Source: Flavobacterium sp. MDT1-60 (GTDB taxonomy: Bacteria; Bacteroidota; Bacteroidia; Flavobacteriales; Flavobacteriaceae). Taken from it: DNA of 64,000 nt. Of the stretch, positions 1 to 64,000 are shown piece after piece. The stretch's first letter is position 1, and each line of letters opens with the position of its first letter. The notes beneath the pieces were generated by a model, which did no database searches, was not told the DNA's origin, and saw nothing but the letters and a program-made list of their open reading frames with translations. The stretch spans positions 2,666,001 through 2,730,000 of the forward strand of contig NZ_CP062159.1 in the NCBI RefSeq assembly GCF_014844035.1, in the 5' to 3' direction. The position numbers and the translations under genes are program-made.

Positions 1-1049
1 GCTGGGCCTTTTGATGAAAACGGCATAATTATTTCATTTTGGTTAATACAACCCAATACAATACTGTTTTTAGATTGCTTGAAATTACCCGTAATAGATT
101 TATAACCCTGGAGTCCACTATTACCCGAGGAAAAGCAATGCGTCAAATCTGCATTTGAGAATAATTGAAAGTCATAGGCATTAGCGAGGGAGCCATAAAA
201 ATTCTCAATCAATGTGCCGTAGGAATGATTTTGGGTGGCTGCACCCTCTAAAGTTGCTACTTCATCGGGATAAATATTCAAAAAGTCAGACGATTGTATT
301 TTAGCCTTTTGAACGACTCCTTTTCCTAATGCAGAACTATTTCCTAATCCGGAAACTATAGTTGCCATAGCTGTTGCATGGCTCGTTACATTAGCCGATT
401 GTGTTTGAGAAGTAATGTGTTTATTTAACAGGTCTATATCATTTAGATCAAAAAAATCATCTTTGATAGAAACAACCTGATTTTCGCCTGTTAAAAGAGG
501 AAAATTAATATTCGCTTTATTTATAGAATTTATACTAAAATTTTGATCTATTATTTTAGATTCAGCTTTTGGATGTAGGGATTCTTGCGAAATAGAAGAC
601 ACATTGTTCAACCCTATGATTTCATCAGTAATTTTTTTCGAATCACTGTTTATGATCACAAGATGGTTATCGAGTATTTTAATATCAGAAATACGAACTG
701 ATTTCAATTCAGTAATTAAAGCTTCGATTGTATCAGTTGCAATTATATACTGTTTTTTTTCCTCATGATTTGAAAAATTTGAGGGTAATTTCCATAAACT
801 ATTAACGGGAAGATTTTTTTTTAAAGACTGGTCAAATCGTAAATTTTCATTTTCAATAATACAAAAAGTACTGTCCAGTTTTTTTACAACCTTGTATTTG
901 TTTTGATGTGCATTTTCTAAAGATGTAAAATAGTATTTCTCAAATTTTCTTTCGTTTTCTTTTTTGATGTATCGTTTCCATTTTTCAGCACTTTGCGAGA
1001 AACTGATTATAGTTATCATAAAAAAGAGGAAGGTAATTTGTTTCTTCAT
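1..1049 (-). CDS. Secreted S8 (subtilisin-like) serine protease, N-terminal part; C-terminus lies outside the window
   Basis: Reading leftwards from the ATG at 1047-1049 the frame stays open to the window edge (about 349 codons). It begins with a signal peptide (MKKQITFLFFMITIISFSQS). After a roughly 170-residue prodomain-like stretch comes VVSIKDDFFDLNDIDL, where the catalytic Asp of subtilases is expected, then SHATAMATIVSG, which fits the catalytic His block. Further on are HSYG, FSSGNSG (oxyanion-hole Asn region) and MPFSSKGPA, the usual block just before the catalytic Ser, which is not in the window. Family knowledge: such Flavobacterium proteases are exported and often carry a type IX secretion tail; that part cannot be seen here. 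The Asp block is divergent from the usual DTG form, so activity is inferred. Confidence 0.82.
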   Translation of the reverse strand, partial: MKKQITFLFFMITIISFSQSAEKWKRYIKKENERKFEKYYFTSLENAHQNKYKVVKKLDSTFCIIENENLRFDQSLKKNLPVNSLWKLPSNFSNHEEKKQYIIATDTIEALITELKSVRISDIKILDNHLVIINSDSKKITDEIIGLNNVSSISQESLHPKAESKIIDQNFSINSINKANINFPLLTGENQVVSIKDDFFDLNDIDLLNKHITSQTQSANVTSHATAMATIVSGLGNSSALGKGVVQKAKIQSSDFLNIYPDEVATLEGAATQNHSYGTLIENFYGSLANAYDFQLFSNADLTHCFSSGNSGLQGYKSITGNFKQSKNSIVLGCINQNEIIMPFSSKGP

Positions 1050-1611
1050 TTACTATATAGGTTAGAAATTATAAACATTCTTGTCAATTGCAACAAAGGT
1101 TAACTTTCAAATATGTTTATCGCTTTTTAATTAGATAAGGCAAAGATGAAATTGTACTTAATGGTTTCTATTTGAAATATTTATCCATGTAGTAAAATCA
1201 AAGTTATTAAATTATTTGTAAAAATTTTATGATTTTTTATTTCACTGAAAATCTTCAAAATCTGTGAGAATAAAATTCTATAGTAATCGTCTTTTATAAT
1301 TAATGCTATTCTGAAAGATGAAAAATAATTTTTTTAACACTGCTCAAAAAAAAACGTGGAAGTAGCATAATGATGCTTAAATGATTGATTTGTATTTAAT
1401 TACTGATTTTACTGGGCTTGCCGTAATAATCAGATAATTATTATTAAATAATTGCCAAAAAAATAACTGCGAAAAAATGTTAAAAGTGTTAAATTTTAAA
1501 TTTATAAGTATTTTAAGATTAAAAATTATATAAATTTGATGACAAATATTACAATATTTTGTGAAGACCCCCTTTTTATCAACTGAATTTAACAACCAAA
1601 AAAAACTACTT
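1050..1611. other. Intergenic spacer, about 560 bp, very AT-rich
   Basis: This spacer separates the divergent protease and metalloprotease genes. I see no convincing reading frame or RNA gene. The only recognisable signal is a -7-like word at 1531-1538. Confidence 0.6.
1531..1538 (+). promoter_or_regulatory. Candidate Bacteroidetes -7 element (TAAATTTG)
   Basis: TAAATTTG matches the Bacteroidetes -7 consensus TAnnTTTG and lies about 75 bp before the lipoprotein start at 1612. No clear -33 TTG is visible at the usual distance, so this is a sequence match only. Confidence 0.45.
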
Positions 1612-2442
1612 ATGAAAAAAATTAAATCAATTTTAGCCGTGTCGCTTATAGTGCTACTAGTGCTGTCTTGTAATAAAGAAGATGAGACAGTTCAAACAAA
1701 TCAGGAATCTCTTAAAGTAACACCAGAAGTATTAAGTAAAATTAAATCTCTTTCACTTAATACTACAGATGTTCAGGTTATTAAAAATACTAATTTAGAT
1801 GGTACAACTGAGGATGCCTTCCTTATAGAAGGTGATATTGTCATCACACAAGATCAATTAGACAAAATGGATCTTCACGGAGGTATTACTACAGAACAAT
1901 ACCGTACTACTAATTTAGTTTCTGCTCCAAGAACTATCAGAGTTGTTGGATTAACAGGAACTGGTACATCAGCCTTGAGTACAAATATGCGGAATGGACT
2001 GCAAGCGGCTATAAATAGATACAATAATTTAGGTTTGTCTATTAATTTTACGTTAACCTTTAGTTCAAGTACTTCAGGTGCAAATATTGTTGTAAGAAGA
2101 CAGACAGGGTCTGCCGGTGGAGTAGCAGGTTTCCCTTCAGGAGGGAATCCTTATAATTCAGTTACATTATATTCAGGATTAGATTCTTATTCAACAAATG
2201 TAAATGCACACGTAGCTGCACACGAAATAGGACACTGTATTGGTTTACGTCATACAGACTGGTTTAGCCGTCAAAGCTGTGGACAGAATTCAAACGAAGG
2301 AACAGCTGGTGTTGGAGCAATTCAAATCCCGGGAACACCTTCAGGATATGATGCTACATCTTACATGTTAGCATGTTTCAATTCAAGCGTAACAGGAGCT
2401 TTCAATGCTAACGATATTACAGCTCTGAATTATTTATACTAA
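1612..2442 (+). CDS. Lipoprotein zinc metalloprotease with HEIGH motif (M57-like)
   Basis: A 276-residue exported protein. The start at 1612 is chosen over an upstream GTG at 1561 because it places a lipoprotein signal (MKKIKSILAV...LVLSC) at the N-terminus, with Cys about residue 20. The catalytic zinc site is complete: H204-E-I-G-H208-C-I-G-L-R-H214, the metzincin HExxHxxGxxH form. A SYM Met-turn candidate follows about 40 residues later. The ASTxxHEIGH architecture resembles the 'dual-action HEIGH metallo-peptidase' family (M57). It probably acts on proteins at the cell surface; the substrate is unknown. A strong hairpin terminator follows, so it is monocistronic. Confidence 0.85.
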   Translation: MKKIKSILAVSLIVLLVLSCNKEDETVQTNQESLKVTPEVLSKIKSLSLNTTDVQVIKNTNLDGTTEDAFLIEGDIVITQDQLDKMDLHGGITTEQYRTTNLVSAPRTIRVVGLTGTGTSALSTNMRNGLQAAINRYNNLGLSINFTLTFSSSTSGANIVVRRQTGSAGGVAGFPSGGNPYNSVTLYSGLDSYSTNVNAHVAAHEIGHCIGLRHTDWFSRQSCGQNSNEGTAGVGAIQIPGTPSGYDATSYMLACFNSSVTGAFNANDITALNYLY

Positions 2443-2474
2443 AAGTTGAATTAGAGTTGTCTTTACAAAATATA

Positions 2475-2514
2475 AGAGGCTGTTTCACACAATTTGTGAA
2501 GCAGCCTCTCTTTT
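2475..2514 (+). terminator. Rho-independent terminator after the HEIGH protease gene
   Basis: AGAGGCTG-TTTCACA pairs with TGTGAA-CAGCCTCT around a short AT loop and is followed by a T-rich run. Confidence 0.8.
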
Positions 2515-2820
2515 ATTGGATGTCTGTTCTGAATCGATTCTTACTATATCTAGAATTAATTAACAATAAGAGTATTTGGGAATGTTGCTTTTCTTAACAT
2601 GAGCAAGCAGATTTTAAACACTTTTTGAGGATTTTAAATTTAAAATCAAAGAATATGAAATTCAATAACTCACCGTAGTTTTCAAAAATCTAAGTTTTGC
2701 CACGATTCTGCCACAAAACTTTTGAGTGTTTTTATAAAGATTGAAAAGTGTTTTAAATGAAAAAAATGGCAATCCTTTGAATTCTATTCAGACAACTATT
2801 TAGTTTGAATTTTGAGTATA

Positions 2821-2851
2821 AAAAAAGTCCTAATTTTCATTAGGACTTTTT
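2821..2851 (-). terminator. Terminator after tRNA-Tyr (works in both directions)
   Basis: AAAAGTCCTAAT / ATTAGGACTTTT, a perfect 12-bp stem with TTTC loop, flanked by A and T runs. It starts 2 bp beyond the tRNA 3' end. Confidence 0.8.
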
Positions 2852-2852
2852 G

Positions 2853-2933
2853 TGGGGAGAGCAGGATTCGAACCTGCGAAGTTCACACAGCAGATTTACA
2901 GTCTGCCCTCGTTGGCCGCTTGAGTATCTCCCC
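2853..2933 (-). tRNA. tRNA-Tyr (anticodon GTA)
   Basis: On the minus strand the acceptor GGGGAGA pairs with TCTCCCC, followed by discriminator A. The D-arm (CTC...GAG) is present, and the anticodon arm GCAGA-CTGTAAA-TCTGC shows anticodon GTA. The T-arm is GCAGG-TTCGAAT-CCTGC. The extended variable arm fits a class II tRNA. CCA is not encoded. It stands alone, with its own terminator. Confidence 0.95.
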
Positions 2934-3069
2934 GATCTCAGCATTGATGCGCTTTGTTGTTCTAAGCGGTTGCAAATATATAAACGTTTTTGATGTTTAC
3001 AAACTAAATTAGCACTTAATTTTAAGTTATTTTTGAATTAATTTTTAATTAGTTGGTATTGAATAAAAT

Positions 3070-3100
3070 AAAAAAATCTCCACTAGGGAGATTTTTTTAT
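3070..3100 (-). terminator. Terminator after the TlpA-like gene
   Basis: ATCTCC / GGAGAT stem with ACTAG loop inside A- and T-runs, 20 bp beyond the distal stop codon of the TlpA-like gene. Confidence 0.7.
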
Positions 3101-3119
3101 TTTATACTGAATATTGTTC

Positions 3120-4286
3120 TTATTTGGCTAAAAGTTCTAGAATTTTTGCTTTTAATTCAGGACCTCTTAAGTCTTGAGCAACTACTTTTCCTGATGCATC
3201 AAGAATAAAAGTTGCCGGTATTGATTGAACTCCATATTGAGCAGCAATTGGTTCGTCCCAAAATTTTAGGTTCGAAACATGTGTCCAGGTTAAACCATCT
3301 TTAGCGATGGCTTCTTTCCACTTGCCAACTTCTTTATCTAAAGAAACTCCAATTATATTTAATCCTTTAGCGTGTAATTCTTTGTAAATAGCTACAACAT
3401 TCGGATTCTCTTTTCTGCATGGTCCGCACCATGAAGCCCAAAAGTCAACAATAGTTACTTTTCCTAAACTTTCTTTAAGCGAAACTACTTTGCCTTCAGG
3501 ATTTGGAGCAGAAAAATCTGATCTTCATTTAGCGCTGCCAACAGGAGGAGCTGATGCACCAACTGCAGGCAATTTTGCTGCACCGATTTTTGTTTTGATT
3601 TCTTTACCAGGTGTAGTGCTTTTTAATGACTCATCTAATGAGTTATATAAAGACTCTGCCTTTTTTATATCTGTTGTAGGATCACCTAACATACCTTGAA
3701 TGATCAAAACAGAAATGAACGATTTTGGGTGACCTTCAGCGTAAGTAAGATATTTCTTTTTAGAATCTGTCTGAACTTCCGTTTGGATAGCCATATATTG
3801 TTTCATCAAACCGTTGATAGTGGCAGTATCCTGAGCTTGTTGAGCTTGTTGCATTTTCTGAGTGTTATTTTTCTGAAAATCGACCAATCTCTTTTGAGTT
3901 TTGTTTAATTCATCCTGGAACTTCACAAACTCTTCATTACTGTAAGTACCTGCAATTTTAGATTTGTGAATACTGTCTTTATCAATTGCAACAGTGATTT
4001 CTCCTGTTTCTAAGATGAAAGGAATTGGTCCCTGTGCATCCTGAAGAATTAATGTATGGAAAGCTGGTTCAGCTACTTTTCCTTTTATTTCAAATTTTTC
4101 GTTTTCAACTTTTACTGTATCAAGGGCAACTGTCATTTTTGTTGTTGGATCCTGACCTTGAAGAATGATTGTTTTTCCGTTCGCAATTCCTTTTGCAGTT
4201 CCTGTAATTAGGTATTCTCCGTCTTTAACTTTGCTGCATGAAATAATCGCTACAGAAGCTGTAAGTAAAAAAAATATTTTTTTCAT
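3120..4286 (-). pseudogene. DUF4369/TlpA-type thiol-disulfide protein interrupted by an in-frame TGA
   Basis: The start at 4286 gives a lipoprotein signal (MKKIFFLLTASVAIISCSK), a beta-rich DUF4369-like domain (about 22-115), a helical linker (about 120-220) and then a TGA at 3525-3527 (codon 254). In the same frame the coding sequence continues without change for 134 codons to a TAA at 3120-3122. This second part is a full thioredoxin domain with WASWCGPC (active-site CxxC), a cis-Pro block SIPATF and a normal end. The family is normally one polypeptide of about 370-390 residues tethered in the periplasm. Dropping six bases around the stop would give GSAKSDFSAPNPEG, a normal family junction. 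Either the gene is broken, the stop is read through, or the base calls are wrong. If the stop is real, the product lacks the redox domain. Confidence 0.85.
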
Positions 4287-4494
4287 TATTAAATATTAAT
4301 TAGTTAATTGATTTGTGCAACAAAAGTATCTAAAAATATAAAACAGAAAGAATTTTGTAACCTAAAATTTTGTTATAGTTTTTATGTGCTTAATGTCCCT
4401 AATATCAAGGGATTTGTTTGTTTTGTTCCATTTAAAACTATTAAATATATTTTTATTTTGATAAAAAAGCTACGATTTCTTAATTTTCAGGCAT

Positions 4495-4526
4495 AAAAAA
4501 AGCACTCTGATAATAGAGTGCTTTTG
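4495..4526 (-). terminator. Terminator after the J-domain gene
   Basis: AGCACTCT / AGAGTGCT with GATAAT loop between A- and T-runs, 20 bp beyond the stop codon of the J-domain gene. Confidence 0.8.
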
Positions 4527-4545
4527 GGTATATAATAGTAAAAAA

Positions 4546-4986
4546 CTATTCTTGATTTGTTTTCTTTCTCCAGGTAAAAGAGTTCAAAATGTGTCTTTTT
4601 GCGAATCTTCCAGGAGAATCAGCGTTAACCATTTTTACGTAAGTTGCTTTAGGAACACTAATGTATTCATAAACACTTCCGTTAGAGAAATCAATAATTA
4701 AACGACCGTCAACAAATTTATAATCAGTAATTGAACAAGTTGAAATCGTTTCTGTATATTCAGGTAAATTTGCTTTAATCGTTTCAGGATTAATACTTAC
4801 CAAAAAGTGATAAGCTTCAATAATCGCTTTACTTTTTTCTTCAGCCGCTTTCAAACCAGCATCATCACCTTGAAATTTATCAGGATGAGATTCTTTCATT
4901 GCATTACGGTAAATGGTTTTTAAATCTTTTAACTCAGCAGTTTTTTCTACGTTTAGTAACTTGCGGTATTCAACTATTTTTTTCAT
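4546..4986 (-). CDS. J-domain protein with C-terminal KTSC domain
   Basis: 146 residues. The N-terminal half is a J-domain with the invariant H34-P35-D36 tripeptide, needed to stimulate an Hsp70 ATPase, between two helices. The C-terminal 55 residues (from about 84: STCSITDYKFVDGRL...) match the KTSC domain, with the YEYISVP core and the SxGRFAKRHI block. KTSC domains are known in lysyl-tRNA-synthetase-like and small bacterial proteins, without a firm function. It is a single gene with its own terminator and probably works as a cytoplasmic DnaK co-chaperone; the client is unknown. Confidence 0.85.
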   Translation of the reverse strand: MKKIVEYRKLLNVEKTAELKDLKTIYRNAMKESHPDKFQGDDAGLKAAEEKSKAIIEAYHFLVSINPETIKANLPEYTETISTCSITDYKFVDGRLIIDFSNGSVYEYISVPKATYVKMVNADSPGRFAKRHILNSFTWRKKTNQE

Positions 4987-5175
4987 AAATAAAAGGTAAC
5001 GTATTGTCTATTAGTTTGAAATGAGTGTTTTATACTTCAAAACGACAAATTTTTTGCAAAGGTACACTTTTTTTTAACTTTTTACTTTTGAAGCAAAAAA
5101 TATTCGAAAAAATAAAGTATGCGTCTTGATTTAACCGCAAAATTCGCAAAGTTTTTTAACCATGTAGTATTTATA

Positions 5176-5226
5176 AACCGCAAAGTTCGCAAAGCTGTAT
5201 GTATAAGCTTTGCGAACTTTGCGGTT
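5176..5226. repeat. Perfect 21-bp-stem palindrome of the AACCGCAAAGTTCGCAAAG family
   Basis: The left arm is 5176-5196 and the right arm 5206-5226, fully complementary, with loop GTATGTATA and a T-run on the right. A degenerate half copy precedes it at about 5138-5160 (AACCGCAAAATTCGCAAAG). The same word family recurs at 27477-27621 and near 45570-45605. It is a dispersed spacer repeat that could also terminate transcription. Confidence 0.85.
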
Positions 5227-5283
5227 AATTTTTTTTTATCATTTCAAAACTTGAAGCTTGAAACAATAAAAACCTGAAACAAA

Positions 5284-5535
5284 TTATTTGTTCTCAGGCT
5301 TATGATTTGCCTTATCGAAGTTCTTAGACTTCTTTGGATATTTATCATAACTGATGTCGCTTGGGTTTTCGATTACTGATTTAATGGTAACCCAGTCTCC
5401 AATATTAAAATTTGAATGAGCGATTTTATAATCTAAAAGATATTCACCACAAAAATAATTGTTGTTTTCATCTTTTTCGATGATACCGGTATAAACTCCT
5501 TTTTGGGGCATTTTTTCTTGTGAATCTTTAGACAT
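5284..5535 (-). CDS. Small hypothetical protein (83 aa)
   Basis: I do not recognise a family. The product is soluble, with a possible small beta-barrel (GVYTGIIEKDENNNYFCGEYLLDY... GDWVTIKSV) and a Lys/Asn-rich tail. The start at 5535 (MSKDSQEKMPQKG) is preferred over the ATG at 5574, because the segment between them holds TAACTTTG, a -7-type promoter word that should not be coding. It is divergent from the gene at 5622 and stands alone. Confidence 0.6.
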   Translation of the reverse strand: MSKDSQEKMPQKGVYTGIIEKDENNNYFCGEYLLDYKIAHSNFNIGDWVTIKSVIENPSDISYDKYPKKSKNFDKANHKPENK

Positions 5536-5610
5536 AACTTTTAAATTTAAAATTGATGCTGCAAAGTTAAGCATTTTATGTTTGTTTTAGGGAGTTCGCG
5601 ACAATCTGAG

Positions 5611-5618
5611 TATATTTG
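5611..5618 (+). promoter_or_regulatory. Candidate -7 element (TATATTTG) almost touching the start codon
   Basis: TATATTTG matches TAnnTTTG. The first usable ATG is at 5622, only 3 bp further, which suggests a leaderless or nearly leaderless transcript. Confidence 0.5.
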
Positions 5619-5621
5619 CAC

Positions 5622-6161
5622 ATGCAAAAAAACTTTAAGCCACATCCAAATTCATTTAAAAATACCTTTTGTGTTTTTCATGAAGTGCTTCCAGATGAAA
5701 TTGCGGGTTTAAAAAAACAGTTCGAAAGTAAAGCCGGAAGTACCTATTATTATACAGAAGCAGGAATGTATCGCGTTTCGAATCATTGGGGAAGATTAGC
5801 CAACAGCAAATGGCGTTTGATTGCAATGGAACCTGAAACTCCTTCAAAAACTAAAATTGGTTTTGCGGCCTGGAGCGAATTTCATCCGGATAATGCCGAA
5901 GAAAAATTATACTATATTGAAGCTTATTTTGATAAAAACACGGTAATCTATCAGCACAAAAATAATTCGGAATATGATAAAAAAGCGATTCTGAGAACGA
6001 GTTTTGAAACCACAAAACGAATCAAACAAATTAGGAATCTGCAGCAACTGACTTCCTGGGCAAAACATTTTGATGAAGATATTGATGTTTTGAGGAAAAC
6101 GATTATTACTGAATTGATTTATACCGAGAAAACTTTAGAAGAAATTAAAAGAGAAATATAA
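5622..6161 (+). CDS. Hypothetical protein, 179 aa
   Basis: No family recognised. It is a soluble protein rich in aromatic and charged residues (YYYTEAGMYRVSNHWGRLANSKWRL, KIGFAAWSEFHPDNAEEKLYYIEAYF), with helical C-terminal repeats of Glu/Ile/Lys. There is no signal peptide or membrane span. A TTG at 5616 is also in frame but would lie inside the -7 word, so the ATG at 5622 is preferred. Its stop overlaps the start of the next small gene by one base (TAATG), so the two are probably translated together. Confidence 0.7.
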   Translation: MQKNFKPHPNSFKNTFCVFHEVLPDEIAGLKKQFESKAGSTYYYTEAGMYRVSNHWGRLANSKWRLIAMEPETPSKTKIGFAAWSEFHPDNAEEKLYYIEAYFDKNTVIYQHKNNSEYDKKAILRTSFETTKRIKQIRNLQQLTSWAKHFDEDIDVLRKTIITELIYTEKTLEEIKREI

Positions 6162-6310
6162 TGGGACGCAACAACGAAAGAAATATTAAGAAACACAACG
6201 ACAAATTGCACAAAGCCCAAAACAAAGTAAAACAGGCTGAAATTGCACGTAAAGAAAAGCTGAAAGAAATCATTAAAAAGTTTAATGAGGACAAAGCTTC
6301 TGAACAATAA
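6161..6310 (+). CDS. 49-aa basic, helical microprotein
   Basis: ATG at 6161 overlaps the previous stop codon (TAATG) and the frame runs to TAA at 6308-6310. The product starts MGRNNERNIKKHNDKLHKAQ, is rich in Lys, Asn, Glu and Gln, has no hydrophobic span and looks like one long amphipathic helix. The translational coupling supports a real gene. Function is unknown; a nucleic-acid or partner-binding peptide is a guess. Confidence 0.6.
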   Translation: MGRNNERNIKKHNDKLHKAQNKVKQAEIARKEKLKEIIKKFNEDKASEQ

Positions 6311-6319
6311 AAGAGATTT

Positions 6320-6470
6320 ATAGCCACAGATTAAGAGATTAGCAAAGATTAAAAATTAAAGTTTGCCACGAATTTCACAAATTAGCACGAATTTTTTCAG
6401 ACACAGATAATTTAGTGTAAATTAGTGACTCGAGTTGTAGCGAACAGGCGAAGCAAATTCGTGGCGAAAA
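6320..6470. repeat. Degenerate dispersed spacer repeat (CACAGATTA / CACGAATTT words)
   Basis: The words GCCACAGATTAAGAGATT, CACGAATTTCACAAATTAGCA and AGACACAGATAATTTAGTG occur in series and end with AATTCGTGGCG, a mirror of the left GCCACGAATTT. Similar words occur at 15297-15330 and 23742-24033. It is non-coding. Confidence 0.6.
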
Positions 6471-6482
6471 AACAACAACCAT

Positions 6483-6716
6483 ATGAACACAAAATTTGAA
6501 GATTTAAAAGTAAGTGTACAGGAAATCATTGATTTGATCACTGCAAAACAAGATAGAGAAGCTAATAATAAATTGCTTGAAGTAAATGAAACTTTAGACG
6601 AAATGCTTGATCATGCCGAAGAAGATGAAGAATTAAGAGAAATCAGCAGATATCAGGTTTTATTGAATCAGTTACATGTGAAGATTAACGGCGAAGAAAA
6701 ACTTGATGAAGAATAA
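6483..6716 (+). CDS. Small acidic helical protein (77 aa)
   Basis: No family recognised. The sequence is very acidic and helical with a heptad pattern (KVSVQEIIDLITAKQ... LLEVNETLDEMLDHAEEDEE), consistent with a short coiled coil. It overlaps the start of the next gene by 11 bp, so the two are probably translationally coupled. No signal or membrane span. Confidence 0.65.
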   Translation: MNTKFEDLKVSVQEIIDLITAKQDREANNKLLEVNETLDEMLDHAEEDEELREISRYQVLLNQLHVKINGEEKLDEE

Positions 6717-7083
6717 ATGTTTTTGCGATACAGGATTACCGTTTGAAGATTGCTGTGGTTTGTATCTTGAAAACAATCAAAAAGCACCAACCGCATTGGC
6801 CTTAATGCGCTCAAGATATTCTGCATATGCGACTCATAATGCAGATTATCTATTGGAAACAACTCATATTTCAGAAAGACCCTATTATTCAAAAACAGAA
6901 ATTCTAAAATGGGCAACTTCCAATAAATGGCAAAAATTAGAAATTAGAAATTTTACTGAAAATACAGTAGAATTTAAAGCTTATTTTTTGGATTCAAATG
7001 GAAAATCACAAACGCATTATGAATTTTCCACTTTTAAACAAGAGAATAATGCCTGGTATTATGTTGACGGAAAGTTTGAATAA
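6706..7083 (+). CDS. YchJ-like SEC-C motif / NTF2-fold protein
   Basis: 125 residues. It begins with a cysteine cluster C5-x-C7-x6-C15-C16 form (CFCDTGLPFEDCCG), the SEC-C zinc motif of YchJ (UPF0225) proteins. A conserved APTALALMRSRYSAYATHNADYLLETTH segment and an NTF2-like beta-sheet end follow (TVEFKAYFLD...). The start at 6706 is preferred to the TTG at 6703. The family is widespread but of unknown biochemical role. It is coupled to the preceding acidic helical gene. Confidence 0.85.
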   Translation: MKNKCFCDTGLPFEDCCGLYLENNQKAPTALALMRSRYSAYATHNADYLLETTHISERPYYSKTEILKWATSNKWQKLEIRNFTENTVEFKAYFLDSNGKSQTHYEFSTFKQENNAWYYVDGKFE

Positions 7084-7189
7084 TTGACAGAATTTGCCTC
7101 GGTTTCAACTACTTTTGCTTTAATATTTTAACTAAAAATTAATAAACGTTTCTTTTTTCGTAATTCTAAAATAGTGTAATTTTAGAATT

Positions 7190-8308
7190 ATGAAAAACGA
7201 ATTTAAAAAAGGTTTTTATTTTAAGTCGTACGAAGCCCCATTTCAGTCTCCGTTTGAAAAACTTTTTGGCATTTTCAAAGAGCTTATCACCCATACTTCG
7301 GGCGATTTTGATGAAGCTATAGACTGGCTTCGGGAGTTAGATAAAGAATATAAACTGACGGATGAGAACTACACTATCGATGATTTTATCGAAGATTTAA
7401 AAAAGAAAGGTTACATAAAAGACGAAGCAAAACCCGATGGCACGTCTGGTTTTGGAATTACTGCTAAAACAGAAAGGGCAATCAGACAACAAGCTTTAGA
7501 TCAGATTTTCGGAAATTTGAAGCGCTCCGGAAACGGAAACCATAAAACCAAACATGCCGGAAATGGCGATGAACATACTGGAGAATTTCGCGAATTTAAT
7601 TTTGGTGACGGTTTAGAGCGTATTGTGCTAACTGAAAGTTTGCGCAATGCACAAATCAACAATGGCGTAGAAGGTTTCATGCTGACCGAAAATGATTTGG
7701 TTGTCGAAGAAACACAATACAAAGCTCAAATGAGTACCGTTTTGATGATTGACATCAGTCACAGTATGATTTTGTATGGTGAAGACCGAATTACGCCTGC
7801 CAAAAAAGTGGCAATGGCTCTAGCCGAATTAATCACAACGCGTTATCCAAAAGATACATTGGATATTCTAGTTTTCGGAAATGATGCCTGGACGATTCCA
7901 ATTAAGGATTTACCTTATTTGCAAGTTGGCCCGTATCACACCAACACCGTGGCAGGGCTTCAATTAGCGATGGATATTTTGCGGAGAAAACGAAATACCA
8001 ACAAACAAATTTTCATGATTACCGACGGAAAACCAAGTTGCGTGCGCGAACGCGACGGTTCCTATTATATGAACAGTAACGGACTTGACGAGTATATAGT
8101 TGATAAATGTTACACTCAGGCCCAACAAGCCAGAAAATTACATATTCCGATTACCACTTTTATGATTGCAAACGATCCGTATTTACAGCGTTTTGTGAAT
8201 CATTTTACAGAAGCGAATCAAGGAAAAGCATTTTATACCGGACTAAAAGGTTTGGGAGAAATGATTTTTGAAGATTACGAAACGAATAGGAAAAAACGCG
8301 TTAGATAG
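7190..8308 (+). CDS. VWA-domain protein, partner of the adjacent AAA+ ATPase
   Basis: 372 residues. The N-terminal half is a charged helical region. The C-terminal half is a von Willebrand A domain with a complete metal (MIDAS) site: D188-I-S190-H-S192, a Thr in the HTNTVAGL segment, and the ITDGKPS Asp. It has no signal peptide, so it is cytoplasmic. It is followed 91 bp later by an AAA+ ATPase. This pairing is the general form of magnesium-chelatase D/I and MoxR/VWA systems, which remodel or insert metal into client proteins. No chelatase H subunit or client gene is visible nearby, so the client is unknown. Confidence 0.85.
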   Translation: MKNEFKKGFYFKSYEAPFQSPFEKLFGIFKELITHTSGDFDEAIDWLRELDKEYKLTDENYTIDDFIEDLKKKGYIKDEAKPDGTSGFGITAKTERAIRQQALDQIFGNLKRSGNGNHKTKHAGNGDEHTGEFREFNFGDGLERIVLTESLRNAQINNGVEGFMLTENDLVVEETQYKAQMSTVLMIDISHSMILYGEDRITPAKKVAMALAELITTRYPKDTLDILVFGNDAWTIPIKDLPYLQVGPYHTNTVAGLQLAMDILRRKRNTNKQIFMITDGKPSCVRERDGSYYMNSNGLDEYIVDKCYTQAQQARKLHIPITTFMIANDPYLQRFVNHFTEANQGKAFYTGLKGLGEMIFEDYETNRKKRVR

Positions 8309-8335
8309 TTTTCGGTCGCAGTCTCAGTCTCAGTG

Positions 8336-8359
8336 TAGAGGCGCACAGCAGTGCGTCTA
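8336..8359. repeat. Short imperfect palindrome TAGAGGCGCACAGCAGTGCG...
   Basis: TAGAGGCGCACAGCAGTGCG plus TCTA reads nearly the same on both strands. A second, diverged copy occurs at 28901-28923 with T for C at matching places, suggesting a dispersed repeat family. Confidence 0.65.
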
Positions 8360-8399
8360 ACACAATCTAAATAAAATAACAACAAGACATTTCAATAAA

Positions 8400-9863
8400 A
8401 TGGAAATAAATAATATAAAAACACTCGGTCAATTAAAGGCTTCAGGATATAAAAGCATTAGTATTAAAGATGAATTGCGAAATAATCTTCGCGAGAAAAT
8501 TAAGTCTGGAGCGCCAGTTTTTGAAGGTGTTCATGGCTTTGAAAACACAGTAATTCCGGAGTTGGAACGCGCTATTTTATCTAGACATAATATCAATTTA
8601 TTGGGACTTCGCGGTCAGGCGAAAACACGTTTGGCGCGTAAAATGATCGAATTATTAGATGAATATATTCCGTTTGTTACGGGTTCTGAAATTAATGACG
8701 ATCCGTTAAATCCGATTTCGCGTTTTGGAAAAGATTTGATTGCCGAAAAAGGGGATGAAACACCAATTTCATGGTTACACAGAAGCGAACGTTTCTTTGA
8801 AAAATTAGCCACACCAGATGTAACCGTTGCCGATTTAATTGGGGATGTGGATCCAATTAAAGCAGCGAATTTAAAATTATCGTATGCAGATGATCGTGTG
8901 ATTCATTTCGGAATGATTCCGAGAGCGAATCGCAGCATTTTTGTAATCAACGAATTACCCGATTTGCAAGCCAGAATTCAGGTGGCTTTATTTAATATTT
9001 TACAGGAAGGTGATATTCAGATAAGAGGTTTTAAATTGAGAATGCCGTTGGATATGCAATTTGTATTTACCGCAAATCCGGAAGATTATACCAACAGAGG
9101 AAGTATAGTAACACCTCTTAAAGATAGGATTGGTTCTCAAATCCTGACACATTATCCCGAAAGTGTTGCCATTGCACGAATAATTACAGAGCAGGAAGCT
9201 AAACTGGACGAAACGCAAAGTGAAATAGTGTATGTGCCAAGTCTGGCTAAAGATATTTTAGAGCAAATTAGTTTTGAAGCTCGTGACAGCGAATATATAG
9301 ATAATAAAAGTGGTGTAAGTGCCAGAATGAGTATTACAGCTTTTGAGAATTTAATAAGTACTGCAGAGCGTCGTGCCTTAAAAGCCGGAGTGGATCATAC
9401 CATTTTGCGTTTGTCTGATTTCATCGGAATTATCCCCGCTATTACCGGAAAAGTAGAATTGGTTTATGAAGGAGAGCAGGAGGGAGCGGCTGTGGTGGCG
9501 CAGAATTTAATTGGTTCTGCGATTCGAACTTTGTTTTCAGATTTCTTTCCAAAAATTGAAAAATTAGAAAAACCAGGAGAAAAAACACCATATTCTGATT
9601 TGATAGAATGGTTTTTTGCCGAAAGCGGTTTCGAGTTATTAGACGATGCTACTGATGCAGAATATCAAAATATCCTTGATGAAGTAACGCCATTGGATAT
9701 TTTAGTGAAGAAGTATCAGCCTCAATTAGATAAAAAAGATAACTATTTCATGAAAGAATTTATTTTATGGGCTTTGGTTGAATACAAAAAATTAAGCAAA
9801 GATCGTTTTGCGCAAGGACATCAGTTTAAAGATATGTACGGAAGCTATATTAGCAAATTATAA
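8400..9863 (+). CDS. AAA+ ATPase, magnesium-chelatase/MoxR-like
   Basis: 487 residues. The P-loop region GLRGQAKTR lies around residue 70 (Ala in place of the usual last Gly). The Walker B analogue is SIFVINELPDL (Asn-Glu instead of Asp-Glu), sensor 1 is FVFTANPEDYTNRG, and an Arg-finger region PLKDRIGS follows, then a helical lid (about 300-380). The architecture matches the chelatase I/MoxR branch. It likely forms a ring that works with the VWA protein encoded just upstream. The variant Walker residues might lower or alter ATP hydrolysis. A terminator follows at 9907. Confidence 0.85.
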   Translation: MEINNIKTLGQLKASGYKSISIKDELRNNLREKIKSGAPVFEGVHGFENTVIPELERAILSRHNINLLGLRGQAKTRLARKMIELLDEYIPFVTGSEINDDPLNPISRFGKDLIAEKGDETPISWLHRSERFFEKLATPDVTVADLIGDVDPIKAANLKLSYADDRVIHFGMIPRANRSIFVINELPDLQARIQVALFNILQEGDIQIRGFKLRMPLDMQFVFTANPEDYTNRGSIVTPLKDRIGSQILTHYPESVAIARIITEQEAKLDETQSEIVYVPSLAKDILEQISFEARDSEYIDNKSGVSARMSITAFENLISTAERRALKAGVDHTILRLSDFIGIIPAITGKVELVYEGEQEGAAVVAQNLIGSAIRTLFSDFFPKIEKLEKPGEKTPYSDLIEWFFAESGFELLDDATDAEYQNILDEVTPLDILVKKYQPQLDKKDNYFMKEFILWALVEYKKLSKDRFAQGHQFKDMYGSYISKL

Positions 9864-9906
9864 ATTGTGAATTATAAATTAGGAATTAATAAAATTGCAT
9901 AAAAAT

Positions 9907-9944
9907 CAAACCCGACAGCTTTTAAAAAGCTTTCGGGTTTTTTA
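9907..9944 (+). terminator. Terminator after the VWA/AAA+ pair
   Basis: AACCCGA-C-AGCTTTT / AAAAGCT-T-TCGGGTT stem followed by TTTTTT. Confidence 0.85.
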
Positions 9945-10027
9945 TTTGTTGAAAATAAGGTAATTACCAGTTTTATTTCCTCTACCTTGCTCCGTTGGCT
10001 GTATTTGCAGTCTTTCCCAAAATTAAA

Positions 10028-10621
10028 ATGGAAGAAGGTTTTGAAGATTTGATTGCGAGTTATATCGAGAATAAAGTAGGTATTTCGGAGCATTTTTTAA
10101 GCAACGAATTGGCTGATAATCTCAAACAAAATCTGCTCGATTTAAAGAAGAGAAGTTTATTGTCAGAGGCGGGAATAGGGAATTCAGAGAAGCTTTCTTA
10201 TGATGGCGCTGTTAGGAGTGATTCGATATATTGGCTGGATAAAAAGCATAATAATGTTTTTGAAAATGCCTTTTTTGCTCAAATTGATGCTTTTATCGTT
10301 TATCTAAATGAAAGCTGTTATGCCGGAATTACGGGATATGAATTCCATTATTCGTTATATGAAAAAGGTGATTTTTATCTACAACATTTAGATCAGTTTA
10401 AAAATAATCCGAGTCGGAAGTATTCTATGATCAGTTATCTTAATAGTAATTGGCTGGAAAGCGATGGCGGTGAATTAATGATTCATCAGGAAAATAACAA
10501 TCAAAAAATTTCGCCTACTCAGGGCAAAACGGTTTTCTTTAAAAGCAATGAATTAGTTCATGAAGTTTTGGTTACTCAAAATACCCGAATGAGTATTACG
10601 GGTTGGCTGAAAAGTGATTAA
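10028..10621 (+). CDS. 2-oxoglutarate/Fe(II)-dependent oxygenase
   Basis: 197 residues from the ATG at 10028 (an earlier in-frame start lies in apparent promoter sequence). The jelly-roll iron site is visible: H120-x-D122 in LQHLDQF, the distal H178 in ELVHEVL, and R187 in RMSITGWL, which would bind 2-oxoglutarate. The tail SITGWLKSD is typical of the prolyl-hydroxylase-like group. It probably hydroxylates a protein or small molecule in the cytoplasm; the substrate is not predictable. It stands alone after a terminator, and its stop lies 40 bp before the preferred start of the next gene. Confidence 0.8.
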   Translation: MEEGFEDLIASYIENKVGISEHFLSNELADNLKQNLLDLKKRSLLSEAGIGNSEKLSYDGAVRSDSIYWLDKKHNNVFENAFFAQIDAFIVYLNESCYAGITGYEFHYSLYEKGDFYLQHLDQFKNNPSRKYSMISYLNSNWLESDGGELMIHQENNNQKISPTQGKTVFFKSNELVHEVLVTQNTRMSITGWLKSD

Positions 10622-10661
10622 ATTTATAAATGTTATTTTTGATTTTGATAAAAATGAAAAA

Positions 10662-11042
10662 ATGGAAATCAAATATATTTTAGAACTCAACGGTATAATA
10701 ATAGGTTATACAGAATTTGAATTTGCAGACCCACCAATGGGGGTAGTGCATGGAAAAATAATATTTGATGAAATTGATTCTCCGTATGACTTTTTTAAAA
10801 ATCATTGTAAAAAATTTAATGTTCAGATAAATACAGATTTCCCTAACGAAAAGTTTATTGATACAGCTATAATTCCTCAATTAAAAGTGTTTTTGCAAAA
10901 TGAAAATCAATTGCACGGTTGGGGCGGAGCAATCTCAGGAATGGATTCTGATGAATTTGAAATTCAATTTGGAGGTATTTCTTCTGAGTTAATGCAAACT
11001 GAATTTAAACATCATTATATAAGATATTATAAGCATGAATAA
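10662..11042 (+). CDS. Hypothetical protein, 126 aa
   Basis: No family recognised. Soluble, with mixed beta and alpha character and a distinctive Gly-rich block HGWGGAISGMDSDEFEIQFGG near the C-terminus. The start at ATG 10662 (MEIKYILELNG) is preferred to a GTG at 10614 that overlaps the previous gene, but the longer form is possible. It is followed by an independent promoter for the transporter gene. Confidence 0.6.
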   Translation: MEIKYILELNGIIIGYTEFEFADPPMGVVHGKIIFDEIDSPYDFFKNHCKKFNVQINTDFPNEKFIDTAIIPQLKVFLQNENQLHGWGGAISGMDSDEFEIQFGGISSELMQTEFKHHYIRYYKHE

Positions 11043-11060
11043 AAACCAGAAACATATGTC

Positions 11061-11068
11061 TTATTTTT
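11061..11068 (+). promoter_or_regulatory. Candidate -7 element (TATTTTTG) for the EamA transporter
   Basis: TATTTTTG fits TAnnTTTG and lies 19 bp before the ATG at 11088. It also argues against a TTG start at 11067, which would sit inside this word. Confidence 0.45.
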
Positions 11069-11087
11069 GCACTCAAAATTTGAACCT

Positions 11088-11942
11088 ATGTTATTCCTTA
11101 TTTTAAGTATTCTGTGTAGTGTAATAGTTGGTGTTATATTCAAAATTACCCGAAAATATAATGTTAGTCCCATTCAAATTGTAGCATTCAATTACATATT
11201 TGCTCTACTGCTTTGTTACTTTACTTTTAAACCTGATATAAGTCAGGTCGATGGAAATGCTCCCTGGAATATTTACATCGCCATTGGTGTTTTACTACCA
11301 ATCGTTTTCCTGTTTTTAATTACTTCGATTAAACATATGGGAATCGTAAAAACCGATGCCGCACAACGATTATCACTTTTTATCCCTATACTGGCTGCCT
11401 GGTTTATTTTTAAGGAAGAATTTAATTCTTATAAAGTTATCGGACTCCTAATAGGCTTTGTGGCTCTTTTATTCATTCTCAAAAAACAATCAGCAAATAC
11501 AGAAAATAAGTGGATTTATCCAACGGTTGTTTTACTTGGTTTTGGCTTGATTGATATTCTTTTCAAACAAATAGCACTTTATACCACTTTACCTTATACA
11601 ACTTCTTTATTTGTAGTTTTTGATATTTCTTTAGCCATTTCTTTACTGGTTGTTGTTTATGAAATCGTTTTGAGAAAGGTAAAATTGAAAGCTAAAAATA
11701 TTCTTTTTGGAGGTTTGGTCGGAATTTTTAATTTCGGAAATATATTGTTTTACCTAAAAGCACATAAGGCATTTTCAGATAATCCGTCAACTGTTTTTGC
11801 CGGAATGAATATGGGTGTTATTATTTTAGGAAGTCTTGTTGGCTTGCTTTTTTTTAAAGAAAAATTATCCAAAATTAACTTCATTGGTCTCTTTTTGGCC
11901 TTAATTGCGATTGTTTTTATCGTTATTTCGCAATTTAAGTAA
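11088..11942 (+). CDS. EamA/DMT-superfamily membrane transporter
   Basis: 284 residues, almost entirely hydrophobic, with about ten transmembrane helices in two similar halves, the EamA layout. The first helix is MLFLILSILCSVIVGVIF. Internal-repeat features include FNYIFALLLCYF in half one and PSTVFAGMNMGVIILGSLVGLLFFKEKLS in half two, where the KEKLS turn is typical. These inner-membrane carriers export or import amino acids, nucleotides or sugars; the substrate cannot be told from sequence. Confidence 0.85.
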   Translation: MLFLILSILCSVIVGVIFKITRKYNVSPIQIVAFNYIFALLLCYFTFKPDISQVDGNAPWNIYIAIGVLLPIVFLFLITSIKHMGIVKTDAAQRLSLFIPILAAWFIFKEEFNSYKVIGLLIGFVALLFILKKQSANTENKWIYPTVVLLGFGLIDILFKQIALYTTLPYTTSLFVVFDISLAISLLVVVYEIVLRKVKLKAKNILFGGLVGIFNFGNILFYLKAHKAFSDNPSTVFAGMNMGVIILGSLVGLLFFKEKLSKINFIGLFLALIAIVFIVISQFK

Positions 11943-12048
11943 TTTTTTCTGTAGCTTAATTCGTTAATTTACAGGCTCTTTAATGTTAAGTTTTAAATTA
12001 TTCAAAAATAAACTCTACTAATTCTATAGAATTTAAGAAATATATTTA

Positions 12049-12056
12049 TAAATTTG
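12049..12056 (+). promoter_or_regulatory. Candidate -7 element (TAAATTTG) before the first cysteine-rich peptide
   Basis: TAAATTTG exactly fits TAnnTTTG and ends 8 bp before the ATG at 12065. Transcription would start only a few bases before the reading frame. Confidence 0.5.
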
Positions 12057-12064
12057 CCCCAACA

Positions 12065-12151
12065 ATGAAATACTCTAGTCAATATATCATTCAGGTCATG
12101 TGCGCCACCACGTTGTGTTGCATGATGAACTATGCAGTGAAATGGCGTTAA
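12065..12151 (+). CDS. 28-aa cysteine-containing leader-like peptide
   Basis: The open frame encodes MKYSSQYIIQVMCATTLCCM then MNYAVKWR, ending TAA. It has three cysteines in eight residues and paired Cys-Cys and Met-Met codons. It lies just after a -7-type promoter and 31 bp before a perfect intrinsic terminator, the layout of an attenuator leader peptide. The TGCATGA at 12119-12125 (Cys-Met-Met codons) is complementary to TCATGCA at 12189-12195 in the terminator's left arm, so an alternative fold is possible. Downstream lie a second cysteine-rich frame and a glutamate-dehydrogenase-type gene. Coding is inferred from layout only. Confidence 0.5.
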   Translation: MKYSSQYIIQVMCATTLCCMMNYAVKWR

Positions 12152-12182
12152 TAGAAAATCACTTGTTAGTTATTTTTTTTTT

Positions 12183-12213
12183 AGCCTTTCATGCACCATG
12201 AAAGGCTTTTTTT
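12183..12213 (+). terminator. Strong terminator between the two cysteine-rich peptides
   Basis: AGCCTTTCATG / CATGAAAGGCT is a perfect 11-bp stem with CAC loop followed by TTTTTT. It separates the first peptide frame from the second and from the dehydrogenase gene, so it may be conditional. Confidence 0.85.
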
Positions 12214-12236
12214 AGAACTATTAAAAAATTAAGGAA

Positions 12237-12332
12237 ATGAGATCAAATAGAAATACGAATATTATGATGCAGTGTTGTCTGATAAAAATTCCATGTTGTC
12301 GAATGTGCATGTGGAATAAACGCTTTTCATAA
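12237..12332 (+). CDS. 31-aa cysteine-rich leader-like peptide
   Basis: The frame MRSNRNTNIMMQCCLIKIPC then CRMCMWNKRFS carries five cysteines, including two CC pairs, and four Met in 31 codons. It starts after an AAGGAA stretch. Its last codons lie in the left arm of another hairpin (12323-12344). It stands 72 bp before the preferred dehydrogenase start. Cysteine is rare in this proteome, so two such frames in tandem are unlikely to be chance. It could be a regulatory leader or a metal-binding peptide; function unknown. Confidence 0.5.
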   Translation: MRSNRNTNIMMQCCLIKIPCCRMCMWNKRFS

Positions 12333-12352
12333 AAGAATGAAAAGGAGTTTTT
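12323..12352 (+). promoter_or_regulatory. Hairpin overlapping the end of the second peptide, before the dehydrogenase gene
   Basis: CTTTTCAT (12323-12330) pairs with ATGAAAAG (12337-12344), then GAGTTTTT. It may act as a weak terminator or translation control. The right arm contains AAAAGGAG, a Shine-Dalgarno-like run, just before ATG codons at 12354. Confidence 0.45.
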
Positions 12353-12404
12353 AATGATGAAAAAAAATACAAATCAAATATTCAAATTTAAAAATATATA
12401 CACT

Positions 12405-13691
12405 ATGAGTGCAGAAATAATTAAACAGAACCCCTTTCAATCGATGATTGATCGTTTTAATGTCGCAGCTGATATTCTTAATTTAGAGGAATCAATCAGA
12501 GAAAAATTACAACGTCCCGAAAAACAAATTGTCGTTAATTTTTCGATTGTGTTAGATAACGGAAAGGTTCAAAATTTTGAAGGATATCGCGTTATTCACA
12601 ATACAGCTTTGGGACCATCAAAAGGTGGAATTCGCTATGATACAGCCGTAAATCTTGATGAAGTTAAAGCACTTGCAGCCTGGATGACCTGGAAATCTGC
12701 CGTTATTGGAATTCCTTTTGGAGGAGCAAAAGGCGGTATCATTTGTGATCCCAGAAAACATTCTAAAACAGAATTAGAAAAAATTACCAGAGGCTACACC
12801 AAAGCATTAGCTGATATTTTTGGACCAAATAAAGATGTTCCGGCACCGGACATGGGAACAGGTCCTGACGAAATGGGCTGGTTAATGGATGAATTTTCGT
12901 TACTTCACGGCAAACCAATTCATGCTGTGGTAACCGGAAAACATTTGCATTCCGGAGGTTCTTTAGGAAGAGTAGAAGCAACCGGAAGAGGTGTGAGTAT
13001 TATTACGTTATTAGCCCTTCAAAAATTAAGATTAAGGCCTGCAAGATCTACTGCTGCTATTCAGGGATTTGGAAATGTAGGATTGCATTCGGCTTTGTTT
13101 TTATATGAAAAAGGAGTAAAAATTGTTGCGGTTAGTGATGTTTCAGAAGCTTTTTATAATCCTGACGGACTTAATATTCCAGAGTTAATCTTGTATTACA
13201 ACCTGAACAACAAAAACATTAAAGGGTATCCGAATTCAGGTGCTATTAAACACGAAGATTTGTTGCTCTTAGATGTTGATGTATTGATTCCGGCGGCTAA
13301 AGAAGATGTAATTACACAGAAAAATGCAAAGGATATTCGGGCCAAAATCATTGTGGAAGGAGCAAACGGACCTATTTCGTCAGATGCAGATAAAATATTG
13401 CATGATAATAAAGTTTTAGTTGTTCCTGATATTTTGGCGAATGCCGGAGGTGTAACCGTTTCTTATTTTGAATGGCTTCAGAATTCGCTTTTAGAATCAT
13501 GGAGAATTCATCAGATTAATACACGTTTGGAAGATATTTTGGAAAAAGGTTTTGAAACTGTTTTTAGAATTGCATTAAAACACAATGTGACGCCAAGAAT
13601 CGCAGCGTATATTATTGCTTTGCAAAAAGTGGCTGATACGCAAGCTGTAAAAGAGGTAGCATTAGAAGAACCAAAATTCAAACAGAATTAA
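12405..13691 (+). CDS. Glu/Leu/Phe/Val dehydrogenase (glutamate dehydrogenase, RocG/GudB-like)
   Basis: 428 residues from ATG 12405 (MSAEIIKQNPFQSMIDRFN); an in-frame start at 12354 would add 17 low-complexity residues. The substrate-binding block LGPSKGGIRYD, the catalytic Lys segment PFGGAKGGIICDPR, PAPDMGTGPDEMGW and the nucleotide-binding GFGNVG are present in order. The length matches RocG/GudB-type NAD-dependent enzymes. It would interconvert glutamate and 2-oxoglutarate plus ammonia in the cytoplasm. The gene is preceded by two cysteine-rich short frames with hairpins, which suggests leader control. Confidence 0.92.
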   Translation: MSAEIIKQNPFQSMIDRFNVAADILNLEESIREKLQRPEKQIVVNFSIVLDNGKVQNFEGYRVIHNTALGPSKGGIRYDTAVNLDEVKALAAWMTWKSAVIGIPFGGAKGGIICDPRKHSKTELEKITRGYTKALADIFGPNKDVPAPDMGTGPDEMGWLMDEFSLLHGKPIHAVVTGKHLHSGGSLGRVEATGRGVSIITLLALQKLRLRPARSTAAIQGFGNVGLHSALFLYEKGVKIVAVSDVSEAFYNPDGLNIPELILYYNLNNKNIKGYPNSGAIKHEDLLLLDVDVLIPAAKEDVITQKNAKDIRAKIIVEGANGPISSDADKILHDNKVLVVPDILANAGGVTVSYFEWLQNSLLESWRIHQINTRLEDILEKGFETVFRIALKHNVTPRIAAYIIALQKVADTQAVKEVALEEPKFKQN

Positions 13692-13810
13692 ATTTTTGTA
13701 ATAAGATTAAGATTATTTTCATCAGTTACAAAACTTGCGATTGCAATTTTTTGATTGATGAAAATGTCTTTTTTCGTTTTGTATCAAATCAATATAAAGT
13801 AATCTTTAAA

Positions 13811-15034
13811 ATGAGACATATTAATTTTCTCGCTTTCGCAATGCCTGCTTTTTTTCTGTTTCTGTTTTTAGAATATAAGCTGGCACAACGCAAAAAAAGA
13901 CCTGAGATTTTCAATTATGAAAGTTCTGTTTCAAACATTAGCATTGGTATTGCCGAAAGATTAATTAATCTTTTTATCGCTGCCAGTTTTTATCAATTGT
14001 ACTATTTGATTTATGATAATTACAGGCTTTTTGATATTCCGAGTACTATTTTTGTTTGGTTTGCCTTAATCCTCGCTACCGATTTTGTTTGGTATTGGTA
14101 TCATAGATTAGGACATGAAGTTAATTTTTTCTGGGCCGCGCATATCGTGCACCATCATAGTGAAGAATTTAATTTTACGGCTGCTGCCCGAATTACGACT
14201 TTTCAGGCAGTTATTCGAACAGGATTTTGGTGTGTTTTGCCTTTCGTTGGATTTCATCCGGCTATGGTTATTACAATGCTGATTGTTCATGGTGCGTATT
14301 CTTTTTTTACGCATACTCAACTTATCGGCAGAATAAAATGGCTCGAATATGTTTTTGTAACGCCTTCTGTTCATGGTGTTCATCATGCTTCTGATGAAAA
14401 ATATCTGGATAAAAATTACGGAGATATGTTTACTTTTTGGGATCGTCTTTTTGGAACTTTTCAGGAAGAGGAAGAAAAACCAAAATACGGATTGACCCAT
14501 CCGCTAAAAAGCTACAGTTTTCTTTGGCAGCATTTTCATTATTACTTTGAGATTTATGAATTATGGAGACGTTCCAATGGATTTAAAGCCAGATGGAAAG
14601 CCGTTTTTGGAAGTCCGGCACATATGGATCAGGATATTCGACCAACATTAGAAAAACGCTTTTTACAAGACAAGGAGAATCCCCATCAACGACTTCGATT
14701 CCGAAATTATCTTTATATTCAATTAGGAGTTTGCACTTTGCTTTTAACCGTTTTTACCTATTATTTTGAGTATTTAAATGCTTTAGATAAAGCTTTTGTG
14801 TTGTTCTTTATTCTTATTACATTGGTTAATTGCGGTGCTTTATTAGAACAGCGAAAATGGATTTACTATTTGGAATATGGCAGAATTTTTATGGTTACAA
14901 CCTATTTTTTATATGAAGAAGATTTGACAGTATTTTTCTTTGTACCATTAGCGATTATGATTTTTGCCGAGCAATTGTTTTCATTGAGCAAACGTTATCA
15001 AAATGTCGTGCTGCAGTTAGAGACTTCGGAGTAA
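13811..15034 (+). CDS. Membrane-bound sterol desaturase/fatty-acid hydroxylase family protein
   Basis: 407 residues from ATG 13811 (MRHINFLAFAMPAFF); upstream codons give no hydrophobic segment. The di-iron histidine boxes are visible in order: HRLGH, HIVHHH and HGVHHASD, embedded among membrane helices. A C-terminal four-helix membrane region follows (about 300-400). The family hydroxylates or desaturates lipid substrates using oxygen at the inner membrane; in Flavobacterium, lipid or ornithine-lipid hydroxylation is plausible but not shown. The TAA stop lies in the first unit of a tandem heptamer repeat. Confidence 0.87.
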   Translation: MRHINFLAFAMPAFFLFLFLEYKLAQRKKRPEIFNYESSVSNISIGIAERLINLFIAASFYQLYYLIYDNYRLFDIPSTIFVWFALILATDFVWYWYHRLGHEVNFFWAAHIVHHHSEEFNFTAAARITTFQAVIRTGFWCVLPFVGFHPAMVITMLIVHGAYSFFTHTQLIGRIKWLEYVFVTPSVHGVHHASDEKYLDKNYGDMFTFWDRLFGTFQEEEEKPKYGLTHPLKSYSFLWQHFHYYFEIYELWRRSNGFKARWKAVFGSPAHMDQDIRPTLEKRFLQDKENPHQRLRFRNYLYIQLGVCTLLLTVFTYYFEYLNALDKAFVLFFILITLVNCGALLEQRKWIYYLEYGRIFMVTTYFLYEEDLTVFFFVPLAIMIFAEQLFSLSKRYQNVVLQLETSE

Positions 15035-15072
15035 AGAGTAAAGAGTAAAGAGTAAAGAGTAAAGAGTAAAGA
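15031..15072. repeat. Tandem heptamer (GTAAAGA) x 6
   Basis: Six perfect GTAAAGA units run from 15031 to 15072. The first unit contains the TAA stop of the hydroxylase gene, so the array begins exactly at the gene's end. It may vary in copy number. Confidence 0.95.
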
Positions 15073-15334
15073 AAAAAAAAGATTTTTTAATTTATGATAT
15101 AGAGTCCCAGCGGGACATAATGTTTATAGAAATGTTTAAATCATGCGATCGAACCCCATCAGGGTGACATATTTCGCTCTGCTGGAGCTTTATTGGTAAA
15201 CCTAAATATATTTGCTATAAACATAATGCCTCGCTGGAGCTTTACCTTGTCAACGTGTAATAATTGCCTATAAATATATAGTCCCGTTTCGATTTTATAA
15301 TTCGTGAAAATTCGTGCAATTAGTGGCAAACTTT
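15073..15334. repeat. Spacer with dispersed-repeat words
   Basis: Non-coding. It holds GTCCCAGCGGGAC, a hairpin-like palindrome, then CCCATCAGGGTGACATATTTCGCTCTGCTGGAGCTTTA and, further right, CTCGCTGGAGCTTTACC, two copies of the word GCTGGAGCTTTA. The right end carries ATTCGTGAAAATTCGTGCAA, related to words at 6360-6470. Confidence 0.6.
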
Positions 15335-16933
15335 TTAAATCGTCTTAATCGCCATTATCTTCTCTTCAAAAGTATCTTTAAAATCAGATTTGCTTTTGAT
15401 TCTTGTTTTGTACGTATAAATGGTAGCTACAGAAAGTTCCAGAAATTCAGCCATTTGATTACTGTCCTGAATTCCTAATCGGTATAAGGCAAAAATCCTG
15501 AGTTCAGTATTTAAAAGCTCTCCTTTTTTGACGGTGCATTTATGATCATTTGGGAATAAATGATTAAAATCGGTCACGAAAGTGGGGAATAATTTCAGGA
15601 AGATTTCATCAAATTGATGGAAAAGATTCTCGCGTTCTTCCTTCACATTGTAACGTTTCAAACTCGCAATAACTTCATCTGTTCTTTTGGTGATGATTTT
15701 ATGAAGCGTACTTTTCTGGATATGATCTATTTTATTAATGAAAGCTGAGGTTGCCTTAATAAAATACGTAATATATTCTTCCTTAATGGCATTGGCTTCA
15801 CTCAGACTAATGTTCATTTCCTGAAGCTGTGCATACGAAGAAGCCATTATTTTTCTGGCTTTGTTTCTTTCTTTTAATTGTTTGAAAATGATAATCAGGA
15901 ACAAAACAATAATCACAGTAAGGATCGTCAATAAAATAATGATTCTTTCAAGTTTATCATTTTTATCTTTTACGTTATTTAACTGTGCTTTTTCAATAAT
16001 AGGTAAGATCGACGAAATCTCAATTTTTCTATGTCTGGCATTATAAAAAGTGGCGTCATCCATCGCAATATTGATGTATTCGTTAGCCTTATCCAAATAC
16101 CCCATTTTAAAGAGTTCATTGGCTAAATTCCGAAGTGCAACGGTTTCTTTCGTCGCATTTTTAACATCGGCAATAGCGGCAAGTGCCAGGTAATAAATGG
16201 CTTTTTTTGTATAGCCTCTTTCGGAATAAATATAACCGAGGCTCGACGTTGCGATTCCGTAATAATCTGGCGGCAATTTGTAATTGTTGATCCAATAGCT
16301 GAAGGCAAATTCGGCGCCACGCCAATCTTGTTGTTTTAATCTTTTTAAACTTTCGGCGGCCCAATATTCATTGGTATTGGTTCCAATCAATTCTAAAGCT
16401 TTTTTGAGGAAATGATTTCCTTGTTGCACATAATGAATGTTAAAACGCTGATCTTTATTGTAATCGGCTAAATCGTAATACGCGCGGGCTTTTATGGAAT
16501 AATATTCGAATTTGTTCTTTTGATCAAGTTTGTTGTCATCAATTACATTCAGCGTGTCAATAGCTTCTTTAAAAAGTCCGGATGAAAGTAGTACAAAACC
16601 TTCTTTAATTCGGCTTTTAGCCAAATATTTAGGATCTTTTAAAACAATTGCTTTAACTTTTGCTTCTTCTAAATAATAATAAGCCGAATCGTATTTAAAT
16701 GATTTATACTCGTCAAACAACGACATATAACTATTATAAAGCTGCTCGTTGTTTTGACTTACGGTAAATTTTGATACGTCTTTTTTTAATGATTCTATTT
16801 TTCGATACTTCTGTTTTAAGTAAATATCTTTTTTAAGAAGCGCTTTATCTAATTCTTCCAGAACAGGATTTGTCTCTTTCGCAGTTAGAGAAAAACCTGT
16901 AATAAAAAAAAACAGAATGTATATTCTTCGCAT
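15335..16933 (-). CDS. TPR/HTH membrane regulator of the PUL (DUF6377-like)
   Basis: 532 residues. A signal peptide ([18 protein letters not shown]) is followed by a tetratricopeptide-like helical region (about 40-320) that would sit in the periplasm. Then come one membrane span ([19 protein letters not shown]), a coiled cytoplasmic linker and a C-terminal helix-turn-helix ([23 protein letters not shown], about 480-510). This layout matches Bacteroidetes DUF6377 regulators near SusC/SusD genes. It is transcribed away from the PUL across a 482-bp spacer, so it likely senses a glycan-derived signal and controls the operon. Target sites may be the duplicated motifs at 17216-17326. Confidence 0.8.
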
Positions 16934-17415
16934 GGTTTTGTTTTTGGTTTAGGGTAAAATATTTTGGTGAGTTTGAGTTAATTCGTTTTTTATTCAGGGT
17001 AAATGGTAATCGATAATGATTACATAGCTTTTTAGATTCTGGTAATTCTCTTAATAACAAAGCTATAAAATTTGGATCATCGAACAAAAACAAGATCTAA
17101 ATGTTAAAAGTAGTCTAATAATTTGCAATTATACAATAAAAAGCAATAATATATATGTATAGTGAAAAAAATATAGGCTTTAATTTACATATTGTCATAA
17201 ATACTATTATTTAGATGTCAGTTTTTATCTAAACAACATCTTGATTTTTGTATTTGTTAAAATATTGTAAATATTTGATTGTCAGTTTATTGATTGTTGA
17301 AATATTTGAATTACATCTTGATTTTTATCAGATATTTTTTTTTAGGTTTTTTTAACATCTAGCTTCGCCTTGTCCTTTTAAGGGATAAAAAAACTAACAA
17401 ACAAACCACAAATTT
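16934..17415. other. Control region between the regulator and the PUL, 482 bp
   Basis: Very AT-rich, with no gene. It carries two blocks of repeated words (listed separately). The PUL leader ends in AAGGGATAAAAAAAC about 30 bp before the first ATG. Confidence 0.55.
17216..17326. promoter_or_regulatory. Duplicated motif pair TGTCAGTTT ... ACATCTTGATTTTT upstream of the PUL
   Basis: Block one has TGTCAGTTT at 17216 and ACATCTTGATTTTT at 17236; block two has TGTCAGTTT at 17280 and ACATCTTGATTTTT at 17313. Such a paired direct repeat is a reasonable binding site for the divergent regulator, but no binding is shown. Confidence 0.4.
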
Positions 17416-17937
17416 ATGAGATGTAAAAGTATTTATTGGTTAGCTGTTATGATGTGTCTGGTTGCCATTGGCTGTGACAATATTGATGACGGAAGCTATG
17501 TCGATCCGATTACCATTTATGAGAAAGTAAATGGAGATTGGGGATTAACAAATTTGAAAATGGTAGATGAATCTGCGAAAGCAAATGCGATCAAGCCAGA
17601 CGAAGAAAACTTGAGTACGTACTTTAACTACGAGGATTTTAAAATCAGATTTAGTGTAGACGAAAAGAACCAACCAACAAGTTACGAAGTTATGGGCAAT
17701 GTTCCTCCTTTATTTGCCCCGAAAGGATATTGGAAATTAAGCTCAGATTTTCAGCAGACTAATGCAAGTGCAGTAAGAATCTATCTGTACAGCGATGCTC
17801 AAAAAACACAAAAAACAGATGAACTTCGATTAACATCAGTTCCGGGAAGCAACGACGAAATGGAATTTCAGTTAGTGCATTCTTCTAACGGAACTCCTTT
17901 TGTGTCTTATGTATTCAAATTAAATGCTATTAATTAA
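17416..17937 (+). CDS. DUF5004-like lipoprotein of the PUL
   Basis: 173 residues with a lipoprotein signal (MRCKSIYWLAVMMCLVAIGC, Cys20). The mature part is a beta-rich, lipocalin-like domain starting with YEKVNGDWGLTNLKMVDESA, the usual DUF5004 opening. It is the first gene of the operon (6 bp to the next). DUF5004 proteins are often surface lipoproteins in Sus-like loci; a glycan-binding or assembly role is inferred. Confidence 0.75.
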   Translation: MRCKSIYWLAVMMCLVAIGCDNIDDGSYVDPITIYEKVNGDWGLTNLKMVDESAKANAIKPDEENLSTYFNYEDFKIRFSVDEKNQPTSYEVMGNVPPLFAPKGYWKLSSDFQQTNASAVRIYLYSDAQKTQKTDELRLTSVPGSNDEMEFQLVHSSNGTPFVSYVFKLNAIN

Positions 17938-17943
17938 AGTAAT

Positions 17944-19026
17944 ATGAAAAAGTTTATATATACAATTTTACTTGCCCTTTTGATGGCTCCTAATTTTATT
18001 CAGGCTCAGGAAGAAGCCGGAGCTGTAGGCAGTATAACATCATTTCCTGTAGTTTACAAATACGATGAAAAAGTAACATGGTACTTTGATCTTTCAGAAA
18101 CTACATTTGCTGAAAATGAAGATCTTTATATCTGGATTTGGTCACCATCTGAACCGGATGCAGGACATTGGGAGAACTCATCCGATTTTGCAAAACTTAC
18201 TCACGTAAAAGATAAAACCTGGAGTTTCACTTTAACACCAACTACTTATTTTTCTAAAACACCAGCTGAAATTGCAGCAAGCGCTGGATTTTGGTTTCGT
18301 TTAAAAAACAAAAACGGATCGAAGCAAAGTGGTGTAGCCAATGTGGCGTACACTGATTTCTCCTCATTTTATACAGCTAATGAGTTAATCAGAGCCTATC
18401 CTACAAAACCAACAATAGACAAAGGAGTTAGTATTTTGTTTAATGCCAATTTGGCTCCGGGCTTTGCTGGTGCTACGAGTGTACACATGCATAGTGGACT
18501 GAACAATTGGGATATTAAACAAGAATACCAATCATGGCTTCCGGACATCGTAGAAAAAACTAAACTAAAAGATTTAGGAAACGGTTTTTATAAAATGGAT
18601 TTAGTTCCAAAAGATTATTACAATGCACCAGATGGTTATGTAATGGAAAATTTGGTTTTCCTGATGGTAAAAGACGATTGGGCAGGAACGATTCCGGATC
18701 AGGTTTTATACGCTGGAGAATACATTCCGCCACCGTCACCAGTATTTGGATTTTTTCCTTTACAAATCAGTCAGAAAGATTTTCTGGGAATGTCTCGTAA
18801 AAATAACGAGCCGGGTGTAAATAAATTAATTTATAAGATTAACGCGGGCAGTAAAGTAATTTCAGGTGAATTTGCCGGAGGAACAGCTGAGATTAAAGGA
18901 TTTGTCAATTTGGTTTCTGAACTTAATGGAATTCCTGGTTTAACTGAAATTCATGTTTTGGTAAAAGACAATAAAGACAAAACAATTTCGGATACCACAA
19001 TTCCTCTTAAAACTTTAGACAAATAA
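17944..19026 (+). CDS. Secreted PUL-associated protein, probable surface glycan-binding
   Basis: 360 residues with a signal peptide (MKKFIYTILLALLMAPNFIQA). The rest is beta-rich with aromatic blocks (WSPSEPDAGHWENSSDF, FWFRLKNKNGSKQSG, HMHSGLNNWDIKQEY) that resemble starch-binding, SusE/F-like folds. I do not recognise a named family with certainty. Its position directly upstream of SusC/SusD, with only 6 bp to the preceding lipoprotein gene, suggests it is part of the surface complex. A weak GGTCAT/ATGACC hairpin lies in the 120-bp gap before SusC. Confidence 0.65.
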   Translation: MKKFIYTILLALLMAPNFIQAQEEAGAVGSITSFPVVYKYDEKVTWYFDLSETTFAENEDLYIWIWSPSEPDAGHWENSSDFAKLTHVKDKTWSFTLTPTTYFSKTPAEIAASAGFWFRLKNKNGSKQSGVANVAYTDFSSFYTANELIRAYPTKPTIDKGVSILFNANLAPGFAGATSVHMHSGLNNWDIKQEYQSWLPDIVEKTKLKDLGNGFYKMDLVPKDYYNAPDGYVMENLVFLMVKDDWAGTIPDQVLYAGEYIPPPSPVFGFFPLQISQKDFLGMSRKNNEPGVNKLIYKINAGSKVISGEFAGGTAEIKGFVNLVSELNGIPGLTEIHVLVKDNKDKTISDTTIPLKTLDK

Positions 19027-19147
19027 TTCACTATCGAATTAAAACATCAATTCTAATGAAATGAGCATAAACCAAAAAAGGGTCATGATTCCAATATTGG
19101 ATATGCGAATTACATATGACCGATAAAAAAACAAAAAATAACTACAT

Positions 19148-22100
19148 ATGAATAGTAAAAATAAAAAAATAGTCCTGCATCAAATGTGGACTACTAAAAC
19201 TGTGGTATTCCTGATTTTCATGCTTTTTCTTTCGGCAGGAACGTTTGCTCAGGAAAAAAAGCAGGTATCAGGTACCGTTTATGATAATACAGGGACTGTA
19301 TTACCAGGTGCATCGGTAATTGAGGTTGATACTAAAAATGCCACCACAACAGATTTTGACGGAAAATTTACTTTGTCTGTAGCCGTAGGAGGTTCGATTG
19401 AAGTGTCATTTATTGGATCAACAACTCAAAAAGTACAGATTACATCGGCAACGAAATCCAATATCGATGTTCGTCTGCAAAACGATGGTTATCAGTTGGC
19501 AGAAGTTCAGGTTGTTGCTGTTGGTTATGGAACTCAAAAGAAATCAGATTTAACTGGTGCCATCTCAACCGTTCGGGCAGATGATTTAGTAAAAGGAACA
19601 ATCTCTTCTACAGAACAGGTTTTACAAGGAAAAGTGGCGGGTTTAAATGTTATTCGTCCTTCAGGAGATCCTGCAACGGGTTCAACTTTGCGTTTACGTG
19701 GAGGAACTTCATTAACAGCAAGCAACAGTCCGCTTATTGTAGTTGATGGAATTGCCGGTGTTGATATCAATGTTGTTCAGCCTTCTGATATCAAATCGGT
19801 AGATGTTTTGAAAGACGCTTCGGCGACAGCGATCTACGGATCAAGAGGAGCAAATGGAGTTATCATTATTACTACAAAATCAGGAACAAAAGGTGTTTCA
19901 GTTACCTATAGCGGATTATCAAGCATTGGTTATGTGAATGACAACTTAGATCTTTTATCAGCCAATCAATGGAGAGGATATGTACGCCAAACCGGAAATA
20001 AAGATGCCATTGATTACGGTGGAAATACCGATTGGCAAAAAGCAATCGAACAAACGGCTATTTCACAATCGCATACGTTAAGTATAAATTCTGGTAAAGC
20101 AGACAGCGGTTTTAGAATGTCACTCTCTTATTTGAATAATGAAGGTGTTATCAAATCGACAGGACTTGAAAGATTGAGCGGAAACGTTAGCGGATACCAA
20201 TATCTTGGAGACAATAAAGAGGTGAAATTTGATATGGGTTTATTTGCTAATATCGACAAATGGCATCCGTTAGATTACAGAATTTTTGAGCGTTCTTATA
20301 ACTTAAACCCAACGATTCCGGTATACGATGCTAATGGAGAATTCACATCAGTTGGAGGAACAATTTATGAAAATCCGGTTGAAATTTTAACCAACAGAAC
20401 TGTTGATAACGAAAGACACAGATTGTTAGGCTATTTTAAAACTGAAGTTAAATTTTTAAATGATTTTATGGCTGTGGCCAATATTTCATTAGAACATAAC
20501 GCAGTTCAGGGAAGTACTTACAAACCAAGTTATGCTGTTATGGAAGGAAGAACAGAAGATGGTTACGCTCAAAAAACATATGCAGAATACACCAATGCAC
20601 AAGGAGAACTGTATGTGAATTACAATAAAACTTTTGGAAAACATACGGTTAGTGCTTTAGGCGGATACTCTTATTTGGAAAATATTTATGAAGGTTTTGG
20701 CGCACAAAGAAGCGGTTTTGTATCCGATGCATTTAGTTATAACAATTTAGGAGCCGGATATAATTATCGTTTAGGTGATGTGTATTCTTATAAAGGAAAA
20801 TCAAATTTGGTTTCTTTTTATGCTCGTGCTAATTATAGTTTTGACAGCAAATATTTGTTTACTGCAACAGTAAGACGAGATGGTTCAAGCCGTTTTGGAG
20901 AAAACAATAAATGGGGAACTTTTCCATCAGCTTCTGCAGCTTGGAGAATTTCTAACGAAGAATTTATGAGCTCGACAAAAGACTGGTTGGGTAATTTAAA
21001 ACTAAGAGTGGGTTACGGAGTTACAGGTAATCAGGATGGAATTGGCGAATATAAATCGCTTTCAATATTAGGAGTTGGAAATGACAGTTACTACGATCCG
21101 GTTACACAAACCTGGAGCTTGGCTTATTCTCCAAAACAAAATCCGAATCCGGACTTGAAATGGGAATCTACAAAACAATTAAATATTGGTGTTGACTTTA
21201 CGCTGTTTGACAGAATCACAGGATCATTCGAGTATTATTCAAAAAACACAGAAGATTTGTTATACACTTATGAAGTGCCTCAGCCTCCATATTTAGTGGG
21301 AACAATGTTAGCAAACGTTGGTGAAATGTCAAATAAAGGAGTTGAGCTTACGCTGAATGCAGATGTTATCAAAGGAGATAAATTTTCATGGAATGCTAAT
21401 TTGACTTTAGGACACAACGTTCAGAAAATAGAAAAATTATCGAATCCAACTTATCAAACAGATGTTATCTATAGTGGATCTCTGCACGGATTATCTGGAA
21501 TGTCAGGACAATATTCTCAAATTATAGCGGAAGGATATCCTGTTGGAACTTTCTGGGGATTCAAAAATGCAGGACTTGACGCTGATGGAAAAATGTTATA
21601 CTACAATGCAGCCGGTGATAAAGTTCTAGGTGATGCTTTAGTTGACGCTGATAAAGGCGATTTAGGAAATATTCAGCCAGATTTGACTTTAGGAATCGGA
21701 ATGAATTTTACCTACGGAAATTTTGATTTAGGTGTTTCAGGTTACGGAATGTTTGGCCAAAAAGCATTAAATGCTACTAATATGATGTTAAATGATCCTA
21801 ACCGTTTACCAGCGTATAATGTTCCGGATGATTTCTTAAATAGCGGTATTACTTCATCTCCAAAATATTCAGATTATTGGATAGAAGATGCTTCTTTCTT
21901 CAGACTTCAGACTCTTTCAGTTGGTTACACTTTTCCTTTGAAATCTAAATCATCAAAATTCAGAGTGTATGCTATGGGAGAGAATCTGTTTGTAATTACA
22001 GGTTACAAAGGGGTTGATCCTGAGATTGGTCTAAATGCACAAGATGGTGTAGATCAAACCGGATTAGCAGCGCCCGGAATCGATAAGTACAATAATTATC

Positions 22101-22150
22101 CGCGACCAACAACGATTTCTGTTGGATTAAATTTTACGTTTAATAATTAA
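19148..22150 (+). CDS. SusC/RagA-family TonB-dependent outer-membrane transporter
   Basis: 1000 residues. A signal peptide ends near residue 35 (FLSAGTFAQ), then a carboxypeptidase-regulatory-like domain (KKQVSGTVYDNTGTVLPGAS...), then the plug with VGYGTQKKSDLTGAISTV and the RGGTSLTASNSPLIVVDGI block. The barrel ends with TISVGLNFTFNN. With the SusD partner 25 bp downstream it should import oligosaccharides across the outer membrane, powered by TonB. Length and order are normal for the family. Confidence 0.95.
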   Translation: MNSKNKKIVLHQMWTTKTVVFLIFMLFLSAGTFAQEKKQVSGTVYDNTGTVLPGASVIEVDTKNATTTDFDGKFTLSVAVGGSIEVSFIGSTTQKVQITSATKSNIDVRLQNDGYQLAEVQVVAVGYGTQKKSDLTGAISTVRADDLVKGTISSTEQVLQGKVAGLNVIRPSGDPATGSTLRLRGGTSLTASNSPLIVVDGIAGVDINVVQPSDIKSVDVLKDASATAIYGSRGANGVIIITTKSGTKGVSVTYSGLSSIGYVNDNLDLLSANQWRGYVRQTGNKDAIDYGGNTDWQKAIEQTAISQSHTLSINSGKADSGFRMSLSYLNNEGVIKSTGLERLSGNVSGYQYLGDNKEVKFDMGLFANIDKWHPLDYRIFERSYNLNPTIPVYDANGEFTSVGGTIYENPVEILTNRTVDNERHRLLGYFKTEVKFLNDFMAVANISLEHNAVQGSTYKPSYAVMEGRTEDGYAQKTYAEYTNAQGELYVNYNKTFGKHTVSALGGYSYLENIYEGFGAQRSGFVSDAFSYNNLGAGYNYRLGDVYSYKGKSNLVSFYARANYSFDSKYLFTATVRRDGSSRFGENNKWGTFPSASAAWRISNEEFMSSTKDWLGNLKLRVGYGVTGNQDGIGEYKSLSILGVGNDSYYDPVTQTWSLAYSPKQNPNPDLKWESTKQLNIGVDFTLFDRITGSFEYYSKNTEDLLYTYEVPQPPYLVGTMLANVGEMSNKGVELTLNADVIKGDKFSWNANLTLGHNVQKIEKLSNPTYQTDVIYSGSLHGLSGMSGQYSQIIAEGYPVGTFWGFKNAGLDADGKMLYYNAAGDKVLGDALVDADKGDLGNIQPDLTLGIGMNFTYGNFDLGVSGYGMFGQKALNATNMMLNDPNRLPAYNVPDDFLNSGITSSPKYSDYWIEDASFFRLQTLSVGYTFPLKSKSSKFRVYAMGENLFVITGYKGVDPEIGLNAQDGVDQTGLAAPGIDKYNNYPRPTTISVGLNFTFNN

Positions 22151-22174
22151 GCGATTAACTCAAAAATAGAACAA

Positions 22175-23677
22175 ATGAAAATCAAAATAACAGCAGCACT
22201 ATTAATAAGCATGCTTTTTACGATATCATGTACCAATTTGGATGAACAATTATATGATAGAGTAGAAGATGGGGATTTTGGAAATACGCCAAAAGAAATT
22301 GATGCATTAGTTGGTGGAGCCTATTCTTCATTAAGAGGATTTGCAGATGGGATATCAAATAATTATCCAACGTGCGAGTATGTATTCTTTTTGAACGAAA
22401 CGGTTTCTGATGAAGCTACCATACCTACCAGAGGAACAAACTGGTATGATGGCGGACAATATCAAGATGCACAAAAACACACCTGGAAAGCAGACAATCG
22501 TATGATTCTATCCGCCTGGCGTTACAATTATACCGGAATTGCAAAGATCAATTCGATCATTTATCAAATCGATAAATCATCTTTGACAGATGCTGCAAAA
22601 ACTCCAATTTATGCTGAATTAAAAGCCTTAAGAGCGTATTACTATTATAATCTTTTGGATTTATTCGGAAATGTGCCAATTGTAACCAATTTTGAAGATA
22701 CCGCATTACCGTCAAATTCTACCCGTAAACAAGTTTATGATTTTGTGGAGAAAGAATTGTTGGATGCTATTCCGCATTTAACTTCAAATGTGGTTTACTC
22801 TAAATTCACAAAAAATGTTGCCTATTCTCTGTTGGCGAGATTATATCTAAATTCACAAGCTTTTATAGGAACAGCGCGTTGGCAGGATTGTATCAATATG
22901 TGTCAGAAAGTAACGGGTTATTCTTTAGCTCCGGATTTCTTCGCCAATTTTGCTACAGAGAATCAAAAGTCACCTGAAATCATTTTTGCAATTCCATACG
23001 ATTCAAAAGCAGGAACAGTAGGAAACTACATGTCCTCAATGTCTTGTCATTACTTGCATAAATTAACGCTTTCTCCAATTGGAGATTATCCTTGGAGCGC
23101 TAACGGAATGTGTGCACAGCCAGGAGTTTATTCTGCTTTTGCAGATACTGACAGAAGAAAAAAATGCATGGTTGCCGGAGATCAGATCAATTTAGCAAAC
23201 GGGCAGGTTATTGTTATGGATAATGGAGAACCTTTAACGTATACAGAAGAAGTAACAAGTGTTGCTGATGCAAAAGAAAATCAGGGAGTTCGTCTTGGGA
23301 AATATGAAATGAAAGCAGGAGAACAATGGGAGCGTGACCATGATTTAGTTGTAATACGTTATGCCGAAATCCTGATGATGCAGGCAGAATGTTATGTACG
23401 TTTAGGATCTGCTGATTTGGCAAAACCATTTTTACAGCAAGTAACCGCTCGTGCCGGAGAAGAAATGCCTGCAACGATAGATCTTAATTTTATTGATAAA
23501 GAACTGCTTAAAGAATTCACTTTTGAAGGAAGAAGAAGAACGGATAATATTCGTTTTGGAACATTCTTCCTGCCATGGTGGGAAAAAGGAACTACAGAAA
23601 AATACAGAGCAATTTTCCCTATTCCAAGCACTGTTTTAACTACAAATAAAAACCTGGTACAGAATCCCGGGTATTAG
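22175..23677 (+). CDS. SusD/RagB-family glycan-binding lipoprotein
   Basis: 500 residues with lipobox ISMLFTISC. Typical SusD features: a TPR-like helical scaffold, the ALRAYYYYNLLDLFGNVPIVT block, RAGEEMPATIDLN, a late FTFEGRRRTDNIRFGTF block and an end in PIPSTVLTTNKNLVQNPGY. It would cap the SusC barrel and deliver glycan. A hairpin terminator follows at 23686, so the glycosidase genes downstream may use read-through or their own promoter. Confidence 0.95.
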   Translation: MKIKITAALLISMLFTISCTNLDEQLYDRVEDGDFGNTPKEIDALVGGAYSSLRGFADGISNNYPTCEYVFFLNETVSDEATIPTRGTNWYDGGQYQDAQKHTWKADNRMILSAWRYNYTGIAKINSIIYQIDKSSLTDAAKTPIYAELKALRAYYYYNLLDLFGNVPIVTNFEDTALPSNSTRKQVYDFVEKELLDAIPHLTSNVVYSKFTKNVAYSLLARLYLNSQAFIGTARWQDCINMCQKVTGYSLAPDFFANFATENQKSPEIIFAIPYDSKAGTVGNYMSSMSCHYLHKLTLSPIGDYPWSANGMCAQPGVYSAFADTDRRKKCMVAGDQINLANGQVIVMDNGEPLTYTEEVTSVADAKENQGVRLGKYEMKAGEQWERDHDLVVIRYAEILMMQAECYVRLGSADLAKPFLQQVTARAGEEMPATIDLNFIDKELLKEFTFEGRRRTDNIRFGTFFLPWWEKGTTEKYRAIFPIPSTVLTTNKNLVQNPGY

Positions 23678-23685
23678 GTTATTGA

Positions 23686-23731
23686 ATGTCAGTCTTCCAT
23701 GTTGGTTAGTCGTGGAAGGCTGACATATTTT
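23686..23731 (+). terminator. Hairpin terminator after SusD
   Basis: ATGTCAG-CTTCCA pairs with TGGAAG-CTGACAT, followed by ATTTTAAAA. It would separate the susCD part from the glycosidases, or attenuate them. Confidence 0.75.
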
Positions 23732-23741
23732 AAAAAAGATT

Positions 23742-24033
23742 TTATGCCACAGATTATAAGATTCAAACGCTAAAAAAAGATTTCACGCAGATTTTTGCAG
23801 ATTAAGGCAGATTTAAAAAAATATAGTTATAAAAAATCTGCTGAATCTGCTTAAATCATTTTAAATCTGCGTGAAATAATTTTAAATCTGCGTGCAATAT
23901 TTTTAGCTAAAGGTTAAGGATAAGAATTAAAAAATCTGCCTGATCTGCAAAATCTGCGAGAGAAAATTTTACCCACAGATTAGAGAATTAAAATGATTAT
24001 AAAATCTGTGATAATCTTTTAATCTGTGGCAAA
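23742..24033. repeat. Nested inverted-repeat spacer (AATCTGCGTGAAAT words)
   Basis: The outer pair GCCACAGATTATAAGATT / AATCTTTTAATCTGTGGC brackets an inner pair GATTTCACGCAGATT / AAATCTGCGTGAAAT and several AAATCTGC words. The same words occur at 6320-6470 and 45264-45300. Non-coding. Confidence 0.75.
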
Positions 24034-24059
24034 AAAACAAAAACAAACATTAAACTAAG

Positions 24060-25304
24060 ATGAAAAAAACTATCACATTATTGTTTTTTGGAATAATGAA
24101 CATTCTCATGGCTTCTGGATGCAGCAGAGATGACAAAGGTTCAGATAAACCCACAGAACCAGAAACAATTCAGCCTGTTGCGATTGAAAAAACAAATAGC
24201 ACCAAAATTTATGTGCATTACATGCCCTGGTTTGAAACCAATGAAAGTAGTGCCGATAAAAAATGGGGATATCATTGGACAATGGCAAACAAGAATCCGA
24301 ATACTATAGGTGCAAACAATCGAAGAGAAATCGCATCGTACTATTATCCTCTAATTGGTCCTTATCATTCGGGCGATAAAAATGTGATTGAAAATCATTT
24401 ATTATTGATGAAATATTCAGGAATTGATGGTGTATTAATCGATTGGTATGGCACTTATGATGTTAATGATTACAGAATGGTCAAAGAAAACACAGAGCAA
24501 TTAATTGCCATGTTAGACAAAGTGGGATTGGAATATGCCATTGTTTACGAAGACAGAGTAACATCAAATGTTGTCAATGCCGGAAAAGCAATTTCGGTTA
24601 CCAGTGCTGCTAAAACGGATCTGGCGTATATGGACAAAAATTATTTTGATGATGCCAATTATATCAAAATAAGCGGTAAACCTTTATTGTTGAATTTCGG
24701 CCCAATTGTATTGCAAACTCCAGCGGAATGGACAAATGTTTTTGGTACGCTGACTACAAAACCTACTTTTTTAACCCTTTGGGATCAATCTGTTGAGGCA
24801 GGTGCGAATGCTTCAGGAGAGTATGCATGGGTATATAAAAACAGTACCTATTTGACCAATTTTTATACCAATACAAAACCTAAACTCTCAGTTGCCATGG
24901 GAAGTGCTTATCCTGGTTTTAAAGATTTTTATGCCGAAGGTGGAGGAGGTGCAGCAATAGGTTGGACAATTGAACATAATAATGGAGCTACTTTGGATGA
25001 AACGCTTACATTGGCCAAAAATGCCAATTTAAGCTATCTGCAGCTAATCACGTGGAATGACTTTGGCGAAGGAACTATGTTCGAACCAACAGTAGAATTT
25101 GGATATACTTACATCGAAAAAGTAAAAACCTTTGCAGGTGTAAAAAATACCGAATCTGTTTTTCCTGAGATTAGCAAAATGTACAATCTGCGAGTAGAAA
25201 AGAAAGGCAATTCCGATGCCCAGAAAAAATTAGATCAGGCCTTTAATTATTTTGTTTCTATGCAGCCTGCAAAAGCAAAACAGTTAATAAGTGAAATAAA
25301 ATAA
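24060..25304 (+). CDS. GH71/GH99-like glycoside hydrolase lipoprotein
   Basis: 414 residues with lipobox ILMASGC. Features of the GH99-like (beta/alpha)8 fold: YVHYMPWFET near the N-terminus, the GVLIDWYGTYD strand, IVYEDR, and a late ITWNDFGEGTMFEP block. The last is where GH99 enzymes carry their acidic catalytic residues, here as a DFGEG variant. It has a C-terminal helical tail. It is probably an endo-acting alpha-glycosidase at the surface; linkage specificity is not predictable. It is 26 bp before the GH97 gene, with which it likely forms a unit. Confidence 0.75.
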   Translation: MKKTITLLFFGIMNILMASGCSRDDKGSDKPTEPETIQPVAIEKTNSTKIYVHYMPWFETNESSADKKWGYHWTMANKNPNTIGANNRREIASYYYPLIGPYHSGDKNVIENHLLLMKYSGIDGVLIDWYGTYDVNDYRMVKENTEQLIAMLDKVGLEYAIVYEDRVTSNVVNAGKAISVTSAAKTDLAYMDKNYFDDANYIKISGKPLLLNFGPIVLQTPAEWTNVFGTLTTKPTFLTLWDQSVEAGANASGEYAWVYKNSTYLTNFYTNTKPKLSVAMGSAYPGFKDFYAEGGGGAAIGWTIEHNNGATLDETLTLAKNANLSYLQLITWNDFGEGTMFEPTVEFGYTYIEKVKTFAGVKNTESVFPEISKMYNLRVEKKGNSDAQKKLDQAFNYFVSMQPAKAKQLISEIK

Positions 25305-25329
25305 GAGTTGTAATTAATACAATTAAATA

Positions 25330-27354
25330 ATGAAAAACATAAAATATAGATACTGTCTTATTCTTTTTGCGTCAATTTTGATTTACGCTTGCAGTGCCAG
25401 TACTAAAAAAACATACAAAATCAGCTCTCCGGGTAAAAACACCGAATTAGTTTTTGAATTAACAGCTTCAGGTCAGCCACAATATAGTTTTACATCTAAT
25501 GGGAAATCAGTAATCGAACCTTCTTTGATGGGATTTGAATTTCAGGAAATCCAGAAAATGACAGAAGGTTTTGAAGTGGTTTCAACCGAAGAAAAAACGT
25601 CAGATCAAACCTGGGAACAACCGTGGGGAGAATTCAAAAAAGTGAGAGATCATCATAACGAATTGATTATTCATTTGAAAGAGTCAAAGGGAGAAGAGCG
25701 TTTGGTAGATATTATTTTCAGGGTTTTTGATGATGGAGTAGGTTTCAGATATTCTTTTCCAAAACAACCTCATTTAGGTAAAGTAAAGATCTCGAATGAA
25801 ATCACGCAATTTACTTTTAAGTCTGATAATGATGTTTGGTGGATTCCGGTGCATCGTGAAAACAGTTATTACGAAAGTACCTATCGCAAAACGCCAATCA
25901 GTAAAACCGATACGATTAATACTCCGGCCACTTTTGAAACAAAAGAGAAATTGTTTGTAGCGATTCACGAAGCCAATTTGACTGATTTTGCATCAATGAC
26001 ACTTTTAAAGACAAGTGATAAACAATACAAAAGCGATTTGGTGCCGTGGGCAGATGGTGTAAAAGTATATGCTGAAACACCTTTTCACACGCCTTGGAGA
26101 ACTATTGTTGTTGGAAAAACGCCTGGTGATGTTGCCACTTCAACCATAATGCTGAATCTGAACGAGCCTTCAAAAATTGAAGACCTTTCGTGGATTACGC
26201 CATCAAAATACATCGGAATTTGGTGGGGAATGCATCTGGAGAAATTCACTTGGGGACAAGGACCAAAACACGGTGCAACAACAAAGAACACAAAAGAATA
26301 TATCGATTTTGCTGCGAAAAACAATTTTGACGGTGTTCTGGTAGAAGGCTGGAACGAAGGCTGGGATGGAGACTGGACAGCTGATGGAACTGCATTTAGT
26401 TTTGTAAAAGCGTATCCGGATTTTAATTTGGAGGAAATCACTAAATATGCGGCCATCAAAAATGTTCGTTTAATTGGACATCATGAAACGGCAGGTGCTA
26501 CAAAAAACTATGAAAGCCAATTAGAAGATGCTTTTAAACTGTATCAGAAAATGGGCGTGAATTCGGTTAAAACGGGTTATGTCAATAAATACTTGGACAA
26601 AAAAGAATGGCACGACAGTCAGTATGGAGCACGTCATTACAGAAAAGTAATCGAAACGGCAGCTAAATATCATATTATGATTGACAACCACGAACCAATG
26701 AAAGGAACGGGAATTCAACGTACTTATCCGAACTTTATGTCTCAGGAAGGCGGAAGAGGTCAGGAATATAATGCATGGTCTGTTGATGGTGGAAATACGC
26801 CGGAACATTTGACAACTTTGCCTTTTACAAGAATGTTGTCAGGACCATTTGATTATACACCCGGGAATTTCAATTTTGATTATAAAACACCATCGGGAGC
26901 GAGAGTGCAAACGACTTTGGCAAATCAATTGGCATTGTATGTTATTATTTTCAGTCCGTTACAAATGGCTTCAGATTTACCTGAGAATTATGTTGGGAAA
27001 CCCGAATTTCAATTCATAAAAGACGTTCCGTGCACGTGGTCGGATACCAAAGTTTTAAATTCTAAGATTGGAGAATATACAACTATTGCCCGAAAAGACT
27101 GGGACGATAAAAACTGGTACTTAGGATCTATTACCAACAAAGACGCCAGAAATCTTAAAGTGCAATTATCATTTTTAGATGCAGGAAAAGAATATGAAGC
27201 CGAAATTTATGCTGATGGTGCAGGAGCGAATTATAAAACAAATCCGTGTCCGGTAGTGATTTCAAAGCAAAAAGTAAACAGTAAAACAGTATTAGATATC
27301 AAACTCGCAGCTGGTGGAGGAACAGCTATAAAATTCTCTCCGATACAGAAATAA
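25330..27354 (+). CDS. GH97 alpha-glycosidase (SusB-like, inverting type)
   Basis: 674 residues with lipobox LIYAC. The N-terminal beta-sandwich contains the GH97 block (GVGFRYSFP). The barrel follows with GVLVEGWNEGWDGDW, HHETAG, MIDNHEPMKGTG and the MSQEGGRGQEYN motif. The two Glu of the QEGGRGQE motif correspond to the base/calcium ligands of the inverting subgroup typified by SusB, so an alpha-glucosidase is more likely than the retaining alpha-galactosidase subgroup. It would trim non-reducing ends in the periplasm or on the surface. A terminator follows. Confidence 0.9.
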   Translation: MKNIKYRYCLILFASILIYACSASTKKTYKISSPGKNTELVFELTASGQPQYSFTSNGKSVIEPSLMGFEFQEIQKMTEGFEVVSTEEKTSDQTWEQPWGEFKKVRDHHNELIIHLKESKGEERLVDIIFRVFDDGVGFRYSFPKQPHLGKVKISNEITQFTFKSDNDVWWIPVHRENSYYESTYRKTPISKTDTINTPATFETKEKLFVAIHEANLTDFASMTLLKTSDKQYKSDLVPWADGVKVYAETPFHTPWRTIVVGKTPGDVATSTIMLNLNEPSKIEDLSWITPSKYIGIWWGMHLEKFTWGQGPKHGATTKNTKEYIDFAAKNNFDGVLVEGWNEGWDGDWTADGTAFSFVKAYPDFNLEEITKYAAIKNVRLIGHHETAGATKNYESQLEDAFKLYQKMGVNSVKTGYVNKYLDKKEWHDSQYGARHYRKVIETAAKYHIMIDNHEPMKGTGIQRTYPNFMSQEGGRGQEYNAWSVDGGNTPEHLTTLPFTRMLSGPFDYTPGNFNFDYKTPSGARVQTTLANQLALYVIIFSPLQMASDLPENYVGKPEFQFIKDVPCTWSDTKVLNSKIGEYTTIARKDWDDKNWYLGSITNKDARNLKVQLSFLDAGKEYEAEIYADGAGANYKTNPCPVVISKQKVNSKTVLDIKLAAGGGTAIKFSPIQK

Positions 27355-27394
27355 TTGAGTTAGTTGAAGTTTTTTTAGTTTAAGTTTGAGTTGA

Positions 27395-27430
27395 TGAGCC
27401 CGATAGCTGTAAAAGTTATCGGGCTTATTA
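27395..27430 (+). terminator. Terminator at the end of the PUL
   Basis: GAGCCCGATAGCT / AGTTATCGGGCTT stem followed by a T-rich stretch. Confidence 0.8.
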
Positions 27431-27439
27431 TTTATTTTA

Positions 27440-27664
27440 AGTTTCAGGTTTCAGGTTGCAATCTAGGCGAGTGATTTTAACCGCAAAGTTCGCTAAGTTT
27501 TTTACTTGCGTTGTTTTTTAAAAACGAAAAGTTCGCAAAGCTTTGAGTTGATCTCGCTTTGCGAACTTTGTGTTTTCTGAACCGACTGTTAGATAAAAAA
27601 CTTAGCGAACTTTGCGGTTAAATTTATGTTCAAAGCCAGGCAACATGAAACCTGAAACCTGAAA
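27440..27664. repeat. Nested inverted repeats (three shells)
   Basis: The outer shell has GTTTCAGGTTTCAGG on the left and CCTGAAACCTGAAAC on the right. The middle shell is a perfect 28-bp pair (27477-27504 with 27594-27621) of the TTAACCGCAAAGTTCGC family. The inner shell is AAGTTCGCAAAGC / GCTTTGCGAACTT. The whole 317-bp spacer is otherwise non-coding. Confidence 0.85.
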
Positions 27665-27671
27665 CAAAATT

Positions 27672-28586
27672 TTAGTGTTTATATAGTTTAACATGATTTC
27701 CGAAAGAATAAGTAGCAGTTAAAGTCGGACCATTGTATCCCCATTTAAAGAATCCGTTAAGTCTTTCTTTTTCGACATCAACTCTTATATTTAATCCTGT
27801 ATACCCGGCAGTTAAACTTAAATTTTTGTAGACATTATATAAAACAGATATGTTATAGCTTAGTATTCGACCGTCAATATCGTTAATTTTTAGGGCAAAA
27901 TAATTTGTATTTACATACAGTCCCCATCTTTGTGCTAAAACAAATTCTCCCCAAAGTCCAAGGTCAGGCAGTGGAGCAGTAAAGTCAAAATTATCTTTGA
28001 ATTCAGCTTGTTGTGTTTCGCCGACAACTCTTAAACCAACATCGCCAAATAAAACATGCGCTCCAATCAGTGCTCCAATTTCGTATTTTGGTTTTGATAT
28101 AAAGGCATAACCATAATATATACGAGCGATTTGACTGTCTTGAAATGCTGAAATAGTTGTATTTACATGGTAGGTATTATCACCAAATTCGATGTCTTTT
28201 TCCAGAGTTTTAGTTGAGGTTCTTTTTAGATAGAAAAACTCGGTTCCAAGTCTTGATCTTCTGGAGATTCTCCACTCAAAACTACCTGCAAATGATGTAG
28301 AAGTTTTATTAAAGCCCAAATCTTTTTCAAAATCAATCATATCTCCACCATTACCGTTGTTGCTGCCAACTTTTACCTGAGTGTTGTTAGTTGGAAAAAA
28401 AACGCCGGCATTAAATTTAAAACGTCTTGCATGCCAGGGTAAATCTTCAGGATTATAATCCTGAGGTTTATCGGAATTATTTTGTACGGTAGGTAAAGTA
28501 CTCTCGGCGGAGATTTCAGCAGTATTCTGAGCGTTTGCCGAAAACCAAAAAAGGGAAATAATCAATAAAGAAAATAATTTTTTCAT
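27672..28586 (-). CDS. Outer-membrane beta-barrel protein, unknown function
   Basis: 304 residues from ATG 28586 (MKKLFSLLIISLFWFSANAQ signal). The mature part shows alternating hydrophobic strands and aromatic ends (SRLGTEFFYLKRTSTK, IARIYYGYAFISKPKYEIGALIG, YNISVLYNVYKNLSLTAGYTG, TLTATYSFGNHV), typical of a 10-14-strand barrel. No specific family recognised. It stands alone with no obvious operon partner. Confidence 0.75.
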   Translation of the reverse strand: MKKLFSLLIISLFWFSANAQNTAEISAESTLPTVQNNSDKPQDYNPEDLPWHARRFKFNAGVFFPTNNTQVKVGSNNGNGGDMIDFEKDLGFNKTSTSFAGSFEWRISRRSRLGTEFFYLKRTSTKTLEKDIEFGDNTYHVNTTISAFQDSQIARIYYGYAFISKPKYEIGALIGAHVLFGDVGLRVVGETQQAEFKDNFDFTAPLPDLGLWGEFVLAQRWGLYVNTNYFALKINDIDGRILSYNISVLYNVYKNLSLTAGYTGLNIRVDVEKERLNGFFKWGYNGPTLTATYSFGNHVKLYKH

Positions 28587-28900
28587 AAGATTTATTTTTA
28601 AGTTTTGGTAGATAATTTTAACAATTAAAGTTAACAAAAAAAATCATTCATTTATTTTTTTTCTTTGTTTTATTATTGATGATCTTTTTGATTATCAGAT
28701 AAGTATATGTTTTTTGGTTGAAGTTAATTGACACATCACTCTTTTTTTTATGTTTTTGAACCATTAAACAGATACAAATTCAAAACCATTTGGTAAAGCT
28801 CCTGATGAACAGATTGAAGTCAGTTCTTTGGTGATTTAAATTGACATATTTAAAGGCTTTAGCCAAATTAAACGTTAAGATATTCATGTAGAAGTACACG

Positions 28901-28923
28901 TAGAGGCGTACAGTAGTGTGTCT
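28901..28923. repeat. Second copy of the TAGAGGCG palindrome
   Basis: TAGAGGCGTACAGTAGTGTG then TCT matches the element at 8336-8359 except for C-to-T changes. Confidence 0.6.
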
Positions 28924-29046
28924 TTTTTTGTTAGTTTGAAATGGTCTTGAAATTTATAATTCAATAATCGTTCTTATGAAAACGGGATCGCGTGAGGGAT
29001 AGAAGCACGCTACCAAAGTAGCGCGGATAGCCCGACAGCTTTTAAG

Positions 29047-29087
29047 AAAAGGCCCAATGAACGCAAAGTTGATTGGGCCTTTTTTTA
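29047..29087 (-). terminator. Terminator downstream of the DUF6526-like gene (bidirectional)
   Basis: GGCCCAAT / ATTGGGCC stem flanked by an A-run on the left and a T-run on the right, 48 bp beyond the minus-strand stop. Confidence 0.8.
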
Positions 29088-29134
29088 AATGGTGGCACGC
29101 CCTGCTATTAAATTTAAAAAATTGTTTTTTTTTC

Positions 29135-29569
29135 TTAAACCCTATTATAATCTGCTTTCCAGTGAACGATGGCTTTTTTTATGGCGTCACCGGTTAGGCT
29201 GTTTTTTAGGGTATCTTCTATAAGAGGGAGCAATTCGTTATCAGGTGCGAATCGCAGGGCGAATATTTGATCGTCTGTTAATTTGTATTCGAATTCTTCC
29301 AGCCTTTTTCCGGTTAGGGTGAAATAACGGTAGCGGAGTTCTAGTCTTACGATTCGGTTTTGTAAAATTAAGGCGTAATGTTGGCGTAACATGAAGGCAA
29401 GGCAAAATAGAAAAATAAAAGCAACGCTTATAAAGGACCAAATTAATGGCTGATCTGTATTGAACGCAAAGTAAATACTGGCAATCAAAAAAATAATTAA
29501 AATGGGATAATAAACAAAATGATGGGGAGTGTAAAAACGTATGTGGTTGTAATAGGTTTGAATTTTCAT
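29135..29569 (-). CDS. DUF6526-like two-span membrane protein
   Basis: 144 residues. The motif YNHIRFYTPHHFVYYPILI is followed by two membrane helices (about 18-65), then a cytoplasmic tail with RIVRLELRYRYFTLTGKRLEEFEYKLTDDQIFALRFA. This matches a conserved Bacteroidetes family of unknown function (DUF6526). Single gene. Confidence 0.75.
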   Translation of the reverse strand: MKIQTYYNHIRFYTPHHFVYYPILIIFLIASIYFAFNTDQPLIWSFISVAFIFLFCLAFMLRQHYALILQNRIVRLELRYRYFTLTGKRLEEFEYKLTDDQIFALRFAPDNELLPLIEDTLKNSLTGDAIKKAIVHWKADYNRV

Positions 29570-29974
29570 AGTTTTTGTATTTAGGTTTAAAGTTAAATAA
29601 GAAAAAGCTACCCTATGAATAGAATAGCTTTTTTTTCAAAATAAACTAACATAACCAATGTTTCTTTATATATAAACCCGAAAGATTTTCTTTTGAGTTT
29701 TCTTATACGATATCTATATTTTAAAAAAGCCTCAATTGCATGTAATCCGTTTCAAATGGCTTTTATTTCTTATTTCTTTAAAGTAAAATTAGATGGATTG
29801 GAGATGTTTCTTGTTATACTTTAATTTGATAATGTTATATGATTTCAATATTTTTTTTAAGAAGATAGATAATAGAATATAGAAAATAGACTTTAGAAAT
29901 AAGAGGCAAGAACAAAGAGGCAAGAGAAAAGCTTAAAGGCTATCGCCTAAAGCTTACTGCCTAAAGCTTATTGC
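29570..29974. other. Spacer, about 400 bp, with a terminator and short repeats
   Basis: It contains an AAAGCTA/TAGCTTT hairpin (29602-29636), purine-rich runs of AGAGGCAAGA type (29900-29925) and the 14-bp repeat array at 29945. No gene seen. Confidence 0.55.
29602..29636 (-). terminator. Hairpin with flanking A/T runs
   Basis: AAAAGCTA / TAGCTTTT around CCCTATGAATAGAA. It may end minus-strand transcripts from the glycosylase gene. Confidence 0.6.
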
Positions 29975-29986
29975 CTAAAGCTTATT
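29945..29986. repeat. Three 14-bp direct repeats GCCTAAAGCTTAYT overlapping a gene end
   Basis: Units at 29945, 29959 and 29973. The third unit contains the TAG stop and the last codons of the glycosylase gene, so the repeat invades the coding end. Confidence 0.85.
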
Positions 29987-30463
29987 GCTTACAGCTTTTT
30001 CCCATTCTTCCAGTTTTGATTGAAACGATTTTCCTGCGTTTGCGGGACTTGTTGATGGTAATGTTATCAGGCGATACTCTTTTTTTAGAGGAACATATTT
30101 TTTAAAGAAGGCAGCGGCTTTTTGACCGTTGAAAAGGATGGTTTTTATATTTGGATGTTCTTCTAAAAACGTTTCAAAATCATTGGCTATTTCGTTTTTT
30201 ATGGCACTGTCTAAACTTCCTATGCGATCGCAGAACTGAAGTACATCCCATAGCGCAATATTGTTTTTTTGCAACAATACTTTTCGGGTTTGGTAATCAT
30301 TTGAGAAATCTTCTTGTAGAATAAGAAACATAAATTTCCAGAAATTATTCTGATTGTGTCCGTAATACTGATTCAGTTCTAACGATTTTGCTCCGGGCAT
30401 TGTGCCTAAAATCAAAATGTTAGCATCTTGCGAAGTGATTGGGGCGAATGAAAAACTTTTCAT
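29975..30463 (-). CDS. Uracil/hypoxanthine-DNA glycosylase (UDG family 6-like)
   Basis: 162 residues from ATG 30463 (MKSFSFAPITSQDAN). Key blocks: LILGTMPGAKSLELNQYYGHNQNNFWKFM (active-site loop with the Asn-rich segment) and LPSTSPANAG near the end, the pair typical of DNA-deoxyinosine (hypoxanthine) glycosylases. It removes deaminated bases for base-excision repair in the cytoplasm. The C-terminal codons are formed by a 14-bp direct repeat. Single gene. Confidence 0.85.
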   Translation of the reverse strand: MKSFSFAPITSQDANILILGTMPGAKSLELNQYYGHNQNNFWKFMFLILQEDFSNDYQTRKVLLQKNNIALWDVLQFCDRIGSLDSAIKNEIANDFETFLEEHPNIKTILFNGQKAAAFFKKYVPLKKEYRLITLPSTSPANAGKSFQSKLEEWEKAVSNKL

Positions 30464-30675
30464 GCTTTTTAAGATTGTGATGTAATTCAAAATTAATAAA
30501 TGTTAAAATAGTCATTTATAGGGAATTATAAAACAAAAACGAAAAATTGTATAACACATTTGGGTATTGTGTGACGAACTTTGAATCTTAGATTTTTAGA
30601 GTTCTGCTACCTTACAAGAATTCGTTTTTATTGGAAATCTATAAACGTAGAATCTCAATTTTAATTACAAGCAAA

Positions 30676-31710
30676 ATGAAAACAGTTACTATTAATACAG
30701 AAAAAATTAATGCTATTTTTGAACAGTTACACTCTAATTTAGGAGGAAAAGTAACTTCTGATTTAGATGAATTTACTTTAGAAATTAATAATAGTACTGG
30801 CAGAGGATCTATTATTGGAGCTTCTTTTAATGACAACATTTCGTATGTGCAATTCGACTTGAATTTTGCTGTTGATGTTCGAATTGATATTACTAATGTA
30901 CAATCGGCGCCAATTTATTTTGCGTATTGTTCTCAGGGAAGCTTGTCGCATAGTTTTGGTGTTTTGGGCGAAGAAAGAAAGTTTAAAACTTTTCAGACCG
31001 CCATTGCAACCTCAAAAGTAAATCAGGATACTGTTTTGTTTTTTGAGAAAGATAAGAATACAAAATTCACGTTAATTATTGTTGGAACTCAGGCTGCTGA
31101 TAACCAACTTTATGCTCTGGATAATTCTTTGAGTGATAAAGTAAAAGAGACCTTTTTTGAAAATAATAATGACGAAGATTTCTTTTATTTAGGCTCATAC
31201 AATCTTCAAATTGCTGAAAAAATTGAACAATTAAATGCTGTATCACAAACCGGAATTGTTAGAAAATTGCTTAAAGAAGGTATTTTAAGAATTATCCTGG
31301 CAATGGAAATTCAACAACATACTGACGATTTAAATGCTTTTTCAAAAGATGCAAATTGTTTGACCTTGAAAGAAATGGAACAAATAAAAGAGCTTTCAGA
31401 ATTTATAAAAAATTCTCCGGAAGAACCTTTCACCATTAAATCATTAAGCAAAAAATCAGGTTTGTCTCCTAATAAATTACAGGAAGGTTTTAAAATGATT
31501 CACAATCGCACCGTAAACGATTATATTACACATATGAGAGTTTTAAAAGCCGAATTGTTAATCAGAACTTCCGACTTAAATATATCTGAAATCGTATATT
31601 GCATTGGTTTTACAAGCAGAAGTTACTTCTCAAAAATCTTCAAACAAAAATTTAATTGTAGTCCAAAAGAGTATAAATTTAATTTGAATCCTTTGGCGAT
31701 TACTGCGTAA
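30676..31710 (+). CDS. AraC-family transcriptional regulator
   Basis: 344 residues from ATG 30676 (MKTVTINTEKINAIFEQL). The N-terminal region (about 1-200) is an unknown sensor-like domain without obvious ligand motif. The C-terminal AraC DNA-binding domain (about 235-340) has both helix-turn-helix units: FTIKSLSKKSGLSPNKLQEGFK and LNISEIVYCIGFTSRSYFSKIFKQKFNCSPKEY. Targets are not evident; it is separated from neighbours by a repeat-filled spacer. Confidence 0.9.
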   Translation: MKTVTINTEKINAIFEQLHSNLGGKVTSDLDEFTLEINNSTGRGSIIGASFNDNISYVQFDLNFAVDVRIDITNVQSAPIYFAYCSQGSLSHSFGVLGEERKFKTFQTAIATSKVNQDTVLFFEKDKNTKFTLIIVGTQAADNQLYALDNSLSDKVKETFFENNNDEDFFYLGSYNLQIAEKIEQLNAVSQTGIVRKLLKEGILRIILAMEIQQHTDDLNAFSKDANCLTLKEMEQIKELSEFIKNSPEEPFTIKSLSKKSGLSPNKLQEGFKMIHNRTVNDYITHMRVLKAELLIRTSDLNISEIVYCIGFTSRSYFSKIFKQKFNCSPKEYKFNLNPLAITA

Positions 31711-31714
31711 TTGC

Positions 31715-31939
31715 AGGTTCAAAGGAGCAAAGGTTCAAAGGGACAGAGGTCTTAATTATTAGGTTTTTAGTTTTTTTAGGAGCTGATACCTGCTATCCGC
31801 TTGTATCTTTTATGGTCTCGTTCTCCAAACGAGACCATAAAAGGATACCGCTCCTATCAGGGCTAGGGCACTCATTTTCATAAGAAGGAGCGAAGCGAAA
31901 AAGACCTTTGTCCCTTTGAACCTTTGCTCCTTTGAACCT
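31715..31939. repeat. Composite spacer: inverted AGGTTCAAAGGAGCAAAGG arms around a palindromic element
   Basis: Outer arms 31715-31751 and 31903-31939 are nearly perfect inverted copies. Between them (31772-31867) is copy A of the palindromic element: TTTTTTAGGAGC... GCTATCCGCTTG, a long hairpin GTATCTTTTATGGTCTCGTT / AACGAGACCATAAAAGGATA, then CGCTCCTATCAGGGCTAG. Non-coding. Confidence 0.85.
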
Positions 31940-31943
31940 AAAA

Positions 31944-33143
31944 TCAACGTCCAAACCTATAATACTCCAAATCCTTATTCTTTTTATTATTAATCGAATC
32001 CATAATAGAATTCATTCCCAGAACGCTAAATGTAATTCCGTTCCCGCCAAAGCCTAAAACATAATGTTCGTTTTTGTCTGGATTTGGTTTTCCAAAATAA
32101 GGTAGTCCGTCTTGTGTTTCTCCAAAAGTTCCGGCCCAGGAATAATCTATTTTAAAATTTATATTAGGGAATTTTTTTTGGAATTGTCTTAAAAGCATTT
32201 GTTCTTTTTTAGGCAATATTTTATCTCTTCTTTTAGGGTCTTTAAATTCCTCGTCACCGCCTCCCATAATAATTCGGTTATCTGATGTAGCTCTAAAATA
32301 AAAATAAGGTGCGCCTGTATCCCAAAAAATAGCGTTTTTAAAAGAATTTGGAATTTCCGGTAAGGCTTCAGAAGCAATAACGTAAGTACTTTTAAGATCT
32401 ACGACTTTTTCTGTTAGTGTTTCGGTACTTTCATAACCGCTGCAATGTATAATATGATTTGCGGTAATAAGATGCTTGCTTTCGGTATGGGCAATAAGTT
32501 TTGTTTTTTGATTTTGAATGGAAGTAATATTAGTTCGGTCAAAAATCTGCATTCCTTTTTGTTGGCAATAATGCAATAAATCATTTGCCAAAGCATACGG
32601 ATCCATAACTGCGGCCGTATTCGATTCGATGGCTGCCATAGCGTTTAACCCCATTTGTTTTAAGTCTGATTCTTCAAGCCAATTGACATTAAAACCAAAC
32701 TGTTTTCGGGCTTTGAATTCGTGTTTTAAAAAGGGAATGTCTTTTTTAAAAGAACAATAATAGATACTTTTTTTGAATTCAAACTGACAATCGCTTTTAA
32801 TCTCATCTATTATAGTTCGCAAATCAAAAATGGCTTGTTTTCCATTTTTATAACTATCAACGGCGCATTCTTCACCTCTAATTTTAATGAGTTCATGCAA
32901 GGGAACATCAATTTCATATTGAAGCAATGCAGTGCTTGCTGCCGTACTTCCGTTACAGATGTCACGTCGGTCTGCAAGTACCACTTTTTTACCTTCATTT
33001 ATTAATTTATACGCAATAAGCGCGCCCGTTATACCGCCGCCAATAATTAAAATTTCAGTGTTTAAATCTTGGTCGATCGACGGATAACTGTAGGTCATGG
33101 CGCTTTTTAAAGGCCAGAAGGTTTCTGTTGACCGGAGTTTCAT
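31944..33143 (-). CDS. FAD-dependent amine/amino-acid oxidoreductase (DAO superfamily)
   Basis: 399 residues. The FAD dinucleotide motif is ILIIGGGITGALIAYKL (about 32-48), followed by DRRDICNGSTAASTALLQYEID. The late block FGETQDGLPYFGKPNPD and GFGGNGITFSVLG match the C-terminal FAD contact of the DAO/PuuB-like group. It likely oxidises an amine or amino acid, giving H2O2; the substrate is unknown. Its start overlaps the stop of the upstream gene by 4 bp (ATGA), so the two are co-translated. Confidence 0.85.
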   Translation of the reverse strand: MKLRSTETFWPLKSAMTYSYPSIDQDLNTEILIIGGGITGALIAYKLINEGKKVVLADRRDICNGSTAASTALLQYEIDVPLHELIKIRGEECAVDSYKNGKQAIFDLRTIIDEIKSDCQFEFKKSIYYCSFKKDIPFLKHEFKARKQFGFNVNWLEESDLKQMGLNAMAAIESNTAAVMDPYALANDLLHYCQQKGMQIFDRTNITSIQNQKTKLIAHTESKHLITANHIIHCSGYESTETLTEKVVDLKSTYVIASEALPEIPNSFKNAIFWDTGAPYFYFRATSDNRIIMGGGDEEFKDPKRRDKILPKKEQMLLRQFQKKFPNINFKIDYSWAGTFGETQDGLPYFGKPNPDKNEHYVLGFGGNGITFSVLGMNSIMDSINNKKNKDLEYYRFGR

Positions 33144-33670
33144 TTCTTATTTGTTTTTTTTGCAGCTTTAATAGTTTTTGTAGATTCAGCAGGTTTCTTA
33201 GCAGATTTTTGCTGGATTCTGTTTTTACCTTTTCTTTCGTGCTGATCGTATGCTTCGCCAATAGAATGAGAAATTCTGATGCTTTCCTCTTTTTTAGCTA
33301 ATTCACTCAGCCTTTGATAATATTTCTGAACAATAATCATTTCTTCTTCGGTCATACTTTCAATATCAACCAAACTGTTGCTTGAATATTCACTTGAAGC
33401 AACTAATTCGTTTAACTTCAACTGAATGGCAAGTGAATCTTTATTTTGCGCTTTCTGAATTAAAAAAACCATCAGGAAAGTAATAATCGTAGTTCCCGTA
33501 TTGATTACCAATTGCCAGGTCTCGGAATAATTGAAAATTGGACCGGAAACTGCCCATGCAACGACAATTAAAAAAGCACCAATAAACGCAGTTGTACTCC
33601 CTGCAGCTTTTGAAACTTTGGTTGCAAATTCTTCGAAGGCACTATTGCCTTTTGATTTTTTCTTTTCCAT
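33140..33670 (-). CDS. Low-affinity iron permease (Fet4)-like small membrane protein
   Basis: 176 residues. Two membrane spans at about 22-42 and 55-75 (TTAFIGAFLIVVAWAVSGP; TWQLVINTGTTIITFLMVFLIQKAQNKD) carry the short-family signature INTGTTIITFLMVFLIQ. A cytoplasmic helix (LAIQLKLNELV) and a very Lys-rich tail (QQKSAKKPAESTKTIKAAKK) follow. The name comes from family homology; iron transport by the bacterial short form is not proven. It lies 6 bp after the end of the AsmA-like gene (33677) on the same strand and overlaps the FAD oxidoreductase. Confidence 0.75.
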   Translation of the reverse strand: MEKKKSKGNSAFEEFATKVSKAAGSTTAFIGAFLIVVAWAVSGPIFNYSETWQLVINTGTTIITFLMVFLIQKAQNKDSLAIQLKLNELVASSEYSSNSLVDIESMTEEEMIIVQKYYQRLSELAKKEESIRISHSIGEAYDQHERKGKNRIQQKSAKKPAESTKTIKAAKKTNKK

Positions 33671-33676
33671 TTTTTC

Positions 33677-36481
33677 TTAACTTTTTCGTTTGCTTACTTT
33701 TTCTTCCCGAACAACCCTGTTATTTTTTTCGTCATATATGGCATCGTATATTTTTTGTCCTGTTTTACTGAAAATTTTGATTTTCGGTTCTTCATGCGTT
33801 CCCGTAATAACAATAGGAAATCCGACAATTCCAAAAGGCGGAAGCCCTAATCGCATTCTTAAATCTAATAACCCGTCAAAACTTGTTGTGCCTTTTATGG
33901 TCGGTCTAAAACTCGCTACGCTAAAGGTAAAGGGCTCAATATGAATTAAATTATTATCAATTGTCGATATAATTTCAATTCCTTTCATATCAGGGTTGTT
34001 TAAACCCTTTTGCCCTGTTTGCGAACTAATTCCGTCAAATAATTTAAGACCTTTAACCTGAACATCACGTAAATTTATAGTCCCGCCACCTTCAAGAGAT
34101 TCATATATTGGTCCCATATTTCCGTTTAAATCTCCTTTAACGGTATAATCAACAGAAATAATACCCTGTGCTTTTTCGGCTGCAGAAACCATTTCACGAA
34201 ACATAGGGATTTCTTTGTACGCTCTTTGTATGCTAAACTCTTTGGCTGTAAAATGAGCATCAAAATGGGCAGATGCTGGTGTTTCGTCTTTATAAGAAGC
34301 GTTGACTCCTAAAATACAATCAATAATATTAAAAGTGGTATTTTCTAAAAAGAAACTGCCTTTTGCAATGCCTAATTTACCGGCAAGTTTATTTAAAGTG
34401 AGCCCATTATATTCAACTTTATCAGCATTTGTAGTAAGCACTACGTTTAAGTTTTTCGGAATAATGACAACACCGCTCATTTTTGGATGATCTTCTTTAG
34501 CGTATTCTACTTCAATATTTCGGTCTTTATTTTCGCCTTTTTCAAGTGCCATAAATTCATCCACATTAATCAATTTTGATTTCATGTTGAAGTTTCCGTT
34601 CAAAGTTCCATGCGATTCCAGAAAGTAATTTATGGTATTTAAAAGATATCCGTTAATATCAAAATCAGATTTTCCATAAGTGGCATTGAATTTTTCAAAC
34701 CACATTTTTTCATTCTGAAAACGGAAATTTCCTTGTTTGATAAAGAAAGCTTTCGGAAAAAGTTCTGAGGTTGCTTTTATATTTTTCAGGATTAAAGTTC
34801 CCCTGTTGTCCAGTTTATCATATTGTCCGGTTGTTGCATAACTTTGTCTTCCTTTTAGCGAAAGATCTGCTTTTGCATAACCTGTAACATCAACTCCTTT
34901 TTTAGAAAATACCTGATAGATTCGGCCTACGTTTAGTTCGCCTTTTATTTTTGCATTATAAGCTAAATTCCCATAATCTGATAACGTTGCATTGACGTAC
35001 ATTGGATTTCCTTCAAAAACAAAGGAAGCCGGAGCAACCGCCACAATCAAATCTTGAAAAGTTCCTGCTTTGTTGAGTACGTTAGCGACAAATGTAATGT
35101 CGCTAATTGGGTTAGGGTAGGAGTCCGTTTTAAGCCAGCCATTGTGAAGTGAAATACCTCCGATAGTCTGCGGGAAAAGTTTTTTTGACGTGCTAAAAAG
35201 ACCTTTTGCCTTAATATCGGTTTTTAAAAGACCTTTTAATTCAACAGTATTTAAACCTATAGCTGCGTCAACCACGGCAAGATCCAGAGCGCCTTTTACA
35301 CCCGCATCGACCGTCATTTCAGTATATCCTTTACTGTACAGATAGGCATTAAAATAATCTTTTTCGCCTACTTTAAATTTTAAGTTCTGAAGATTTATTT
35401 TTAATTGTTCTATATCGAGTGAGGGGAGCATGGCTTTCAAATCCATTTGGAAATCTGTTAACGGAACTGGGGCGTTTTGATAATTTATGGCGCCTCCGTC
35501 TATTTTTAAGTCGAAAGCTAAGTTGGGTTTTAGTTTTTTCGCCACATTATAATCTCCTTTAAAAGTGAAAAGCAAATCGCTTCGGCCAGAAATTTCAGTT
35601 TCTTCCAGCCACGTCAGATATTCGGGAGGCATAACCGATAATAAATCTTTTACAGTTGTATTTTCAGAAGCAGCCTGAATATTAATTTTATAACCATCTC
35701 TTAAAATGGTTAAAAGCCCTGTGAATTTTAGCGGCAGTTTGTTAATTTGCAATTCATTTTTTCGAAGAATAAATGAAAGTGCGTTCGTATTGATTCTTGT
35801 AATTAAATCAGCATGAACTGCTTTTCTTCTTAAATAACCTGTTTTTTTGTAATAAAAATCCAGTTTATCAATTTGTGCATCGGTATTTAAATCAAAAATA
35901 TCTTCGCTCAAATTACCTTTTCCCACATAATTAAATCCGTGCGCATCTACCAGAATTTTGGCGGAACGGTCATTGTATTTTACACGGCAGTCTTCTAAGT
36001 CAATACGCTCTAGTCGAATAGCAGTTCCTTCTTCGGATTTATCACTTTTATTTTTATCCGGAGAAACATAAATATTATAATTGGCCTGACCTTTCTGGTT
36101 GACCATTATATTGATCAGGGCTTTTGATACGTATAGTTTGTTGATTTTTACTTCGTTATCAAAAAGTAATCTTTTAAGGTTGATTCCAAATGCTACTTGT
36201 TCTGCCTTAATCAAAGTATCATTTCCAAATGGTGCCGATCCTGTCATCGACAAATCGTCAAGAGAAACGGTTAATGACGGGAAATGAGTAAAAAAGGAAA
36301 GTCTGGATTTCGAAAATTCCATTTTCGTATCCAGACGTTCGTTAGCAATTTTCTTTACTTCTGCTGCCACCTTGCCGGGAAAAAGCATCGGAATCAAAAA
36401 TAGTAATAGCAAAATTCCTGCTATTACTACTCCTGTAACTTTTAAAATTTTAAGGCTTATATTTTTGTACGTGGCTTTCAT
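33677..36481 (-). CDS. AsmA-like membrane protein (lipid transport/outer-membrane biogenesis)
   Basis: 934 residues. One N-terminal membrane anchor (VVIAGILLLLFLIPMLFPGKVA) precedes a very long beta-rich periplasmic domain with the AsmA N-terminal pattern (AEVKKIANERLDTKMEFSKSRLSFFTHFPSLTVSLDDLSMTG) and C-terminal AsmA_2-like blocks (MKGIEIISTIDNNLIHIEPF, RLGLPPFGIVGFPIVITGT). AsmA-clan proteins form periplasmic grooves that carry phospholipid. It lies 18 bp after mlaD in the same direction, which fits a shared lipid-transport task. Confidence 0.85.
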   Translation of the reverse strand: MKATYKNISLKILKVTGVVIAGILLLLFLIPMLFPGKVAAEVKKIANERLDTKMEFSKSRLSFFTHFPSLTVSLDDLSMTGSAPFGNDTLIKAEQVAFGINLKRLLFDNEVKINKLYVSKALINIMVNQKGQANYNIYVSPDKNKSDKSEEGTAIRLERIDLEDCRVKYNDRSAKILVDAHGFNYVGKGNLSEDIFDLNTDAQIDKLDFYYKKTGYLRRKAVHADLITRINTNALSFILRKNELQINKLPLKFTGLLTILRDGYKINIQAASENTTVKDLLSVMPPEYLTWLEETEISGRSDLLFTFKGDYNVAKKLKPNLAFDLKIDGGAINYQNAPVPLTDFQMDLKAMLPSLDIEQLKINLQNLKFKVGEKDYFNAYLYSKGYTEMTVDAGVKGALDLAVVDAAIGLNTVELKGLLKTDIKAKGLFSTSKKLFPQTIGGISLHNGWLKTDSYPNPISDITFVANVLNKAGTFQDLIVAVAPASFVFEGNPMYVNATLSDYGNLAYNAKIKGELNVGRIYQVFSKKGVDVTGYAKADLSLKGRQSYATTGQYDKLDNRGTLILKNIKATSELFPKAFFIKQGNFRFQNEKMWFEKFNATYGKSDFDINGYLLNTINYFLESHGTLNGNFNMKSKLINVDEFMALEKGENKDRNIEVEYAKEDHPKMSGVVIIPKNLNVVLTTNADKVEYNGLTLNKLAGKLGIAKGSFFLENTTFNIIDCILGVNASYKDETPASAHFDAHFTAKEFSIQRAYKEIPMFREMVSAAEKAQGIISVDYTVKGDLNGNMGPIYESLEGGGTINLRDVQVKGLKLFDGISSQTGQKGLNNPDMKGIEIISTIDNNLIHIEPFTFSVASFRPTIKGTTSFDGLLDLRMRLGLPPFGIVGFPIVITGTHEEPKIKIFSKTGQKIYDAIYDEKNNRVVREEKVSKRKS

Positions 36482-36499
36482 AACATTATTTTCAAAAGT

Positions 36500-37366
36500 T
36501 TATGATTTGGCTTTTTTAGCCTCTTCTTCTTTTTGCTTTTCCAGCTTTTTCTTTTCTTCTTTAGCTTTTTCTTCCTTCGCTTTTTCTTCTTTTTCCTTTT
36601 CCTCTTTAGCCTTTTCTTCTTTTTCTTTATTGGCTTTTTCAAGTTTTTCAGCTTGTTCTTCCTTCTGCTCCTCAGCCTCTTCTTTTGCTTTTTCCTTTTG
36701 CTTTTCTTTTTTCTTGAAATATCCTTTTAAAAGGAAATTACTTTTAGCGGCTTCCATGTTTTCACTAAAACCTTTTGTTCCGGATTCCAGATTTGAAAGT
36801 GTATTGCTAACGCTGCTTGCCATTTTATCGTCACGAACCAGTCTTGCCAAAGCTCCATTTCCGTGGTTCATATTATGACTGAAAACCGCTAATTCCTCAG
36901 ATATTACACCAACATTATCCATGCTTTTTTTAACACTTTTCATAATGTCATTCATTTCGATTCCCTTAAGAGAAGCCAATTGCCCTCCATTTTCTATTAT
37001 TTTAGTTGATTTTACACCCGGAGAAATGGTTAAAACTTTATCGCCCATTAATCCGTCAGAACCAATACTGGTACGGGCATCTGTTTTGATAAATTCGCGA
37101 ACTTCATCTTTTATCACCATTGAAACGACAACCGAAGAATCGTTTATTAACCTGATTTCTTCGACCGTTCCGATATTAATTCCTGAAAAACGTACATTGT
37201 TTCCAACCTCCAGACCGCTCACGGTTTTAAATTGCGAGGTAATGTTGAATGTTGAGCCAAAAAGGTTTTTTTGTTTTCCAATAAAGTAAACGGCCAGTAT
37301 AAAAAGCAGTAAGCCTATTGTTACAAACATTCCTAATTTCCAAGTATATCCAGATTGCTTCTCCAT
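36500..37366 (-). CDS. mlaD: MlaD-type MCE-domain protein with a long charged helical tail
   Basis: 288 residues. An N-terminal membrane anchor (TWKLGMFVTIGLLLFILAVYFIG) precedes one MCE domain (FKTVSGLEVGNNVRFSGINIGTVEEIRL). A helical segment follows (to about 210). The last ~70 residues consist almost only of Lys, Glu and Ala in a repeating pattern (KEKAKEEAEEQKEEQAEKLE), likely a single alpha helix or coiled coil. MCE rings bind lipid in the periplasm and work with an ABC transporter. The charged tail is much longer than in common MlaD proteins. Part of mlaE-mlaF-mlaD-asmA. Confidence 0.88.
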   Translation of the reverse strand: MEKQSGYTWKLGMFVTIGLLLFILAVYFIGKQKNLFGSTFNITSQFKTVSGLEVGNNVRFSGINIGTVEEIRLINDSSVVVSMVIKDEVREFIKTDARTSIGSDGLMGDKVLTISPGVKSTKIIENGGQLASLKGIEMNDIMKSVKKSMDNVGVISEELAVFSHNMNHGNGALARLVRDDKMASSVSNTLSNLESGTKGFSENMEAAKSNFLLKGYFKKKEKQKEKAKEEAEEQKEEQAEKLEKANKEKEEKAKEEKEKEEKAKEEKAKEEKKKLEKQKEEEAKKAKS

Positions 37367-37391
37367 GATTTCTAATAGTTTATTTTTTGGT

Positions 37392-38171
37392 TTATTCGAA
37401 AAAAGAACGAACCCATTCGTCTTCGTCTTTTTCTAGTTCTTCGTATGTTCCTTCAGCGTGTATTTTTCCGTCTTTCAAAACCATAATGCGATCGGCGGTA
37501 AGTTTTGCGCAGGCCATATCGTGTGTTATGATGATTGATGTTGTTTTTTGCTTGTGTTTGATATCTAAAATTAATTCGCTGATTTCTCTCGATGTTATCG
37601 TATCTAAACCTGTTGTAGGTTCATCGTATAAAATAATTTCCGGTTTTAAAATTAAAGTTCTGGCAAGGCCAATTCTTTTCTGCATTCCTCCGGATAATTC
37701 AGATGGCATTTTGTCAATGGCATCAGCTAAACCAACGTTATCTAATGCTTCTATTACTTCACTTTCAACTTCTTCGGCTGTCAACTCACTTTTGTGCTTT
37801 CTTAAAGTAAAGGCCAGATTTTCCCTAACCGACATCGAATCGTATAAAGCGCCGCTTTGAAATAGGAACCCAATTCGGACTCTGATTTCGTTTAATTCTT
37901 TTTTTGTCAGATTTAAAACATTTTCATCAAACACTTTAATTTCACCTTTATCAGGCTCAATCAAGCCGACAATACATTTGATCGTAACCGATTTTCCGGA
38001 ACCGGAACGACCCAAAATCACTAAATCTTCACCTTTATTTACGGTCAGATTTACGCCTTGCAGGACCTTATTGTCTTTACCAAAAGTTTTGTACAAATCC
38101 CTGATCTCAATCATCGGAGTTTTTGCTTTTTCTTTTGTTTTTGGTTCTATATTTTCTTTCTCTTTAATCAT
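37392..38171 (-). CDS. mlaF: MlaF-type ABC transporter ATPase
   Basis: 259 residues with Walker A GRSGSGKSVTIK, Q-loop LFQSGALYDSMSV, signature LSGGMQKRIGLAR, Walker B IILYDEPTTGLD and switch His in ITHDM. FQSGALFDS-like Q-loop and GLARTLILKPEI are typical of MlaF/MCE-linked ATPases. It powers lipid movement through MlaE. The start overlaps the mlaE stop by 4 bp. Confidence 0.93.
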   Translation of the reverse strand: MIKEKENIEPKTKEKAKTPMIEIRDLYKTFGKDNKVLQGVNLTVNKGEDLVILGRSGSGKSVTIKCIVGLIEPDKGEIKVFDENVLNLTKKELNEIRVRIGFLFQSGALYDSMSVRENLAFTLRKHKSELTAEEVESEVIEALDNVGLADAIDKMPSELSGGMQKRIGLARTLILKPEIILYDEPTTGLDTITSREISELILDIKHKQKTTSIIITHDMACAKLTADRIMVLKDGKIHAEGTYEELEKDEDEWVRSFFE

Positions 38172-38932
38172 TGTATAAAGAATAAATCAGTTATTTGAAC
38201 TGCGACCATATCAAGAATAAAAATGGCTAAAGATGCCGTTACTACTGCAGAATTTGCTGCTTTACCCACACCCTCCGTTCCATTTGCAGCATTAAATCCT
38301 TTATAGCATCCAATCATTCCAATAAAAAATCCGAAGAAGAATGTTTTGATTGTGGCTGGAAATAAGTCTAAAAACTCAAGGGACTGGAAAATTTGGGTCA
38401 TATAACGGTAGAAATTGACATCACCATGAATATTAACACCAATATAACCTCCTAAAATTCCAATAGCATCGGCAAAAAACACCAATACCGGAACCATTAA
38501 AGTACAGGCTAAAATTCGGGTTACAACCAAGTAATTATAAGGATTGATTGCTGAAACTTCCATGGCATCAATTTGTTCTGTAACTTTCATTGAACCTAAT
38601 TCGGCCCCAATTCCTGATGAAATTTTCCCCGCACAGATCAAAGCTGTGATTACCGGAGCGATTTCTCTTATCAGCGAAAGTGCTACCATTCCTGGCAACC
38701 AGGATTCTGCCCCGAATTTAACCAATGTTGGTCTTGATTGCAGCGTAAGTACTAAACCCATAATAAAACCAGTTATCGCCACCAAAGGCAATGATTTATA
38801 TCCAATGAGGTAACATTGCTTCAAAAACTCTTTGGCTTCATACGGAGGAACGAAAACCTCCTTAAAAAACTGCTTTGCAAACAAAGTTGCACTTCCAATT
38901 TCGTTGAATGTATTTTTTAAAGTGAAAATCAT
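38168..38932 (-). CDS. mlaE: MlaE-type ABC transporter permease
   Basis: 254 residues from ATG 38932 (MIFTLKNTFNEIGSATLFAK). MlaE features: SLPLVAITGFIMGLVLTLQSRPTL, LVREIAPVITALICAGKISSGIGAELGSMKVTEQIDAMEVSAINPY block, and FFFGFFIGMIGCYKGFNAANGTEGVGKAANSAVV. Five or six membrane helices. First gene of the lipid-transport operon; its stop overlaps mlaF by 4 bp. Confidence 0.93.
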   Translation of the reverse strand: MIFTLKNTFNEIGSATLFAKQFFKEVFVPPYEAKEFLKQCYLIGYKSLPLVAITGFIMGLVLTLQSRPTLVKFGAESWLPGMVALSLIREIAPVITALICAGKISSGIGAELGSMKVTEQIDAMEVSAINPYNYLVVTRILACTLMVPVLVFFADAIGILGGYIGVNIHGDVNFYRYMTQIFQSLEFLDLFPATIKTFFFGFFIGMIGCYKGFNAANGTEGVGKAANSAVVTASLAIFILDMVAVQITDLFFIQ

Positions 38933-39127
38933 ATTATGTTTTAGTTTTGTTTGAAAACCTTTAAATATCAACTCTTTATAAAATCGACTATGTCTTGATT
39001 ATCAAGTATTAAAGGTATTTTATAACGAAAGGAAAACTATTACAGAACTTTTTAGGAAGTTTATATAATTAACATTGTAAGACACAATAATTTTAAAGAA
39101 GAAGCGTTAAGTACAGTTTTATAAAAC

Positions 39128-39155
39128 AAAAAATCCCTTAAAAAAAAGGGATTTC
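39128..39155 (-). terminator. Terminator after the glycosyltransferase gene
   Basis: AAATCCCTT / AAGGGATTT stem with flanking A and T runs, 44 bp beyond the GT4 stop codon. Confidence 0.8.
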
Positions 39156-39198
39156 CTGGGTTTATAGCGTTTGGCCAGTTTTATTATAGCTATTATTT

Positions 39199-41469
39199 TT
39201 ACAAGTTAATTGCTACACCTGAATTTGATTTCAGTAACGGAATTACTTTCGTATCAGATAATTTAAGATTTTCCATTAACAGTCTGGATGTTAAATAACA
39301 TACTGTTGATTCTGCACCCTGATTTAAATTTACGTTCTCTTTTTCAAGTCCGTCATAACCACCACCACTTACAGGATTATACATAATTTGATTCAGGTGA
39401 TTTTTTCCTAAAAACCAGTTAAAGGCTGTTTTCATTTTATGTTTGTATTCTGGTGTTCCAAAAGCGTCGTAAAATGAATTCAGAGTATGAATGGTGTATG
39501 CAACATCAATTGGTTGTTCACCGTATTCTTTTGGCTCTTCACCTTTGTGCAGCCATCCGTTATTCGAAATTACTTTGAAATTTTTATTGACAAACATTTT
39601 CGACATTAAGAAATCCAATGAATCCATGGCTACTTTTTTGTAGATTGGCTTGTTGGTTACTAAATAAGCAAACAACATTGATTCTGGTAAAATTCCATTT
39701 CCGTACGTCATATAATTTTCAAACCATTTCCAATCACTCGAAGCATGAATTTCATAATTAGAAAGCAATTTTGCATTCAGTTTATTGATAATCGCTGCAA
39801 CATATAAATTTGGAACAGCGGTATGGTATAAATAAAGCCCTTTTGTAGCAAAACCAATTGAACGTGGCGACTGAATTGTTTCGGCCCACTTTAATGAATT
39901 CAATAAAACTTTTGACGCTTTTTTAGAAATGGCTTCCGGCAGAATATCAGCGTTTGAAACCACAGTTCCTAATGCCCATAAAGCTCTTGCGTTTGAATCT
40001 TCTAAGTTTACTTCGGCATTTTGTTCAATATGTTCTCTGTTTTCCTGATCTACATAATTGATAAAATTACCTTTTGGTTTTTGACAACGTTCAATGAAGT
40101 CCAGATAAATTAGAATATAAGGTAAATCATCTTTATCTTTTGTCAGTTTATAATGCATACAAAAAGCTATTAAAGCACGGGCATTATCGTCTAAAGTATA
40201 TCCTGAAGAAAGATCAGGAATCGAGATTTTACTAAATTGAATAATTCCTAAATCTGTAGTTAATTTTTTGATGTGTCTTAACTGAATTGAAGGATAGCTG
40301 AATTTAATTTCAGCAGTATTCTCCATTAAAGTTTTATAAGTGTTCATGTGTATAATTGCTACATTTTCCCAAGAAGAAGCACGTGTTTTTGTAAACGCGT
40401 TAATTCCCATTTCTCGCCTCAAATTATCATCTGAAAGCAATTTGATAGTTGCTTTTGAAAATTGGTCTACGTTTCCAATATCAACCAGAATTCCACAATC
40501 TGAAGTTAAAACTTCTAAAGTATGCGGGATTTTTGACGCCACCATTGGACAAGCACAACTCATTGCATAAGAAAAAGTGCCACTTACTGCCTGATTTGGA
40601 TCTTTTGAAGTAAAAAGATAAACATCAGTTGCTTTCAGATAATCCAAAAGTTCATTGGTATCCAGATATTGATTTATAAAACGGACATTGTCTTTTAAAT
40701 TAAGATCTTCAACTATGCCTTCCAATTTATCGCGATAAGTGTCAACACCGTCTTTTATTAAATTTGGATGTGTTTTTCCAATAATTAAATACAATACGTT
40801 TGGCTCTTTTTCGATGATTTTCGGTAAAGCCTGAAGTCCCGTTTCAATATTTTTTCCTTCACCCAAAAGTCCAAAAGTCGAGAGCACTTTTCTGTCCTGA
40901 ATATCGAATTTTTGTTTTGCCTGATCCGGAGCTTCATAAATTACAATGTGAGTTCCATGTGGGACGCAAGTAATTATTTTTTCGTCGATGTCGTAATCTC
41001 TCATCAAAATTTGTTTTGACTGATTGGTCATTACAAAAACCGAATTGCTGTAGCTCAACAATAATTTCACAAAAGTTTTCAATTCATTATTCGGATTTTG
41101 AATAACAGAATGAAATGTATAAGTAAGCGGTTTTTTGATTACGTTTAAAAAGTTCAGCAAATAATCGCCATAATTTCCTCCAAATAAACCAAATTCATGT
41201 TGAATATGAACCAATTTTACCGATTTGTCATTATTGATTTGTTCGGCAACTTTAGCATATTCCACTTTATCTTTTGTGTTTAAGGTAAAGGCCTGTGTTG
41301 GTTTTGCTTTTGGCTCATTGACCAATTCACAAATTTCACAAGTTACTGATTTACCAAAGACATCTGTAATTCCTTTAATGGTATCCTGCGTGTAAGTAGC
41401 TATTCCACATTGAGTTGGTGGAAACGTAGATAGAAAAACTATTTTCGATTTATTTGATATCGTTTTCAT
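39199..41469 (-). CDS. GT4 glycosyltransferase fused to an alpha/alpha-toroid domain
   Basis: 756 residues. Residues 1-390 form a GT-B glycosyltransferase (STFPPTQCGIATYTQDT; HIQHEFGLFGG; VPHGTHI; late ATDVYLFTSKDPNQAVSGTFSYAMSCACPMVASKIPHTLEV nucleotide-sugar block). Residues about 400-750 are helical repeats like an (alpha/alpha)6 toroid (SSGYTLDDNARALIAF; DSNARALWALG; YGNGILPESMLFAYL; GGGYDGLEKENVNLNQGAESTVCYL), as in AGE or glycosidase families. It overlaps the GH130 gene by 20 bp, so the products are likely made together. Probably builds or edits a mannose-type glycan; the acceptor is unknown. Confidence 0.8.
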   Translation of the reverse strand: MKTISNKSKIVFLSTFPPTQCGIATYTQDTIKGITDVFGKSVTCEICELVNEPKAKPTQAFTLNTKDKVEYAKVAEQINNDKSVKLVHIQHEFGLFGGNYGDYLLNFLNVIKKPLTYTFHSVIQNPNNELKTFVKLLLSYSNSVFVMTNQSKQILMRDYDIDEKIITCVPHGTHIVIYEAPDQAKQKFDIQDRKVLSTFGLLGEGKNIETGLQALPKIIEKEPNVLYLIIGKTHPNLIKDGVDTYRDKLEGIVEDLNLKDNVRFINQYLDTNELLDYLKATDVYLFTSKDPNQAVSGTFSYAMSCACPMVASKIPHTLEVLTSDCGILVDIGNVDQFSKATIKLLSDDNLRREMGINAFTKTRASSWENVAIIHMNTYKTLMENTAEIKFSYPSIQLRHIKKLTTDLGIIQFSKISIPDLSSGYTLDDNARALIAFCMHYKLTKDKDDLPYILIYLDFIERCQKPKGNFINYVDQENREHIEQNAEVNLEDSNARALWALGTVVSNADILPEAISKKASKVLLNSLKWAETIQSPRSIGFATKGLYLYHTAVPNLYVAAIINKLNAKLLSNYEIHASSDWKWFENYMTYGNGILPESMLFAYLVTNKPIYKKVAMDSLDFLMSKMFVNKNFKVISNNGWLHKGEEPKEYGEQPIDVAYTIHTLNSFYDAFGTPEYKHKMKTAFNWFLGKNHLNQIMYNPVSGGGYDGLEKENVNLNQGAESTVCYLTSRLLMENLKLSDTKVIPLLKSNSGVAINL

Positions 41470-42529
41470 TGGGATTCTGTTTTAGTTCCGTTAATAAGTC
41501 GTTAAGGTTCAAAGAAGCCACCGCAATCTTGTCATCGGCGGCACCGTAATAAATATATAATTGGTCATCAAAAATGGCTGTTCCTGTTGGGAAAATCACA
41601 TAATTTACATAACCGTGTCGTTCATAATGTTCTGCAGGTGTGATAATGGGATTTGGCAATCGGGCCAAAACTTTTTGCGGATTTTCAAGGTCTAATAAAG
41701 CTGCCGAAGCATGATAAACCAATCCTTTTTCTCTTTTTTCTGCTGAATGATAAATCAATAACCAGCCATCTTCTGTTTCTATTGGAGGAGCACCCGGACC
41801 AATATGACTTGTTTCATGATCGTATTTTGGCTCCATTACAATATGATCTGGCAGGTTTTTCAAGTATTCTTTCCAGTATTCTGGTGTCAATTCACTTTTT
41901 TTCTCATAGGAAAAAATTTGTATGGATGGAAATAATCGGTGTAAACCCACAAATTTTCCATTTATTTTCTTCGGAAAAAGCACTACATTTTTATCCCAAA
42001 CCAATAAATGCTCTTTCATTGTTTCCGTTAACGGATAATTTCGTGCGGTGTTAACAGCCAGTATTTTTGCAATACTTGGATTTTGTAAATGATTTCTAAT
42101 AAAGTTTGTAAATTCATGTAATATGAACTTTGGCGTTATAATTCCTTTCTTTTTAAACTTAATCAGGTCTTTTGATGTCGCCAGTGCACCACTAGCATTT
42201 ATACCATCATATGTAACATAAGTCATATAAAAAGTATCATCAATCTTGGTGATACGAGGATCTTCAACCCCATGAATTTCATAAATATATTCTGGTACAA
42301 AAATGGGCTCTTTATGTCTTTCGACTAAAGTCGTCGGACCTTCAAAACGGCAATATCCTATTGTTGAAAAATTTCCCCTTTTAGCAGCTCTGTAAAACAT
42401 ATGAACTGTATTCCCATCCTGATAAATGGCAGGATTTAAAACGCCTAATTCTTCAAATGCTCTTTCTGTTTTTTCTAAAATTACACCGTGTTTTCTTGCA
42501 ATTAAACTTTGCGTTACTGCCAATTCCAT
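41450..42529 (-). CDS. GH130 glycosidase/phosphorylase (mannoside-active family)
   Basis: 359 residues forming a five-bladed propeller. The conserved GH130 blocks GVEDPRITKIDDTFYMTYVTY and GPGAPPIETEDGWLLIYHSAEKRE are present, and the end has YIYYGAADDKIAVASLNL. GH130 members are phosphorylases or hydrolases of beta-mannosides. It has no signal peptide, so it acts in the cytoplasm, where phosphorolysis is plausible. It is the first gene of a two-gene unit with the GT4 fusion. Confidence 0.88.
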   Translation of the reverse strand: MELAVTQSLIARKHGVILEKTERAFEELGVLNPAIYQDGNTVHMFYRAAKRGNFSTIGYCRFEGPTTLVERHKEPIFVPEYIYEIHGVEDPRITKIDDTFYMTYVTYDGINASGALATSKDLIKFKKKGIITPKFILHEFTNFIRNHLQNPSIAKILAVNTARNYPLTETMKEHLLVWDKNVVLFPKKINGKFVGLHRLFPSIQIFSYEKKSELTPEYWKEYLKNLPDHIVMEPKYDHETSHIGPGAPPIETEDGWLLIYHSAEKREKGLVYHASAALLDLENPQKVLARLPNPIITPAEHYERHGYVNYVIFPTGTAIFDDQLYIYYGAADDKIAVASLNLNDLLTELKQNPNENDIK

Positions 42530-42728
42530 CTCTTAAATTTTATTTTGCTAAAATTACTTTACGAATACAGGCTCAATTGATCCAATCGATCAAAAAATTG
42601 ACTCAAAAGGATTGATGTGGGAATTATGTAATAAGAAGTGGGGGATTATAAAATTAATGCAAAAAACTGGTTTATAAGGTGTTGCAGTGATAAATTAACG
42701 TTAATGTATGACCCTTTTATACTATTCA

Positions 42729-42766
42729 TAAAAAAGCGAAACCAGATTATTAGTTTCGCTTTTTTT
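42729..42766 (-). terminator. Strong bidirectional terminator
   Basis: AAAAAGCGAAAC / GTTTCGCTTTTT stem with CAGATTATTA loop, flanked by A and T runs. Confidence 0.85.
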
Positions 42767-42831
42767 AGGTATTAAAAGTTTTGTTTCTGTAAGTTTTAAG
42801 CTTCAGGTTTTGGTCTCAGTCACAGTTTTTC

Positions 42832-42938
42832 AGTCACAGTCTCAGTTTTCAGTCACAGTTTTCACTCGTCAGTTTCACGTTGTACTTTTCAATGTTGAAC
42901 TGCAATTGACACTGTAACTGAAAACTGAGACTGAGACT
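42832..42938. repeat. Inverted repeat of AGTCTCAGTTTTCAGTCACAGT words
   Basis: The left arm 42832-42859 and right arm 42911-42938 are near-perfect reverse complements (two mismatches in 28). Extra partial units occur at 42812-42840. Confidence 0.85.
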
Positions 42939-42946
42939 AAAAACTT

Positions 42947-43414
42947 CTAACGATGAAACGAATAATGTTTTCTTGTAATAAAGGCAATAGGAATTCCGAT
43001 GCAAAAAATTAAAATCAATATGGATAAAATTAAAGGGAAGTCAAGATTTTTTTCCGGAAGGGCTGGAAATACCGTTGGCAAAACCACTAGATTCATTATG
43101 ATCCAGACAAAAATTCCGTATAAAATCCCTGATAGTAAGGTATTCTTTTTTAGAAAATTAAAATACGGATAAATCGTAAAATAAAACCAGGCAAAGGTAA
43201 GCGCTATAAAATAATGTAATAGTAAGCCATACAATGCCATTTGCGAACCACCAGTATAAGCATCTTTTTTAAATATTCCTGAAGCAATGGATTGCAGGAT
43301 TTTAATGGCAGTTGTTTTTTGCAAAATAACCGAATAAATAATAAGAGCTGCAAGTATGTCGAGTGTGCCGGCAATTAAACCAGATAAAAATATTGTTCCG
43401 TTTTTTGATTTCAT
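42947..43414 (-). CDS. Four-span inner-membrane protein, unknown function
   Basis: 155 residues with four membrane helices (FLSGLIAGTLDILAALIIYSVI; YGLLLHYFIALTFAWFYF; LLSGILYGIFVWIIMNLVVLP; ILSILILIFCIGIPIAFI). The layout resembles small YagU/DUF1440-type proteins, but I cannot name the family. Single gene between repeat spacer and a DinB-like gene. Confidence 0.65.
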   Translation of the reverse strand: MKSKNGTIFLSGLIAGTLDILAALIIYSVILQKTTAIKILQSIASGIFKKDAYTGGSQMALYGLLLHYFIALTFAWFYFTIYPYFNFLKKNTLLSGILYGIFVWIIMNLVVLPTVFPALPEKNLDFPLILSILILIFCIGIPIAFITRKHYSFHR

Positions 43415-43458
43415 ATATTGTGGTTTTGAGGTTTGGTTATGGAAAGGTTGGTTTTATA

Positions 43459-43968
43459 TTACACTTTAGTTAACATCTTAAAAATATCATTTAATTGTTT
43501 GGTATGTCGTTGGGTATGAATGAGTGCGAAAGAAATCCATTCTAAAATGGTAAACTTTTCAAATCCGGGAACTTGAAAATCAAGGCAAGTTAATGTTAAA
43601 TTATGGATTTCGGCCAAGGTCAATAAATCAGATTCTTTATTGAGCAGTTCCAGAGTTTGTTCATTTTTATTGTAGTCCGTAATTTCAGGTAGTAGATAAT
43701 CCGGGGAGTTCATTTTTATGTTGAAGTTTAAAAACAGAGCTTCGATATCTTTAATGTACAGATCTGGCTTTCTGTTCGTCTTTTCTGTTTTTCCTAAAAA
43801 TAATGTGGCATAACCGGAACAGGCCTTAAGAATATGCTGCGTTGTTTGTCCTGCCGTCCAGCTTCCGTGATAAGGAACGGTATTGAGCTCAGCTTCAGAA
43901 AACTTAGAATGAATTTCGTTTAAATTTTTGAATGTTTCGACAATGTTGGCTTGAAGAGCTGTTTTCAT
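43459..43968 (-). CDS. DinB-superfamily protein
   Basis: 169 residues forming a four-helix bundle. Candidate metal-binding histidines lie in GSWTAGQTTQHILKAC and in the late ALIHTQRHTKQLNDIF segment, as in DinB/YfiT proteins. These may act as metal-dependent thiol transferases; the substrate is unknown. It is followed 9 bp from the VOC gene and is likely in a unit with it. Confidence 0.75.
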   Translation of the reverse strand: MKTALQANIVETFKNLNEIHSKFSEAELNTVPYHGSWTAGQTTQHILKACSGYATLFLGKTEKTNRKPDLYIKDIEALFLNFNIKMNSPDYLLPEITDYNKNEQTLELLNKESDLLTLAEIHNLTLTCLDFQVPGFEKFTILEWISFALIHTQRHTKQLNDIFKMLTKV

Positions 43969-43977
43969 TTTTCTGAT

Positions 43978-44364
43978 TTAAATTGTGAATTCATTTACTG
44001 ATGTGATCCACCAGACATTTCCAAAAGGATCTGTTACGCCACAAGTACGGCCATATTCCTGATCACTTAATCCCATCAATTCTGTGGCTCCTTCTTCCAT
44101 TGCTTTTTTGAAACTTTCATCGGCATTTGGGACATACACAAATAAGTTTGCCGTTTGTGGTTTCCAATCATTAGTTGCGTCCGTTACCATGATAGTACTT
44201 CCGTGAATGGTAATTTCAGCATGTAATGCAGTGCCGTCATCACGTAATTTAGGTGCATGTAACACGGTCGCATTGAAAACATTTTTTGTGAAGTCAATAA
44301 AGTTTAATGCACCATTTAGAATTAAATATGGCATTACGGTTTGATGATTCTTTGGAATATTCAT
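43978..44364 (-). CDS. VOC/glyoxalase-like protein (PhnB-like)
   Basis: 128 residues with paired beta-alpha-beta units: VMPYLILNGALNFIDFTKNVFNATVLH, HAEITIHGSTIMVTDA and VTDPFGNVWWIT. This is the fold of glyoxalase/bleomycin-resistance proteins. It is probably a small cytoplasmic lyase, isomerase or binding protein. Nine bp from the DinB-like gene. Confidence 0.8.
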   Translation of the reverse strand: MNIPKNHQTVMPYLILNGALNFIDFTKNVFNATVLHAPKLRDDGTALHAEITIHGSTIMVTDATNDWKPQTANLFVYVPNADESFKKAMEEGATELMGLSDQEYGRTCGVTDPFGNVWWITSVNEFTI

Positions 44365-44438
44365 TTTGTATGATTTGATGATTAGTGATTAACCAAATTT
44401 ATAATTAAATATTTAAAAATCAAATGATTATATTTTTA

Positions 44439-44648
44439 TTACAAAAGTACTTCGCAATGAAAACCGTACGAATCAAGAAGTTCGATAATTTTTTTATGTG
44501 AAATGGAAGCGCCATGAATTCGCAGAATTTTATCACAATCTTCCAAATCAAAATTGATCGCACTGTTTGGAAAATGCTCAAGAAGTTTCCCCACAATCAA
44601 AATAGATTGTTCGACTTCCTGAACATTTGTTTTGAAAACTTCTATCAT
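44439..44648 (-). CDS. Small ferredoxin-fold protein (69 aa), heavy-metal-domain-like without the Cys motif
   Basis: 69 residues with a beta-alpha-beta-beta-alpha-beta pattern (MIEVFKTNVQEVEQSILIVGKLLEHFPN... CDKILRIHG... IIELLDSYGFHCEVLL) like a metal-chaperone fold, but it lacks the CxxC. A metal-transport role is therefore not supported. It lies 12 bp from the DoxX-like gene and is probably co-transcribed with it. Confidence 0.65.
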   Translation of the reverse strand: MIEVFKTNVQEVEQSILIVGKLLEHFPNSAINFDLEDCDKILRIHGASISHKKIIELLDSYGFHCEVLL

Positions 44649-44660
44649 CGTCTTAAAAGT

Positions 44661-45041
44661 TTATAATGCAATATTTTTATAGCGTTCTATTTTATGATAG
44701 TAATGGTATGAAATAGCCAAAATCACTAAAAAGATTAACGGAAAGAAAGATTGAAAATTAACGCCGTCAACTGCAAAATGACTTATAGAGGCAAATATAA
44801 AATCAAAACCAAATCCGGCATAAGCCCATTCTTTTACGTTTTTAGGAATTGATGGAATCACCAGAATTAAAACTCCTAAAATTTTGAATACAACTAAAGC
44901 ATTTCCAAAATATTCAGGATAGCCCAAATGTCGAATTCCCTCTTTAGCCATTTCAGACTGAGAAGTCAAAGCCGGCATAACGCCTTCAAACAAGAAAATA
45001 ATAGTTGTAGTAATCCAGAAAATAATCTTTGCTTTTTTCAT
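44661..45041 (-). CDS. DoxX-like membrane protein
   Basis: 126 residues, four membrane helices. The sequence MPALTSQSEMAKEGIRHLGYPEYFGNALVVFKILGVLILVIP and AYAGFGFDFIFASISHFAVDG match the DoxX-like small family. Function is uncertain (respiratory or oxidative-stress membrane protein). It is first in a pair with the 69-aa gene. Confidence 0.8.
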   Translation of the reverse strand: MKKAKIIFWITTTIIFLFEGVMPALTSQSEMAKEGIRHLGYPEYFGNALVVFKILGVLILVIPSIPKNVKEWAYAGFGFDFIFASISHFAVDGVNFQSFFPLIFLVILAISYHYYHKIERYKNIAL

Positions 45042-45328
45042 GTGGTTTTGTTTTAAATAGTTATTAGTTAATTATTTATACAAATCTACTAATGTTATTT
45101 TTCTTACGGAATAGTTATTTACGACTATTTTAGGGGCATTTGGGACAGATTGAAGGATTTTAGATTTTAGAGGGTTGATTTTAGATTTTGAAAGAGAATA
45201 GAGGCAAGAAGCAAGAAGCAAGAGAATAGAACATAGAGAATAGAATATAGAGGCAAGAAACAAGAAGAAAGAAATCTGCTGGATCTGCAAAATCTGCGAG
45301 AGGCTTTTTTAATAAAGTAACCACAAAG

Positions 45329-45457
45329 TTTTGTCACCCTGAGGAACGAAGGGCCGCACACGAAACTCTACACAGAATTCGTCAATCTTGTCAATGTAGA
45401 AATCGCCAATCTTTGTCGAACAGCTAGTGCGACCCTTCGTTCCTCAGGGTGACAAAA
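45329..45457. repeat. 31-bp inverted repeat TTTTGTCACCCTGAGGAACG... / mirror
   Basis: Arms at 45329-45359 and 45427-45457 differ at one base; the loop is about 67 bp. This repeat is richer in G+C than its surroundings. Confidence 0.85.
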
Positions 45458-45610
45458 TAGCGATAAATCTCAAAATGTAACAAAAACAAAAAACAAAAAA
45501 TCTGTGACAATCCATTCAAATCCGCGTCATCCGCGTACCATTTTCAACACAATCCAAAACAAACCCTTGCGAACTTAGCGTAACCTCTTTGCGTCCCTTG
45601 CGGTTAAGTC

Positions 45611-45645
45611 AAAAAAAACGCTGCAAAACCGAAGTCTTACAGCGT
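45611..45645 (-). terminator. Terminator of the RND efflux operon
   Basis: ACGCTG / CAGCGT hairpin; on the minus strand it is followed by TTTTTTT. Confidence 0.8.
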
Positions 45646-45677
45646 CATCTCAAATAAATAAATAATTAAAACGGGTA

Positions 45678-47096
45678 TTATCTCCAACCACCGCCCAATG
45701 CACGATATAACTCGGTATTGGCAGAAAGTTGTGCTCTTTTTATATCAGCTAATTCTAATTCGCTTTGCAATAAACTGGCTTGTGCAGAAAGTACTTCAAG
45801 GTATTCCGCCATTCCGTTTTTAAATAACAGATTGGCATTTTTAATCGCTTGTTGCAACGTTTTAACACGTTCCTGAAGAAAAGCTTCCTGTTGCTGTAAT
45901 TTTTCAACAGCCACCAAAGCATCAGCAACTTCACTCACTGCTACCAAAACAGACTGTCTGAAATTGATAACGGCTTTTTCTCTTTCAACAACAGCAATAT
46001 TATATTGTGTTCTTACTTTTTTATTGTTCAATAAAGGTTGTGTTAAACCTCCCGCAACCGTTCCGAATAATGAAGCCGGAATATTGAACCAATTACTGGT
46101 TTCGAATGAATTCACGCCACCTTGTGCTGTAATTCTAAGTGCAGGATAAAAATCTGCTTTTGTGATTCCGACATTAGCGTTGGCTACTTTTAAAGCCAAT
46201 TCAGCACTTTTTACATCTGGTCTTCTGCTTACTAATGAAGACGGAATTCCGATAGTGGCATTGTTTTTTACAGCTATAGTGCTCAAACGAATCGTTCTTT
46301 CTTTTGAATCAGGAAAAGATCCTGTCAATACGCTCAAAGCATTTTCCTGAATGGCAATGTTTTGTTCCAATAACGGAATCAATTGCGCTGAGTTTAATTT
46401 CTGTGCTTCCGATTGCTGAATAGCCAATGAAGTAACTTGTCCTGCATCGTATTTCAATTTGATGATAGTAGTTGTGCTATCGTTCAGTTTTAGAGTTTGT
46501 CTGGCAATTTCTAATTGTGCATCCAACATCAAAAGATTGTAATATCCTTTAGAAACATTGGCAACAATAGTGGTTTGCAATGCTTTTTTTACTTCTTCAG
46601 ATTGAAGATATTCTGCAAAGGCCCCCTTTTTCTGATTTTTGATTTTCCCCCAAATATCAGCTTCCCATGAAAGTGTTGCTCCGGCTGTAAAATCATTAAT
46701 ATGATTTTGACCCAAAGCCTGACCCAGGTTTTTTCCTGTAAAACTATTGTCTGACGGATTGCTTGTGCTGGCATTAACACCCAAATTAATCTGAGGAACA
46801 TTGTTCCACTTTGATTGTGTAAATCGGTATTGCGCAATTTCGATGTTTTTAGTAGCGATTTGTAAATCGTTATTTCGAACTACCGCACTGTCAATAAGCT
46901 TGATAATATCTTTTTCTGTAAAGAAGTTTTTCCACTCCAAATCGGCAATACTCGTCGTATCTTTTGAAACCGATGCATTCCTGAAATTCTCAGGAAGTGC
47001 ATCTTTTGGAGTTTCAATATCCTTCGAAACAGAACAGGATATCAATGTGGTGATCAAAATAGCGACCATCACGATTTTGGTTATATACTTTTTCAT
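45678..47096 (-). CDS. TolC/OprM-type outer-membrane efflux lipoprotein
   Basis: 472 residues from ATG 47096 (MKKYITKIVMVAILITTLISC lipobox). Two outer-membrane-efflux (OEP) repeats: early DLQIATKNIEIAQYRFTQSKWNNVPQINLG and late RRPDVKSAELALKVANANVGITKADFYPALRITAQGG. It forms the outer channel of the pump. Last gene of the operon: TetR-regulated MFP, RND, 37-aa peptide, this. Confidence 0.93.
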   Translation of the reverse strand: MKKYITKIVMVAILITTLISCSVSKDIETPKDALPENFRNASVSKDTTSIADLEWKNFFTEKDIIKLIDSAVVRNNDLQIATKNIEIAQYRFTQSKWNNVPQINLGVNASTSNPSDNSFTGKNLGQALGQNHINDFTAGATLSWEADIWGKIKNQKKGAFAEYLQSEEVKKALQTTIVANVSKGYYNLLMLDAQLEIARQTLKLNDSTTTIIKLKYDAGQVTSLAIQQSEAQKLNSAQLIPLLEQNIAIQENALSVLTGSFPDSKERTIRLSTIAVKNNATIGIPSSLVSRRPDVKSAELALKVANANVGITKADFYPALRITAQGGVNSFETSNWFNIPASLFGTVAGGLTQPLLNNKKVRTQYNIAVVEREKAVINFRQSVLVAVSEVADALVAVEKLQQQEAFLQERVKTLQQAIKNANLLFKNGMAEYLEVLSAQASLLQSELELADIKRAQLSANTELYRALGGGWR

Positions 47097-47110
47097 TTTA
47101 TATTTTGTCA

Positions 47111-47224
47111 TTAAATTTCTGTACAAGTATCTTTTTTAGTTTCAAGATCTCTTGAGATTCTGTACGATATATAGCCGATGCCAAATATAATGGCCACCAG
47201 AATTGTCGTTATATAATTTTCCAT
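47111..47224 (-). CDS. 37-aa single-span membrane peptide inside the RND efflux operon
   Basis: ATG at 47224 starts 2 bp after the RND stop codon (47227-47229); TAA is at 47111-47113, 14 bp before the TolC start. The product MENYITTILVAIIFGIGYIS then YRISRDLETKKDTCTEI has one hydrophobic helix (about residues 4-20) and a charged C-terminal tail, like AcrZ or KdpF-type small subunits. The position, tight spacing and coding orientation make it a good microprotein candidate that could bind and modulate the pump. No homology evidence. Confidence 0.65.
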   Translation of the reverse strand: MENYITTILVAIIFGIGYISYRISRDLETKKDTCTEI

Positions 47225-47226
47225 AT

Positions 47227-50200
47227 TTATTTTTCTTCTTCGTTATGAACTACAGCTACCGGTTTTCCAGTAACTTTTTCTTGTAAATGTTGGAATACGA
47301 TGAATAAAACCGGGATGATCAACAACCCAAGAATTACTCCTGAAATCATACCTCCGGCGGCACCAATACTAATCGAGTGGTTACCTTGTGCTGATGGTCC
47401 TTTGGCACTCATCATCGGAATTAATCCTACTACGAAAGCCAGTGACGTCATGATAATTGGACGTAAACGTAGTTTAGCTGCATCGATAGAAGCTTTAACC
47501 AAGGCCTGTCCGGATTTTCGTTTCTGGACGGCGAACTCGACAATCAAAATCGCGTTCTTGGCGAGCAATCCAATTAACATTACCAATGCAACCTGTACAT
47601 AAATGTTGTTTTCAATTCCTGTTAAACCAATCGCTACAAATACTCCAAAAATTCCTGCAGGTATTGATAAGATTACTGCTAAAGGCAAGATGTAACTTTC
47701 GTACTGTGCAGCAAGTAAGAAATAGACGAATATCAAACACAGTAAGAAAATTGTTGCCGATTGACCTCCGGAAGAAATTTCTTCACGGGTTTGTCCTGAG
47801 AATTCATAACTATAACCTGCAGGTAATTGTTGAGCTGCTACTTCTTCAATCGCTTTAATGGCATCTCCGGAACTAAATCCAGGTTTCGGAATCGCATTAA
47901 TTGAAATCGAATTAAACAAGTTGTATCTTGAAGCGGTTTCAGAGCCATAAATACGGCTTAGTTTTACCAGAGTATTTATTGGGACCATTTCGCCATTTTT
48001 GTTTTTTACAAAAACTCTGTCAATTGCTGATGGATCTGCTCTGTCGGCTATATCTGCCTGAACTACAACTCGGTAATATTTACCAAATCGGTTAAAGTCG
48101 GATGCTTGTGCACTACCAAAATAAGCCTGCATCGTTTGCAGAATATCTTTTACTTTAACACCTAACTGATCTGCTTTTTCATCGTTAATATCCAATTGTA
48201 ATTGAGGATAATCGGCTTTGAAACTGGTAAAAGCTACCGCGATTTCAGGGCGTTTCATTAGCTCTCCAATAAAGTTTTGTGAGATTCCACTAAACTTGTC
48301 CAGCTTACCCCCGGTTTTGTCCTGAAGAACTAAATCCAAAGCTTCAACATTACTAAATCCAGGAACGGTTGGGAAACTGAATACGAAGAAACTTCCACCT
48401 GAAATCGCGCCCAATTGGCCACGAACCTGATTCATGATTTCCTCAATATTTTTAACATCACCACGTTCTTCATTTGGTTTAAGCAATACGAAAACAACTG
48501 CCGATGAAGGGCTTGTAGAATTCGTCAATAAGTTGAAACCAGAGATAGCTGTTACAAATCGTGATGCATCTAAACGTTTTAAAGTGTTTTCCGCCTGCGT
48601 CATTACTTTCTGAGTTCCGTCAAGAGATGTTCCGGATGGTGTATTAACTGCAATGGCGATAAAACCTTGATCTTCTGTTGGGATAAATCCTGCAGGAGTG
48701 GTTTTAACCATTACAATTGTTGCGAAAGTAATTAAAGCCAATCCACCTAAACTAACCCATTTGTTACGAATTAAGAATTTTAATCCGCCTACATAACGGT
48801 TGGTCAATGATTCAAAACTATTGTTGAATCCGGTAAAGAATTTTTCTTTAAATCCTTGTTTTTTGTATGGAGCATCTCCTTCGTGTGCAGCATGATTATC
48901 TTTTAAGAATAAAGCGGCAAGGGCAGGGGACAATGTCAAAGCGTTGACGGCTGAAATTACAATTGCAATTGCCATTGTAAAAGCAAACTGACGATAGAAT
49001 ACTCCCGTTGAACCTTCCATAAAACCGACCGGCAGGAATACAGCAGCCATTACCAGCGTAATCGAGATAATAGCACCCGTTATTTCGTGCATTGCTTCAT
49101 GTGTGGCTACTTTTGGAGACAAATGTTTGTGCTCCATTTTCGCATGCACGGCTTCGACGACGACAATCGCATCATCCACCACAATACCAATCGCTAAGAT
49201 TAAAGCGAAAAGCGTTAAAAGGTTGATCGAAAATCCGAATAACTGCATGAAGAAGAACGTTCCTAAAATTGCTACAGGTACAGCAATGGCCGGAATTAAT
49301 GTTGATCTGAAATCCTGCAAGAAGATGAATACCACAATAAATACCAGTATAAAAGCTTCAATCAAAGTATGTTCAACCTGTTCGATCGATTGGTCTAACG
49401 ATACTTTTGTACTATAGAAAATATTGTGTTTTATCCCAGCTGGGAAATCTTTAGAGGCTTTCACCATCAATTTATTAATCGCAATCTGAATTTCATTTGA
49501 GTTAGAACCTGCTAACTGAATAACACCAATTACAACTCCTTTTTTACCGTTCAAACGAGTTAAACTGTTATAAGAATAAGCACCAAGCTCAACTCTGGCA
49601 ACATCTTTTAAACGAAGAATAGAACCGTCAGCATTGGAACGAATCGCAATGTTTTGATAATCCTCCGGTTTGGTAAGTTTCCCTTTGTATTTAATTACAT
49701 ATTCAAAAACTTCTTTACTTCTTTCTCCAAATTTACCCGGAGCAGCTTCTAAACTTTTGTCCTGAATAGCTGCCATAACTTCATTTGGCGTAACATTATA
49801 AGTCGACATTTGAGTAGGGTTTAACCAAACTCTCATCGAGTAATCTTTAACTCCACCAAAAATACTGGCAGAACCAACACCCGGAATACGTTTAATCTCC
49901 GGAATAATATTAATTTGAGCATAATTGGCAACAAAAGTCTGATCGTATTTCGATTCGTCTTCGGTATATATACCAATCGCCATGATGAAACTGTTTTGTT
50001 GTTTTGCGGTGATTACACCTTGCTGAACAACCTCTGCAGGCAACTGACTTGTCGCCTGAGCAACTCTGTTCTGAACGTTAACTGCGGCCTGATCGGCATC
50101 TGTACCTAATTTAAAGAAAACAGTAATCGCTAATGTACCATCGTTACTCGCTGTTGAACTCATGTACGTCATGTTTTCAACACCATTTATTGATTCTTCC

Positions 50201-50394
50201 AGAGACGGTGCAACCGAACGTAAAACCGTTTCGGCATTCGCTCCCGGATAAACCGCCGTTACTAAAACCGATGGTGGCGCAATATCAGGAAACTGTTGTA
50301 AGGGCAATTTTGTAAGTCCAAGTACACCCAGGATCACCAATAAAATGGAGATTACGGTTGCCAGTACAGGTCTTTGTATAAATATTTTGAACAT
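47227..50394 (-). CDS. RND efflux pump inner-membrane subunit (HAE1/AcrB-like)
   Basis: 1055 residues with the classic AcrB outline: FIQRPVLATVISILLVILG start, GIVVDDAIVVVEAV with the paired Asp of the proton path in TM4, a LLAKNAILIVEFA Lys in TM10, and two large periplasmic loops. HAE1 members export drugs, dyes or solvents; specificity is unknown. It sits between the MFP and TolC genes; a 37-aa peptide frame follows immediately. Confidence 0.95.
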   Translation of the reverse strand: MFKIFIQRPVLATVISILLVILGVLGLTKLPLQQFPDIAPPSVLVTAVYPGANAETVLRSVAPSLEESINGVENMTYMSSTASNDGTLAITVFFKLGTDADQAAVNVQNRVAQATSQLPAEVVQQGVITAKQQNSFIMAIGIYTEDESKYDQTFVANYAQINIIPEIKRIPGVGSASIFGGVKDYSMRVWLNPTQMSTYNVTPNEVMAAIQDKSLEAAPGKFGERSKEVFEYVIKYKGKLTKPEDYQNIAIRSNADGSILRLKDVARVELGAYSYNSLTRLNGKKGVVIGVIQLAGSNSNEIQIAINKLMVKASKDFPAGIKHNIFYSTKVSLDQSIEQVEHTLIEAFILVFIVVFIFLQDFRSTLIPAIAVPVAILGTFFFMQLFGFSINLLTLFALILAIGIVVDDAIVVVEAVHAKMEHKHLSPKVATHEAMHEITGAIISITLVMAAVFLPVGFMEGSTGVFYRQFAFTMAIAIVISAVNALTLSPALAALFLKDNHAAHEGDAPYKKQGFKEKFFTGFNNSFESLTNRYVGGLKFLIRNKWVSLGGLALITFATIVMVKTTPAGFIPTEDQGFIAIAVNTPSGTSLDGTQKVMTQAENTLKRLDASRFVTAISGFNLLTNSTSPSSAVVFVLLKPNEERGDVKNIEEIMNQVRGQLGAISGGSFFVFSFPTVPGFSNVEALDLVLQDKTGGKLDKFSGISQNFIGELMKRPEIAVAFTSFKADYPQLQLDINDEKADQLGVKVKDILQTMQAYFGSAQASDFNRFGKYYRVVVQADIADRADPSAIDRVFVKNKNGEMVPINTLVKLSRIYGSETASRYNLFNSISINAIPKPGFSSGDAIKAIEEVAAQQLPAGYSYEFSGQTREEISSGGQSATIFLLCLIFVYFLLAAQYESYILPLAVILSIPAGIFGVFVAIGLTGIENNIYVQVALVMLIGLLAKNAILIVEFAVQKRKSGQALVKASIDAAKLRLRPIIMTSLAFVVGLIPMMSAKGPSAQGNHSISIGAAGGMISGVILGLLIIPVLFIVFQHLQEKVTGKPVAVVHNEEEK

Positions 50395-50405
50395 TGTCGT
50401 AAAAA

Positions 50406-51554
50406 TTATTTTTTGTTAATTATTTGGGCAACTTCAGCAGTTGATTTTTGAGGTTGGATCACTTGTCCTTCCTGAAGTTTATCGATTCCGCTCAATACAA
50501 TTTGGTCGCCAGATTTTACACCATCTTTAATCAGGTAATTGGTTCCGCTTTTACCAAGAATCGTGATAGGCATTTTGTTTACTTTATTTCCTTTGTTTAG
50601 GGTATAAACAAACACTTTATCCTGCATTTCTATCGTAGCCGATTGTGGTACCAGAATCGCATCGTCATGATTGATTCCTAAACGAATTTTTCCTGTATTT
50701 CCAGAACGTAAAGTTCCGTTTGCATTTGGGAAAGTCGCTCTTAAAGTAATCGCACCCGTGTTTTTATCAAATTGACCATCCACCATATCAATTTTTCCTG
50801 ATTGTGCATAAGCATTATTATCAGCAAGAATTAAAGTTACAGGAGGTAATTTTTTGATTTTATCACCAAGGGTATTTCCTGCATATTGCGATTTGAATTT
50901 GATGAAATCAGTTTCACCTAAAGAGAAGTAAACAAAAACTTCGTGCACATCAGAAAGTTTGGTTAACGGTTCAATATCAGTAGCCGAAACTAAACTTCCT
51001 TGTTTTTTAGGTAATCTTCCAATGTAACCACTAACAGGGGCTGTTACATTAGTGTATCCTAAATTAATTTTAGCCGATTCTACCATTGCTCTTGCTTGCT
51101 CGATATTAGCAGCAGCAATTTTTTGAGAAGCTTTGGCAGTTTTTAACTGATAATCAGAAACTACTTTATTTTGTACTAAAGGAGTTAATTTGTCTACTTC
51201 TAACTGAGCGTTTATTAAAGCTGCTTCAGAAGCATGAAGGCTGGCCAAAGCATTATTTAATTGCTCACGGAAAGGGCGTTCGTTTATTTTGAATAAAGTT
51301 TGACCTTTATTTACATAAGCACCTTCATCTACTAAAACGCGATCAAGGTTTCCGCTTACTTGCGGGCGAATCTCCACGTCTACTGTTCCTTGTATCGAAG
51401 CTGGATATTCAGCATCAGTAACAGCATCAGAGTTTTGAATCGCTAAAACAGGCAGGAGAGGAGCTGCCGGAGCAGGAGCCTGCGCTTTATCTGCACAACT
51501 ACTTAGTACAAGTGCCAGAATAAAACTGGTTATAATTACATTTTTCATTTTCAT
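50406..51554 (-). CDS. RND periplasmic adaptor (membrane-fusion protein)
   Basis: 382 residues from ATG 51554 (MKMKNVIITSFILALVLSSC lipobox). Biotinyl-lipoyl half motifs (VEIRPQVSGNLDRVLVDEGAYVNKGQTLFKI and GYTNVTAPVSGYIGRLPKKQGSLVSA) flank the hairpin (HASEAALINAQLEVDKLTPLVQNKVVSDYQL). It bridges pump and channel. A longer upstream open frame overlaps operator-like motifs, so the 51554 start is favoured. 11 bp to the RND gene. Confidence 0.93.
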   Translation of the reverse strand: MKMKNVIITSFILALVLSSCADKAQAPAPAAPLLPVLAIQNSDAVTDAEYPASIQGTVDVEIRPQVSGNLDRVLVDEGAYVNKGQTLFKINERPFREQLNNALASLHASEAALINAQLEVDKLTPLVQNKVVSDYQLKTAKASQKIAAANIEQARAMVESAKINLGYTNVTAPVSGYIGRLPKKQGSLVSATDIEPLTKLSDVHEVFVYFSLGETDFIKFKSQYAGNTLGDKIKKLPPVTLILADNNAYAQSGKIDMVDGQFDKNTGAITLRATFPNANGTLRSGNTGKIRLGINHDDAILVPQSATIEMQDKVFVYTLNKGNKVNKMPITILGKSGTNYLIKDGVKSGDQIVLSGIDKLQEGQVIQPQKSTAEVAQIINKK

Positions 51555-51640
51555 ATTGGTTTTAATTTGTTGGACATTTATTTGAGTTAAAATCTTTTGT
51601 ATTCTTGTATTCCCGGGATTCATAATTAATTGTATTAAAT

Positions 51641-51657
51641 TATCTAACGATGTTAAG
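51641..51657 (-). promoter_or_regulatory. Operator-like site 1 (TATCTAACGATGTTAAG) before the RND operon
   Basis: This resembles sites 2-4: preceded by ATTAAAT, core (C)TAAC-nnn-GTTAAG. A near-consensus -7 word on the minus strand (complement at 51668-51675) lies next to it. Confidence 0.5.
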
Positions 51658-51723
51658 TTAAAGAGGGCAAAATTCCATATAGTGAGCCCATTCCGATCCT
51701 TTAAAAAAATCGGTATTAAATTA

Positions 51724-51739
51724 TTTATCATTGTTAAGT
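51724..51739 (-). promoter_or_regulatory. Operator-like site 2 (TTTATCATTGTTAAGT)
   Basis: Preceded by ATTAAATTA, with the GTTAAGTA half shared with sites 1 and 3; the left half is diverged. Confidence 0.4.
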
Positions 51740-51780
51740 AAATAGTAAAAAAAGGTTACTAAATTACTCTAATTAAATTT

Positions 51781-51797
51781 TCTAACACTGTTAAGTA
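51781..51797 (-). promoter_or_regulatory. Operator-like site 3 (TCTAACACTGTTAAGTA)
   Basis: Preceded by ATTAAATTT. Core CTAAC-ACT-GTTAAG matches site 1 and the perfect palindrome of site 4. Confidence 0.5.
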
Positions 51798-51812
51798 GAA
51801 TGGAAAATTTTT

Positions 51813-52406
51813 TTACTGTATTGATTTGATGATACCACTAATGGCATCTTTTAAAATTTGAGCATTTATGGTTGCCATGACATCACTTTTATTAATGATA
51901 TTAATGGCAATTAAACCGTGAATAACAGAAAAGAAAGTAAAATACTTCTGTTTAATAATATCCTCACTCGGATTACTGTTTTTCATAATTTCCGCTATGA
52001 CCGCAGTAAATAATTTATAAGGCGCCTCTGCAGCTGAACATTGCTGCGAACAACAATTCATTTGTACACCAAACATTACCTGATACATTTCAGTGTCTGT
52101 AAAGGCAAAATCCCAATAGGCCATCCACATGGCTTCTAATTGATCTTCTGGTTTGTCAAATTTTGCTCTGGCTTCCTGAAGTTCTTTCGATAACTTAATG
52201 AAACCTTTGCCTGTCAACTCTGTTAATATGGCATCTTTATTAGAAAAATACTCATAGATGATAGGAGCTGTATATTCAATTTTATCTGCAATCTTACGCA
52301 TACTCAAACCATTCCAACCTTCTTCTTTTACGATATCATAAGCAGCGCCAAGAATATTATTTCTTGTCTCTTCTTTTTGTCTTAAAATACGATCTTTACT
52401 TGCCAT
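51813..52406 (-). CDS. TetR-family repressor of the RND efflux operon
   Basis: 197 residues from ATG 52406 (MASKDRILRQKEETRNNILGAAYDIVKEEG). The N-terminal TetR helix-turn-helix is present (WNGLSMRKIADKIEYTAPIIYEYFSNKDAILTELTGKGF). The ligand domain contains an unusual Cys cluster (NCCSQQCSAAEAP), perhaps redox- or metal-sensing, but this is speculation. It lies upstream of and in the same direction as the efflux operon, with four operator-like sites around both promoters, including one beside its own -7 word. Confidence 0.9.
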   Translation of the reverse strand: MASKDRILRQKEETRNNILGAAYDIVKEEGWNGLSMRKIADKIEYTAPIIYEYFSNKDAILTELTGKGFIKLSKELQEARAKFDKPEDQLEAMWMAYWDFAFTDTEMYQVMFGVQMNCCSQQCSAAEAPYKLFTAVIAEIMKNSNPSEDIIKQKYFTFFSVIHGLIAINIINKSDVMATINAQILKDAISGIIKSIQ

Positions 52407-52425
52407 TTTGATAAGTATTAAATAA

Positions 52426-52440
52426 TCTAACACCGTTAGG
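52426..52440 (-). promoter_or_regulatory. Operator-like site 4 (perfect palindrome CTAAC-ACC-GTTAG)
   Basis: CTAACACCGTTAG lies 20 bp before the TetR start and directly beside the -7 word at 52441-52448. A bound repressor would cover the transcription start, giving autorepression. Confidence 0.6.
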
Positions 52441-52448
52441 CAAATGTA
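52441..52448 (-). promoter_or_regulatory. Candidate -7 element (TACATTTG on minus strand) of the TetR gene
   Basis: The complement of CAAATGTA reads TACATTTG, an exact TAnnTTTG match, adjacent to operator site 4. Confidence 0.55.
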
Positions 52449-52817
52449 TGTCGGTTTTTCTAATTATAATATAATTTCATTATAATTTTTTCTTATTTTG
52501 CCATAGAGAATATTAAAATAGCTGTAGAATAAGGGTTTACGAAAGGTTTTATATTTTCTGAAAGTCTAATTTTAATTAAAGTTTAACTAAAATTCAGTTC
52601 CGATTAAGATCATTTGGATACTTTTTAATTCAGAAAAACGTCTCATTTTCTTCGTGACGAATAAAAATTCGTTCAAAATTTAAAATAATTTGATTTTTTA
52701 GGAGCAGAAGTTTCCATATTCTCAAACGTTTAGTCCCGCTATCCGCTATATTCCCGATTAACAAAAACTACGGCTAAAAAGCCTTGTTTTTCTAAATCGG
52801 GAGATACCGCTTCTATC

Positions 52818-54253
52818 CTACCGTCTGGACACAAATATTTATATTTGGCAAAAAATAAATTTTGAGAGAAAGACAATTAAGCGATATAAAGGATCAGCGT
52901 TTATTAAAGAGAGGAAACATAATTTTAGACAAATTATTTAAGAATAGTGTTCATTCGATTCGTCAAATTACTCAAAGTGATTCTGAAGCAAAATCTTTTT
53001 ACCGTTTTTTGCAAAATGATAATGTTTCCGAATCAGATATTATACGCAATATGAGGGCTAATTGCGTTTCATCTTGCTCAAACAAAGTTCTTTTGTGTAT
53101 TCAGGATACTACCGAAGTTAATTTATACAACCATAAAAACAGAGTAAAAAAGGATCATTACATTGGTACAACCAATGCCGTTAAGGGAGGTATTGGATTT
53201 TTACTTCATCCCAGTTTTGTTTTAGATGCTCAGACATTAGTTCCCTATGGTTTTTCTGATGTCAGGATATGGAATCGACCTTTGGAGAAACTAACTAAAA
53301 AACAGCGGGATTATAATAAACTTCCAATAGAAGAAAAAGAATCTTATAAATGGATAGAATCTTCACAAAACTCAAAAAAGGTATTAAGTCAAGCAAAAGA
53401 AATTATAATCATTCAGGATAGAGAAGGTGATATTTATGAGCAATTTGGGATTGTTCCCGACCAAAAAACACATCTATTAGTTCGAGCAAGAGCCAATAGA
53501 ACTCTTTCAAATAAGACAAAACTTTTTGATTATATCGCAAACCAACCACCCAGAGGAACTTATTGTATAGAATTGGAGGGCGACAAGAGAAGAAATATAA
53601 AAAAGCGAGAAGCAATTTTAGAAGTTCGCTACTCTGGAGTAACAATAAACAAAAATGATTTAAGTTCTAAAACTGCTCCGCAAAATATCACACTTAATAT
53701 CATAGAAGCCAAAGAAATAAATACCGATGTTGAAAATCCAATATGTTGGAGATTATTGACCACTATAAATATTGAGAATTTAGAAACAGCTTTGAACTGT
53801 ATTTCTTGGTATACTTGCCGCTGGGTTATAGAAGAGATTTTTAGAATCTTAAAAAAAGAAGGCTTTAACATAGAGGCAAGTGAATTGACTTATGCTAAAT
53901 CGATTCGCAAACTTTCCTTACTGATGATGGAAACTATTGTGAAGTTATTTTTAATGCAAATAGCCTATAATTGTCCTGAAGAAGAAATAGAATCCAGTAG
54001 TTGCTTTTCAGAAGATGAAATAAAATGTCTGGAATATCAAATAATAGCTTTAGAAGGGAAGACTGAGAGATTGAAAAACCCATATTTAAGTAAAGATTTA
54101 AAACGATATGTTTGGGCAATTGCCAGATTGGGTGGATGGAAAGGATATGCTTCAGAACGCAAACCTGGAATAACTACATTTTGGATTGGAATGCAGAAAT
54201 TTACTTCAATTATGCAAGGATGGCAACTATTCCAAGATGTGTCCAGACGGTAG
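52818..54253 (+). mobile_element. Complete IS4-family insertion sequence, 1436 bp
   Basis: Perfect 16-bp terminal inverted repeats: CTACCGTCTGGACACA at 52818-52833 and its reverse complement at 54238-54253. A 9-bp direct duplication GCTTCTATC flanks it (52809-52817 and 54254-54262). It carries one intact transposase gene and no passenger gene. Removing it and one duplication restores a palindromic element seen elsewhere in the window. Intact ends and frame suggest recent, possibly active, insertion. Confidence 0.95.
52862..54253 (+). CDS. IS4-family (DDE) transposase
   Basis: 463 residues from a TTG at 52862, just inside the left repeat (an ATT at 52859 is the only other upstream option, after a stop). 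The IS4 DDE residues are visible: CIQDTTEVNL (first Asp), IIQDREGDIYEQF (second Asp) and the WVIEEIFRILKKEGFNIE block (Glu of the YREK-like motif). Its TAG stop is formed by the last three bases of the right inverted repeat. It cuts and pastes the element. Confidence 0.93.
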   Translation: MRERQLSDIKDQRLLKRGNIILDKLFKNSVHSIRQITQSDSEAKSFYRFLQNDNVSESDIIRNMRANCVSSCSNKVLLCIQDTTEVNLYNHKNRVKKDHYIGTTNAVKGGIGFLLHPSFVLDAQTLVPYGFSDVRIWNRPLEKLTKKQRDYNKLPIEEKESYKWIESSQNSKKVLSQAKEIIIIQDREGDIYEQFGIVPDQKTHLLVRARANRTLSNKTKLFDYIANQPPRGTYCIELEGDKRRNIKKREAILEVRYSGVTINKNDLSSKTAPQNITLNIIEAKEINTDVENPICWRLLTTINIENLETALNCISWYTCRWVIEEIFRILKKEGFNIEASELTYAKSIRKLSLLMMETIVKLFLMQIAYNCPEEEIESSSCFSEDEIKCLEYQIIALEGKTERLKNPYLSKDLKRYVWAIARLGGWKGYASERKPGITTFWIGMQKFTSIMQGWQLFQDVSRR

Positions 54254-54374
54254 GCTTCTATCGGGGCTAGACGAGAGGTTCAGTTTTCATAAAATGATAC
54301 TAAAAAAATGCAAAACTATACGTTAAACTGGACTTTAGTCCATTTAAAATATATAAAGATTTCGTTTTAATAAT

Positions 54375-55313
54375 TCATTCTGATTTAGAAACGATATAAG
54401 AAGCTCTTATTTTCTCATTCACATTATTATAAAATGGAGTTTGAATTCCGTATTTATTGGCATTTTCAATTACATAATCAACCAAAAATTGTTTTTCAGT
54501 CTGATTGTTGTTTTCAAAATCCAATTGCAAAGACGATTTCGATTCAAATGGAAATTTAGTCAATAAATTTTTAGCGGTTTCAATGTCTTCGTTTGTCAAA
54601 CTGATATTGTTTCTGAGAGCAAGCAATTGAATCTCAATCATCATATTCTCCAAAATATGCATTAAATTTTGATCTTCCAAAAGTTCACCAAAACTAACTT
54701 TATAAGCAGAAGTTATGGCTGCAACCGGCGCAACAAACAAATATTTCTTCCATAACGTTTCATTAATATTTTCCAGATAAGTAATGTCCAGACCTCCAGC
54801 TGCTAATAAATCGATCAAAGGTTTATTTTCTTTTCCGCCAACGAAAATTTTTCCGGGACCACCAACATGCTGTATATGTCCTGGTTTCTTTACATTCGAA
54901 GCAACATAAATACAACCTTCCATAATTTGACCTGAGTGAGGTAATGTCTCACGGATAATTTCTTTGGCATTTACCACGTTTTGCAAAGTGATTATAATAG
55001 TCTCAGCATTTATACAATCTTTATAAGTAGACAACACATCTTTTATGGAATAAGATTTCGATGTAAGGATTAATACATCCAAAATTCCTATTTCTGCCGG
55101 ATTATCAGATACTAAATTAGGAAATAGTATTTCTGTTTCGCCTTTAGATTCAAACAATAAACCTTCATTTTGAATGGCGTTTTTAGTTTCGCCTCTGCAA
55201 ATAAAAATGATTTTGGTCGTACTGTCTTTGTATTTTTTTACCAATGGAGCACCAACAAATCCGCCGATTCCACCAATTCCAAGTATTCCTATTTTTATTG
55301 TTTCTGAGTTCAT
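54375..55313 (-). CDS. Ketopantoate reductase-like (ApbA/PanE family) oxidoreductase
   Basis: 312 residues. An N-terminal dinucleotide-binding fold (IGILGIGGIGGFVGAPLVKKY) precedes a helical C-terminal ketopantoate-reductase domain (NETLWKKYLFVAPVAAITSAYKVSFGELL). Family members reduce ketopantoate with NADPH in pantothenate synthesis, but many paralogs act on other 2-keto acids, so I give no gene symbol. It is divergent from an AraC regulator 98 bp away, which may control it. Confidence 0.85.
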   Translation of the reverse strand: MNSETIKIGILGIGGIGGFVGAPLVKKYKDSTTKIIFICRGETKNAIQNEGLLFESKGETEILFPNLVSDNPAEIGILDVLILTSKSYSIKDVLSTYKDCINAETIIITLQNVVNAKEIIRETLPHSGQIMEGCIYVASNVKKPGHIQHVGGPGKIFVGGKENKPLIDLLAAGGLDITYLENINETLWKKYLFVAPVAAITSAYKVSFGELLEDQNLMHILENMMIEIQLLALRNNISLTNEDIETAKNLLTKFPFESKSSLQLDFENNNQTEKQFLVDYVIENANKYGIQTPFYNNVNEKIRASYIVSKSE

Positions 55314-55388
55314 GTTGTCGTTTTAGGTTTTAATTATCGATGCAAAGTAAGTGCGTTAAGTTTTATTATAGGATGTAAAAATATAGGT

Positions 55389-55396
55389 TATATTTG
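55389..55396 (+). promoter_or_regulatory. Candidate -7 element (TATATTTG) of the AraC gene
   Basis: An exact TAnnTTTG match 15 bp before the ATG at 55412. Confidence 0.5.
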
Positions 55397-55411
55397 TAAA
55401 AATTAAGGATT

Positions 55412-56248
55412 ATGAAAGACACCTTTTTTATATACAAAGATTTCGAAATTTATTCTGTCGAAGAATTGACGTGGAAGAAGGAAGTCCACCGACACAATTT
55501 TTTCGAATTACTCTACATTGAATACGGAAAAGGAAATCACATCTTAAATTCAATTCATCACGATTATAAAGAACACGATATTTATTTGCTCACGCCAAAA
55601 GATTATCATTCGTTTAAAACCCTAAAACCAACAAAGTTTCATTGCCTGCGCTTTTTACCTAATTTCTTTTCGAATAAAAAAGAAATCGAAGAGATCGAAA
55701 AATTGTTTTATTACCACAATCAAACCAATGGAAATTTAATTTTTCTTGAAGATGATAAAGCGTTTTGCGAAATACTTATTGTAAAAATATTAGACGAAGT
55801 TGCCAAACCAAAAGGGCAAAACGAACTTATAATCAAAAGTTTAATGACGGCATTGATTCAAATAATTCGCCGAAATGCCGCTTTAAATGAAAACAATTTA
55901 AATTTACAAACTACTGAAATATTAAAGATTGATACAATTTTAAGCTATATTCGATCAAACATTGCAAACCCGCATTTGCTGAAGAAAAAAGAAATGTCCA
56001 GTCATTTTAATGTTTCGATCCATTACATTGGCGAATATTTTAAAAATCATTTAAATATTACTTTAAGAGATTATATTGTGCAGACCAAGCTTAAAGTTGT
56101 AACCGAAAAAATGACCAAAAGCAATTTAACTTTTTCAGAAATTGGTAACGATTTAGGTTTTATTGATAGTAGTCATTTTAATAAATTCATGATGAAAAGC
56201 ACCGGAATCTCACCATCCGAATTTAAAAAATCGTTAAGCATTTCTTAG
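55412..56248 (+). CDS. AraC-family regulator with cupin sensor domain
   Basis: 278 residues. The N-terminal cupin-like arm (WKKEVHRHNFFELLYIEYGKGNHILN, HDIYLLTPKDYHSFKTL) precedes two helix-turn-helix units at the C-terminus (LLKKKEMSSHFNVSIHYIGEYFKNHLNITLRDY and LTFSEIGNDLGFIDSSHFNKFMMKSTGISPSEF). Divergent from the ketopantoate-reductase-like gene, so it may regulate it. Confidence 0.9.
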   Translation: MKDTFFIYKDFEIYSVEELTWKKEVHRHNFFELLYIEYGKGNHILNSIHHDYKEHDIYLLTPKDYHSFKTLKPTKFHCLRFLPNFFSNKKEIEEIEKLFYYHNQTNGNLIFLEDDKAFCEILIVKILDEVAKPKGQNELIIKSLMTALIQIIRRNAALNENNLNLQTTEILKIDTILSYIRSNIANPHLLKKKEMSSHFNVSIHYIGEYFKNHLNITLRDYIVQTKLKVVTEKMTKSNLTFSEIGNDLGFIDSSHFNKFMMKSTGISPSEFKKSLSIS

Positions 56249-56286
56249 CAGCAATATCCTCTGCTAAGAAATACTTTATTTCACTT

Positions 56287-57207
56287 TTATTTAACCAAAT
56301 CCATTTCGACATGCTCAATTCCGGCATCCAGGAAATAATTATTGGTTTGTGTAAATCCGTTTTTAATATAAAACGGACTGGCATTGACCTGCGCATAAAG
56401 GTAAATCTTCTTTTCGTCGCGTAAATCTTCCACAATTTTTTTCAGAATAGCTTCTCCAACTTTTTTTCCGCGATAAGTACTCAAAACCGCAATACGTTCA
56501 ATTTTTGCTCCTTTCTCCATAATTCTGTAGCGCGCCGTTCCGGCAGGCAAACCGTTTACCGTTGCGAGATAATGAATCGCCTCGGCATCATCCATAGATT
56601 CGCGTTCCTGCGATACATTTTGCTCTTCAACAAAAACTTGCCTTCTAATAGCAAATGCGATCGATTCTAGTTTAGGATCTTCAATTTTCTCTACTTTAAT
56701 ATCATTAACTATTGCTTTTTCAGGAGTATTAAGGCTCATTTCTTTAATTGTTGTCATTCGGTCAAAAAGGTTTTTTGTTTTTAAGTTTTGATTTACTTCG
56801 TTTATGGCTTTGTACAAATTATTCTCGGTATCAGTCAATTCCACTAAAGCCTGCGTCATAACAGCCCACAACGGTTGCAGTTGTTGTATGAGTTCATTTG
56901 CTTTTTCTGTGAGTGTGATCAGTCGTTTTCTTTCGTCTTTGGCATCTTTAGTAGAACCAATAAGTTCTTTTTTCTCTAATTCCTTCAAAAGAGAAATCGT
57001 CGTCGGATGAGAATACCCAATTTCCTGTGATAGTTCCACTACACTAATCGCCTTTCTTTGCGAAAGCACATAAATTACCGGAAACCATTTCGGTTCAAAA
57101 TCAATATTCTGACTCCTGTAAAATAGCTGTGCTTCTTTCCGCAAGTTCTCTGTCAAACGCTGCAAAAGATTCCCTAATACTAATGATTTTGATTTTTCTA
57201 ATACCAT
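56287..57207 (-). CDS. MarR regulator fused to GNAT acetyltransferase
   Basis: 306 residues. Residues 1-145 are a MarR winged helix (AISVVELSQEIGYSHPTTISLLKELEKKELIGSTKDAKDERKRLITLT). Residues about 165-306 are a GNAT domain (FAIRRQVFVEEQNVSQERE; the acetyl-CoA loop RIAVLSTYRGKKVGEAILKKIV; YLYAQVNASPFYIKNGF). Such fusions exist as bifunctional regulator/acetyltransferases. An effector or substrate is unknown. It stands alone. Confidence 0.88.
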   Translation of the reverse strand: MVLEKSKSLVLGNLLQRLTENLRKEAQLFYRSQNIDFEPKWFPVIYVLSQRKAISVVELSQEIGYSHPTTISLLKELEKKELIGSTKDAKDERKRLITLTEKANELIQQLQPLWAVMTQALVELTDTENNLYKAINEVNQNLKTKNLFDRMTTIKEMSLNTPEKAIVNDIKVEKIEDPKLESIAFAIRRQVFVEEQNVSQERESMDDAEAIHYLATVNGLPAGTARYRIMEKGAKIERIAVLSTYRGKKVGEAILKKIVEDLRDEKKIYLYAQVNASPFYIKNGFTQTNNYFLDAGIEHVEMDLVK

Positions 57208-57312
57208 AACAAATAATTTGTATGCAAATTTACGTAGTTAACTACATATGTTCAAAATCAAAAGTGAAATTTAAGTTTTATTTATAATGTTTGGGTTTCT
57301 AAAATGGGTGTA

Positions 57313-58236
57313 TTATTTCATTCCCCGAACGTTCATTTCTAACGTATAAACACTTTTACCGGCAGTAATAAATAATGTTTTAAATTTTTTCCCTCCAAAA
57401 CAAACGTTTGCTGTCCACGGTTCAGGAACCTCAATATGGGTTATTTTTTCTCCCTGTGGATTAAATACGGTAACTCCTTTTCCGGTTAAGTAAATGTTTC
57501 CGGATTCGTCTATTGTCATTCCATCTGAACCGGATTCCGTAAACAGCGTTTTTTTGCCTAAAGAACCATCACTGTTGATGGTGTAAGAGTACGTTTTATT
57601 TGCCGATATATCCGCTACGAATAACGTTTTTCCATCCGAAGTCCCAATAATTCCATTGGGTTTTACAAGCTCATCGTCAACGTTAATAATTTTGGATTTA
57701 TCCGGAGATAAATAGTAAACACATTCTTTCTCTATTTCTTTGGAGGTATGTATCCAGTAATCTCTTTTGTAAAAAGGATCAGTAAAATAGATACCGCCTT
57801 TTGGATCTACCCAAAGATCATTGGGGCCATTCAGCCTTTTTCCTTCGTAGTTGTTTATTAGTACAGTAGTATTTTTGTTTTGGTCTATTTTCCAAATTTC
57901 ATTTTTTTCATCGGCACAAGCCAAAAGGTAGCCTTCGTGATCAAAGTACAAACCGTTAGCTCTTCCTGCATTTTCCATAAAAACAGAAAGTTCGCCATTA
58001 ACGGACCATTTCATGATTCTGTTATTAGGCTGATCGGTAAAATAAATATTTCCTTTTTTATCTGCGGCAGGTCCTTCGGTAAAACTGTATTGATCGGATA
58101 GTTTTGTCAGAACTGCGCCTTTTGCAATTAAGTTATGGTTTTTTTCTGCTGATAGCTGAGCGTATATAAAATTTGTAAAAGTAAAAGCAATAACAAATAG
58201 AAGGTGTGATTTTATTTTAAGTTGGAATGGAGTCAT
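57313..58236 (-). CDS. Secreted SMP-30/gluconolactonase-like protein
   Basis: 307 residues with a signal peptide (LLFVIAFTFTNFIYA). The six-bladed propeller is recognised by SFTEGPAADKKGNIYFTDQPNNRIMKW, GRANGLYFDHEGYLLACADEKNEIW, RLNGPNDLWVDPKGGIYFTDPFY and KPNGIIGTSDGKTLFVADI, which hold the Glu, Asn and Asp metal ligands of the family. It would hydrolyse a sugar lactone in the periplasm. Confidence 0.88.
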   Translation of the reverse strand: MTPFQLKIKSHLLFVIAFTFTNFIYAQLSAEKNHNLIAKGAVLTKLSDQYSFTEGPAADKKGNIYFTDQPNNRIMKWSVNGELSVFMENAGRANGLYFDHEGYLLACADEKNEIWKIDQNKNTTVLINNYEGKRLNGPNDLWVDPKGGIYFTDPFYKRDYWIHTSKEIEKECVYYLSPDKSKIINVDDELVKPNGIIGTSDGKTLFVADISANKTYSYTINSDGSLGKKTLFTESGSDGMTIDESGNIYLTGKGVTVFNPQGEKITHIEVPEPWTANVCFGGKKFKTLFITAGKSVYTLEMNVRGMK

Positions 58237-58348
58237 ATAGGTTGCTTTAAAAAAAATGAAAGGCTAATATACTATGATTTATATAGTTCTCAAGTTAATT
58301 TCTTTGTGTTCATAAGTAAGATTCACTTGCTAGTATTGAGGATATTCT

Positions 58349-58468
58349 TTTTTAGGAGCAGAAGAGTTATTTTTTTTAAGACGACCTGTCCCGCTATCCG
58401 TTTCAATCTTTTGTGTCGAACCCCGCCACAAAAGGATTTACACTTCTATCGGGGCTAGACTAGAGGTT
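58349..58468. repeat. Palindromic spacer element copy C
   Basis: TTTTTTAGGAGCAGAAG, then TCCCGCTATCCG, a hairpin core TTTTGTG...CACAAAA, and ACTTCTATCGGGGCTAGAC plus TAGAGGTTT. Ends match copies A and B; the core differs. Confidence 0.85.
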
Positions 58469-58504
58469 TGTTTTTTATAAGATTTAGGAAATGTCCTTAG
58501 GAGA

Positions 58505-59023
58505 TCATTCAATCTTGGTCAATTTAATACTGTCGTTAATATTTCTAAAACCATAGAAGTATCCCTTTTTTATGTAATATTTTGTAGAGTCAGTTGTTAA
58601 ATAATGTTCATTTCCTCTTGTTATAAATTTCCCGTCCAAAAAACCAGTTGATGAGCCTGGATCAGTACTTTCACTAATGCTAAAAGTATTGTCTAGTTTC
58701 CAATGGTTTATTTAAAATACTGTATCTTTTATATTAAACTTCCAGCTCTCAACTATTTTTTGTTGATGTATGTTAATTGCATTAATAAATAAAAAATACA
58801 TTAGGACAGCAGAAATGAAAGAGTTGATTACAAAAGCTTTTGTATACTCTCGTTTTATAAAATAAAGGACTAAAGCAATAAGAAGATTTATTAAAATTAC
58901 ATATGGAATTAATAATAAAAGCACCAGAGAACTACTAGGATCTGGTTCGTTTTCTTTTAGCCAAAACCAAATAATTATAAAGTCAATGATCGTGAGTAGT
59001 ACTAGTTTTATAAGTAGTTTCAT
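58505..59023 (-). pseudogene. Small membrane protein gene interrupted by an in-frame TAA
   Basis: The start at 59023 encodes MKLLIKLVLLTIIDFIIIWF and further hydrophobic helices (about three) with a KEYTKAF loop, ending at TAA 58712-58714 after 103 codons (SWKFNIKDTVF). The same frame continues in coding style for 68 codons (INHWKLDNTFSISESTDPGS... INDSIKLTKIE) to a TGA at 58505-58507. The second half reads as a soluble domain with no start codon of its own. A nonsense mutation or base error is likely; family not recognised. Confidence 0.65.
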
Positions 59024-59096
59024 GTATTTTTTTGTATTGCAACTTTATTATTAATTTAGAAGCGTAGATTATAGAAATATAGACTTTAAATATGAT

Positions 59097-59324
59097 TTAT
59101 AGCTTATAACTATTTTTCAAATCAGTATAAATTGTTTCAGCATCTTTATATAAATTTTTATTTAAATTAATTTGACTATCTAAAACTTGCTGCTGTTCAG
59201 CAGTTAGCTCATAAGATTTTATATTTGCGATCTCAAATTTTATCTTCATTGATTTCATAAAAGTTTTTACAGCTTCTATCTGAGAAGTATCTTCGGTATA
59301 TATTGTGATATTAATTGGGTGCAT
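59097..59324 (-). CDS. DUF2683-like small protein (75 aa)
   Basis: 75 residues (MHPINITIYTEDTSQIEAVK then TFMKSMKIKFEIANIKSYELT...). The pattern of a beta strand, a helix with MKSMKIKFE and a Lys/Asn-rich tail matches DUF2683-type proteins, which sometimes act as antitoxins. No toxin gene is beside it, so that role is not supported here. Confidence 0.6.
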   Translation of the reverse strand: MHPINITIYTEDTSQIEAVKTFMKSMKIKFEIANIKSYELTAEQQQVLDSQINLNKNLYKDAETIYTDLKNSYKL

Positions 59325-59463
59325 GATTTAAAGCTTATTAAGTATAGATTGTTGGCACTGGAATTTGCAAGATTAATAAGTATATAAAAATAATAAATCC
59401 TAAAAGATAAACATGTACCAATTCATAACGAATTTGTACAATTCTCAAATCCTTCTTTGTGAA

Positions 59464-59471
59464 TATCTTTG
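59464..59471 (+). promoter_or_regulatory. Candidate -7 element (TATCTTTG) of the alcohol dehydrogenase gene
   Basis: An exact TAnnTTTG match 32 bp before the ATG at 59503. It argues against the longer frame that begins at 59413. Confidence 0.5.
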
Positions 59472-59502
59472 TGTTATTAGTTTAAATCAAAAGATAAAAA
59501 AG

Positions 59503-60516
59503 ATGAAAGCAATAGGATTTAAAACCTCGTTACCCATAGATAAAGAAGATAGTTTCATTGAATTTGAAACTCCAAAACCAATTCCGGGAGCGCATGATTT
59601 GTTAGTTAAGATCGAAGCTGTTTCTGTTAATCCGGTTGATTTTAAAATTCGCCAGAATAGTGCCAAAGAAACTGTTTTAGAAACTCCAAAAATTATAGGC
59701 TGGGATGCTGTGGGAACTGTCGAAGCTGTTGGTGATCAGGTTAGTTTATTTAAAGTAGGAGACGAAGTTTTCTATGCAGGCGATATTACCAAACAAGGCA
59801 GTAATGCCGAATATCAAATTATTGAAGAACGTATTGTGGGTAGAAGGCCCAAATCACTTTCAACAGAACAGGCGGCCGCAATGCCGTTAACCGGTTTAAC
59901 AGCCTGGGAAATCTTATTTGACCGAATTCGTATCAATCCGGAGAAAGATAAAGGCAAAAGTATTTTAATCATTGGCGGCGCAGGCGGAGTAGGTTCGGTT
60001 GCCATTCAATTGGCCAAGAAAGTGGCGGGATTAACAGTAATCGCTACAGCTTCGCGTCCTGAATCTATCGAATGGTGTAAACAACAAGGCGCCGACTTCG
60101 TAGTAAATCATAAAAATTTGATTGAAGAAGTTCGTAATGCAGGTTTTCAGCAAGTTGATTTTATTTTGGATTTGGTTGACGCCAATCAGTATTGGAATGC
60201 ATTTACACAACTAATAAAACCTCAGGGACATATTGGTTCTATTAGTACTCCTGACGAAAATGTGAATCTTCTTCAATTAAAAAGTAAAAGTGTCAGTTTT
60301 CATTGGGAATCGATGTTTACACGCTCGACGTTTCAAACAGAAGACAGGATCAGGCAGCATCATATTTTAAACGAATTAGCCAATTTATTAGATAATGGTA
60401 CGATTCAGTCTACCTTAAAAACGACACTGAATGGTCTAACTGTTTCCAATTTCAAAAAAGCGCATGAGTTACTGGAATCAGGAACTACGATCGGAAAAAT
60501 TGCGATTAAATTTTAA
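59503..60516 (+). CDS. Medium-chain zinc-type alcohol dehydrogenase/quinone reductase-like
   Basis: 337 residues from ATG 59503 (MKAIGFKTSLPIDKEDSF). The GroES-like half contains VNPVDFKIR and IIGWDAVGTVEAVG. The Rossmann half has ILIIGGAGGVGSVAIQLAK (NADPH motif), with KKVAGLTVIATASRPES. Catalytic-zinc cysteines are absent, so it belongs to the quinone-oxidoreductase-like, zinc-free branch that reduces enones or quinones. Single gene. Confidence 0.88.
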   Translation: MKAIGFKTSLPIDKEDSFIEFETPKPIPGAHDLLVKIEAVSVNPVDFKIRQNSAKETVLETPKIIGWDAVGTVEAVGDQVSLFKVGDEVFYAGDITKQGSNAEYQIIEERIVGRRPKSLSTEQAAAMPLTGLTAWEILFDRIRINPEKDKGKSILIIGGAGGVGSVAIQLAKKVAGLTVIATASRPESIEWCKQQGADFVVNHKNLIEEVRNAGFQQVDFILDLVDANQYWNAFTQLIKPQGHIGSISTPDENVNLLQLKSKSVSFHWESMFTRSTFQTEDRIRQHHILNELANLLDNGTIQSTLKTTLNGLTVSNFKKAHELLESGTTIGKIAIKF

Positions 60517-60614
60517 AGGAAATTATAAAAACAAAAAGCAGGCTAATAAAGCTTGTTTTTTGTTTTTAGGAGCTGCGTAAAAGCATTTTTTGTATTATTA
60601 CAATAAAAAAGAAA

Positions 60615-61058
60615 ATGAAACTAGCCTCAACCATCACCATTGCAGTTCTTACATTATTCATACAGCAATCTGCACAAGCACAGGAAGTAAAAAAAGAAAC
60701 GACTTCAACAGAACCAAAATATACGATTGAAAATTGTGTTAACCACTTTGAATTAGACAAAGCCACCAAAACAAAAGTAGGTTATCAATATTGGTTTGCC
60801 GATAAAAACTTCACTCAGGAAAACACACTCAAAATGAGTATCGTCGAGCCTGGGAAATCAACACACGCTCCGCATCACCATGTCGAAGAAGAATTCTTTT
60901 TCATTCTCGAAGGTACAGCTCAATTCTATCTTGACGGAAAAACCATAACCGCTGGTCCCAATACCAGTTTTTATTGTCCCTCCAATATGGAACACGGAAT
61001 TAGTAATGTTGGAAAAACGGATTTGAAGTATTTGGTGATTAAGAAGGATTTGAAGTAG
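60615..61058 (+). CDS. Secreted cupin-domain protein
   Basis: 147 residues with a signal peptide (LASTITIAVLTLFIQQSAQA). The cupin motif 1 is visible: PGKSTHAPHHHVEEEFFFILEG (metal-binding His and Glu), and motif 2 is GPNTSFYCPSNMEHGISN. Mature protein probably binds a metal and small ligand in the periplasm. 8 bp before the gluconokinase gene, so likely in operon with it. Confidence 0.82.
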   Translation: MKLASTITIAVLTLFIQQSAQAQEVKKETTSTEPKYTIENCVNHFELDKATKTKVGYQYWFADKNFTQENTLKMSIVEPGKSTHAPHHHVEEEFFFILEGTAQFYLDGKTITAGPNTSFYCPSNMEHGISNVGKTDLKYLVIKKDLK

Positions 61059-61066
61059 TAAAAAAC

Positions 61067-62485
61067 ATGGAATCATTTTATATAGGAATCGACATTGGAA
61101 CCACGGCCACAAAAGCCATTTGTTTTGACATACACGGAAATGTGATTAAACAGGTTTCAAATGCCTATCCGATGTATCATCCAAAACCGGATTGGAGTGT
61201 GCAAAATCCGCAAGAGATTTTACAGACTGTCCTAGATTGTATTGCAGAAATTACGAAAGGAATTCAGCCACAGTTTATTAGTTTCAGTTCAGCCATGCAA
61301 AGTATTATCGCTATTGATGAAACCGGTAACCCCTTAACTGATGCTGTTTTATGGGCCGATAACAGAGCTAATACCATTGCTGAAAAAATTAAGAATTCTG
61401 AAAAGGGAAAGCATTTTTATCAAAAAACCGGAATCCCAATTCACCCTTTTTCACCTATGACCAAAATTGCATGGTTTAAAGAATTTGATTCCGATATTTT
61501 TTCTCAAACCTATAAATTCATTAGTATTAAAGAATATGTTTGGCACCATCTTACGAATGAATATTGTACAGATACTTCAATGGCATCCGGAACCGGATTG
61601 TTAAATATTCATACTTTACAATGGGATCCCGAAATTTTAGATTTTTTAAACCTAAAACCAGAGCAATTATCTACAGTTTGTGAAGTAACCCATCAATGCA
61701 AAGGAGTTTCAGATGATTTTCTGTACATAATAGGCGGTGGCGACGGCGCTTTGGCTAATCTGGGAACAGGAGCGATGAATAAAGGTTGTATAGCTCTAAC
61801 CATTGGTACCAGTGGAGCCGTACGATTACCCATCGATAAACCATATCTCGACGAGCAAATGCGAACCCAGTGTTACCATTTGATGGACGGCCAATATCTT
61901 GTTTTAGGAGCTGTAAATAACGGCGCTATTATTTTGCAATGGCTCAGGGAAACTTTATTGAAAACCGATCAGTCGTTTGAAGTGCTTTTTGAAGAAGCAG
62001 AAAAAATTTCCGCCGGTTCTGAAGGATTGCTATTCGTGCCTTATTTATTAGGTGAAAGAGCTCCAATTTGGGATGCAGCAGCACAAGGAGCTCTTTTAGG
62101 AATACAGATTACCCACACTCAGGCACATTTGGTAAGGGCGACTTTAGAAGGTATTTTATTTGGACTCTTTCAGATTACAGAAATTTTACTACCCGATCCT
62201 GAAAAAAGAAAACAAACCAAAATAATGGCCAGTGGTGGATTTGGTAAAAGTGAGCTTTGGCTCCAAATGGTTGCCGATATTTTTCAGATGCAGGTAGAAA
62301 CCTCGCAAACTATTGAAGGTTCTGCCTGGGGCGCTGTCTTAATAGGTATGAAATCTATGGACAAAGATATTAGTTATGAAAACAATACCGGAAATACTTT
62401 TTATCCTAATACAGATCATAAAAGTGTTTATGAAGCTGCTTTTACTAAGTTTAAAAAAGTGTATCCAATATTGAGAGATTTATAA
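61067..62485 (+). CDS. gntK: FGGY-family gluconokinase
   Basis: 472 residues. The ATPase signature begins IGIDIGTTATKAICFDIHGN; then WSVQNPQEILQ, LWADNRANTIAEKI, GGDGALANLGTGAMNKG, TIGTSGAVRLP, LLGERAPIWD and ASGGFGKSELWLQM, which follow the gluconokinase subgroup of FGGY kinases. It phosphorylates gluconate to 6-phosphogluconate in the cytoplasm. A terminator follows. The SMP-30 lactonase gene 3 kb away could supply gluconate. Confidence 0.85.
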   Translation: MESFYIGIDIGTTATKAICFDIHGNVIKQVSNAYPMYHPKPDWSVQNPQEILQTVLDCIAEITKGIQPQFISFSSAMQSIIAIDETGNPLTDAVLWADNRANTIAEKIKNSEKGKHFYQKTGIPIHPFSPMTKIAWFKEFDSDIFSQTYKFISIKEYVWHHLTNEYCTDTSMASGTGLLNIHTLQWDPEILDFLNLKPEQLSTVCEVTHQCKGVSDDFLYIIGGGDGALANLGTGAMNKGCIALTIGTSGAVRLPIDKPYLDEQMRTQCYHLMDGQYLVLGAVNNGAIILQWLRETLLKTDQSFEVLFEEAEKISAGSEGLLFVPYLLGERAPIWDAAAQGALLGIQITHTQAHLVRATLEGILFGLFQITEILLPDPEKRKQTKIMASGGFGKSELWLQMVADIFQMQVETSQTIEGSAWGAVLIGMKSMDKDISYENNTGNTFYPNTDHKSVYEAAFTKFKKVYPILRDL

Positions 62486-62530
62486 AAGCCAGAACAATTT
62501 CGAAAATTGTTGAAATTGTTCTGGCTTTAG
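62484..62530 (+). terminator. Terminator after the gluconokinase gene
   Basis: AAAGCCAGAACAATTTC / GAAATTGTTCTGGCTTT-type stem (TGAAATTGTTCTGGCTTT), followed by an AT-rich run. Confidence 0.85.
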
Positions 62531-62553
62531 AATAAACGTTTATAAAGTGTTTT

Positions 62554-63405
62554 TTATTGAATAGTAATAGAGTACGTTAAAAACTTCCCATCAGGCTGTA
62601 AAAATTTTATAGTGTGGATTCCTGTTGTTGTAGAGGTAAAATTATAGGTTGTTTGAATATTTCCAATGCTTTGAGTGCAGAGACATCCTTCATATTTAGC
62701 TTTTACGGTTATCGTTTTTGTATTTCCTGAATTTGTTTCAGTAATAGCACTAAAGCCTCCACAGCCATTATGAACTACAAAAATCAATGGAATTGGAATT
62801 ACCTGATTTCTATTTCCGCTATCGGGAACATTTGCCGACAGTACAGGAGCGTGTTCGTAAGATATGCAAACCTGATCAAATGTTTCTGTCCATTTTACAA
62901 ATGAATATTTCATCATTTTAGTTTTCCAATACGTTTGTGATCCTTCAGGAATGCTTAAGGTGATACTTTTATATTCACTTAATCTGTCTTGCCATTTTAA
63001 TGAAGAAATTAAATTTAGCAAATCAGTTTGGTTGGCAGCATTCATTTCGAAATAACTATTCAGAATCATAGTTTTATTTTCTGTCTGATTAAAATAAACA
63101 GTATAAGGTGTAGCACTCCAGCCACTTGTTTTTATATAAGGTTTCTTGTTTAATTCGGCCATTAAATTACTAACTCCACTTTCTGCAGTATTCGAATTAT
63201 AAACAAAGCCACTCATTTGTCGAATATCAAATTTCAATTCGTTCAAGGTTTTAAATACTAAATTTAAATCAGCATCTTTTTTGATTCCGATAGCAAGATT
63301 TACTTCGGATGAATTTTCACCAGTTGGCGGAACATCTGAATTCGAATTCTCTGAAGAACAACTAAAAAATAATACTACAATAATTAAAGTTAAAATTTTT
63401 CTCAT
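62554..63405 (-). CDS. Lipoprotein of unknown function
   Basis: 283 residues, lipobox ILTLIIVVLFFSC with a Ser/Asn-rich linker (SSENSNSDVPPTGENSSE). The mature part has an early alpha/beta segment (KDADLNLVFKTLNELKFDIRQM) and a beta-rich C-terminal half with Cys pairs (CLC; CGG). I recognise no family. Surface or periplasmic. Confidence 0.7.
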   Translation of the reverse strand: MRKILTLIIVVLFFSCSSENSNSDVPPTGENSSEVNLAIGIKKDADLNLVFKTLNELKFDIRQMSGFVYNSNTAESGVSNLMAELNKKPYIKTSGWSATPYTVYFNQTENKTMILNSYFEMNAANQTDLLNLISSLKWQDRLSEYKSITLSIPEGSQTYWKTKMMKYSFVKWTETFDQVCISYEHAPVLSANVPDSGNRNQVIPIPLIFVVHNGCGGFSAITETNSGNTKTITVKAKYEGCLCTQSIGNIQTTYNFTSTTTGIHTIKFLQPDGKFLTYSITIQ

Positions 63406-63513
63406 TTTTTATTGATTTTACTATAAAGATGTGTTTTTAATTAAATGGTTGCGTTTGTTTAATAAATATATATGCTTTTTATGAAAATTTATATTGAATA
63501 TCACAATGCAATC

Positions 63514-63954
63514 TTATAGCTTTCCGCTGAATTTCGGATTATAATTTACCATCCACTGAACGGCAAATTTATCCGCAAACATTCCAAAGTAATTTCCTGA
63601 AGGGCCATCAATTAAGGGCATTTCAATTTTACCGCCTGCTGAAAGTCCGCTGAAAAGTTTATCGGCTTCTTCCTTGCTTTCTGCAATGATGGAAACAGTG
63701 TATCTGTTATCGGTTTCGTTGACTTTTCCCATAGCCTGCATGACGTCGCTTGCCATTAATACACCAGTTTTACCAATAGGCAAGGCAATGTGCATAATGC
63801 TGTTTTGATCATTCTCCGGTATTGGATATTGATCACTCGAGATGTCCCGATACCGACTGATATTGGCAAACTCGCCGCCAAAAACAGATTTGTAAAACGT
63901 AAAAGCTTCTTCGGCATTTCCGTTGAAATGTACATAAGGATTAATCGCTGCCAT
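63514..63954 (-). CDS. VOC-family protein (PhnB-like)
   Basis: 146 residues. INPYVHFNGNAEEAFTFYKSVFGGEFANISRYRD at the N-terminus and SIIAESKEEADKLFSGLSAGGKIEMPL then MFADKFAVQWMVNY at the C-terminus are typical of the PhnB/DUF1428 type of VOC proteins. Small cytoplasmic binding protein or enzyme. A partial gene whose end lies 6 bp upstream is often an SRPBCC protein in such pairs. Confidence 0.85.
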   Translation of the reverse strand: MAAINPYVHFNGNAEEAFTFYKSVFGGEFANISRYRDISSDQYPIPENDQNSIMHIALPIGKTGVLMASDVMQAMGKVNETDNRYTVSIIAESKEEADKLFSGLSAGGKIEMPLIDGPSGNYFGMFADKFAVQWMVNYNPKFSGKL

Positions 63955-63959
63955 AATTT

Positions 63960-64000
63960 CTATTTTTTAGATAATGTTTCCAATAATTTTTCTAATTTTT
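63960..64000 (-). CDS. C-terminal end of a further gene (SRPBCC/AHSA1-like ending), runs out of the window
   Basis: The last 12 codons read KLEKLLETLSKK then TAG at 63960-63962. The ending LEKLLETL is the common tail of SRPBCC domain proteins that sit next to PhnB-like genes. Too short to be sure. Confidence 0.35.
   Translation of the reverse strand, partial: KLEKLLETLSKK

Follow-up and report, generated by a model that had tools for sequence, protein, structure and literature searches.

A candidate sulfur-responsive control region with tandem cysteine-rich leader frames upstream of an accessory glutamate dehydrogenase gene in Flavobacterium

The locus and the conservation of its features

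The window (the whole 64,000-nucleotide stretch of Flavobacterium sp. MDT1-60 DNA that was analyzed) contains a gene for a glutamate dehydrogenase of the ELFV family (positions 12405–13691; PF02812 and PF00208), which we propose to be regulated by the elements that precede it; this gene, the hydroxylase-type gene behind it, and the control elements are all on the + strand. A start at 12354, given by a mechanical open reading frame call, was unsupported, and the conserved start is 12405; translational control at the start of the gene was looked for by eye in an alignment of 12 orthologue loci. The nearest solved relatives of the protein are chains named glutamate dehydrogenase (1b3b, the best at 417.6 bits, 2tmg, and 1b26), which we take to be Thermotoga enzymes, and the KGG and SYFEW motifs, which presumably mark glutamate rather than leucine specificity, are retained. 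The enzyme is considered accessory because the genome holds other members of the family, and we know of no reason for a glutamate dehydrogenase to be an obvious sulfur gene. About 60 bases further 3′ lies a fatty-acid-hydroxylase-type gene (13751–15034, with a true start that may be later), which adjoins the dehydrogenase in 12/12 loci (L001–L012), is possibly co-transcribed with it, and weakly matches the OlsE model (58.2 bits versus a cut-off of 475). Before more distant dehydrogenases of the superfamily, at L016 and L020, short paired-Cys frames end just ahead of the gene; by eye these are unlike the leaders of the window.

The control region is bounded on its 5′ side by a transporter-like gene (11067–11942) and begins with a putative operator, AACTCTACTAATTCTATAGAAT, at 12011–12032. 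A -7 promoter box, TAAATTTG (12049–12056; consensus TAnnTTTG), precedes leader peptide 1 (frame 1, 12065–12151; 28 residues, MKYSSQYIIQVMCATTLCCMMNYAVKWR), which carries the putative control codons Cys-Cys-Met-Met (TGT TGC ATG ATG) at 12116–12127. An intrinsic terminator, T1 (12183–12214), follows, with a stem at 12183–12207 and then a T run; the predicted energy of the stem is −14.6 kcal/mol (z −5.71), and 0/200 shuffles were as good. Leader peptide 2 (frame 2, 12237–12332) has 31 residues with five cysteines, including two CC pairs, and the core MRSNRNTNIMMQCCLIKIPCC; it overlaps a weak hairpin (12323–12344), a candidate second terminator. The promoter box, the 28-residue cysteine frame, the perfect terminator, and the 31-residue frame had all been named in the original prediction, and each was confirmed. 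No Rfam family was found in the region at gathering scores, and the best of three sub-threshold matches in 11940–12420 had an E value of 0.29 and 17.5 bits versus 55.5. Elsewhere in the window are two Flavo-1 RNAs (RF01705; 58383–58460 and 31782–31868, both on the − strand; 72.9 and 62.7 bits), a motif whose function is unknown.

The original prediction had proposed a comparison of the regions upstream of the orthologous genes in other Flavobacterium genomes. A search for the dehydrogenase covered 100 related genomes, 61 of them from the same genus (own genome included), and these 61 yielded 12 close orthologues with 87–100% identity. Frame 1 is present upstream of 11 of the 12, as is T1, and frame 2 is present upstream of all 12; the exception, L012, has neither frame 1 nor T1. 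When 15 bases at the end of frame 1 were used as a search pattern, 48 places in 47/299 same-genus genomes matched, compared with 7 for the reversed control. We took on 46 of these places, the other two (G049 and G057) being covered in the orthologue set, and dropped three (L055, L057, and L067) as chance matches, which left 43 loci with frame 1 and then the dehydrogenase. Both frames stand in the same order before the gene in 43/43, T1 is found in all 43, and the two sets of loci share 9 genomes. The 15 bases belong to the paired block of the antiterminator described below, so the constancy of this block and of the final Trp-Arg among the 43 loci is by construction. When named genomes were searched with the same pattern, at least 120 stretches matched; among the 80 matches listed, 17 are from Flavobacterium (including F. 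johnsoniae, F. hibernum, F. saccharophilum, and F. pectinovorum) and the other 63 are probably chance 15-mers.

Synonymous and nonsynonymous changes in the two frames, for which the original prediction had named a random pattern as counting against it, were not random. Pooled over related pairs and without tree correction, pN/pS for leader 1 was 0.40 in both the 28-residue class (27 distinct sequences) and the 29-residue class (13), with values of 1.02/0.60 and 1.40/0.65 for the other two frames. Leader 2, over its first 21 codons (41 distinct sequences), gave 0.23, with 1.36/0.81 in the other frames. The cysteine codons themselves vary between TGC and TGT (108 and 21, respectively, in leader 1; 66 and 100 in leader 2). 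These comparisons indicate that both frames evolve as protein. Cys-Cys lies exactly 9 codons from the leader 1 stop in 43/43 loci, and only two Cys are contiguous; a Met codon follows CC in 42/43 sequences, and one has CCK. An overlapping frame, MALIEKVLVSYFFF, was considered as a further peptide and dropped because the length of the poly-T run varies from 10 to 16 and shifts the frame.

The promoter box is found exactly 8 nt 5′ of the frame 1 ATG in 43/43 loci. Its consensus and its position at −12 to −5 are those given in the accessible passages of PMC9723704. From this position and spacing, the 5′ UTR would be about 4 nt long, the start being placed from the box. The same passages put leaderless mRNAs at 5.5%, and the portion available of a study of F. 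johnsoniae (PMC6847099) reports leaders over 10 nt for 87% of predicted transcripts.

Terminator T1 and the predicted antiterminator

When the RNA stretch that begins at the Cys codons and closes with the terminator's 5′ arm was folded, a long helix was predicted unprompted: the end of frame 1 (AUGAAA-U-GGC) paired with that arm, GCCUUUCAU, and the purine tract after the stop codon paired with the poly-U run 5′ of the terminator. This second pairing would account for the odd poly-U run. In the window, the antiterminator 5′ strand (GUGAAA-U-GGC, 12137–12146) overlaps the end of leader 1, and the 3′ strand (12184–12192) coincides, by the predicted folds and the alignment, with the 5′ arm of T1; the fold of 12119–12192 has a predicted energy of −18.7 kcal/mol. 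The tail-to-arm antiterminator was obtained in 7/7 printed sequences and by RNAalifold on 36 distinct sequences, and adding the 3′ arm switched the predicted fold to the terminator in 7/7 sequences. The z-scores of the antiterminator in five species were −3.28 (the window), −2.66, −1.46, −3.02, and −3.53, the fold being weak relative to shuffles in one of the five (L035, z −1.46, 18/200). The paired block is nearly invariant at the dehydrogenase locus, so covariation must come from other loci. An alternative fold suggested in the original prediction, in which TGCATGA of the first frame pairs with TCATGCA of the terminator arm, is possible in the window, but many relatives have TCATTGCA, TCATACCC, or TCATAAAA in place of TCATGCA; this pairing was superseded by that of the leader tail, GUGAAAUGGC, with GCCUUUCAU.

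The specificity of the tail pairing was assessed in several ways. With only 7–8 bases of the 5′ arm, which misses half of the helix, the pairing was no better than in shuffles (0/43 loci below p 0.05). The full arm gave moderate values for single dehydrogenase leaders (p 0.02, 0.104, 0.066, and 0.05), and several leaders of the met locus described below exceeded p 0.1. In a set of 26 leaders picked from four unrelated arm classes (4 dehydrogenase and 22 met-locus leaders), each tail preferred its own arm in 26/26 cases after the background of each arm was subtracted; in raw energy, with no such subtraction, its own arm was best for 15/20 leaders of the set. Tail-to-arm pairing as such is not rare: of the 73 short frames that precede a hairpin in 464 kb of the window's genome, 21 show at least 5 pairs, and 17 of these are not Cys/Met leaders. 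The pairing therefore counts only together with the other features.

Frame 1 and T1 could also form an independent small gene or small RNA, with the dehydrogenase read from a promoter located after T1. T1 is indeed strong, and a short transcript is expected in either case. Such a promoter was not apparent: no TAnnTTTG box occurs between T1 and the gene in 43/43 loci, and a sigma-70 scan of this interval gave one weak match, of a kind no commoner than in shuffles. Frame 1 and T1 are, moreover, situated immediately 5′ of the dehydrogenase in all 43 kept loci, and we regard an independent small gene as very improbable. The folding and comparative results support, in silico, the view that frame 1 and the hairpin at 12183–12207 constitute a complete transcription attenuator, with an antiterminator that is predicted to exclude T1 and to be masked by a ribosome at the stop codon.

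Leaders of the same type and a shared DNA site

Similar leaders were looked for at other genes. Short patterns mostly match other genes: a search of six genomes with TGYTGYATGATG returned 19 matches (2 for the reversed control), of which 4 were leader-type places, and further short patterns in six genomes gave 24, 7, and 8 matches (reversed controls of 5, 3, and 5), with 5, 2, and 5 leader-type places, respectively. A search with ATGTGYTGYATGATG found 80 places in 65/299 genomes compared with 2 for the reversed control. Among 31 of these places, in 30 loci, 15 precede metY (14 loci), 6 precede the dehydrogenase, and 3 precede sulfate or cysteine genes (cysH-cysD; cysD; and serine acetyltransferase with, behind it, a cysK-like gene that is truncated at the end of the locus), all three with a terminator and a predicted antiterminator; the remaining 7 are inside other genes or unresolved. 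At the 24 resolved places, every target other than the dehydrogenase belongs to sulfur assimilation.

The search with TGYTGYATGATG led to a second place of similar plan, built as leader MNLTAKNMCCMMSEQSAE, terminator, leader MKNSTVNKMMMCCKMPMCIQSCCCQK, terminator, a 61-residue frame, and metY. The metY of the window's genome scores 644 bits against TIGR01326 (cut-off 495.1). Relatives of metY gave 27 matches in 25/60 genomes. Of 21 loci analyzed, 20 carry one or more Cys/Met leaders that are followed by a terminator, and L139 also has a leader; in the 6 remaining matches, which are more distant or have shortened flanks, no Cys/Met leader with a terminator was found. Two loci, L152 and L153, have divergent leaders that consist almost wholly of Met, with a single Cys in each. 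At the met loci the leader end copies the terminator 3′ arm with differing sequences (GCAGAG/CUCUGC, CGGG/CCCG, UGGG/CCCA, and CCAAAAG/CUUUUGG). In the met locus of the window's genome (L281:1-13000), two pairs of leader-terminator units make four in total, and the tail of the fourth forms only 4 pairs. A metX-like gene of this locus (180 bits, below the cut-off of 500) is preceded by a SAM riboswitch (75.8 bits), and metK by a SAM-II match (48 bits). The locus ends with an Rrf2 gene, and small uncharacterized frames lie between its leaders and genes. Genome G030 has two metY copies about 3 kb apart (L140 and L159), each with tandem Cys/Met leaders. Among the short frames followed by a hairpin in the 464 kb, we judge only those of the window and of the met locus to be convincing Cys-type leader attenuators.

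The leaders of metY, cysE-cysK, cysH-cysD, and cysD in Flavobacterium thus resemble the dehydrogenase leader in having MCCMM, 3–4 codons, and a tail that mimics the terminator 3′ arm, whereas their arm sequences are unrelated to that of the dehydrogenase. The metY locus additionally shares with the dehydrogenase a second, MMxCC leader after the terminator and the 22-base operator, and it keeps a strong second terminator, which the dehydrogenase loci mostly do not have.

Frame 2 aligns, by eye and with MAFFT, with the second metY leader over an MM.CC....C core. The alignment hints at sharing or copying of the entire pair, but identity to the window's frame is only 16–27%, in peptides this short. 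The hairpin that the original prediction had placed at 12323–12344 does exist in the window (−6.9 kcal/mol, z −2.34, 6/200 shuffles as good), but it is not conserved: a candidate terminator after frame 2 (at most −6 kcal/mol, loops of 3–13) was found in only 4/43 dehydrogenase loci, the window's among them. The terminator after frame 2 is strong at metY and also at L012 (−12.8 kcal/mol at L012). Since the second hairpin is not conserved, frame 2 is best described as a conserved leader-like frame for which no terminator was found in most species. It is the better conserved peptide of the two, and the end of its core, K-[IV]-[PL]-C, is kept in 43/43 loci.

This conservation, together with the low pN/pS of 0.23 and the scarcity of terminators behind the frame, is what would be expected if one or both peptides were functional products, e.g., in thiol or metal binding, and the hairpins were ordinary terminators; metal binding had been raised in the original prediction as well. 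The C-terminus of frame 2 is nevertheless variable, from 0 to about 20 residues. For frame 1, metal binding is disfavored by the match of its tail to the terminator arm, and the unrelated metY and cys leaders share with it the control codons and the tail rule, not the arm sequence. We therefore consider functional peptides improbable, and as a rival this explanation stays mainly with frame 2.

The second shared feature is the 22-base DNA site. AACTCTACTAATTCTATAGAAT or a close variant lies 31–33 nt 5′ of frame 1 in 43/43 loci, and L012, which is without frame 1, still has the site (L335). AACTCGACTAATTCGATAGAAT, in reverse orientation at metY of the window's genome, is identical at 22/22 positions to the metY-derived consensus, and the window's own copy agrees at 20/22. 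In 464 kb of the genome, matches of at least 18/22 occur at the dehydrogenase and metY only, the next best being 17. With up to 3 mismatches, the whole genome has 5 sites (0 for the reversed control), and eight genomes have 3–11 each, 54 in total compared with 1 for the reversed control. Among the 21 metY loci, a site of at least 17 lies close to the leader in 6 (L134–L138 and L140).

Neighbors of such sites include sulfatases (PF00884), SusC-type receptors, MoeA, a PhyH gene, a fatty-acid hydroxylase, and a serine O-acetyltransferase (above the cut-off of the EpsC model and below that for cysE); one genome has a site beside its met-locus Rrf2 regulator gene. As for the other three sites of the window's genome, a sulfatase and a fatty-acid hydroxylase are found by one, a SusC-type receptor by another, and a receptor together with an MFS transporter by the third; a sulfur role for the genes near these three sites is mostly putative, which counts against a sulfur-regulon reading. 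In 5/12 printed loci the site directly follows a -7 box, as expected for a repressor site; at the dehydrogenase it is upstream of the box. The left half of the site resembles what we take to be IscR-type sites, and the met-locus regulator is an Rrf2 protein by Pfam (127.7 bits), with scores below the cut-offs of the curated CymR (78.4 bits versus 195) and IscR (69.9 versus 207.55) models. We regard an Rrf2-family repressor as the probable candidate for the protein that would bind the site. A distant relative of the hydroxylase behind the dehydrogenase (31% over 213 residues; L362:923-1978) adjoins an operator site and a sulfatase.

Leader-like Cys frames were inspected at 20 other site loci, where we found the metY leader, one polycysteine frame before the PhyH gene, and three weak candidates without a terminator. 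The PhyH locus, sought via the neighboring SDR gene, is present in 8/100 genomes, and by eye a Cys tract of 4 to 8 codons accompanies the site in 8/8 loci, as closed short frames in 3 and running on in 5. Between the SDR and PhyH genes (L369–L376), the polycysteine frame (e.g., MSSKRNMFNFPKSQMHANMRMCCCCCCSCC) comes right after the operator-like site, and in 5/8 it runs toward or over the PhyH start; from its sequence it looks like a translational, not terminator-type, cysteine switch. Two receptor genes (L361 and L363, SusC-type by model in L363) have an operator and tiny Cys frames (MKKMHRCCI and MKKRMCR, by eye) with an inverted repeat behind them, e.g., GCCATTTCTG..CAGAAATGGC.

These loci bear on the nature of the signal. 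Attenuation may be real while the signal is chiefly methionine, or a general slowing of translation, with the Cys codons only helping. The Met codon behind CC in 42/43 leaders, the nearly pure Met tracts with one Cys each at L152 and L153, and the fact that the nearest regulon is a methionine locus with SAM riboswitches are all consistent with this possibility. It fits less well with the presence of CC in 43/43 leaders while the following residues vary (including one CCK), with the MCCMM leaders at cysE-cysK and cysH-cysD, and with the Cys tract beside the same type of operator before the PhyH gene in 8/8 loci. A predominantly methionine signal appears unlikely on balance.

Proposed mechanism and relation to known systems

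The central claim of the original prediction, an attenuator leader peptide with Cys/Met codons ahead of a glutamate dehydrogenase gene, is supported by the comparative tests: the frames and the terminator are kept, selection is purifying in frame, the distance from CC to the stop is fixed, an exclusive antiterminator is predicted, and the same device precedes recognized sulfur-amino-acid genes. We consider it likely, from sequence comparison, that 12011–12404 controls an accessory glutamate dehydrogenase in response to sulfur, combining Cys/Met attenuation with a shared DNA site. The best reading of these data would place the dehydrogenase in a sulfur-limitation regulon, where it would be de-attenuated when charged Cys-tRNA (or Met-tRNA) is short.

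We infer that leader 1 is translated, that ribosomes stall within it, and that control has the following direction. Transcription would start about 4 nt 5′ of leader 1, as placed from the box, and ribosomes would load onto an almost leaderless transcript. With plentiful Cys-tRNA (and probably Met-tRNA), the ribosome would reach the stop codon and cover GUGAAAUGGC, leaving GCCUUUCAU free, so that T1 would form and transcription would end at about 12214. If instead charged Cys-tRNA were scarce, the ribosome would stall at the Cys-Cys-Met-Met codons and leave the tail available for pairing with GCCUUUCAU, and the purine tract for pairing with the poly-U run; T1 could not form, and RNA polymerase would continue via leader 2, whose own role may be that of a further leader, into the dehydrogenase. 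A second layer may be provided by the DNA site common to metY and to genes near sulfur functions, probably through an Rrf2-family repressor.

A wider reading, plausible and offered tentatively, is a two-layer sulfur-limitation regulon of Flavobacterium, consisting of an Rrf2-type operator and Cys/Met attenuators, that extends past sulfur assimilation to the dehydrogenase and the adjoining hydroxylase and, on cysteine shortage, would rewire nitrogen flow and perhaps membrane lipids. The genus is known for sulfonolipids, and the two hydroxylase genes could possibly serve lipid remodeling under sulfur limitation.

As a candidate for cysteine-dependent transcription attenuation in Bacteroidota, the locus is conserved and easy to test, and in it a nitrogen-metabolism enzyme is under apparent sulfur control. 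It also suggests a simple rule for mapping the sulfur regulon across the genus, namely, an MCCMM leader whose tail copies the terminator arm, together with the 22-base site. In the passages found of the Bacteroidota literature, leader peptides are mentioned only in general terms. For Flavobacterium psychrophilum, of the same genus and with the same -7 box, attenuation was inferred upstream of amino-acid biosynthesis operons (PMC9723704), and for Bacteroides thetaiotaomicron, short frames in long 5′ UTRs were likened to leader peptides (PMC7366714); unlike the system described here, these passages name neither a cysteine leader nor glutamate dehydrogenase. According to PMC6847099, the mRNAs of this phylum lack Shine-Dalgarno sequences. 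The open-access literature, in the portions accessible, yielded no report of cysteine leaders in Flavobacterium or of a glutamate dehydrogenase so controlled, and no paper by title on Rrf2 or sulfur control in this group; most subscription journals were outside this scope.

Among the closest described systems are the mycobacterial polycysteine leaderless short open reading frames, which attenuate downstream translation (Canestrari et al. 2020, as cited in PMC9094748 and PMC9031893). To the extent that these citing passages describe them, they have in common with the dehydrogenase leader a short frame 5′ of the regulated gene in which Cys codons are contiguous; the mycobacterial frames are leaderless, and the dehydrogenase leader would be nearly so, judging from its promoter box. 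The dehydrogenase leader differs in its strong intrinsic terminator and predicted antiterminator, in its CC followed by Met codons, and in belonging to another phylum; on our reading of those passages, the mycobacterial frame acts without a terminator, whereas here the strong T1 stands before the gene.

In trp, his, and thr attenuation of E. coli, a short leader with control codons is combined with a terminator and an antiterminator. The dehydrogenase leader has the same arrangement, with control codons just before the stop, a terminator, and a predicted exclusive antiterminator that uses the leader end. It departs from the E. coli systems in its Cys/Met control codons, the near-leaderless start placed from the promoter box, the extension of the antiterminator by the purine tract and poly-U run, the tandem second leader, and the glutamate dehydrogenase target. 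The type of mechanism is thus known, and its combination of parts and its target are new as far as our literature search goes.
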